Source: Bacillota bacterium (GTDB lineage Bacteria > Bacillota > Clostridia > Acetivibrionales > JAMNYG01). Taken from it: 38,639 nucleotides of DNA. Both the position numbers and the translations under genes were made by a program. Numbering within the stretch: position 1 is the first letter of the stretch; each line of letters begins with the position of its first letter. The stretch lies in the NCBI GenBank assembly GCA_023622945.1, contig JAMNYG010000200.1:1-38639 (forward strand), given 5' to 3'. Positions 1-38,639 of this stretch are shown here, one piece after another. The notes under the pieces were generated by a model that had not been told where the DNA came from, did not search any database, and saw only the letters and a program-made list of their open reading frames with translations.

Positions 1-15
1 CTGCCAGAAATATAT

Positions 16-48
16 CAACACCCTGTGGTAAATCACCACAGGGTGTTG
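16..48 (+). terminator. Perfect 14-bp inverted repeat (CAACACCCTGTGGT / ACCACAGGGTGTTG, 5-nt loop), probable terminator of the upstream transcription unit
   Basis: Arms are exact reverse complements; the downstream tail is only loosely T-rich. Confidence 0.6.
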
Positions 49-226
49 TGGTATATTCTTGTGCTTTTTGCCCTGTTACCGGGATTTCGATCAGTAATGG
101 GGATTTTGGTCCATAGTTCCGGGAAAATCATTAAGTCGAGAAAAAGGGATACTTCTCTTAACACGAAGAATTACCTGGAAGTATGCAAAGAGTTTCAATT
201 CCTTCGAAAAAATTTTTACTTAGAAC

Positions 227-255
227 TTGAAAAACTGTTCAAAGTATAGTACAAT
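227..255 (+). promoter_or_regulatory. Candidate sigma-A promoter for the S10 operon (TTGAAA - 17 nt - TACAAT)
   Basis: -35/-10-like hexamers with optimal spacing, ~280 nt upstream of rpsJ. Confidence 0.5.
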
Positions 256-370
256 GTTGGAGTTGTGACATGGCATACGATGAAGCAACAGATTGCTATT
301 GAAAAAAATAGGGAACTGTTGCGGAGAATGTCCGATTCATGAAACCGGGCGACAGGTCACTGTACATTTT

Positions 371-457
371 GCACCTTATATCAAGGTGTATATTTGGTAA
401 GAGTAGTACTGCCCAGGTTTAATCTGCCTTTATGGCATAAAAAGTGCCTGGGTTTTT
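371..457 (+). promoter_or_regulatory. S10 operon leader: hairpin GCACCTT/AAGGTGT followed by an attenuator-like hairpin CCCAGG...CCTGGG+TTTTT containing an inner TGCC/GGCA hairpin
   Basis: Inverted repeats 371-377/383-389 and 412-417/447-452, the latter followed by a T-run, between the candidate promoter and rpsJ. Confidence 0.5.
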
Positions 458-533
458 ATATCACCCAACAGGAAACACCCGGCATAGTGTACAGAATCCT
501 TGTCGTGCATAACTAAAATGAGGAGGTTTACGT

Positions 534-845
534 ATGGCGAACAATCAAAAAATCAGGATCAGGCTGAAGGCATTTGACCACCAAATTCTCGATCAGTCTG
601 CAGAAAAAATAGTAGACACAGCGAAGCGAACCGGAGCCAAAGTATCGGGACCTGTACCGCTGCCGACACGGAAGGAAGTTATAACAATCCTCAGGGCTCC
701 CCACAAGTATAAGGATTCTCGTGAGCAGTTTGAGATGAGGACACATAAAAGGCTTATAGATATACTCTATCCTACGCCCAAAACGGTAGATGCCTTGATG
801 AGGCTTGATCTGCCGGCCGGAGTAGACATTGAGATAAAACTGTAA
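534..845 (+). CDS. rpsJ: 30S ribosomal protein S10
   Basis: [24 protein letters not shown]...GPVPLPT; first gene of the S10 operon; RBS gaggagg. Confidence 0.98.
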
Positions 846-952
846 AAGAACACAAAAAGTGAAAGATTTTAGAGGATCATATTTTAAAGGATCATATTAA
901 AAGGTCATGTTCATCTTGCGATGAACCAATAACCATAGGAGGGACTTAACAG

Positions 953-1585
953 ATGGAAAAATGTATTCTTGGCAGAAAGATAGGGATGACACAGCTGTTT
1001 GACGAGGAAGGTTTGCTGGTGCCTGTTACTGTAATTGAGGCCGGTCCCTGCACAGTAGTGAGGAAAAAGACTATTGAAAACGATGGATATGAAGCTTTGC
1101 AGCTGGGTTTTGTCGATGTGGAAGAAAAGAAGCTGACAAAACCTGTAAGAGGACAGTTCGCTAAGGCAAATCTTCAGCCCAAAAAGTATCTAAGGGAGTT
1201 TAAGGTCTCGGATATCAGCAAATATGAAGTCGGTCAGGAGATTAAAGTTGGAGATATGTTCCAGGCCGGCGACAGGGTGGATGTCACCGGAATTTCCAAA
1301 GGAAAAGGTTTTCAGGGAGCAATTAAGAGGTTCGGTTACAGCAGGGGTAGAGAAACACATGGTTCCAAATACCACAGGCATGCAGGTTCCATGGGATCCA
1401 ACACCGACCCCGGAAGAGTGTTTAAAGGCAAAGGCCTTCCCGGTCACATGGGAGGAGAAAGAGTTACAGTCCAGAACCTTGATGTTGTGAAAGTAGATAA
1501 TGAAAGAAATCTGCTGATCGTAAAGGGAGCTGTACCTGGGCCTAAAGGCGGTCTTCTGAGCATCAAGAATACCGTTAAAGCCTGA
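953..1585 (+). CDS. rplC: 50S ribosomal protein L3
   Basis: [30 protein letters not shown]; synteny. Confidence 0.98.
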
Positions 1586-1614
1586 GAATGATGTCAGCGA
1601 AGGGAGGAAAGGAA

Positions 1615-2238
1615 ATGCCAGTTGTGAATTTATATAACATGAACGGCGAGAAGATTGGAGATATAGAACTTAGTGATAGCGTATTCGGCGCAGAGATCAA
1701 CGCAGATTTAATGCACCGGGTCGTAGTAAATCAGTTGGCCAACAGAAGACAGGGTACGCAGTCAACCAAGACAAGAGGCGAAGTGAGAGGCGGAGGCCGG
1801 AAACCCTGGAGGCAAAAGGGTACAGGAAGGGCAAGACACGGCAGCATCCGTTCTCCGATTTGGACTAAGGGTGGAATAGCACTAGGTCCCAAACCCAGGA
1901 GTTACAGATATACGCTTCCTAAGAAGGTTAAGAGAGCAGCCCTCAAGTCAGCACTGTCTTCGAAGGTTGCCGAAAATGAAATTCTGGTATTGGATGCCCT
2001 GAATTTTGATGAGATAAAGACCAAGCAGATGGTGAAAGTTCTCAACAATCTTAAAGTTGATTCAACTGCCCTGATCGTGCTTCCTGAAAAAGATGAGAAG
2101 GTTGAGAAATCCGCCAGAAATATACCGGGTATCAAAACTGCGTTAGTCAATACCATCAATGTATATGACATCCTGAAGCATGACAAGTTCATCATAACAA
2201 AGGACGCAGTCTCAAAGGTCGAGGAGGTGTATGCGTGA
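1615..2238 (+). CDS. rplD: 50S ribosomal protein L4 (start moved to ATG 1615 after GGAGG; ORF track starts at 1588)
   Basis: MPVVNLYN...[27 protein letters not shown]; synteny. Confidence 0.97.
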
Positions 2239-2591
2239 TGAGACCCGCCGAGGATATCATAATTGGTCCATATATAACTGAAAAAAGCAATGAGGAAATT
2301 GCAAATGGCAAATACACCTTTAAGGTTCATCCAGATGCAAATAAAACAGAAATTAAGCTGGCTGTAGAGAAGCTTTTCCAGGTTAAAGTGCTGAAAGTGA
2401 ACACGGTTAACTATAAAGGTAAAGTTAAGAGACTGGGTGTTCATATCGGGAAGAGACCTGACTGGAAAAAGGCTGTTGTAAAAATAGATACCGATCCCAA
2501 GCCTGAAACTTATCTTACTAAGGGCGGTAAGGAAGTCGTTCTCAACAAGAAATACAAGACAAGTATTGAAGAATTCGGCGTAACACAGTAA
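2238..2591 (+). CDS. rplW: 50S ribosomal protein L23 (ATG overlapping the rplD stop)
   Basis: [21 protein letters not shown]; synteny. Confidence 0.97.
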   Translation: MRPAEDIIIGPYITEKSNEEIANGKYTFKVHPDANKTEIKLAVEKLFQVKVLKVNTVNYKGKVKRLGVHIGKRPDWKKAVVKIDTDPKPETYLTKGGKEVVLNKKYKTSIEEFGVTQ

Positions 2592-2623
2592 TCAAGGATG
2601 TTAGATTAAAGGAGTGAGAAGAA

Positions 2624-3451
2624 ATGGCAATAAGAGGTTACAGTCCTACTTCTCCCGCCAGAAGGTTTATGACAGTATCGACTTTCGAAGAGATTACAAA
2701 AAAGGAACCTGAAAAGTCTCTGTTAAGACCTTTGAGGAAGAAAGGCGGCAGAAATGCAAGCGGAAGAATTACCGTACGTCATCAGGGCGGCGGAGCAAAA
2801 CAAAAATATAGAGTTATAGATTTTAAAAGAGATAAGGACGGAATTCCCGCCAAGGTAGCGGCTATAGAATATGACCCCAACAGAACGGCAAACATCGCTC
2901 TTCTCCATTATGTTGACGGAGAGAAAAGATATATTCTGGCCCCTGTTGGACTGAAAGTGGGCGACACAGTAGAGTCCGGAGAAAACGCAGACATAAAGCC
3001 GGGAAATGCTCTTCCTCTTGAAAACATACCTGTAGGTACAATGATTCACAACATAGAGTTAAAGGCCGGCAAAGGCGGCCAGCTTGTAAGGTCAGCCGGC
3101 GGTGCAGCACAGCTTATGGCTAAGGAAGGCGATTATGCACAGGTAAGGTTGCCTTCAGGAGAAGTCAGAATGCTTCCGATAAAGTGCAAAGCTACCATAG
3201 GACAGGTTGGAAACGTAGATCATGAGAATATCTCTATCGGCAAAGCCGGAAGAAAGAGATGGATGGGAATCAGACCTACGGTCAGAGGTGTTGTAATGAA
3301 TCCTGTGGATCATCCACACGGCGGTGGAGAAGGAAAGTCTCCTATAGGAATGCCTTCACCTGTTACTCCGTGGGGTAAGCCAACTCTCGGATACAAGACA
3401 AGAAAGAAGAACAAGTGGAGCGATAAGTTCATAGTAAAGAAAAGAAAATAA
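2624..3451 (+). CDS. rplB: 50S ribosomal protein L2
   Basis: [17 protein letters not shown]...[19 protein letters not shown]. Confidence 0.98.
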
Positions 3452-3515
3452 GAATCATCCTTGAGGCAGCCTGACTTTTGGCAGCTGCCGAAAGTGCGGA
3501 AGGAGGATTAGGTTA

Positions 3516-3800
3516 ATGGGAAGATCGTTGAAGAAGGGACCTTATGTTGATAAAAAACTTCTAAAGCGGATTGAGGAAATGAACGAGAGAAACGAAAAAA
3601 GGGTTATTAAAACCTGGTCAAGGGATTCGACAATATTTCCGCAGATGGTAGGTCATACAATCGCAGTTCATGACGGAAGAAAGCATGTTCCTGTTTATAT
3701 AACAGAAGAAATGGTAGGTCATAAGCTCGGAGAATTTGCTCCTACAAGAACGTTCAGGGGACATGGGCATCACACCGAAAGATCTACCGCTTTGAAGTAG
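3516..3800 (+). CDS. rpsS: 30S ribosomal protein S19
   Basis: [17 protein letters not shown]...[12 protein letters not shown]. Confidence 0.98.
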
Positions 3801-3831
3801 TACAATCCCGTGCTGAAAGGAGGAATTCCAG

Positions 3832-4308
3832 TTGGAGAAGAAGGTCAGAACCAAAGAAGAGCTTTTGAGCAATAAGGAGCAATTGATCAAGGAGTATCAC
3901 TCTGTCCATCCTAAGTCCAAAAAGCCGGCCCTGCTGACAAAAAAGGAAAGAAAAATACTGGGCATAGGCAAGGATGAAGGAAGGGCTGTGTTAAGATATG
4001 CCCGTATTTCACCCAGAAAAGTAAAAATAGTTATAGACTTGATAAAGGGAAAAGATCTTGACGAAGCATACGCTATACTTAAATATACACCTAAGGCTGC
4101 TGCCGGCATTCTGATGAAGCTGCTGAAATCCGCAGAAGCAAATGCGGTGAACAATAACGGCTTAAACAGCGATCAGCTTTACGTGGCAGAGGCATATGCA
4201 AATCAGGGTCCCACACTGAAAAGGATTATGCCGAGAGCAAGAGGCACTGCCTACAGAATAAGGAAAAGAACCAGTCACATAACTGTGGTAGTTAAGGAGA
4301 GAAAGTAA
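3832..4308 (+). CDS. rplV: 50S ribosomal protein L22 with a ~50-aa N-terminal extension (TTG start)
   Basis: Core GRAVLRYARISPRKVKIVIDLIKGK...RGTAYRIRKRTSHITVVV; GGAGG upstream of TTG 3832. Confidence 0.95.
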   Translation: MEKKVRTKEELLSNKEQLIKEYHSVHPKSKKPALLTKKERKILGIGKDEGRAVLRYARISPRKVKIVIDLIKGKDLDEAYAILKYTPKAAAGILMKLLKSAEANAVNNNGLNSDQLYVAEAYANQGPTLKRIMPRARGTAYRIRKRTSHITVVVKERK

Positions 4309-4327
4309 CGGAAAAGGAGGTTAGAGG

Positions 4328-4996
4328 ATGGGCCAGAAAGTAAATCCGCATGGTCTGAGAGTAGGAATAATCAAAGATTGGGATACGAAATGGTTTGCAA
4401 CCAAGAAGAACTTCGCCCAGTACCTGGTAGAAGATACTAAAATAAGGAAGTTTATTAAAGAAAAGCTTTACTCGGCCGGAATTTCAAGAATTGAAATTGA
4501 GAGAGCTGCCAACAAGCTTAAAATAAACATAAATACGGCCAAGCCCGGACTTGTTATAGGCAGAGGAGGACAAGGCATCGAAGAGCTGAGAAAACAGCTG
4601 GAGAAACTGACCGAGAGCAACGTTCTCATTAACATCACCGAAATAAAGGCTCCGGAAATGGATGCACAACTGGTTGCAGAAAACATTGCCGCTCAGCTGG
4701 AAAGAAGAGTATCATACAGAAGGGCCATGAAGCAGGCAATGGCAAGAGCCATGAGGCTTGGTGCCAAAGGTATCAAGACTTCCGTTTCAGGACGTTTGGG
4801 AGGAGCGGAAATCGCAAGAACTGAGCATTATCATGAAGGTACCATTCCTCTCCAGACTTTAAGGGCAGACATTGATTACGGTTTTGCTGAAGCAAATACC
4901 ACTTACGGCAAGATAGGAGTAAAGGTATGGATATATAAAGGAGAAGTTCTTCCTGCTGTTAAGAAAGAGAACAGGGCGGAAGGAGGAGAACGGTAA
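4328..4996 (+). CDS. rpsC: 30S ribosomal protein S3
   Basis: [24 protein letters not shown] domain [14 protein letters not shown]. Confidence 0.98.
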
Positions 4997-5436
4997 TGTT
5001 AATGCCAAAAAGGGTTAAATACAGGAAGGTTCAGAGAGGCAGGATGAAGGGAACCGCTTCAAGAGGCAACTATGTTGCTCACGGCGACTACGGACTTATG
5101 GCCCTTGAACCGGCTTGGATAACAAGCAATCAGATAGAAGCAGCCAGGGTTGCCATGACACGTTTCGTAAGAAGAGGCGGTCAGGTATGGATAAAGATTT
5201 TCCCGGATAAGCCTGTTACGCGTAAACCTGCAGAAACTCGTATGGGTAGCGGAAAAGGTTCCCCGGAATACTGGGTTGCTGTTGTTAAGCCTGGAAGAAT
5301 ATTATTTGAGATAGCGGGCGTACCCGAAGAAACAGCAAGAGAGGCCCTCAGGCTTGCAGCGCACAAGCTGCCTGTTAAGTGCAAGTTTGTAGCCCGCGAA
5401 AAAGAAATAGGTGGTGAAGCAAATGAAAGCCAGTGA
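4996..5436 (+). CDS. rplP: 50S ribosomal protein L16
   Basis: [41 protein letters not shown]. Confidence 0.98.
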
Positions 5437-5626
5437 ACTCAGAGAAAAATCACAGAGCGAATTGCAGAAGGAATTGGCCGAACTGAAAAGCGAATTGTTT
5501 AAGCTGAGATTTCAGCTTGCTACAAATCAGCTTGAAAATCCGATGAGGTTGAGACAGGTTAAGAGATCAATTGCCCGTGTTAAAACCATAATGAGGGAAA
5601 GAGAATTGAAAGGTACGGATAAGTAG
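5423..5626 (+). CDS. rpmC: 50S ribosomal protein L29 (ATG 5423; overlaps the rplP end)
   Basis: [44 protein letters not shown]. Confidence 0.96.
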
Positions 5627-5653
5627 CATTCATACTGAAAGGAGGTAAGCAGG

Positions 5654-5911
5654 TTGGCTGAGAGGGGTTCTAGAAAAACAAGAGTAGGCAAAGTTGTAAG
5701 CGATAAAATGGATAAGACTATAGTAGTTGCTGTAGAAACCATAGTCAGGCATCCATTATATAAAAAGACCGTTAAAAGGACATATAAGCTGAAGGCTCAT
5801 GATGAGAACAATGAATGCAAAGTTGGCGATAAGGTTAAGGTTATGGAAACCCGTCCTCTGAGCAGGGAAAAGAGATGGAGGCTTGTTGAGATTATTGAGA
5901 GAGCTCAGTAA
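5654..5911 (+). CDS. rpsQ: 30S ribosomal protein S17 (TTG start)
   Basis: [22 protein letters not shown]; synteny. Confidence 0.97.
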
Positions 5912-5934
5912 ATCTTTTGAAAGGAGGCAACAGT

Positions 5935-6303
5935 ATGATTCAGATGCAAACAAGGCTGAAAGTTGCAGACAACACCGGAGCAAAAGAGCTTATGTGCATC
6001 AAGGTTCTTGGAGGCTCCAGGAGAAAGTATGCAAATATTGGGGATGTTGTGATAGCTTCTGTTAAAAGCGCAACACCCGGCGGTGTTGTAAAAAAAGGTG
6101 AAGTTGTAAAGTGCGTCATTGTCCGTTCCAAGAAAGGTTTAAGAAGACGTGACGGTTCATATATCAAGTTTGATGAAAATGCTGCTGTTATTATTCGTGA
6201 CGACAATAATCCGCGGGGGACTCGTATATTCGGTCCTGTAGCGAGAGAATTAAGGGATAAGGATTTCATGAGAATACTTTCCCTCGCGCCGGAAGTTCTT
6301 TAA
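5935..6303 (+). CDS. rplN: 50S ribosomal protein L14 (ATG 5935)
   Basis: [28 protein letters not shown]. Confidence 0.98.
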
Positions 6304-6321
6304 GGGAGGAGGCAGCTTAAA

Positions 6322-6672
6322 TTGGCTAATAAAGTTCATGTAAAAAAAGGAGATACAGTATATGTCCTTTCTGGCAAGGACAGAGGCAAAAAGGGCAAGG
6401 TCCTTAGAGTAATCCCTGATGACATGATGGTGATTGTTGAAGGCGTAAACATGACAACCAAGCATGTAAGACCCAGAAGTGCTTATCAGCAGGGCGGAAT
6501 AATACACCAGGAATCACCCATAAGCAGTTCAAAGGTAATGCTTGTATGCCCGAGATGCGGAAAGCCTACAAAGATAGCCAAGGAATTTCTTGATAACGGC
6601 CAGAAGGTAAGAAAATGCAAGAAGTGCAATGAAATTATAGACGTCATAAGCGAAAAGAAGGTCGAAAAGTAA
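6322..6672 (+). CDS. rplX: 50S ribosomal protein L24 with CPRC/CKKC zinc-ribbon cysteines (TTG start)
   Basis: [27 protein letters not shown]-terminal CPRCGK...CKKCN. Confidence 0.97.
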
Positions 6673-6698
6673 TACTCTCTGAAAGGAGGTTAATTTAA

Positions 6699-7241
6699 GT
6701 GGCCAGGTTAAAAGAAAAGTACCTGAACGAAGTTGTTCCAGCTTTACAAGCTAAGTTTAAATATAAAAACGTTATGCAAGTGCCGAAGCTAGAGAAAGTT
6801 GTAATAAACATGGGCGTGGGAGATGTCAAGGAAAACCCCAAGGCCATAGATTCAGCAGTTAATGATTTGGCAATGATAACAGGACAAAAACCTGTGGTTA
6901 CCAAAGCCAAGAAATCAGTCGCGGCTTTTAAGATAAGAGAAGGAATGAACATCGGATGCAAGGTAACTCTAAGGGGCAACAGGATGTATGAGTTCGTAGA
7001 TAAGCTGTTTAACGTTGCTCTTCCGAGGGTTAGAGACTTCAGAGGTGTATCGCCTAACTCCTTCGACGGGAGAGGAAACTATTCCCTGGGAGTAAGGGAA
7101 CAGCTCATCTTCCCTGAAATAGATTACGACAAGATCGACAAAGTCAGAGGAATGGACATTTCTTTCGTTACAACCGCAAAGACGGATGAAGAAGCAAGGG
7201 AACTTTTGAAGCTTTTGGGTATGCCGTTTAGCCAGAGCTAA
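6699..7241 (+). CDS. rplE: 50S ribosomal protein L5 (GTG start)
   Basis: [18 protein letters not shown]...[33 protein letters not shown]. Confidence 0.98.
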
Positions 7242-7257
7242 AAGGAGGGATTGACGC

Positions 7258-7443
7258 GTGGCGAAAAAATCATTGATAATGAAACAGCAAAGAAAGCCCA
7301 AGTTCAGCACAAGGGCATATAACAGGTGCAAACTTTGCGGAAGGCCTCATGCGTACATGAGGAAGTTCGGAGTATGCCGTCTGTGCTTCAGAATGTTGGC
7401 ATATAAAGGACAGATACCGGGTGTGAAAAAAGCCAGTTGGTAA
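7258..7443 (+). CDS. rpsZ: 30S ribosomal protein S14 type Z (zinc-binding)
   Basis: [23 protein letters not shown], 61 aa. Confidence 0.97.
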
Positions 7444-7469
7444 TACGATCTTTGGAAGGAGGTTAGGCT

Positions 7470-7868
7470 ATGCAAATTACTGATTCCATCGCTGATATGC
7501 TTACCAGGATAAGGAATGCAAGCTCTGCGAAGCATGAATCAGTCGATATTCCGGCTTCAAATATGAAAAAAGCAATAGCAGAGATATTGCTTGAGGAAGG
7601 ATACATCAAGAACGTTGAATATATAGATGACAACAAACAGGGTATTATCAGGATCACTTTAAAATATACAGCTAACAAGCAAAGCGTTATCAGTGGATTG
7701 AAAAGGATAAGCAAACCCGGTCTCAGGGTATATGCCAGGAAGGATGAAATACCTAAGGTCCTTGGAGGACTGGGTATAGCCATTCTGTCCACATCAAAAG
7801 GCATAATGACCGATAAACAAGCCAGAAAAGTAGGTGTTGGAGGAGAAGTGCTTGCTTTCATCTGGTAA
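7470..7868 (+). CDS. rpsH: 30S ribosomal protein S8
   Basis: [21 protein letters not shown]...[11 protein letters not shown]. Confidence 0.98.
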
Positions 7869-7934
7869 TTGATGAAACGGTTTCTGAAAAGGACGCACAT
7901 GTCGTCCATAATCTTAAGAACAGGAGGGTAAGGC

Positions 7935-8474
7935 ATGTCAAGAATTGGCAGACTGCCTATAAAAATTCCGGCAGGAGTAGATGTAAAAGTTGACGCTGAC
8001 AATGTAGTAACCGTAAAAGGTCAGAAAGGTACTTTGACAAAAAAATTCCACAACGATATGATAATAAAGGTTGAAGACGGTGTTATTAAAGTTGAAAGGC
8101 CGTCTGATGAGAAGATGCACAAGTCACTTCACGGACTTACCAGGACATTGATTAACAATATGGTGGAAGGCGTTACAAAGGGATATGAAAAGGCCCTTGA
8201 AATTCAAGGTGTAGGTTATAGAGCGCAGAAGCAGGGTAAAAAGCTGGTTCTTACTTTAGGGTATTCACATCCTGTTGAATTGGAAGAACCTGAAGGGATT
8301 ACGGTAGAAGTTCCTGCACAGAACAAAATCATAGTAAAAGGTATAGACAAGCAGGCTGTCGGGGAATTTGCAGCGATCATAAGAAGCAAGAGGAGACCCG
8401 AAGTCTACAAGGGCAAAGGCATCAGATATGAAGGTGAAGTAGTAAGACTTAAGGAAGGCAAGACTGGAAAATAG
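7935..8474 (+). CDS. rplF: 50S ribosomal protein L6
   Basis: [15 protein letters not shown]...[26 protein letters not shown]. Confidence 0.98.
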
Positions 8475-8494
8475 CAGGAAGGAGTTGAGAATAA

Positions 8495-8863
8495 ATGATT
8501 AAGAAGCCGAGCAGAAACCAAGTCAGGCTCAGGAAACATGCCAGGGTCCGTAAGAAAGTAACCGGCACCCCTGAAAGACCCAGACTTAACGTGTTCAGAA
8601 GCCTGAAACATATATATGCACAGATTATTGACGATACAACCGGACATACTCTTGTAGCGGCATCAACTCTGGACGAAGCCTTGAAAGATTCGCTTAAAAA
8701 CGGCGGAAATAAAGAAGCTGCAAGGGCAGTTGGAAAATTAATAGCAGAGAAAGCTTTGGATAAAGGCATAAAGCAAGTTGTATTTGACAGAGGCGGCTAT
8801 CTTTATCACGGAAGAGTAAAAGAACTTGCTGAAGGCGCAAGAGAAGCAGGATTGGATTTCTAA
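8495..8863 (+). CDS. rplR: 50S ribosomal protein L18
   Basis: [24 protein letters not shown]...[24 protein letters not shown]. Confidence 0.98.
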
Positions 8864-8880
8864 AAAAGGAGGGGAAGAAT

Positions 8881-9381
8881 TTGCAGCGTATTGATCCAAA
8901 CACACTGGAATTAAAAGAAAAGGTTGTTAATATCGGGCGTGTTGCAAAGGTTGTTAAAGGCGGCAGGAATTTCCGTTTCAGCGCTCTTGTGGTAGTCGGA
9001 GATGAAAACGGCCATGTTGGAAGCGGCCTGGGAAAAGCTGCTGAAATTCCGGATGCCATAAGAAAAGGTATAGAGGATGCCAAGAAGAATCTTATTAAGG
9101 TACCCATAGTAGAAACTACAATTCCCCATGAAACAATAGGCGAATACGGTGCGGGCAAAGTTCTGCTCAAGCCTGCAGGACCCGGTACAGGAGTTATAGC
9201 AGGCGGACCTGTCAGGGCGGTATTGGAGCTGGCAGGAATTCGTGATATAAGAACAAAGTCACTTGGATCCAACAATCCTATCAACATGGTAAGAGCAACC
9301 ATAAATGGACTGTCACAGCTCAAAACAGCTGAAGAAGTTGCCAGGCTGCGTGGTAAGACAGTAGAAGAAATACTAGGTTAG
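8881..9381 (+). CDS. rpsE: 30S ribosomal protein S5 (TTG start)
   Basis: [32 protein letters not shown]. Confidence 0.98.
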
Positions 9382-9393
9382 GGGGGAACTTCA

Positions 9394-9576
9394 GTGGCAG
9401 GCAGATTGAGAATTACTCTTGTAAGAAGCATCAGTAAGGCCAACGAAAGGCAGATAGCCACGGTAAAGGCTCTCGGTCTGAAAAAGAGAGGAAGCAGCGT
9501 TGAGAAGCAGGACAATCCTCAGATCAGAGGAATGATAAACAAAGTATCACATCTTGTACAAGTTGAGGAAATATAA
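9394..9576 (+). CDS. rpmD: 50S ribosomal protein L30
   Basis: [30 protein letters not shown]. Confidence 0.96.
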
Positions 9577-9590
9577 GGGAGGTGTAACTT

Positions 9591-10034
9591 ATGAAACTGT
9601 TTGAATTACAGCCAGCTCCCGGTTCGAAAAAGTTACCCAAACGCAAAGGAAGAGGACCAGGGTCAGGTAACGGCAAAACTGCCGGCAGAGGACATAAAGG
9701 ACAGAATGCCCGTTCAGGCGGCGGTGTAAGACCTGGTTTTGAAGGCGGACAGATGCCTTTGTATATGAGGATTCCCAAAAGGGGATTCAACAACAAAAGG
9801 TTTGCTAAAGTTTACGCTGAGGTAAATGTATCAAAGTTAAATGTATTCGAAGACGGTACCACGGTAACAAGCGATCTGTTGCTGGAAAAAGGCATAATTA
9901 AGAAGCTTCATGACGGTGTAGTCATTCTTGGTAAAGGAGAAATTACAAAAAAGCTGACCGTACAGGCTGCAAAATTCTCCAAAACTGCAGCTTCTAAGAT
10001 TGAAGCGGCGGGGGGAAAGGTCGAGGTGGTATAG
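9591..10034 (+). CDS. rplO: 50S ribosomal protein L15
   Basis: [41 protein letters not shown]. Confidence 0.98.
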
Positions 10035-10035
10035 T

Positions 10036-11328
10036 ATGGGCGGTATGCTTGAAATTTTGAGGAATGCCTGGAAAATAACAGACCTGAGGAGAAAACTACT
10101 ATTTACTTTCTTAATGCTTCTCATTTACAGGCTGGGCTCATTTATACCGGTTCCAGGGCTTGATCCTACGGAATTTGAAAGGCTGATTGAAGCCGGCGGT
10201 TCACTTTTCGGTTTTATAGATATTGTGACAGGTGGCGCTTTCAGATATGCAACCATCTTTGCAATGAGCATATCCCCATATATTAACGCTTCGATCATAA
10301 TGCAACTACTAACAGTCGCAATACCCAGGCTTGAGGCCCTCGCAAAGGAAGGCGAGGAAGGAAGAAAAATATTGGCGCAGTACACACGATACGGTACGGT
10401 TGTACTCGGCTTCCTTCAGGCTGCCGCACTGTTCTTCGGTATGAGGGGCGCCATATTGGGAGGGCCCAATGTACTGAATTTCATCACCATAACCTTAAGT
10501 TTTACAGCAGGAACTGCATTCTTGATGTGGCTTGGTGAGCAGATAACCGAAAAGGGCATAGGAAACGGTATTTCCCTTATCATATTTGCCGGTATTCTGT
10601 CAAGAGGCCCCTTCGCAGCAAGAAGCCTTTACAGCTACTATAAACTGGGAAGGTTAGGAAGTGGAATAGTAGGTATTATATCCATTATCCTTATATTGAT
10701 ACTGTTTATAGCAGTGATTGCTGCAGTTATCTGGGTTAATCAGTCAGAGAGACGCATTCCTGTGCAGTATGCAAAAAGAGTTGTGGGAAGAAAAATGTAC
10801 GGCGGACAGAGCACCCACATACCTATCAAGGTAAACTGGGCGGGTGTTTTGCCTATAATTTTCGCTATGTCAATAATGACATTCCCGCAGACCATAATAG
10901 GATTCGTAGCACCAAATTCGACCCATCCGTTTGTTGTATGGCTTCGTAACTGGAACAGTAAAATCAGTTATTCAGTGGTTTACGCCTTGCTGATTATGTT
11001 CTTCACTTTCTTCTACACGTATGTGCAGTTTAATCCTGTTGAAATTGCCAACAACCTTAAGAAAAACGGAGGCTTTATTCCCGGCATCAGGCCAGGAAGG
11101 CCGACATCAGAATATATCAGCAAGGTGCTGAGCAGAATCACCTGGTTTGGAGGTTTATTCCTCGCCGCAGTAACAGTCTTACCTACAATAGTTGCAAATG
11201 TAACCGGAATAAACGGTTTGGTATTCGGAGGTACAAGCGTACTCATCATGGTAGGAGTTGCAATAGATACGGTAAGAGAAGTTGAAGCTCAGATGCTGAT
11301 GAGACACTACAAAGGTTTCCTTGAGTAG
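10036..11328 (+). CDS. secY: Preprotein translocase subunit SecY (ATG 10036; ORF track start 10000 lies inside rplO)
   Basis: Multi-TM; FIPVPGLDP, GIGNGISLIIFAGI, GFIPGIRPGRPTSEYI. Confidence 0.97.
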   Translation: MGGMLEILRNAWKITDLRRKLLFTFLMLLIYRLGSFIPVPGLDPTEFERLIEAGGSLFGFIDIVTGGAFRYATIFAMSISPYINASIIMQLLTVAIPRLEALAKEGEEGRKILAQYTRYGTVVLGFLQAAALFFGMRGAILGGPNVLNFITITLSFTAGTAFLMWLGEQITEKGIGNGISLIIFAGILSRGPFAARSLYSYYKLGRLGSGIVGIISIILILILFIAVIAAVIWVNQSERRIPVQYAKRVVGRKMYGGQSTHIPIKVNWAGVLPIIFAMSIMTFPQTIIGFVAPNSTHPFVVWLRNWNSKISYSVVYALLIMFFTFFYTYVQFNPVEIANNLKKNGGFIPGIRPGRPTSEYISKVLSRITWFGGLFLAAVTVLPTIVANVTGINGLVFGGTSVLIMVGVAIDTVREVEAQMLMRHYKGFLE

Positions 11329-11345
11329 AATGTTATGTGACATAA

Positions 11346-11405
11346 AGAATGGAGGATATGAATTTTTACATTCTTCATTCTCCATTCTAATTTTTCATTG
11401 ACATT
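11346..11405 (+). terminator. Hairpin AGAATGGAG(GAT)ATGAA...TTCATTCTCCATTCT followed by AATTTTT between secY and adk
   Basis: AGAATGGAG 11346-11354 complements CTCCATTCT 11390-11398, with inner ATGAA/TTCAT pairing and a T-rich tail. Confidence 0.5.
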
Positions 11406-11426
11406 CAAAGTTATCTGGAGGATAAT

Positions 11427-12074
11427 ATGAGATTGATTATATTAGGTGCACCGGGTGCAGGAAAAGGAACACAGGCAGCCATTCTTTCAGAAAAACTGAA
11501 TATACCTCATATATCAACCGGTGACATATTCAGAAACTCAATAAGAATGGGCACCGAACTTGGAAAAGAAGCCAAGGAATATATTGACAAGGGACTTCTG
11601 GTACCTGATGAGCTGACTATACAAATTGTAAAGGAAAGGCTCAACAAGGATGACTGCAGAAAGGGATTTATTCTGGACGGGTTCCCCAGGACCATACCCC
11701 AGGCCGAGTACCTTGAAAAGGCTCTGGAGGAGATGGGTGTGTCCCTGGATGTGGTATTGAATATCCATGTACCCGATGAGGAGATAGTTAAAAGGCTTTC
11801 AGGAAGAAGAGTATGTCCCAACTGCGGTGCCAGCTATCATGTGTTGTATAACCCTCCTGAAGTTGAAGGTATATGCGACTCCTGCAGCCACAAGGTAGTA
11901 CAAAGAGAAGATGATAAGGAAGAAACGGTTAAAAACAGGCTTAAGACATACCATGATCAAACTGAGCCTCTTATAGATTTTTACAGGAACAAAGGCAAAC
12001 TTGTGACAGTTGTCGGACAGGAAAAGCTTGAGGATACCACAAGTAATGTGTTGAAGGCGTTAGGTGTAAGCTGA
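11427..12074 (+). CDS. adk: Adenylate kinase with Cys-type lid
   Basis: GAPGAGKGTQAAIL; CPNCGASYH...CDSC lid; DGFPRT. Confidence 0.98.
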   Translation: MRLIILGAPGAGKGTQAAILSEKLNIPHISTGDIFRNSIRMGTELGKEAKEYIDKGLLVPDELTIQIVKERLNKDDCRKGFILDGFPRTIPQAEYLEKALEEMGVSLDVVLNIHVPDEEIVKRLSGRRVCPNCGASYHVLYNPPEVEGICDSCSHKVVQREDDKEETVKNRLKTYHDQTEPLIDFYRNKGKLVTVVGQEKLEDTTSNVLKALGVS

Positions 12075-12841
12075 TGATTTCAATAAAGTCCAGGACCGAG
12101 ATTGATCAGATGAGGAAAGCCGGGGAGATAGTGGCTGTTGCCCTCGAAAAGATGCGGGAGGCAATTAAACCCGGAGTTACTACCTTGGAGCTTGACAGGA
12201 TAGCTGAAGAATATATAACCAAATGCGGAGCTATACCTTCATTTAAAGGTTATAAGGGGTTGCCGGGAGCTATTGACTATCCGGCAAGCATTTGTGCATC
12301 GGTGAACAATGAGGTAGTCCATGGGATACCCGGTTTAAAGGTGCTAAAAGATGGAGATATTATAAGTATTGATATCGGAGTCTGTCTTAACGGCTATCAC
12401 GCTGATGCAGCACGGACTTTTCCTGTGGGGAATGTATCAAGTGAGGCTCAGAGATTGATCGATGTTACCAGGCAAAGTTTCTATGAAGGAATAAAGCATG
12501 CGGTCATAGGCAACAGGATAATAGATATATCATCAGCTATACAGGATTATGTTGAGAAAAACGGATTTTCTGTTGTAAGAGATTATGTTGGGCACGGAAT
12601 TGGGACAAAAATGCATGAACCTCCTCAGATACCCAATTATCGCACCAGGGAAAAAGGTCCACGGCTGCAGTCCGGCATGACGTTGGCAGTAGAGCCGATG
12701 GTCAATCAGGGAACATACAGGATTGTGTTGCTTGATAACTATTGGACTGTTGTTACTGCTGACGGGAAACTGTCGGCCCATTATGAAAACACCATCGCAA
12801 TTACTGACGACGGCCCGGTTATTCTGACCAAACTTTTGTAA
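12074..12841 (+). CDS. map: Type I methionine aminopeptidase
   Basis: IDIGVCLNGYHADAARTF; GHGIGTKMHEPP; TLAVEPM. Confidence 0.98.
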   Translation: MISIKSRTEIDQMRKAGEIVAVALEKMREAIKPGVTTLELDRIAEEYITKCGAIPSFKGYKGLPGAIDYPASICASVNNEVVHGIPGLKVLKDGDIISIDIGVCLNGYHADAARTFPVGNVSSEAQRLIDVTRQSFYEGIKHAVIGNRIIDISSAIQDYVEKNGFSVVRDYVGHGIGTKMHEPPQIPNYRTREKGPRLQSGMTLAVEPMVNQGTYRIVLLDNYWTVVTADGKLSAHYENTIAITDDGPVILTKLL

Positions 12842-12925
12842 CGCCGGTCAGAATATTGGTGAGATGGGTTTGTAGTTGCATGGTGAATGTGCTCATGTAT
12901 ACTCTGTTGACAGGAGTGAGTTTGT

Positions 12926-13207
12926 TTGAATGTAACACTGGGTCAGGTAGTATACTCAAAAGCTGGACGGGATGCTGGCAGAAGGTTCGTAATAGTCGGA
13001 GTTATCGATAAACTATATGTCCATATCTCCGACGGGGACCTCAGAAAAATAGAAAAACCAAAGAAGAAAAAAATAAAGCATCTGTTGTTGACAGGAGATG
13101 TAATTGAGACTTTACGCATCAAGCTGGAGAACCGGCAGAGGGTTTCTAACGCTGAAATAAGAAAAGCCCTGGCGGCATTGGATAAAGAATCTGATATGAG
13201 TGAATAG
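12926..13207 (+). CDS. KOW-domain RNA-binding protein (L14e-like), TTG start
   Basis: LGQVVYSKAGRDAGRRFVIVGVID; typical position between map and infA in clostridia. Confidence 0.85.
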   Translation: MNVTLGQVVYSKAGRDAGRRFVIVGVIDKLYVHISDGDLRKIEKPKKKKIKHLLLTGDVIETLRIKLENRQRVSNAEIRKALAALDKESDMSE

Positions 13208-13231
13208 TCGGATGTAAGGAGGTTTTGGAAC

Positions 13232-13450
13232 TTGCCCAAGGATGATGCTATTGAAGTTGAAGGTAGAGTAATAGAAGCGTTGCCTAACGCAATGTTTACA
13301 GTAGAGCTGGAAAATGGACACAGGGTATTGGCCCATATTTCCGGCAAATTAAGGATGAACTTTATAAAAATCCTTCCCGGAGATAAGGTCACACTTGAAT
13401 TGTCACCCTATGACCTTACAAGGGGAAGGATCGTCTGGAGAGCAAAGTAA
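13232..13450 (+). CDS. infA: Translation initiation factor IF-1 (TTG start)
   Basis: [37 protein letters not shown]. Confidence 0.97.
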
Positions 13451-13483
13451 CCTTAGAGCAAGTAACCTTAAGGAGGATCAAAG

Positions 13484-13597
13484 ATGAAGGTTAAACCGTC
13501 TGTAAAAGTTATATGCGAAAAATGCAAAATTATCAGAAGAAAAGGCAGAGTAAGAGTTATATGTGAAAATCCCAAGCACAAACAAAAACAGGGATAA
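13484..13597 (+). CDS. rpmJ: 50S ribosomal protein L36, 37 aa (absent from ORF track because of length)
   Basis: [40 protein letters not shown] aaggagg. Confidence 0.97.
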
Positions 13598-13644
13598 CAA
13601 TGGTTAATGTTTATTGCGATTTTGGGACCTTATTGGCAAGATTG

Positions 13645-13688
13645 CATCGCAGGGGGCGGCTGCATGATTTTTATCATGCCCTGTGGTG
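13645..13688 (+). promoter_or_regulatory. Structured leader hairpin upstream of rpsM (alpha-operon intergenic region)
   Basis: CATCGCAGGG / CCCTGTGGTG form 10 contiguous pairs (with G-U), an 8-nt bulge, then CATGAT-TTTT-ATCATG. Confidence 0.5.
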
Positions 13689-13734
13689 TTAATTTATATG
13701 ACACAATTGTAAACCTTGGAGGTGTAAAGTAAAG

Positions 13735-14106
13735 ATGGCGCGTATTGCCGGAGTAGATTTGCCAAGAGAAAAAAGGGTCGATGTCGGCCTGACTTATATC
13801 TTTGGTATAGGAAAAGCCAGAGCGAACGAAATATTGGAAAAGACAGGCATTAATCCTGCCACAAGGGTAAGAGATCTGACCGATGACGAGATCAGCAGGT
13901 TAAGGGAAATAATCGACAGAGAATATAAAGTTGAAGGTGACCTCAGAAGAGAGATTGCCCTGAACATCAAGAGACTGATTGAAATCGGCTGTTACAGAGG
14001 CAGAAGACACAGAGCTGGCCTTCCTGTTAGGGGACAGAGGACAAGGACTAATGCCAGGACAAGAAAAGGGCCTAAGAAAACTGTCGGAGTTCAAAGAAAG
14101 AAGTAA
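13735..14106 (+). CDS. rpsM: 30S ribosomal protein S13
   Basis: [26 protein letters not shown]. Confidence 0.98.
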
Positions 14107-14124
14107 AAGGAGGTTAGCGATTAA

Positions 14125-14523
14125 ATGGCTGTTAAGAGTGCAAGAAGGACTACCAGAAAGAGAAAAGAACGCAAGAATATTGAACACGGGGCAGCTCATA
14201 TTCGTTCAACATTCAACAATACAATTGTAACCATAACTGATACCGCAGGAAATGCAATTTCGTGGGCAAGTGCAGGCGCTTTGGGGTTCAGAGGTTCAAG
14301 GAAAAGCACTCCTTTTGCCGCTCAGATGGCTGCTGAAGCTGCAGCAAAGGCTGCCATGGAGCATGGCCTTAAGACCGTGGAAGTTTACGTTAAAGGCCCC
14401 GGTGCAGGAAGGGAAGCTGCAATCAGGGCATTGCAGGCTGCAGGGCTTGAGGTCAGCCTCATTAAGGACGTGACACCCATTCCTCATAACGGCTGCAGAC
14501 CGCCAAAGAGGAGAAGAGTATAA
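14125..14523 (+). CDS. rpsK: 30S ribosomal protein S11
   Basis: [43 protein letters not shown]. Confidence 0.98.
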
Positions 14524-14560
14524 TTGATTCATACTAAGATGTTGGAGGTGTAATATATAG

Positions 14561-15187
14561 ATGGCAAGGTATACTGACGCATCGTGCAGGCTCTGCCGCA
14601 GGGAAGGGGAGAAGCTTTTCCTTAAGGGCCAAAGATGCTATACAAATAAATGTGCGGTTACAAGAAGAGTTTATGCTCCCGGACAGCATGGGCAGCAGAG
14701 AAAGAAATTGTCCGAGTACGGAATACAGCTTCGTGAAAAGCAAAAGGCAAGAAGATTTTACGGAATCCTTGAAAGACAATTCAGAAGATACTTTGAAATG
14801 GCTACCAAGAAAAAGGGTGTAACAGGTGAAAATCTTCTTCAAATCCTTGAATCCAGGCTTGACAATGTAGTATACAGGCTCGGGCTCGCAACATCAAGAC
14901 CTGAAGCAAGGCAGCTGGTAAATCACGGGCATTTCACTGTTAATGGCAAGAAGGTTAACATTCCGTCCTACCTGGTTAAGGTTGGGGATGTGATAGCTGT
15001 AAGGGAAAAAAGCAAAAGCTCACCCAAGTTTAAGGCTATCAGGGAAGTTACCGAAGGAAAGCTTATTCCCAAGTGGCTTGAGCTTGATGCCGATAACTTA
15101 ACCGGAAAAGTTGTTTCGCTTCCTGCCAGGGAAGATATCGATATACCCATTCAGGAACACCTTATTGTTGAGTTGTATTCCAAGTAA
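14561..15187 (+). CDS. rpsD: 30S ribosomal protein S4
   Basis: [51 protein letters not shown]. Confidence 0.98.
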
Positions 15188-15329
15188 TGATATAAGCAGA
15201 ACTTGGATCAGCAACTGAAGACAGGGTTTATTGCACCGGACAGTGCTTAAAGAGATAAACAGATCGTGATAATTGATTTGAATCAGTTGCCCTCAATTGA
15301 AAACCAAGCATAACAAAGGAGGGTTTTTG

Positions 15330-16277
15330 GTGATTGAAATAGAAAAGCCGAAAATTGAGTGCGTAGCCAGCAGTGAGGATAACACGTATGGAAAATTCGT
15401 GGTAGAGCCCCTTGAAAGAGGCTACGGGATCACCCTGGGGAATTCTCTCAGAAGAATCCTGTTGTCTTCCTTGCCGGGTGTAGCCGTGACATCTATAAAA
15501 ATAGACGGGGTCCTTCATGAGTTTTCAATAATCCCGGGTGTAATTGAAGATGTCACTGAAATCATTCTCAATGTTAAAGGGCTGGCTCTTAAGCTTCACA
15601 GTGACAGTCCCAAGACCATATATATAGATGTCGACAGGGAAGGACCGGTAACTGCTGCGGATATAGTTGCTGATTCAGATGTGGAAATCCTCAATCCTGA
15701 TCACCATATAGCTACGTTAAACGGCGACAGGCGGTTTTATATGGAGATGACCATAAATAAAAGCAGAGGATATGTCCCTGCAGAGAAAAACAAACAGCCG
15801 GGACAGCCTATAGGAATAATACCGGTTGACTCCATATATTCTCCTGTAAGAAAGGTAAACTATACGGTGGAAAACGCCCGTGTAGGACAAGTTACGGACT
15901 ATGACAAGCTTACCCTTGAAGTCTGGACCAATGGCACCATTAAACCTGATGAAGCCATAAGCCTTGGGGCCAAGATTTTAAGCGAACACCTGAACCTTTT
16001 CATAGATCTTTCCGATCGGGCAAAGAATGCCGAAATCATGGTTGAAAAGGAAGAGACCAAGAAAGACAAGATACTGGAGATGACAATTGAAGAGCTTGAC
16101 CTTTCAGTCAGATCCTACAACTGCCTGAAGAGAGCAGGAATAAATACTTTACAGGAACTGACCAGCAAGACGGAAGAAGATATGATGAAGGTAAGAAATC
16201 TTGGAAAGAAGTCTCTCGAGGAAGTAATTTCGAAACTTCATGCGTTGGGACTTTCCCTTGCACCAAGCGAGGACTGA
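15330..16277 (+). CDS. rpoA: RNA polymerase subunit alpha (GTG 15330; ORF track start 15297)
   Basis: [25 protein letters not shown]-terminal domain [27 protein letters not shown] before GTG 15330. Confidence 0.97.
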
Positions 16278-16323
16278 CATCGAAAAGCGGACTGTTATAT
16301 AATTACAAGGGAGGGATATGACA

Positions 16324-16848
16324 ATGCCTAGTCAAAGAAAGTTAGGCCGTACTACCGATCAGAGGAAGGCAATGCTGAGAAGCTTAGTAACAGCATTGTT
16401 TCAGCACGGCAAGATTGTAACCACAGAGGCAAGAGCCAAGGAAGTAAAAAATATTGCTGAAAAGCTGATAGCAATGGCAGTGAGGGAAACTGACAACTTC
16501 ACCTCAAAGCAGATAAAGATAAGTTCAGCAAAACTTGACAGTGCCGGAAGGAAGATTACCAAGACCGTTACATCCAGGAACGGCAGAAAATATGAAGTTG
16601 TAGACAGGGAAGAAAAGACCGACATGGTTACCGTTGACAGCCCTTCACGCTTACATGCTAGAAGGCAGATAATTTCATGGCTTTACAGGGTCAAGGATGC
16701 CAACGGCAAAAATATTAATCTTGCCGATAAACTCTTTGATGAAATCGCACCTAAGTATAAAGACAAAAACGGTGGGTATACAAGGATCTACAAATTAGGT
16801 CCCAGGAGAGGAGACGCAGCAGAACAGGTTGTGCTGGAGCTGGTCTAA
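16324..16848 (+). CDS. rplQ: 50S ribosomal protein L17 with ~50-aa internal insertion
   Basis: [28 protein letters not shown]...[25 protein letters not shown]. Confidence 0.96.
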
Positions 16849-16872
16849 AAAGTAACTGTACGTGATAAGATG

Positions 16873-16901
16873 ACACTCCTAGCGGATGATAGGAGTGTTT
16901 C
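16873..16901 (+). terminator. Terminator after rplQ (ACACTCCTA / TAGGAGTGT + TTT)
   Basis: Perfect 9-bp stem, 8-nt loop. Confidence 0.65.
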
Positions 16902-16938
16902 GTTTGAAAAAGAGTGTACCCCGTAATGCTGTTTTTGT

Positions 16939-16968
16939 GGGGCACTTCAGGAGAAGAAGTGTCCCTTT
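16939..16968 (+). terminator. Second hairpin after rplQ (GGGGCACTTC / GAAGTGTCCC + TTT)
   Basis: 10-bp stem with one G-U, short T tail. Confidence 0.5.
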
Positions 16969-17142
16969 GTGTTTATCCTGGGATGAGGCTTGGACAAAAA
17001 CTTGCCTTATCCCTGATTTTATATCATTATATATTATGATTAACCAAATGTCAGGTTATTTGATTAACTAAAGTATGAGTACATGATTGACTAAGACTTG
17101 TGAAAGCTTCCCACTTTTATATTAAACGGCGAGCGGTGATAT

Positions 17143-18006
17143 ATGGATAGCAAAATTATAAAGGCTGAAAATGTAAAATACGAATACAAGTCATATAACG
17201 ATGAAAAACAAAATGTAAGGGCAGTTGACGGAATCAGTCTTGAAGTGGAAAAAGGGCAGTTTATTGTGGTCATAGGACGCAACGGTTCAGGCAAATCCAC
17301 TTTTGCAAGGCTTCTGAACGCCCTGTTAATCCCCCTGGAAGGCGTAGTGTATATAAAGGGAATGGACACCCGGGACAATGAAAATCTTTGGGAAATAAGA
17401 AGAACAGCGGGAATGGTGTTTCAGAATCCTGACAACCAGATTATCGGCACCACCGTCGAAGAGGACATTGCTTTCGGTCCTGAAAACCTGGGAGTAGCTC
17501 CCGGGGAAATCCGAAAGCGCGTTGATGATGCCCTTGCTGCTGTAAATATATTTGAGCTTAAGAAGGATGCACCTCATCTTCTTTCCGGAGGACAGAAGCA
17601 AAGGGTGGCAATTGCAGGGGTTCTTGCAATGAAGCCTGAGTGTATAATACTTGATGAAGCCACTTCTATGCTGGATCCTGTTGGCAGAAGAGAAGTGATG
17701 AAAATTTTGAAGAAGCTCAATAAGGAAGACGGAATAACAGTAATACATATAACTCATTACATGGATGAAGCTTATTCGGCAGACAGGGTAATAATAATTG
17801 ATTCAGGACGGATTATAATTGACGGCCCGCCCAAAAAAGTGTTTTGCCAGGTCGAACGCATTAAAAGCCTGGGACTGGATGTACCACAGGTTACCGAACT
17901 GTTTTATGAGCTCAGGAAAATGGGCTATAATCTGCCTGCCGATGTCCTCAGCGTGGATGAAGCTTATGAAGCTCTTCTTGGCGCCATCAGAGGAAAGCGG
18001 TTATAG
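17143..18006 (+). CDS. ecfA1: ECF transporter ATPase EcfA1
   Basis: [51 protein letters not shown]; position after rplQ. Confidence 0.93.
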
Positions 18007-18017
18007 GAGGGTATCCG

Positions 18018-18866
18018 ATGTCAATCATAGTAGAAGGCCTGTATCATATATACATGAAAGGCAGTCCCTTTGAAAAGGTAGCATTGAAAGATGTAAATAT
18101 GAGAATAGACGATGGAGAATTTGTCGGCATCATTGGGCATACCGGTTCCGGCAAATCAACCCTTGTGCAGCATTTCAACGGTTTGCTCAAACCTTCAGCC
18201 GGAAAGGTGATTATCAACGGTACCGACACATCGGAAAAGAACCTTAAGGAATTAAGAAGACAAGTGGGTTTGGTCTTTCAATACCCTGAGCATCAATTGT
18301 TTGAAGAGACGGTGTATAAGGAAGTCGCTTTCGGACTGGTAAAGCAGGGAATGGAGGAAGATCGGATAAAAGACCGGGTCAGATGGGCACTGGGCATGGT
18401 AGGACTTGGCGAGGAATATCTTGAGAAATCTCCCTTTGAACTTTCCGGGGGACAAAAACGCCGTGTTGCAATAGCCGGAGTAATTGCCCTGAAGCCAAGC
18501 ATACTGGTTCTGGATGAACCTGCTGCGGGTCTTGATCCTAAAGGAAGAGAGGAAATTTTTTCTTTCATTTCAAATCTCCATGCCACCATGGGGATTACGG
18601 TAATACTTGTTTCCCATAGTATGGAGGATATCGCAAGGCTCACAAAAAGGGTAATTGTTATGAACAAGGGAACCGTTGAGATGGACGGAGCACCTGCAGA
18701 TGTATTTCAAAATGCAGAAAAGCTGGAGGAAATAGGTTTATCAGTTCCGCAGATTACATACCTGATGATGAAATTGAAGAAAGTAATTCCTGAAATTAAT
18801 GAAAAGATATTTACAGTTGCTGAAGCAAAAAATGAAATAGCCAAATACCTTGGGGGTATACGATGA
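18018..18866 (+). CDS. ecfA2: ECF transporter ATPase EcfA2
   Basis: GHTGSGKSTLVQHFNGLLKP; LSGGQKRRVAIAGVIALKPSILVLDEPAAGLDP. Confidence 0.93.
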   Translation: MSIIVEGLYHIYMKGSPFEKVALKDVNMRIDDGEFVGIIGHTGSGKSTLVQHFNGLLKPSAGKVIINGTDTSEKNLKELRRQVGLVFQYPEHQLFEETVYKEVAFGLVKQGMEEDRIKDRVRWALGMVGLGEEYLEKSPFELSGGQKRRVAIAGVIALKPSILVLDEPAAGLDPKGREEIFSFISNLHATMGITVILVSHSMEDIARLTKRVIVMNKGTVEMDGAPADVFQNAEKLEEIGLSVPQITYLMMKLKKVIPEINEKIFTVAEAKNEIAKYLGGIR

Positions 18867-19666
18867 TTAAGAATATAACAATCGGGCAGTATATTCCGGG
18901 GCAATCGCTGCTTCACAGGGCAGATCCCAGAGTCAAGATAATACTCATGATAATATATATGGTGGATTTATTCGCAGTAGTCAACAGCTACTACACTTAT
19001 GCCGCTTTTTTGATTTTTACCCTGATGGTAATTGTCAGTTCAGACATTCCCGTAAGCTATACATTGAGAGGGATCAAACCTATACTGTTTATAGTGATTT
19101 TTACGGCCATCATAAATATATTTACAACCGAAGGCAAGCCTGTTTTTGAAGCAGGGTTTGTACACATAACTTATGAGGGTCTCGATATGGCGGCAAAGAT
19201 GGCAATCAGGCTTTCCCTCATGGTTATAGGAGGCTCACTTCTTACGTTAACCACCACTCCCATAATGCTTACCGACGGCATAGAAAAGCTTATGTCGCCG
19301 CTGAAAAAAATTAAAGTCCCGGTACATGAAATTGCCATGATGATGACCATTGCACTCAGGTTTATACCTACATTAATGGATGAAACCGAAAAAATAATGA
19401 AGGCCCAGTCAGCAAGGGGCGCGGACTTCGATACCGGAAGCCTCATACAGAGGGCAAGAAGCTTCATACCGGTTTTAGTTCCGCTTTTTATCAGCGCTTT
19501 CAGGAGAGCCGATGAGCTGGCAACGGCAATGGAAGCCCGCTGTTACAGGGGCAGCGCAGGTCGTACGAGAATGAGGCAGCTTCGTGTAGGTTTTCCGGAT
19601 TTTGTACTGGTTGCCGTTATGGCGGTCTTTACCACGGGACTGGTTTTTCTGGAATATTATATATGA
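18863..19666 (+). CDS. ecfT: ECF transporter transmembrane protein EcfT
   Basis: Multi-TM; QSARGADFDTGSLIQRARSFIPVLVPLFISAFRRADELATAMEARCYRG. Confidence 0.93.
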   Translation: MIKNITIGQYIPGQSLLHRADPRVKIILMIIYMVDLFAVVNSYYTYAAFLIFTLMVIVSSDIPVSYTLRGIKPILFIVIFTAIINIFTTEGKPVFEAGFVHITYEGLDMAAKMAIRLSLMVIGGSLLTLTTTPIMLTDGIEKLMSPLKKIKVPVHEIAMMMTIALRFIPTLMDETEKIMKAQSARGADFDTGSLIQRARSFIPVLVPLFISAFRRADELATAMEARCYRGSAGRTRMRQLRVGFPDFVLVAVMAVFTTGLVFLEYYI

Positions 19667-20016
19667 TATGTGTTGATAATGATTTTTTTTATTGATATTA
19701 TTAAATTGGCGGAATATTGAAAATGCCGGGTAAACTGATGGCAGATTGAGAATATCCAGCCCTGAAACGTTTAGATATAAATCATGAAATGCATAAGAGA
19801 TACTGATATGAGACAGAGATGGGAATTCTTACATTATATATTATCAGATAAAGATGCTTTTTATATTGGAAAGACATGCTCATGTCATGTACATGCTAGG
19901 TGTAAGAAAACAAATTTTCCGGCAATAAAATTGCCTGAAAATTCAAAAGATATATTTAAGCTTAACTAAATATTCAAAAGGTATAAATAATTTAATATAT
20001 GCAGGAGGAAGGTTAT

Positions 20017-21420
20017 ATGAGTCTTAACGTTTCAAATTACAAGCCCAAATTGTTGCCTGTTCTGGACAAGGATTTCCGTCCCGCAGTTCTGGAAAACAGA
20101 GCCTTTATTGAAGGTGTGGAAAAGTCGGGCAAAGGAGTTCCTCTGGCAATTGCATTGGACCGTGGAGATGGATTGATTTCCACTTATACCTCAAAAGTAT
20201 ATGCTGAAGATGCAGGCATGGATGATGCTAACTTTGCATATGTAGAACGCCTCGTGAAAACCCTTTTATGGATTAGAGGGGGCTGGAAGATAATAATCGG
20301 AGGTCCGAAAAGCGTGGGCGAATACATAAAGAAAGCCTATTCCAAGGGTGGAATCAGGGAATTTGATGCAGAGTTTATGGCAAGGGTCTATGAAAAACCT
20401 TTTACGGTTGAAGTTACCACCTACGACAAGGTACCCCCGTCAAATGAGGTTTCAAAACCAATAGGACGTCACCTTGACGGCTGCCGTATAGGCTTTGATG
20501 CAGGAGGAAGCGACCGCAAGGTATCAGCAGTTATTGACGGTGAAGCAGTGTACAGCGAAGAGGTTATTTGGCATCCCAAAACCCAGTCCGACCCTGACTA
20601 TCATTACAGGGAAATACTGGCTGCAATGAAGTCTGCTGCGGCTCATATGCCGAGGGTTGATGCCATAGGAGTAAGTTCTGCAGGCATATATGTAAACAAC
20701 CGTGTAATGGTGGCTTCACTGTTTATAAAGGTGCCTGAAGACCTTTTTGAAAAGAAAGTCAAGGATATGTACCTGAACATAGCCAAAGAAATGGGCAATG
20801 TGCCTATTGAAGTGGCAAATGACGGCGACGTTACAGCCCTGGCAGGCGCCATGAATCTGAATGATACCAATGTTTTGGGAATAGCCATGGGTACCAGCGA
20901 AGCAGGAGGTTATGTTGACGGCCATGGAAATATAACCGGCTGGCTGAACGAGCTGGCGTTTGTTCCTGTGGACTACAATCCAAACTCTGCAGTGGACGAA
21001 TGGTCCGGAGATTACGGTTGCGGAGTCAAGTATTTCTCACAGGATGCTGTCATAAAGCTGGCACCGGCTGCAGGAATAACACTTGAAGAAAGCCTTACTC
21101 CCGCTGAAAAGCTAAAAGTGGTGCAGGATCTTCACGCCAAAGGCGATGAAAGAGCGGCCAAGATATTTGAAAGCATCGGATGCTATCTTGGATATACATT
21201 AGCCCATTATGCTGACTTCTATGATATAAAGCACGTGCTCATTCTTGGACGCGTAACCTCCGGAGAGGGCGGCAACGTGATACTTAATACTGCTTCTAAA
21301 GTTCTGAAGGAAGAATTCCCGGAACTTGCTGAAAAGATAAAACTGCACCTGCCTGACGAGTCCAACAGAAGGGTAGGACAATCGATAGCTGCAGCCAGCC
21401 TTCCTGAAATAAAAAAGTAA
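20017..21420 (+). CDS. ROK/hexokinase-like sugar kinase family protein with long N-terminal region
   Basis: RIGFDAGGSDRKVSAVIDGE; EVANDGDVTALAGAM; LGIAMGTSEAGGYVD; start ATG 20017 after GGAGGAAGG. Confidence 0.75.
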   Translation: MSLNVSNYKPKLLPVLDKDFRPAVLENRAFIEGVEKSGKGVPLAIALDRGDGLISTYTSKVYAEDAGMDDANFAYVERLVKTLLWIRGGWKIIIGGPKSVGEYIKKAYSKGGIREFDAEFMARVYEKPFTVEVTTYDKVPPSNEVSKPIGRHLDGCRIGFDAGGSDRKVSAVIDGEAVYSEEVIWHPKTQSDPDYHYREILAAMKSAAAHMPRVDAIGVSSAGIYVNNRVMVASLFIKVPEDLFEKKVKDMYLNIAKEMGNVPIEVANDGDVTALAGAMNLNDTNVLGIAMGTSEAGGYVDGHGNITGWLNELAFVPVDYNPNSAVDEWSGDYGCGVKYFSQDAVIKLAPAAGITLEESLTPAEKLKVVQDLHAKGDERAAKIFESIGCYLGYTLAHYADFYDIKHVLILGRVTSGEGGNVILNTASKVLKEEFPELAEKIKLHLPDESNRRVGQSIAAASLPEIKK

Positions 21421-21510
21421 GCACGGTACGACTGGACTGATATAGAGGACACATGTCTTGTTATGAATCATTTTACGAACAATGAATCATTTTAAGAAGG
21501 AGGGACGCAT

Positions 21511-22359
21511 ATGAAGTTTAGAAACAGCGGAGCAGAACTCTTTATCCCTGACGGGAAACCTGTGGAAGAAGCCATAAAACGCACTACACACATGGGTATA
21601 TCTGCTCACCAGGACGACCTTGAAATCATGTCCTATCACGGGATACTCGAATGTTTCGGAAAGGATTCTGAATGGTATTTCGGTGTGGTTGTCACCAACG
21701 GTGCCGGAAGTCCAAGGAACGGTTTATATGAATCATACACCGATGAAGAAATGCAGGCAGTGAGAAAAGTTGAACAGAAAAAGGCTGCCTATGTGGGAGA
21801 GTATGGTGCCATGGCCCTTCTGGATTACACCAGTGCCCAGGTCAAGGACCCCAAAAACCAGGATGTGAAGGAAGAATTAAAGGAATTGATTGCTGCCGCA
21901 AGACCTAAGGTCATATATACTCATAACCTTGCCGACAAGCATGACACCCATGTAGCAGTGGTTTTGAGAGTTATCAGCGCTCTCAGGGAACTGCCTGAGG
22001 AACTGCGGCCGGAAAAGGTTTATGGATGTGAAGTATGGAGAGGCCTCGACTGGGTAGTTGATGACGAGAAGGTCATGTTTGATGTAAGCGATCATCCGAA
22101 TCTTGCTGCTGCACTTTTGGGTGTATTCGATTCCCAGATCTGCGGCGGAAAGAGATACGACCTGGCAACTGCAGGCAGAAGAATTGCCAATGCAACGTAT
22201 GCTGCTTCCCATGACACGGATGAAAGCTCTGCATTGATCTATGCCATAGATCTGATGCCTCTTGTAAAAGACGCAAATCTTTGCCCCAGGGAATATATTG
22301 AAGGATATGTAAACCGGTTCAGACAGGATGTGGCAGACAGGATATCCAAGCTCCTGTAA
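21511..22359 (+). CDS. PIG-L/LmbE family deacetylase
   Basis: GISAHQDDLEIMSYHGI; IYTHNLADKHDTHVAVVLRV. Confidence 0.85.
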   Translation: MKFRNSGAELFIPDGKPVEEAIKRTTHMGISAHQDDLEIMSYHGILECFGKDSEWYFGVVVTNGAGSPRNGLYESYTDEEMQAVRKVEQKKAAYVGEYGAMALLDYTSAQVKDPKNQDVKEELKELIAAARPKVIYTHNLADKHDTHVAVVLRVISALRELPEELRPEKVYGCEVWRGLDWVVDDEKVMFDVSDHPNLAAALLGVFDSQICGGKRYDLATAGRRIANATYAASHDTDESSALIYAIDLMPLVKDANLCPREYIEGYVNRFRQDVADRISKLL

Positions 22360-22393
22360 GCTGCCGAATCAAAACATGCATCGGGCAAATCAA

Positions 22394-22427
22394 GGGATTC
22401 TGTAAAATTTACAGAATCCCTTTTTTT
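22394..22427 (+). terminator. Rho-independent terminator GGGATTCTGTAAAATTTACAGAATCCC + T7
   Basis: Perfect stem plus T run. Confidence 0.9.
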
Positions 22428-22454
22428 AGTATATTTCTTATTAGGTGTATTTAT

Positions 22455-22515
22455 ATCAGCAGTACTCTTTATCAGCAGTATCCCCATCAGCAATATTCTT
22501 ATTAGTAATATTTTT
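22455..22515. repeat. Degenerate tandem repeat, four 15-16-bp units (ATCAGCAGTACTCTTT / ATCAGCAGTATCCCC / ATCAGCAATATTCTT / ATTAGTAATATTTTT)
   Basis: Unit starts at 22455, 22471, 22486, 22501. Confidence 0.75.
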
Positions 22516-22572
22516 CATATTGCCTAGAACTTACTAGTATAGTATCCTAGAAATATGAAAAATCCTGATATG

Positions 22573-22664
22573 ACCTGTTGTGCAGTAAAAATAAGCGAGA
22601 ATGATATGCCGGGATAACAGTCCCTTGCATATCATTTGCCACTGCTTATGACAGTGCAACAGGT
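22573..22664 (+). promoter_or_regulatory. Structured leader upstream of the ROK glucokinase gene
   Basis: Outer ACCTGTTG/CAACAGGT; inner AATGATATGC/GCATATCATT with nested GGGA/TCCC; possible ATAAGC/GCTTAT. Confidence 0.45.
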
Positions 22665-22701
22665 TAGCAGGTGAAATGCGTATTCAAGGGGGATTTGAGT
22701 T

Positions 22702-23646
22702 GTGTATTACGTAGGTATAGATTTGGGAGGCACAAACATAGCTGCCGGAGTGGTTGATGAAAACGGCAGGATAATACACAAGGACAGCGTTCCGACATTA
22801 AGGGAGAGGGAATACCCGGAAATAATAAAAGATATGGCCATGCTTTCCTTAAAAGTAATCAGGGATGCAGGTCTTGAGGTCAAGGATATAAAAAGCATAG
22901 GTATCGGAAGTCCGGGTACCCCGAACAAAAAGGATGGCATACTGATCTATGCCAATAACCTGAAATTCAGAAACGTGCCCATGAGAGCTGAAATGCAAAA
23001 ATACATAAACCTTCCGGTCATAATAGATAACGATGCAAACTGTGCAGCCCTCGCGGAGAGTGTTTCGGGTGCCGCCAGGGATGCGGATCATTCCATAATG
23101 ATTACTATTGGTACCGGATTAGGCGGAGGCATAGTCATAGATAAGAAAATATACAGCGGGTTTAATTATGCCGGTGGCGAACTTGGACATACTGTCATCG
23201 TCTCAGGCGGGAAGCTCTGCACATGCGGGCGCAGAGGATGCTGGGAAATGTATGCTTCGGCTACCGGGCTTATTGAGCAGACAAAGGAAGCAGCTCAGCA
23301 ATACCCGGATTCTCTCATCAACAAGCTTGTTGACGGCGATCTTTCAAGGATTGATGCAAAAACCGCATTTGACGCTGCAAAACAGGGAGATGAAGCAGGC
23401 CGGAAGGTGGTAGACCAGTACATAGTATACCTTGCTGAGGGTATCACAAACATTATTAATATTTTTACTCCCCAAGTGCTTGTCATAGGCGGAGGAGTCA
23501 GCAAGGAAGGAGAATACCTGCTGAAGCCACTCAGAGAGATTGTAAGCAGGGATGTATACGGCAAGGATGTTCCCCAGACAAGCATCAGGGTGGCTGAGCT
23601 GGGTAATGATGCCGGTATTGTGGGAGCAGCCATGCTGGGCAGATAG
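22702..23646 (+). CDS. ROK family glucokinase-like kinase (GTG start)
   Basis: YYVGIDLGGTNIAAGVVDENG; IDNDANCAALAE; GTGLGGGIVID; CTCGRRGCWEMYAS zinc motif. Confidence 0.92.
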   Translation: MYYVGIDLGGTNIAAGVVDENGRIIHKDSVPTLREREYPEIIKDMAMLSLKVIRDAGLEVKDIKSIGIGSPGTPNKKDGILIYANNLKFRNVPMRAEMQKYINLPVIIDNDANCAALAESVSGAARDADHSIMITIGTGLGGGIVIDKKIYSGFNYAGGELGHTVIVSGGKLCTCGRRGCWEMYASATGLIEQTKEAAQQYPDSLINKLVDGDLSRIDAKTAFDAAKQGDEAGRKVVDQYIVYLAEGITNIINIFTPQVLVIGGGVSKEGEYLLKPLREIVSRDVYGKDVPQTSIRVAELGNDAGIVGAAMLGR

Positions 23647-23677
23647 CATCCATGGTTGACAGGTGAGTTTACAAAAA

Positions 23678-24439
23678 ATGTCCATGCGCAATATAAAACT
23701 TACAATAGAATATGACGGCACCAACTATCACGGATGGCAGAGCCAAAAAAATGCCGTTGCCGTCCAGGACGTGGTGGTAAAAGCGATAAGAAAACTGACG
23801 GGCGAGGAGGTACGTCTCATCGGAGCAAGCAGGACGGACGTGGGAGTACACGCTTTCGGTCAGGTGGCAAATTTCCACACATATTCAAAGATACCTCCTG
23901 AAAGATTTTCGTATGCTTTAAACAGTTTCCTTCCTGAAGATATAGTCATAAAGCATTCAAAGGAAGTTGACATGGGTTTTCATGCAAGATTCTCGGCAGT
24001 TGGAAAGAAATACAGGTATATGATTTTTAACTCCGACCGTCCCTCTGCCCTTTTGCGGAACAGGGCATATTTCGTGCCTGTCCCGATGGATTTGGAAGCG
24101 ATGCAGGAGGCAGCTTCGCATTTTTTGGGAACTCATGATTTTGCTGCTTTTTGTGCAACGGGGGGAAGCGCAAAAACTTCGGTAAGAACCATAACCGATA
24201 TATCGGTAAGCAAGCGGCATGATTATAACGGTGACATATTTGAAATAGAGGTTTCCGGAAACGGATTTCTGTACAATATGGTCAGGATTATTGCAGGTAC
24301 CCTGGCAGAAGTCGGTATGGGCAAAAAAAGACCTGATGAGATACCAGGGATAATAAACAGCCGCAGGAGGGAGATGGCCGGGATAACGGCACCGGCACAC
24401 GGGCTGTACCTTGTAGAGGTGTACTATGAAGATAACTGA
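23678..24439 (+). CDS. truA: tRNA pseudouridine synthase A (start 23678 or 23684)
   Basis: IKLTIEYDGTNYHGWQSQKN; GASRTDVGVHAFGQVANF; GNGFLYNMVRIIAGTL. Confidence 0.96.
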   Translation: MSMRNIKLTIEYDGTNYHGWQSQKNAVAVQDVVVKAIRKLTGEEVRLIGASRTDVGVHAFGQVANFHTYSKIPPERFSYALNSFLPEDIVIKHSKEVDMGFHARFSAVGKKYRYMIFNSDRPSALLRNRAYFVPVPMDLEAMQEAASHFLGTHDFAAFCATGGSAKTSVRTITDISVSKRHDYNGDIFEIEVSGNGFLYNMVRIIAGTLAEVGMGKKRPDEIPGIINSRRREMAGITAPAHGLYLVEVYYEDN

Positions 24440-24548
24440 ATGAAAAACCGGTGTTAAGCATGGTTATAATGTTTTAAGCAGAGATTTGAATGTTTTTTTA
24501 CAGCAAAGGAAATCGGATCATAAAAAGAAGAGAAGCTGCTTCAACGAT

Positions 24549-24585
24549 AAAGGGACATACTTCTCAATGAGGAATGTCCCTTTAT
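24549..24585 (+). terminator. Terminator after truA (AAAGGGACAT / ATGTCCCTTT)
   Basis: 10-bp stem; T-rich 3' arm followed by ATT. Confidence 0.6.
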
Positions 24586-24837
24586 TAATGTTTATGGTTT
24601 ATTGGGAACATTTATAGGAAACCTGCACAAGGATTATTCCGACAGGTCTGTTTTATTAAATGGGCAGACTTCCATAGTACTAAAAACAGACAGACTTCTG
24701 TCATATTAAAAAGGGACAGTCTGGAAAATACTGCTAGCAAAAAGTGAAATGGTGGATGATTAAGCGTGAGGTACAGCTATGATAATGTTAAAAAATAGAG
24801 AAAACATGAGATAAATTAAAATTATAACAACATATAC

Positions 24838-24867
24838 TTGACATGTACTGATTGTCTGTATTACAAT
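24838..24867 (+). promoter_or_regulatory. Candidate promoter for rplM-rpsI (TTGACA - 18 nt - TACAAT)
   Basis: Consensus hexamers ~90 nt upstream of rplM. Confidence 0.65.
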
Positions 24868-24956
24868 TAGTGAGTGCCGAAAATTTGGTTCAGTTGAACT
24901 GAAAACATAGATAAATCAAAATAAAACGGTTGTTGAACAAGGAGGGAACCAGAACC

Positions 24957-25391
24957 ATGAAAACGTACATGGCAAAAGCCGAAGATGTTAAAAGGAAATG
25001 GTACGTAGTGGATGCAGCAGGCAAGCCATTAGGAAGACTGGCCAGCGAAGTAGCTAAAATTCTCAGGGGAAAACATAAACCTGAATATACGCCCCACGTT
25101 GATACCGGGGATTACGTTATAGTCCTCAATGCCGACAAGGTTGTTCTTACAGGAAAAAAGCTTGACCAGAAGCTTTACAGACGCCATTCCCTGTATCCCG
25201 GAGGACTTAAGGAAATCAAGTACAGACACTTTCTGGCTACCAGACCTGAGAAGGCCGTAGAGCTTGCAGTCAAAGGCATGCTTCCCAAGAACAGCCTTGG
25301 AAGAGCCATGTTTAAAAAGCTCAAGGTATACAAGGGTTCGCAGCATGCGCATCAGGCACAGAAACCTGAAGTACTTGAAATAGAGGTATAG
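24957..25391 (+). CDS. rplM: 50S ribosomal protein L13
   Basis: [53 protein letters not shown]. Confidence 0.98.
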
Positions 25392-25414
25392 TATAGAAGG
25401 AGGGATATAGGAAC

Positions 25415-25807
25415 ATGGAAAAAGTGCAGTATTACGGAACCGGCAGAAGAAAGAAAGCGGTAGCGAGAGTCAGACTTGTTCCCGGAGACGGAAAAATCAC
25501 AATTAACGATAGAAGCCTTGATGATTATTTTGGTTTGGAAACCTTGAAGGTTATAGTAAGACAGCCACTGGTACTTACAGATACAGCTTCAAAATTCGAT
25601 GTGTTATGCAATGTACAGGGCGGAGGATTTACCGGCCAGGCAGGTGCAATAAGGCATGGTATAGCAAGAGCCCTTGTTAAGGCGGATGAAGAATTAAGAC
25701 CCATACTGAAAAAAGCAGGTTTCCTTACAAGAGACCCAAGAATGAAGGAAAGAAAGAAGTACGGTCTCAAGAAAGCGAGAAGGGCACCTCAGTTCTCAAA
25801 GAGATAA
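25415..25807 (+). CDS. rpsI: 30S ribosomal protein S9
   Basis: [27 protein letters not shown]-term [11 protein letters not shown]. Confidence 0.98.
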
Positions 25808-25828
25808 TCGGATACAGTTTCGGTCGGA

Positions 25829-25854
25829 AGAGCTACAGAAATGTGGCTCTTTTA
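25829..25854 (+). terminator. Terminator after rpsI (AGAGCTACA-GAAA-TGTGGCTCT + TTT)
   Basis: 9-bp stem, GAAA tetraloop, T tail. Confidence 0.85.
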
Positions 25855-26057
25855 TTATGCGCTTCGGTCTGTTGAGCCGGCACAGGGAGGCGACAAAAGA
25901 AGTTATTATACAGCAATATTAGATATTTTTCTTTGAAGGAAAAAGCAAATCGTTCTTGAATATAGAAATGTAATATATTTACTGAGAAGGTATTTCCGGT
26001 ATTTTCTGTCAGGTAGTTTAAGCTCATGGAAAACGAATCCTTGGAGTTGAAAAGTTA

Positions 26058-27137
26058 ATGGATAAATGGAATGGAATAAAAACAAGGCTTGGGACACTTT
26101 CTAAAACAGCTTTATTTTTTATCATATTAGCATGGATTGTTATTGCTGCATTAACTGCTCATGCTTTTACAACAAGTCAATTCATTGAGCAGAAATTTAA
26201 TAAAAATGTAATTACTCAAAGGACAGTGTTTGATTATAAAACCAAAGAATTGCCATACGGGATCATTGGAGTTGAAGGAATTATATTCCCCAAAACACAA
26301 AATATCATAGATGTATACATTAACACTACGATAACAGCTATTGAACCTGTTTATGTTAGCGGAAATTATTCCATACTGCTTAAAATAATGGCTGAAGAGT
26401 TATGGGAACGTACTGTAACCGTGAAAAGCAAGCAAAATTTCAGTTATGAAGGAGAAACTGTAGAGTTAATAAATCAAAAGGTGTCAATTGATTTGGAGAA
26501 GATTTTTAGTGAGATAGAAATGATTTCCAATGAAATAATTGGGTACAGACCGGGCAAGTTTTTACTAAATATTGTCCCGATTATCGAGGGAGATATTACT
26601 TATGAAAGTAATAAGATTGATCTTGAATCAAATATGGCTATGAAATTTGAGCTTTCTCAGGGTCAAGTGATGTTAACCGGCGAAAAGGAATTTTCAAAGC
26701 AGACCCCCGTTGACCAAGTCAAAGTACTGGAACAAAAAATAGATTTATTTGGCCTGATGATACCTGTTCCGGTTTATAGGTATGTCTCGCTTCCTGTTTT
26801 TCTGATTTATTCCTGCTTTGCATTACTGGTATTAATATCAAAAAGGCAAGTAAGAATTGAACAAATGACTGAAGCTGACGAGATAGAAAGGAAATATAAG
26901 AACAGGTTGATTTCCGTACGACAACCCGTGGATTGTAAGGATAAAACACCCATTTGCCTTGAAAGTATGAAATCATTGGTCAGGATAGCGGATGAGCAAG
27001 ACAGAGGAATACTTAAATATCACAGTGATACGGAGGAAAAGATATTTTACCATGTGATTGAAGGGAATTATATCTATACATATGCCATTGATAAAAATAG
27101 CATCGGGGAAAAAGAGAAGCAATATGATTACATATAG
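26058..27137 (+). CDS. DUF5305-like two-TM membrane protein
   Basis: N-terminal TM, ~220-aa beta-rich extracytoplasmic region, second TM (YVSLPVFLIYSCFALLVLIS), cytoplasmic tail ending ILKYHSDTEEKIFYHVIEGNYIYTYAI; located beside DUF1102-like genes and a SipW-type peptidase. Confidence 0.6.
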   Translation: MDKWNGIKTRLGTLSKTALFFIILAWIVIAALTAHAFTTSQFIEQKFNKNVITQRTVFDYKTKELPYGIIGVEGIIFPKTQNIIDVYINTTITAIEPVYVSGNYSILLKIMAEELWERTVTVKSKQNFSYEGETVELINQKVSIDLEKIFSEIEMISNEIIGYRPGKFLLNIVPIIEGDITYESNKIDLESNMAMKFELSQGQVMLTGEKEFSKQTPVDQVKVLEQKIDLFGLMIPVPVYRYVSLPVFLIYSCFALLVLISKRQVRIEQMTEADEIERKYKNRLISVRQPVDCKDKTPICLESMKSLVRIADEQDRGILKYHSDTEEKIFYHVIEGNYIYTYAIDKNSIGEKEKQYDYI

Positions 27138-27145
27138 AAATCTAA

Positions 27146-27324
27146 ATTTAAACCCCTCCTCAAATATTACTCCAAAGTATACCATGCGGTTAGCCTTAAG
27201 TATAAGGCAGTTACTATACGTACCAAATCTTAAGAGTAGTCCGGGGGTCAATGTATCAATGTCCAAGATAAGAGATAATGTACTTGTCAAATAACAAATA
27301 AAAGATTTGGGAGGGTTTTTAAAT
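27146..27324 (+). promoter_or_regulatory. Long-range RBS-sequestering leader with two competing pairing partners
   Basis: ATTTAAA-CCCTCC-CAAAT (27146-27165) complements ATTTG-GGAGGG-TTTAAAT (27305-27324, includes RBS and the AT of ATG); alternative CCAAATCTT (27223-27231) complements AAGATTTGG (27302-27310); internal hairpin GCCTTA-AGTA-TAAGGC 27193-27208. Confidence 0.5.
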
Positions 27325-27976
27325 GAAAAAAGGCAGAATTCTGGTAGTGCTGTCACTTTTGTTGGTGGCTACTGTGATGGCTGCATTGGGAACCGGAGCT
27401 ATTGATGTTTTTACTGCTAACCGTTCAGTAAGTGCTAAAATTGTAGACGATACAAAAGGTTTTATTGGAATCTCAACAGATTCTCCGTATGCTTTCTTTA
27501 ACAACAGAGGTGCTCTTGAAATAAAATTCGCTTCAAATTATGGAGCTCAAGGATTTAACCCTGATTCCAGAACTTTAATCAAAAACCTTTTCACAATAAC
27601 TAATCAAAGCGGGAATAAAGTATATGTATGGTTAGAAGCAGATAAAGATTATAGTACAGCAGAACATTATGCATTTAAATACAGGGTTCAAGAGGGTTAT
27701 GAGGGTGTGCTTCATAGAGCAATTTATACCAGTAATTATTCCAACAGTAATCCACTTAGAAGGGTTCTAATATCCGATGTAGGAAGAAATTTTAAAGACG
27801 GTAAAGATGGAGAAAATGCTTACATGGAGCTGGAGCCCGGTCAATCCTTTGTTGTGGAGGTAGATGTAGCAACTCTTACAAACTATGGGAAAGCAGGAAC
27901 AAATCTGGATCATACTTTAATCATAAAAGCTGATAAAACTGCACCGACACAAAAATATCCAGACCCATTTAAATAA
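27323..27976 (+). CDS. Secreted DUF1102/camelysin-like protein (SipW-type substrate candidate)
   Basis: Signal sequence MKKGRILVVLSLLLVATVMAALGTGAIDVFTANRSVSAKIVDDTKGFIGI; shares the IDVF.A.R.V.A.IV.D..F.GI motif with the 29561 gene product. Confidence 0.6.
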   Translation: MKKGRILVVLSLLLVATVMAALGTGAIDVFTANRSVSAKIVDDTKGFIGISTDSPYAFFNNRGALEIKFASNYGAQGFNPDSRTLIKNLFTITNQSGNKVYVWLEADKDYSTAEHYAFKYRVQEGYEGVLHRAIYTSNYSNSNPLRRVLISDVGRNFKDGKDGENAYMELEPGQSFVVEVDVATLTNYGKAGTNLDHTLIIKADKTAPTQKYPDPFK

Positions 27977-28035
27977 TTAGCTCATACTTCAATCTAAAGA
28001 GCCTGTGAAAGTAAACCAGTAATATAGTGTAATTG

Positions 28036-28067
28036 GCAGGACTTAGGAATAAAGCCTAAAGTCCTGC
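28036..28067 (+). terminator. Intercistronic hairpin GCAGGACTTAGG / CCTAAAGTCCTGC between the DUF1102-like gene and the signal peptidase gene
   Basis: 9+3 bp stem with one bulged A; weak T tail, so possibly partial terminator or mRNA stabiliser. Confidence 0.5.
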
Positions 28068-28103
28068 TTAATTATGTATAATCTAAACGAAAAAGGGGCT
28101 TCT

Positions 28104-29228
28104 ATGAATATCATAAAAATTATAATTAATTGTTTAACTTTCATATTAGTAATTTTTCTATTAACATTGACAGCATTTAGTTTTATTTACAAAAACCCTG
28201 AAAAGTCACCGATAAGCTTGTGGTATGTATATTCGGAAAGCATGGAGCCAACGATTAAGACTAATGACGGGTTTATACTGATTTCCTCAAAAACCTATGA
28301 AACAGGAGATATCATTACATTTAAACCTAAAGTTTTGGAACAACCCTATGTAACCCACAGAATAATCGATATTACTTTGGATAGAGAATATATTACAAAG
28401 GGCGACAACAATATTATGACGGATCAACAGGGAGGGGAGCCTCCCATACAGCTTGACCAGGTGATAGGCAAAGCACTGTGCATATCAGGAAAACTTATAG
28501 TCTTGCCCAAGTTAGGTTTGATATCCCAAAAAATTCAGAAGAGCATGCCAAAAATAAACGTGTTTACTTTAATATCTGTAATAATTCTTATATATGCTTT
28601 AGGGTTTGTACTGGATATGATATTTAACAAGGAGAATACCAGGAAGAATAAAAAGAAAAGAATTCGCTTACTCGATATTGCACCCTTTTTTGATCCTTTA
28701 TTCTTAATAATGTGCATACTGATCATCATTAATACTCTAATTGTCGGGCAAACCATCAAGAGTTGGAAAACGGAAGAGATCTCATATGTCGTTGTAAGCA
28801 GGGAAGGTTTACCTAATCCTATATCAGGAGAAAAGTTTGAAAGAATAAAGAGCCTGGAGAATTCATCAATCATTCCATATTATACTATTTTAGAGCCGAC
28901 AGACGGTAATATGACCATAAAACCAAGGATTTTACTGATACCTCCCAAAGAAAATGTTGATTACGTGGTATCTGTTACTGCACCTGAGAAAACTGGGTAC
29001 TATGTACAGAAAATTAACATAAAAACGTATCCGAAGCTAATTCCACCAAAATTATTGGAGCAGCTATATTCAATAAGTCCGTTTATACCACTGTTAATCA
29101 TCTTTTCTCCCGGAGTAATCATTGTTATTGTGTTGTATATTATTTGGATAAAAAGATGGGACGACAATAAGAGATTAATCATGGATTGCTTAATACCCCT
29201 TCGTACCAGATTGAAGAAGCTTGTATAA
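28104..29228 (+). CDS. Signal peptidase I, SipW/ER-archaeal type (Ser-His), with C-terminal extracytoplasmic domain and additional TM segments
   Basis: SESMEPTIKTNDGFILIS (Ser), YVTHRIIDI (His instead of Lys), YITKGDNNIMTD; further TMs INVFTLISVIILIYALGFVLDMIF, FLIMCILIIINTLIV, FIPLLIIFSPGVIIVIVLYIIWI. Confidence 0.8.
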   Translation: MNIIKIIINCLTFILVIFLLTLTAFSFIYKNPEKSPISLWYVYSESMEPTIKTNDGFILISSKTYETGDIITFKPKVLEQPYVTHRIIDITLDREYITKGDNNIMTDQQGGEPPIQLDQVIGKALCISGKLIVLPKLGLISQKIQKSMPKINVFTLISVIILIYALGFVLDMIFNKENTRKNKKKRIRLLDIAPFFDPLFLIMCILIIINTLIVGQTIKSWKTEEISYVVVSREGLPNPISGEKFERIKSLENSSIIPYYTILEPTDGNMTIKPRILLIPPKENVDYVVSVTAPEKTGYYVQKINIKTYPKLIPPKLLEQLYSISPFIPLLIIFSPGVIIVIVLYIIWIKRWDDNKRLIMDCLIPLRTRLKKLV

Positions 29229-29301
29229 AAATAGAGAAATAAGACGACAAAAAAATAGAAATTGGTTACAGATATTAACAAAATATTCATGAAAACTAAT
29301 A

Positions 29302-29346
29302 TATACTTTAATAAAGAACTGCTAAAAGCTATTATACTTTAATAAA
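29302..29346. repeat. 14-bp direct repeat TATACTTTAATAAA (29302-29315 and 29333-29346, 31-bp spacing)
   Basis: Exact duplicate immediately upstream of RNA element copy 1. Confidence 0.6.
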
Positions 29347-29350
29347 TGAA

Positions 29351-29452
29351 TTTGGGGACGATGAAGCATATATTGTATCTGGGCACCTGATATATGCTGA
29401 GTCAGTGGTGCAACCGACCAATGAGATAAAAATCTTATTGGTCTTATTTTTT
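29351..29452 (+). promoter_or_regulatory. Candidate cis-regulatory RNA (riboswitch-like), copy 1, with terminator GACCAATGAGAT-AAAA-ATCTTATTGGTC
   Basis: TTTGGGGACGATGAAGC / CTGGGCACCTG / AGTGGTGCAACCGACCAATG blocks shared with copy 2; stem GCATATATT/GATATATGC; perfect 12-bp terminator then TTATTTTTT. Confidence 0.75.
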
Positions 29453-29560
29453 GAAGTCTTTCCAGGAAGTATAGTTTTATCCGAATATGTATATAATTTA
29501 AAAGATGGAAAATGCTGCACAAATTATGCGGGCTTTAAAGGAAAGAAGGGATTTTGCGGG

Positions 29561-30349
29561 ATGAAAAGAAAAGGTAATAAAACACCGCTGTCTTTACCCT
29601 ATATAATATTGTTGGTACTGGCTTTAGTATGGATTGCTGTTTCCCAAAGCAGCTTTGGAATAGATGTCTTCCAGGCAGGAAGAGGAGTAAACGCCAGGAT
29701 TGTTTCCGATGACAGGGCTTTTGTCGGAATAATATATAATGATGTCTATAAAGTTGTATATTCCAATGATGGTAATAATAATTATATTACCATGCGTATC
29801 GAAAATAACCTTCCTTACAGAGCGTCATATGAATTGGTTTTATCGGGTCTGCCAATTAAAGATTTCACACCGGGCAGGTTTACACTGGATCCCAATGAAA
29901 GACAATTGATTGAAATCCAGATGTTAGATTTGGAAGAGGCTGTTGAAGGAATTTTTAGCGTCCAGGGTTACATTTCGGCAGAATTTGCTCATGGAAGTGT
30001 AGATGTAGCATTCCGGTTTGAAGTAGAGGTTGAGTTGCCGGAACCGGAATCGGTTGAAGGAGAAGAAACTTCACAATCGGAACAAAAATCAGATGAAATT
30101 GAGATTTTACATGCTGAAACACATGTAGGGCCGGAAGAGGATGTCATTGAAGAAAATGTCATAGAAGATGATGGGAACAAAATTAAGGAGGATGAAACCG
30201 ATTCAGCTGATAATAAAGAAAATGATTCAACTGACATAAAAAATGATGATGGAAATGGGGAAAACGGTAATGAAAAACTAACGGAAGAAATAAGCCAAGA
30301 GAATTTACCCGGTGAACCTGAAGATAATTCTAATTCAGCAGAACAATAA
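29561..30349 (+). CDS. Secreted DUF1102-like protein with ~100-aa acidic, low-complexity C-terminal tail (ATG 29561; ORF track start 29405 lies in the leader RNA)
   Basis: TM LPYIILLVLALVWIAVSQSSFGIDVFQAGRGVNARIVSDDRAFVGI; D/E/N/S-rich tail. Confidence 0.6.
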   Translation: MKRKGNKTPLSLPYIILLVLALVWIAVSQSSFGIDVFQAGRGVNARIVSDDRAFVGIIYNDVYKVVYSNDGNNNYITMRIENNLPYRASYELVLSGLPIKDFTPGRFTLDPNERQLIEIQMLDLEEAVEGIFSVQGYISAEFAHGSVDVAFRFEVEVELPEPESVEGEETSQSEQKSDEIEILHAETHVGPEEDVIEENVIEDDGNKIKEDETDSADNKENDSTDIKNDDGNGENGNEKLTEEISQENLPGEPEDNSNSAEQ

Positions 30350-30367
30350 TCAGAGCATTTTTCAGGG

Positions 30368-30396
30368 AGATAAGATTTAATTTTTATCTTTTTTTC
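30368..30396 (+). terminator. Weak terminator AGATAA...TTATCT + T7
   Basis: 6-bp AT-rich stem followed by a T run after stop 30349. Confidence 0.5.
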
Positions 30397-30528
30397 ATTT
30401 CCAATAAATACAATAAATTATAAATAATAACAAGAGATGATGCGAATAATTTCTTGATCGACATCAGGTATTTGCAAATTATGTAAACAAAAGCTGGTAA
30501 AATGATTATTGGACAATCATAAAGTACT

Positions 30529-30628
30529 TTTGGGGACGATGAAGCATGTACCGTAACCTGGGCACCTGGTGCATGCCGAGTTAGTGGTGCAACCGACCAA
30601 TGGGATTAACCATCTTATTGGTTTTTTG
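30529..30628 (+). promoter_or_regulatory. Candidate cis-regulatory RNA (riboswitch-like), copy 2, with terminator ACCAATGGGAT-TAACC-ATCTTATTGGT + T-run
   Basis: Same conserved blocks as copy 1; stem GCATGTACC/GGTGCATGC has compensatory changes relative to copy 1. Confidence 0.75.
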
Positions 30629-30661
30629 TTTTCTATATCGCAATATCCGGGAAGGGATTTT

Positions 30662-32365
30662 ATGCTGGAGGTAATTGTTAATAAAATAGCAGGTAATAAT
30701 TCAAGGGAAATCAAGGTCATATACTTATACAGATATCTTTCGTGGGTCTTTACTTCCATATTTTATTTATTTGATAGTCGGACTAAATATTTGCTTTTTA
30801 AAATAGGGGTTATAATCATTCTGTTCATAACTTCCAAAATAGTGACAGATTTATATGCCAGATATTCGAACAATTCAAAGGCTGTCAAGAGCCTGGTTTT
30901 AACTGAAACCGCCGGAATTTCACTGCTGTTGATACCAACTGGAGGGTTGGACAGCCCATTTATCTGGTATGCAATGAATCCGGTATTAGTTTCTGCAAGC
31001 TTTTTAACCGGGTTGTTTTGTTGGTTTAATCTTGTTTTCTATCTGGCTGTATCAACCAGTATATCATATTTTATTTTCAATGCTGAGAAAAATACAGCCA
31101 TTAAAATCTTATCCGTCAATTCGCATCTGATCCTTATATTCATTTTGATGACTTTAGGATTACAGTTATTATCAAGGCTGGCCCATGAGTTAAATAATGA
31201 GAGGAATAATCTAAGGGAGAGAAATTATCAGTTGGCAGAGGCAAATGAAAAGATAAAAGAATCCATGGAACATATCATGTCACTCTATCAGGCAGTTGAA
31301 ATGTTTTCAGCACAAGACAGCAGGGAAAAGCTGATGAATACCATTATTTATTACGCTAAGGAACTGACAAAATCAAGATCTTTATTCTTTAAACAATCAG
31401 GCTTAAATAACTCAAACAGAATCATTACATGCGGAGATATTTCTCCGGATATTCATTTGTTAATAGAGAGGGAATTAAGCAACATTCCTGAAATGAAAGA
31501 ATTGGATAAGAATATAGTACATATAAGAATTCAGAACAGGATATTTGCTGTAAGCGTTGTAAAATCAGCATCAAGGCTGTTCGGAATTCTGGGCGTTGAA
31601 ATGGATGAATTTCAGGAAAATGATTATTTGTATAAAAAACTGTTTAGCTTTTTGACAGAACTTAGTGCTGTAATTCTTGAAAGATTGTATTTGGAGGAGA
31701 TCGCTCAAAAACTGGCCGTAACCGAGGAACAGAACCGTATAGCAAATGAAATGCATGACAGTGTTTCCCAAAGGCTTTTCAGTATCTCATGTGCAATACA
31801 CACACTGGTAGCAAAACATTCCAAGCTATCCGATACAGAACTGCGTGACCAGTTAATAAGGATCATGGAAAACTCAAATATGGCCATGAAGGAACTGCGG
31901 TCAACCATATATAAACTTAGTTCAAAAAAACAGGGAAGAAGGCCTTTTCTTTCGGACATTAAAGATTATCTTGACAGTATTGCAAAATTAAATAATGTTG
32001 ATGTCAGTTTCAAATGTTCCGGAGATGAAGATTTATTAACAGGAGCAGTAAAAAAAGCAATATACAGAATTATAGCGGAATCAACAGGTAATTCTGTAAA
32101 GCATGGCAAGTGCAGCGAAATCAATATTGAACTTAATGTAAAAAATACCTGCACCGAACTAATCATAAAAGATAACGGAAAAGGATTTATTGTTGAAGAT
32201 GCAGGCAAAAGGAACGGTCTTGGGATCAATAACATAAAAAGGCTGGTGAATTCTTTCAATGGCAGTCTTAATATTGACAGCGCACCAGAAAAGGGAACAT
32301 GCATCAGGATAAATATTCCCAACGGGAATTTGGTTACTCTGGATGAAGGAGGTTTGGTGGTATGA
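30662..32365 (+). CDS. Membrane sensor histidine kinase, NarL/DesK (HisKA_3) type (ATG 30662; ORF track start 30569 lies in the leader RNA)
   Basis: Several TMs; coiled coil and GAF-like region; EEQNRIANEMHDSVSQRLFSISCAIHTL; HATPase IIKDNGKGFIVEDAGKRNGLGINNIKRLV. Confidence 0.88.
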   Translation: MLEVIVNKIAGNNSREIKVIYLYRYLSWVFTSIFYLFDSRTKYLLFKIGVIIILFITSKIVTDLYARYSNNSKAVKSLVLTETAGISLLLIPTGGLDSPFIWYAMNPVLVSASFLTGLFCWFNLVFYLAVSTSISYFIFNAEKNTAIKILSVNSHLILIFILMTLGLQLLSRLAHELNNERNNLRERNYQLAEANEKIKESMEHIMSLYQAVEMFSAQDSREKLMNTIIYYAKELTKSRSLFFKQSGLNNSNRIITCGDISPDIHLLIERELSNIPEMKELDKNIVHIRIQNRIFAVSVVKSASRLFGILGVEMDEFQENDYLYKKLFSFLTELSAVILERLYLEEIAQKLAVTEEQNRIANEMHDSVSQRLFSISCAIHTLVAKHSKLSDTELRDQLIRIMENSNMAMKELRSTIYKLSSKKQGRRPFLSDIKDYLDSIAKLNNVDVSFKCSGDEDLLTGAVKKAIYRIIAESTGNSVKHGKCSEINIELNVKNTCTELIIKDNGKGFIVEDAGKRNGLGINNIKRLVNSFNGSLNIDSAPEKGTCIRINIPNGNLVTLDEGGLVV

Positions 32366-32973
32366 GAATTGGCATAATTGATGATCATCCTCTTGTAAGG
32401 CAGGGGCTTATCTCAATTCTTTCATTGTATGAAGATTTTGAAATTATGGGTGAAGCAACCAATTGTCAGGAAGGCATAGCTATGATAATGGAGAAAAGGC
32501 CGGAGATTGTACTTATTGACCTGAAACTTGGAAATGAATGCGGTCTTGATATTATAAAAGAAGTGAAGAACAAAACAGAATCCAGATTTGTAGTACTTAC
32601 TTCGTCAGCTGAACAGAGTGATTTCCTGCAGGCAGAAATGCTGGATGTTGACGGATATATACTGAAAGAAGCCCTTCCTGAAGAACTCATATACGGATTG
32701 AGATTGATTTATAAAGGCAGGAAATACTACGATCCGGGTCTTGTGAGATTGCAAATGAAGAGGAATGATGATCCTCTTGAACTGCTTACGCAAAGGGAGA
32801 AGGAAGTTCTTTTGGCTTTGGGAGAGGGGTTAAGCAACAGGGAGATTTCTCAAAAACTTTATGTGACTGAACACACCGTAAAAAAACATGTAAGCCAGAT
32901 CCTGGCAAAGCTGAATCTTTCCAACAGAACCGATGCTATTATTTTTGCCTACAACAAGGGATTGATAGGCTGA
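32362..32973 (+). CDS. NarL/LuxR-family response regulator
   Basis: MRIGIIDDHPLVRQGLISIL; EIVLIDLKLG; LTQREKEVLLALGEGLSNREISQKLYVTEHTVKKHVSQILAKLNLSNRTDAI; ATGA overlap with the kinase gene. Confidence 0.95.
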   Translation: MRIGIIDDHPLVRQGLISILSLYEDFEIMGEATNCQEGIAMIMEKRPEIVLIDLKLGNECGLDIIKEVKNKTESRFVVLTSSAEQSDFLQAEMLDVDGYILKEALPEELIYGLRLIYKGRKYYDPGLVRLQMKRNDDPLELLTQREKEVLLALGEGLSNREISQKLYVTEHTVKKHVSQILAKLNLSNRTDAIIFAYNKGLIG

Positions 32974-33007
32974 TATATTCTATGAAAAGCGGATACATAC
33001 GAATTGA

Positions 33008-33042
33008 AACCGTCAAAGAGTATTTACCTTTGGCGGTTTTTA
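33008..33042 (+). terminator. Terminator after the response regulator (AACCGTCAAAG / CTTTGGCGGTT + TTTTAT)
   Basis: 11-bp stem with one G-U, T tail. Confidence 0.85.
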
Positions 33043-33246
33043 TATGTAAAACATCGGTTGGGATTAAACCGTTAAAGTCAACGTGTGTTGTTTTTTGAAA
33101 CTGGTTATATTACAATATATCTTAAAAAGCACGGTAAATAACTGCAGAATCAAGAATAAAGGTCTGTTTCTGAGTTAATATGCTCAATAAAATGAAGTTA
33201 ATGCGCCAGATAAATTTAAAATACATATGTTATGGAGGCATTCGCT

Positions 33247-34467
33247 ATGCTGCTTATAAAAAATGGGAAAATCTTTACCATGGCAGGTAAGACTTATGAA
33301 AACGGATATATTCTCATCGACAAAGGGAAAATAATAGAGACGGGCAATGGTTCCTGGGAACCTGGAAGCAGAACTTGCCAAAGCGAAGCGGATAAAAGCT
33401 GTGACAGCAGCCAGCTTAAAATAATAGATGCAAAAGGCAGATATGTACTTCCCGGGTTTATAGATGCCCATTGTCACGTTGGCATGTGGGAGGATGCTGT
33501 AGGGTTTGAGGGCGCAGACGGGAATGAGATGACCGACCCCGTGACACCGCATCTTAGAGCTATAGACGGAGTATATTACAAGGACAGATCCTTTGCTGAA
33601 GCTCTTGAGTACGGAGTAACTACGGCTGTTACCGGCCCGGGAAGCGCAAATGTTATCGGTGGACAGTTTGCTGCGCTGAAAACCTATGGCAACCGGCTTG
33701 AGGACATGATACTGAAGGAACCTGTAGCCATGAAGGTGGCTTTTGGAGAGAACCCAAAAACCGTTTACGGCGGAAATAAGAAATCTCCCATGACACGCAT
33801 GGCAACGGCTGCCATATTGAGGGAGAATCTCATAAAGGCCAGGCAGTACAAGCAAAAGCTGGAAGATTACTATAAGGATAAGGAAAAGAACCAAAAACCT
33901 GATTTCGACATGAAAATGGAAGCTCTTTTGATGGTTCTGAACGGGGAGATTCCTCTGAAGGCCCATGCCCATAGAGCCGATGATATTCTTACGGCCATCA
34001 GGATTGCAAAGGAATTCAATTTGAAAATAACACTGGAGCACTGCACCGAGGGACATCTGATAAAAGACATTCTGTTGGAAGAAGGGATACCGGTTGTAAT
34101 AGGGCCATCCTTATCCGACAGATCAAAGATTGAGCTGAGGAACCAAAGCCTGAAAACCCCGGGTATACTGTCAAAAGCCGGAGTAAAGGTTGCCATTATG
34201 ACCGACCATCCGGTGATACCTCTCAAGTACCTGGGCCTTTGTGCTGCCATGGCAGTGAAGGAAGGCATGCCTGAGGAAGATGCATTAAAGGCTATAACCA
34301 TAAACGCAGCTGAGATTGCAGGTATCAGCGACAGGGTAGGAAGCATTGAAGCAGGAAAGGATGCCGATATAGTGATATTCAGCGGACATCCCTTCGAATT
34401 CAGATCAAAAGTTGACATGACAATAATTAACGGTAGTGTGGTTTATGAGAGATGTGAAAATGAATAG
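33247..34467 (+). CDS. Imidazolonepropionase-like amidohydrolase (ATG 33247)
   Basis: GRYVLPGFIDAHCHVGMWED (HxH); KAHAHRADDI; EHCTEGHLI; MTDHPVIPL; GSIEAGKDADIVIFSGHPFE. Confidence 0.88.
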   Translation: MLLIKNGKIFTMAGKTYENGYILIDKGKIIETGNGSWEPGSRTCQSEADKSCDSSQLKIIDAKGRYVLPGFIDAHCHVGMWEDAVGFEGADGNEMTDPVTPHLRAIDGVYYKDRSFAEALEYGVTTAVTGPGSANVIGGQFAALKTYGNRLEDMILKEPVAMKVAFGENPKTVYGGNKKSPMTRMATAAILRENLIKARQYKQKLEDYYKDKEKNQKPDFDMKMEALLMVLNGEIPLKAHAHRADDILTAIRIAKEFNLKITLEHCTEGHLIKDILLEEGIPVVIGPSLSDRSKIELRNQSLKTPGILSKAGVKVAIMTDHPVIPLKYLGLCAAMAVKEGMPEEDALKAITINAAEIAGISDRVGSIEAGKDADIVIFSGHPFEFRSKVDMTIINGSVVYERCENE

Positions 34468-34936
34468 GACAAATGTGACAATCAAAACCTTTTCCAGGGA
34501 TGAAACGGCCGAAGCGGGAAGAAAGCTTGGCAGGCTTCTTGAAGCCGGAGACGTTGTGTGTCTTTCAGGAGACATCGGGACAGGCAAAACGGTTTTTACA
34601 GGCGGAATAGCAGAAGGGCTGGGGATAAGCGGCTATATAACCAGCCCTACTTTTACCATCGTCAATGAATATGAAGGCAGAATACCTTTTTACCATTTTG
34701 ATGTATACAGGATAAACGATCCTGATGAAATGTTTGAAATAGGCTTCGAGGAATATATTGACGGCAGGGGAGTTGTGGTCATTGAGTGGGCTGATGTCAT
34801 AAAGGACATACTGCCCCGGGAACATATATGGGTGGAAATCAGTAAAGATCTGAAAGGTGACTATAATATAAGAAACATCACAATTGAATTCAGGGGAGAA
34901 AAGTACCAGCAGATTGCCGACAGTTTGGAACCGTAA
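34460..34936 (+). CDS. tsaE: tRNA t6A ATPase TsaE (start 34445 or 34460)
   Basis: CLSGDIGTGKTVFTGGIAEGLGI; SPTFTIVNEYEG; YHFDVYRI; VVIEWAD. Confidence 0.93.
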   Translation: MNRTNVTIKTFSRDETAEAGRKLGRLLEAGDVVCLSGDIGTGKTVFTGGIAEGLGISGYITSPTFTIVNEYEGRIPFYHFDVYRINDPDEMFEIGFEEYIDGRGVVVIEWADVIKDILPREHIWVEISKDLKGDYNIRNITIEFRGEKYQQIADSLEP

Positions 34937-34964
34937 AAAATAAACAGTCAGAAAGGAAATTCCC

Positions 34965-35693
34965 ATGAAAGTGCTTGCAGTTGACACATCGTCCCTGGTG
35001 GCGGCAGTTGCCGTAATGGACGGCCCAAAGCTGCTGGGGGAATATATAATAAACCACAAGAAAACCCATTCTCAAAAACTCATGCCCATGATAAAGGAAA
35101 TCATGGACAGTATTGAACTTGATCCTGAAGAAATTGATATTTTTGCAGCATCCATAGGTCCGGGCTCATTTACAGGTCTTAGAATAGGAATAACCACCAT
35201 AAAGGCTATGGCTTATGCAGTGGGAAAACCTGTCGTAGGAGTACCGACCCTTGATGCCCTGGCATATAATGTTCCTGTGCCGGATGCATTGATCTGCCCG
35301 ATAATGGATGCAAGAAACAACCAGGTATACACAGCCGTTTATAAATGGGAAAGAGATATCCCCGTCAAAGTGACCGAATACATGGGTATTGAAATATCCG
35401 AGCTTGTTAAAATAGTGAAAGGCAAGAACTGCAAAACCATATTCAACGGGGACGCAGTGGAAATTCACAGGGAATTTATAGAGAGAGAACTAGGCGAATA
35501 TTGTTGTTTCGCTCCTGCCATCCTTATGTTGCAGAAAGCATCCTCTGTGGCAGCCCTTGCTCTTGCCAGGGCGTCTGAAGGAATGCTGGAGACATGTTTT
35601 GACCTGGTACCCTTTTATTTGCGTAAGTCCCAGGCCGAACAGGAATATGAAAGAAGAAGACTGCGGGGAGAAAACAATGCAGAAACGGATTGA
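34965..35693 (+). CDS. tsaB: tRNA t6A protein TsaB
   Basis: MKVLAVDTSSLVAAVAVMD; AASIGPGSFTGLRIGITTIKAMAYAVGKPVVGVPTLDALAYN. Confidence 0.95.
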   Translation: MKVLAVDTSSLVAAVAVMDGPKLLGEYIINHKKTHSQKLMPMIKEIMDSIELDPEEIDIFAASIGPGSFTGLRIGITTIKAMAYAVGKPVVGVPTLDALAYNVPVPDALICPIMDARNNQVYTAVYKWERDIPVKVTEYMGIEISELVKIVKGKNCKTIFNGDAVEIHREFIERELGEYCCFAPAILMLQKASSVAALALARASEGMLETCFDLVPFYLRKSQAEQEYERRRLRGENNAETD

Positions 35694-35698
35694 TCGGG

Positions 35699-36148
35699 AT
35701 GATTGATGTTGAGGTTGTAAAAATGACCGCTGAACATATAGATGACGTAATGGTCATAGAAAAGCTGAGTTTCAGCACGCCCTGGTCAAGGGATGCTTTT
35801 GTGGAGGAAATATCCAACAACAAGTTCGCAAGGTATTTGTGTGCCAGGGCAAACGGCAAGGTTATCGGTTATGCGGGTTTCTGGAAAGTTTGTGATGAAG
35901 GCCACATAACCAATATTGCAGTTCATCCTGAATTCAGGAAGAACAAGGTCGGAAGTATCTTGATGGAGAGGCTGCTTGATGCGGCAGTAAAAGAAGGGGT
36001 CACCGCAGTCACCCTTGAGGTGCGGAAAAGCAACATTGCAGCCCAGAACCTATATAAGAAATTCGGGTTTAAGGTGGCGGGAATAAGAAAAGGGTACTAT
36101 GCAGACAACGGGGAAGATGCATTAATAATGTGGAAATATTTTACCTGA
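35699..36148 (+). CDS. rimI: Ribosomal-protein-S18-alanine N-acetyltransferase RimI
   Basis: GNAT fold; ITNIAVHPEFRKNKVGSILMERLL; LEVRKSNIAAQNLYKKFGFKVAGIRKGYYADNGEDALIM. Confidence 0.93.
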   Translation: MIDVEVVKMTAEHIDDVMVIEKLSFSTPWSRDAFVEEISNNKFARYLCARANGKVIGYAGFWKVCDEGHITNIAVHPEFRKNKVGSILMERLLDAAVKEGVTAVTLEVRKSNIAAQNLYKKFGFKVAGIRKGYYADNGEDALIMWKYFT

Positions 36149-36434
36149 AAGTGACCGGAAACACGCAAGGGATTCGGGCAGTGCAGCTGCATAATAAAAT
36201 ATTGAAAAGCTGCATTGCCTTTTATAATAAGTTCTGCTGAAAATATAATTCCGGCGGCTTTCAGCAAAAATCCGCTGCATAATGATTAATTCCTCTTATG
36301 AACATTGGTATAATTCCGGTCTATGTTCAGACAAATCCTGTTGATGACACGTAATAATACATAAACAGAAGTTTTACGAAAAGATCCTTAAAATAAGGTT
36401 TAATGTTTTTTACGGGCAGGGAGGTGAAGAACAT

Positions 36435-36992
36435 TTGGAAGGGTTAACCGATCAGGAATTGATTGAACTTTGCCTGAATGGAAGAAAGGATGCTTTTGAA
36501 GAAATAGTAACCCGATATAAGAAATTGATTTTCAGCGTAGTGTTCAATTTCATAAATGACAAGGAAGAGGCAAGCGACGTAGCGCAGGAAGTCTTTATAC
36601 GGATATACAACTCCCTGCACCGTTATAACCCCAAATACAAGTTTTCCACCTGGTCGGTCAAAATTGCCACAAACCTTTGCCTGGATGTTCTTCGCAAAAA
36701 AAGGATCAGTTCCTCTCCCATTGATGAAATCGCGGGCACTGTAAAAAGTACCGACACACCTGAGGAAGACTGTATTAAGGATGAGCAAAGCAGGATGGTA
36801 AGAGAGGCTATAGCCCAGCTGCCTGAAAAGTACAGGGTTCTTATTATAATGTTCCACCAGAACGGCTTATCGTATGAAGAAATTTCAAAGGTGCTGAACC
36901 AACCTATGACCATAATTAAAAACAGACTTTACAGGGCGAGAATAATGCTCAGGAAGAAGCTGGAGCCGTATATAAGGGAGGAGATATTGTGA
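36435..36992 (+). CDS. ECF-type RNA polymerase sigma factor (TTG start)
   Basis: DAFEEIVTRYKKLIFSVVFNFINDKEEASDVAQEVFIRIYNSL; LPEKYRVLIIMFHQNGLSYEEISKVLNQPMTIIKNRLYRAR. Confidence 0.93.
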   Translation: MEGLTDQELIELCLNGRKDAFEEIVTRYKKLIFSVVFNFINDKEEASDVAQEVFIRIYNSLHRYNPKYKFSTWSVKIATNLCLDVLRKKRISSSPIDEIAGTVKSTDTPEEDCIKDEQSRMVREAIAQLPEKYRVLIIMFHQNGLSYEEISKVLNQPMTIIKNRLYRARIMLRKKLEPYIREEIL

Positions 36993-37558
36993 ATTGTAAA
37001 CTGGCAGAGGAATATATAATGAAGTTTTTTGACAGTGAACTGAATGATGTTGAAAACAGTTATCTCAAGCAGCATCTTGAAATTTGCGAAAGATGCAGGA
37101 GAGAATTTGACACCATGAAGGAAATCTTTGATTCCCTCAGCCAAACCATGGTTGTTGAGCCTCCCGAAGACTTTGAGAAGAAAGTTATGGCAAGAATAAA
37201 CTCAATGGAGATGACAGACAGAAGAATTGCCGAGAACAGTTTTGCCTTCCTTTATGCGGGGATTGCTCTGATGGTGCTGACAGCTTCGGTAACCGTCTAT
37301 GAGTTTTTGAGATATGTAGACATAAGTCAGCTTGTCATGAGATTTGAAACTGTTTCGGGTTTTATGTCGATGCTGTTTGGCGCGATAAGAAACTTTATCG
37401 TATTGGTTTCAGGGATACAGAAAGGCTTGTATCATGCTGCAGTGGCAGTTGCTGACTCGTTTTATCATGTGTTTTCAATATCGGCGGGAATTCTGCTGAT
37501 TGTGTACGGTGTTTTTACAAGCCGGCGTGTTAAGGCCAATAACGGAGGTGCAAGATGA
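36989..37558 (+). CDS. Anti-sigma factor, zf-HC2-like, membrane-anchored (GTG start overlapping the sigma stop)
   Basis: HLEICERCRREF (HxxxCxxC), TM segments, gene order after sigma factor. Confidence 0.8.
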   Translation: MNCKLAEEYIMKFFDSELNDVENSYLKQHLEICERCRREFDTMKEIFDSLSQTMVVEPPEDFEKKVMARINSMEMTDRRIAENSFAFLYAGIALMVLTASVTVYEFLRYVDISQLVMRFETVSGFMSMLFGAIRNFIVLVSGIQKGLYHAAVAVADSFYHVFSISAGILLIVYGVFTSRRVKANNGGAR

Positions 37559-38457
37559 AAAGGCTTGCAGCATTTGTACTGGCGGTTATTCTGATGACTA
37601 TGCTCATTGCCGGAACACCCGCATATGCTGAAAAAAACCTGGAACTCCCGCGGGTGGGAGATCAGATCAGCATATTGCGGGACATAAGCATCGATAAAAA
37701 GGTAAGGGGAGATGTTATATCCATCGGCGGTGACGTTGCCATACGTGACAGTGTATCCGGTGACGTAGTCTCATTGTTCGGAGATACAATTGTAGATGCA
37801 GAAATAAACGGAGATATAGTGGTGGTGTTCGGAAATATAAAGTTGACTGACAGGGCTGTGGTAAGGGGTGATCTGGTTGCCATAGGGACCGTAGAAAGGC
37901 ATGGAATGTCCGTCGTTGAGGGGCAGGAGGTAAATATTGACATTGAAATTTTGCCCTTCACCAAAACAGCCGTTGGCATTTTGCTGCTCTTATTTCCTTG
38001 CTTTGTGTTTTTGCTGGGGTTGCCCCTTATAGCTATATTCAGGGACCGTTTTTATAATATCTCCATAATGATTTTCAATAATGTGATAAGAAGAACTGCC
38101 TTGGGTTTTCCTGTGTTTATTGGCTTTACTCTGTTCCTTCCTCTTCTTGCCATAACTGTTATAGGTCCTTTGTTTTACCTGGTAATGATTGCAGCGGCTG
38201 AAGCGGTTACCGGAATACTGATCGGAAGTTGTTTAGTCAGGACGTTTAGTTTTAAGCCGAGGGTGTTTCTCGAGTATGGAATCGGATTTGCGGTAATGAC
38301 TTTACTCAAAGCAGCCTTGGTAATCCTGCTTCTGAAAACAGAAGCGACGGCTTTTATAGTCGGTTATGTCTTAATGGTGTTGTTCATAAATTCTTTCGGA
38401 TTAGGAACCCTTATCTCCACAAAGTTTGGATCTTTTTCCGCCGGACAGGACCGATAA
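37555..38457 (+). CDS. Bactofilin-like beta-repeat membrane protein
   Basis: Signal peptide; repeats VRGDVISIGGDVAIRDSVSGDVVSLFGDTIVDAEINGDIVVVFGNIKL; C-terminal multi-TM. Confidence 0.7.
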   Translation: MKRLAAFVLAVILMTMLIAGTPAYAEKNLELPRVGDQISILRDISIDKKVRGDVISIGGDVAIRDSVSGDVVSLFGDTIVDAEINGDIVVVFGNIKLTDRAVVRGDLVAIGTVERHGMSVVEGQEVNIDIEILPFTKTAVGILLLLFPCFVFLLGLPLIAIFRDRFYNISIMIFNNVIRRTALGFPVFIGFTLFLPLLAITVIGPLFYLVMIAAAEAVTGILIGSCLVRTFSFKPRVFLEYGIGFAVMTLLKAALVILLLKTEATAFIVGYVLMVLFINSFGLGTLISTKFGSFSAGQDR

Positions 38458-38560
38458 GGTTCTTTTTTTTTGCTAAAAATCACATATCCAGAGAATAAAT
38501 AAAATTTTCGTACTTTACAATAATAATTTCTAAGGATGCGAAAAGAACAGGAGGATTTCA

Positions 38561-38639
38561 ATGAACACCAGGGTGATTACCGGGTCCGGGAGGCTCGGAA
38601 TTTTATGCATCCTGCTGATGGCTCTGCTGATATTTACAG
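38561..38639 (+). CDS. Truncated 5' end of the next gene, N-terminal hydrophobic segment (MNTRVITGSGRLGILCILLMALLIFT...)
   Basis: AGGAGG upstream of ATG 38561; runs off the window. Confidence 0.5.
   Translation, partial: MNTRVITGSGRLGILCILLMALLIFT

Follow-up and report, generated by a model that had tools for sequence, protein, structure and literature searches.

Two similar RNA elements, each running into a terminator, stand in one gene cluster of the analyzed window, the whole stretch of DNA being 38,639 nucleotides long. Do they represent an unrecognised riboswitch class, as the initial annotation had claimed, and which genes would they control?

Identification of the two elements

The Rfam search that the initial annotation had proposed, naming a clear match to a known class as the outcome that would overturn its claim, was run using cmscan and Rfam 15. 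Both copies were full-length matches to RF01786 (c-di-GMP-II riboswitch), for which the gathering score is 53.5 bits:

29345..29428, + strand, c-di-GMP-II riboswitch aptamer copy 1 (80.5 bits, E 7.4e-17, model positions 1-84 of 84)
30523..30607, + strand, c-di-GMP-II riboswitch aptamer copy 2 (73.4 bits, E 7.3e-15, model positions 1-84 of 84)

These scores refuted the claim of an unrecognised class and settled the candidate: both elements belong to the known c-di-GMP-II class as ordinary members, with nothing different about them at class level. Their E values (7e-17 and 7e-15) place both far above chance, and the aptamer starts, 29345 and 30523, lie slightly 5' of where they had been placed initially. 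Rescanning of positions 25800-33300 against Rfam up to E = 1 gave nothing besides the two RF01786 matches. The c-di-GMP-I riboswitch (RF01051) had no match at gathering score in the whole window, and relaxing the limit to E = 1 over 25800-33300 also gave none, which ruled out membership in that class. The faint c-di-GMP-I resemblance that had been remarked on held for the ligand but not for the class, since class II folds differently and the likeness to the window elements is limited to the ligand. On the basis of their sequence, both aptamers are predicted to bind c-di-GMP.

Structure and covariation of the aptamers

The window copies have P1, P2, the central hairpin, the pseudoknot and the conserved core in common with RF01786, and their P1 comprises only 4 bp, with its 3' strand within the terminator stem. 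The following parts were located:

29352..29355, + strand, P1 5' strand TTGG of copy 1, pairing with CCAA at 29418-29421 (Rfam P1 positions 8-11/74-77)
29366..29397, + strand, central hairpin of copy 1, GCATATATT...GATATATGC (sequence, and covariation over 34 aptamers)
30544..30576, + strand, central hairpin of copy 2, GCATGTACC...GGTGCATGC (sequence, and covariation over 34 aptamers)

The segments TTTGGGGACGATGAAGC, CTGGGCACCTG and ATCTTATTGGT were common to both copies and the AGTGGTGCAACCGACCAATG block was identical in them, so that all blocks described as shared were confirmed on the sequence. The RF01786 consensus core segments GATGAAGC, TGGGCACC, GAG and AGTGGTGCAACCG were also found in both copies and are mostly common to other aptamers. 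In copy 2, P1 is formed by TTGG at 30530-30533 with CCAA at 30597-30600; the 4 bp (TTGG/CCAA) of each copy are the inner 4 bp of the model P1. The central stem is formed in copy 1 by 29366-29374 and 29389-29397, and in copy 2 by 30544-30552 and 30568-30576. Between the copies it showed two two-sided changes (A-T to G-C and T-A to C-G) and two one-sided changes (T-A to T-G and T-G to C-G), exactly the compensatory and half-compensatory changes reported before. The RF01786 pseudoknot (apical loop GGGCACC with downstream GGUGC) was present in both copies, in which loop GCACC at 29383-29387 is complementary to GGTGC at 29407-29411 (copy 1, the coordinates originally given for it) and GCACC at 30562-30566 to GGTGC at 30586-30590 (copy 2). 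When the whole elements were folded as single strands, with a program that leaves pseudoknots out of account, copy 1 gave an unusual fold (z -2.9) and copy 2 did not (z -1.0).

Covariation was analyzed in an alignment of 34 aptamers, consisting of the two window copies, four orthologous copies and 28 from other genomes. The helices and the pseudoknot were taken from the RF01786 model, so the test confirms the structure and does not discover it. The data showed that 89.6% of cells were paired across the RF01786 helices and pseudoknot, and that 22 of the 23 model pairs had two-sided changes. The covariation score was 0.650 in comparison with 0.248 in shuffled versions; none of 500 shuffles was as high, and slid versions reached at most 0.173. 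The pseudoknot was paired in 100% of cells, that is, in all 34 aptamers, with two-sided changes in four of its five pairs. Pairing was 98.9% in the central hairpin, 95.1% in P2 and 69.3% in P1 including its outer pairs, and all 18 pairs of these three helices showed two-sided changes.

Terminators and expected direction of switching

Two intrinsic terminators were identified both by folding and by an independent terminator scan:

29416..29443, + strand, intrinsic terminator 1, a 12-bp stem followed by TTATTTTTT; its 5' arm includes the P1 3' strand at 29418-29421
30595..30623, + strand, intrinsic terminator 2; its 5' arm includes the P1 3' strand CCAA at 30597-30600

The folding energy was -16.2 kcal/mol (z -6.0) for terminator 1 and -12.5 kcal/mol (z -3.3) for terminator 2. 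The terminator begins within the 3' end of the aptamer and uses the P1 3' strand in both window copies and likewise in each of the four intact orthologues, and the same overlap was seen in 15 of the 28 other c-di-GMP-II aptamers sampled. P1 and terminator are therefore mutually exclusive. Because they share a strand, P1 stabilised by the ligand would disfavour the terminator, and an ON switch is expected at both positions. The terminators are much more stable than P1 with its mere 4 bp, which means that switching has to occur during transcription and under kinetic control. In C. difficile, class II switches turn transcription ON, apart from one that acts through translation/splicing (PMC11477304). 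Together with the use of the P1 3' strand by the terminators, this precedent supported the antitermination logic first suggested for the elements. The closing helix TTGG/CCAA was verified to overlap the 5' arm of the terminator in both copies, and the description of a pseudoknotted, terminator-coupled riboswitch was borne out by this overlap and the RF01786 matches.

Genes around the switches

The gene order was DUF5305 protein, TasA/Tafi-like fibre protein, SipW/archaeal-type signal peptidase, switch 1, 262-aa protein, switch 2, histidine kinase and NarL-type response regulator:

26058..27137, + strand, DUF5305 membrane protein, first in the conserved cluster (PF17231, E 3.8e-14)
27323..27976, + strand, TasA/Tafi-like fibre protein (profile match to PDB 9p0a 'Pilin', 9p0a_C, E 1.2e-7)
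28074..29228, + strand, SipW/archaeal-type signal peptidase, directly 5' of switch 1 (TIGR02228, E 1e-19, above the cut-off)
29561..30349, + strand, 262-aa predicted secreted/anchored protein behind switch 1 (AlphaFold model; orthologues in loci L044 and L053)
30662..32365, + strand, histidine kinase behind switch 2 (domain matches to HisKA_3 and HATPase_c)
32362..32973, + strand, NarL/LuxR-type response regulator, overlapping the kinase gene by 4 bases (domain/family matches)

The fibre protein also had a weak NCBIfam match to TafE, and PDB 9p0a is the Natrinema Tafi pilus according to the fold-search description. Its fold search gave weak matches to 7ueg (Pyrobaculum bundling pili) and 7pnb (Sulfolobus 0406 filament), with E about 8e-3, because the model was poor (pLDDT 56.6). 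The fibre protein and the signal peptidase are closer to the archaeal Tafi-pilus and archaeal signal peptidase I families than to the Bacillus SipW models. The 262-aa protein had no match in Pfam or NCBIfam; its AlphaFold model consists of a hydrophobic helix at the N-terminus, then a beta-rich domain, and finally an acidic tail that is long and of low confidence, a layout that may be called TapA-like. A weak N-terminal similarity was seen between the fibre protein (27338-27505) and the 262-aa protein (29561-30349), with 43% over about 55 residues and E 6e-5, which suggests that the two are paralogous fibre subunits or have a signal/anchor region in common.

c-di-GMP machinery in the genome

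The window genome, which is 86% complete, contained only these two class II switches. It encodes at least seven GGDEF, three EAL and two PilZ matches, and with these and a c-di-GMP-I riboswitch the ligand is plausibly both made and used. The single class I switch lies on another contig (G000:C123:14821-14905; L040, L045), about 120 nt 5' of an 852-aa GGDEF-EAL ORF, so that a c-di-GMP enzyme is apparently under c-di-GMP control. By reading of its sequence this ORF resembles PAS at its start and PilZ at its end; the PilZ scan did not list it.

Proposed regulation and alternative explanations

The two elements are very probably c-di-GMP-II switches with terminator platforms and ON logic, switch 1 serving the fibre accessory protein and switch 2 the kinase and regulator. 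When c-di-GMP is absent, the P1 3' strand CCAA would be drawn into the terminator hairpin (12-bp) and transcription would end before the gene. When c-di-GMP is bound, the pseudoknotted aptamer would keep P1 (TTGG/CCAA) closed, the terminator would be blocked and read-through would follow. Switch 1 would gate a secreted protein with an accessory role in a TasA/Tafi-like fibre operon, and switch 2 the operon's own histidine kinase and response regulator; a high level of c-di-GMP thus probably allows the surface-fibre accessory gene and the two genes of the regulatory system to be transcribed. The likeness of the operon layout to C. perfringens bsaRS suggests that the kinase/regulator pair may activate the operon. 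If it does so like BsaRS, high c-di-GMP would raise the accessory subunit and add a feed-forward step that would favour sessile growth; we infer both this step and the role in the matrix. The widest reading, that one fibre operon has two separate c-di-GMP-II ON switches gating an accessory subunit and its own two-component activator as a feed-forward loop, with switches gained and lost independently across species, is tentative and rather doubtful in its entirety.

Three other explanations were weighed. An uncharacterised new class had been proposed when the earlier reader was unable to place the element; it was ruled out by the full-length matches of 80.5 and 73.4 bits, the Rfam consensus core is kept, and copy 1 outscored all other aptamers in the comparison listing, which leaves this proposal practically no probability. 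Some riboswitch scaffolds include specificity variants, and sequence alone cannot give specificity, so a c-di-GMP-II scaffold with an altered ligand preference (e.g. another cyclic dinucleotide) and unchanged ON logic may be considered. Such a preference is highly improbable here, given that the consensus core segments of both copies are largely those of other aptamers and that c-di-GMP enzymes as well as a class I c-di-GMP riboswitch are encoded in the genome. The aptamers might also work with the opposite sign (OFF), or one switch alone might be active, as P1 is short (4 bp) and its extension is broken by a U-U mismatch. However, a stabilised P1 must disfavour a terminator built on the same strand, no separate anti-terminator was evident, and relative L053 keeps both copies; we consider an OFF switch or a single active switch quite unlikely.

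Orthologous loci

The gene cluster recurs in three other Clostridia, at loci L044 (G309), L053 (DUMB01000090.1) and L054 (DUMC01000019.1); a family-level genome search returned only the window's own genome. L053 has kept both switches. L044 has switch 1 only, and its kinase gene begins 48 nt past the preceding gene. In L054, switch 2 is intact, while switch 1 is recognisable but degraded and under the Rfam threshold. The degraded copy (L054:7240-7390) has an internal insertion and core changes with a terminator still recognisable, and the 262-aa gene of this locus is without its N-terminal half; switch 1 and its target gene have thus decayed together. Taken together, the four orthologous loci offer a small natural series in which gain and loss of regulation can be studied: two have both switches, one has only the first, and one has only the second intact beside a decayed first.

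Copy 1 was 88% identical to a relative's copy 1 and copy 2 was 90% identical to copy 2, in comparison with 83% between copy 1 and copy 2. The copies group by position and not by genome, which ruled out a recent local duplication; the duplication therefore took place before at least three lineages split. A phage origin was ruled out by the lack of similar DNA in phage records.

Comparison with known systems

Adhesins, type IV pili and the CmrRST signal-transduction system are under class II control in C. difficile (PMC11477304). The switches of CD2831, CD3246, the pilin operon and cmrRST likewise stand before surface structures and a signal-transduction operon with ON logic, but in that species the genes for adhesins, pilus and regulator form separate entries, whereas both window switches lie inside one fibre cluster. 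Tandem c-di-GMP-II riboswitches, of which 59 doublets and 9 triplets have been described, also place two switches of the same class near each other, mostly before one surface-anchor gene (PMC9481103). The window copies are about 1.2 kb and one gene apart, and therefore each would gate a different gene. With switches at two positions of a fibre operon, the locus departs only mildly from the known tandem systems, and its modest novelty lies in the separate gating of two steps in one operon.

The C. perfringens sipW-bsaABCRSD pellicle-biofilm operon requires BsaRS for its expression and has a mid-operon terminator with read-through (PMC7395162). It resembles the window cluster in layout and gene types, having SipW, a fibre-forming protein, other secreted proteins, a two-component system and a terminator part-way, but its gene order is different, DUF5305 belongs to the window cluster, and no c-di-GMP riboswitch has been described for it (PMC7395162). 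Through the present locus, c-di-GMP-II control is connected with a SipW/TasA-like fibre operon of uncultured Clostridia and with the two-component system of that operon, a link for which no paper was found in a literature search of incomplete coverage.

Upstream sequences and a mixed array in a relative

A candidate promoter of switch 1 was named because it is conserved:

29275..29302, + strand, candidate promoter of switch 1, TTAACA-16-TAATAT (consensus only)

The relatives have a TTTACA-N17-TATAAT-like sequence at this position. The promoter scan gave 30 sites against 30.2 in shuffles, with no excess, and only the conserved candidate is named. A block like ACAGNTATTTACAAA was observed 5' of both switches, at 29268-29282 and 30464-30478, and also in relatives; it is possibly a shared promoter or a response-regulator site that was duplicated along with the switch. 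In another relative (L046:2036-2428), three aptamers are adjacent, one c-di-GMP-I-GGC followed by two c-di-GMP-II that are 2 nt apart.
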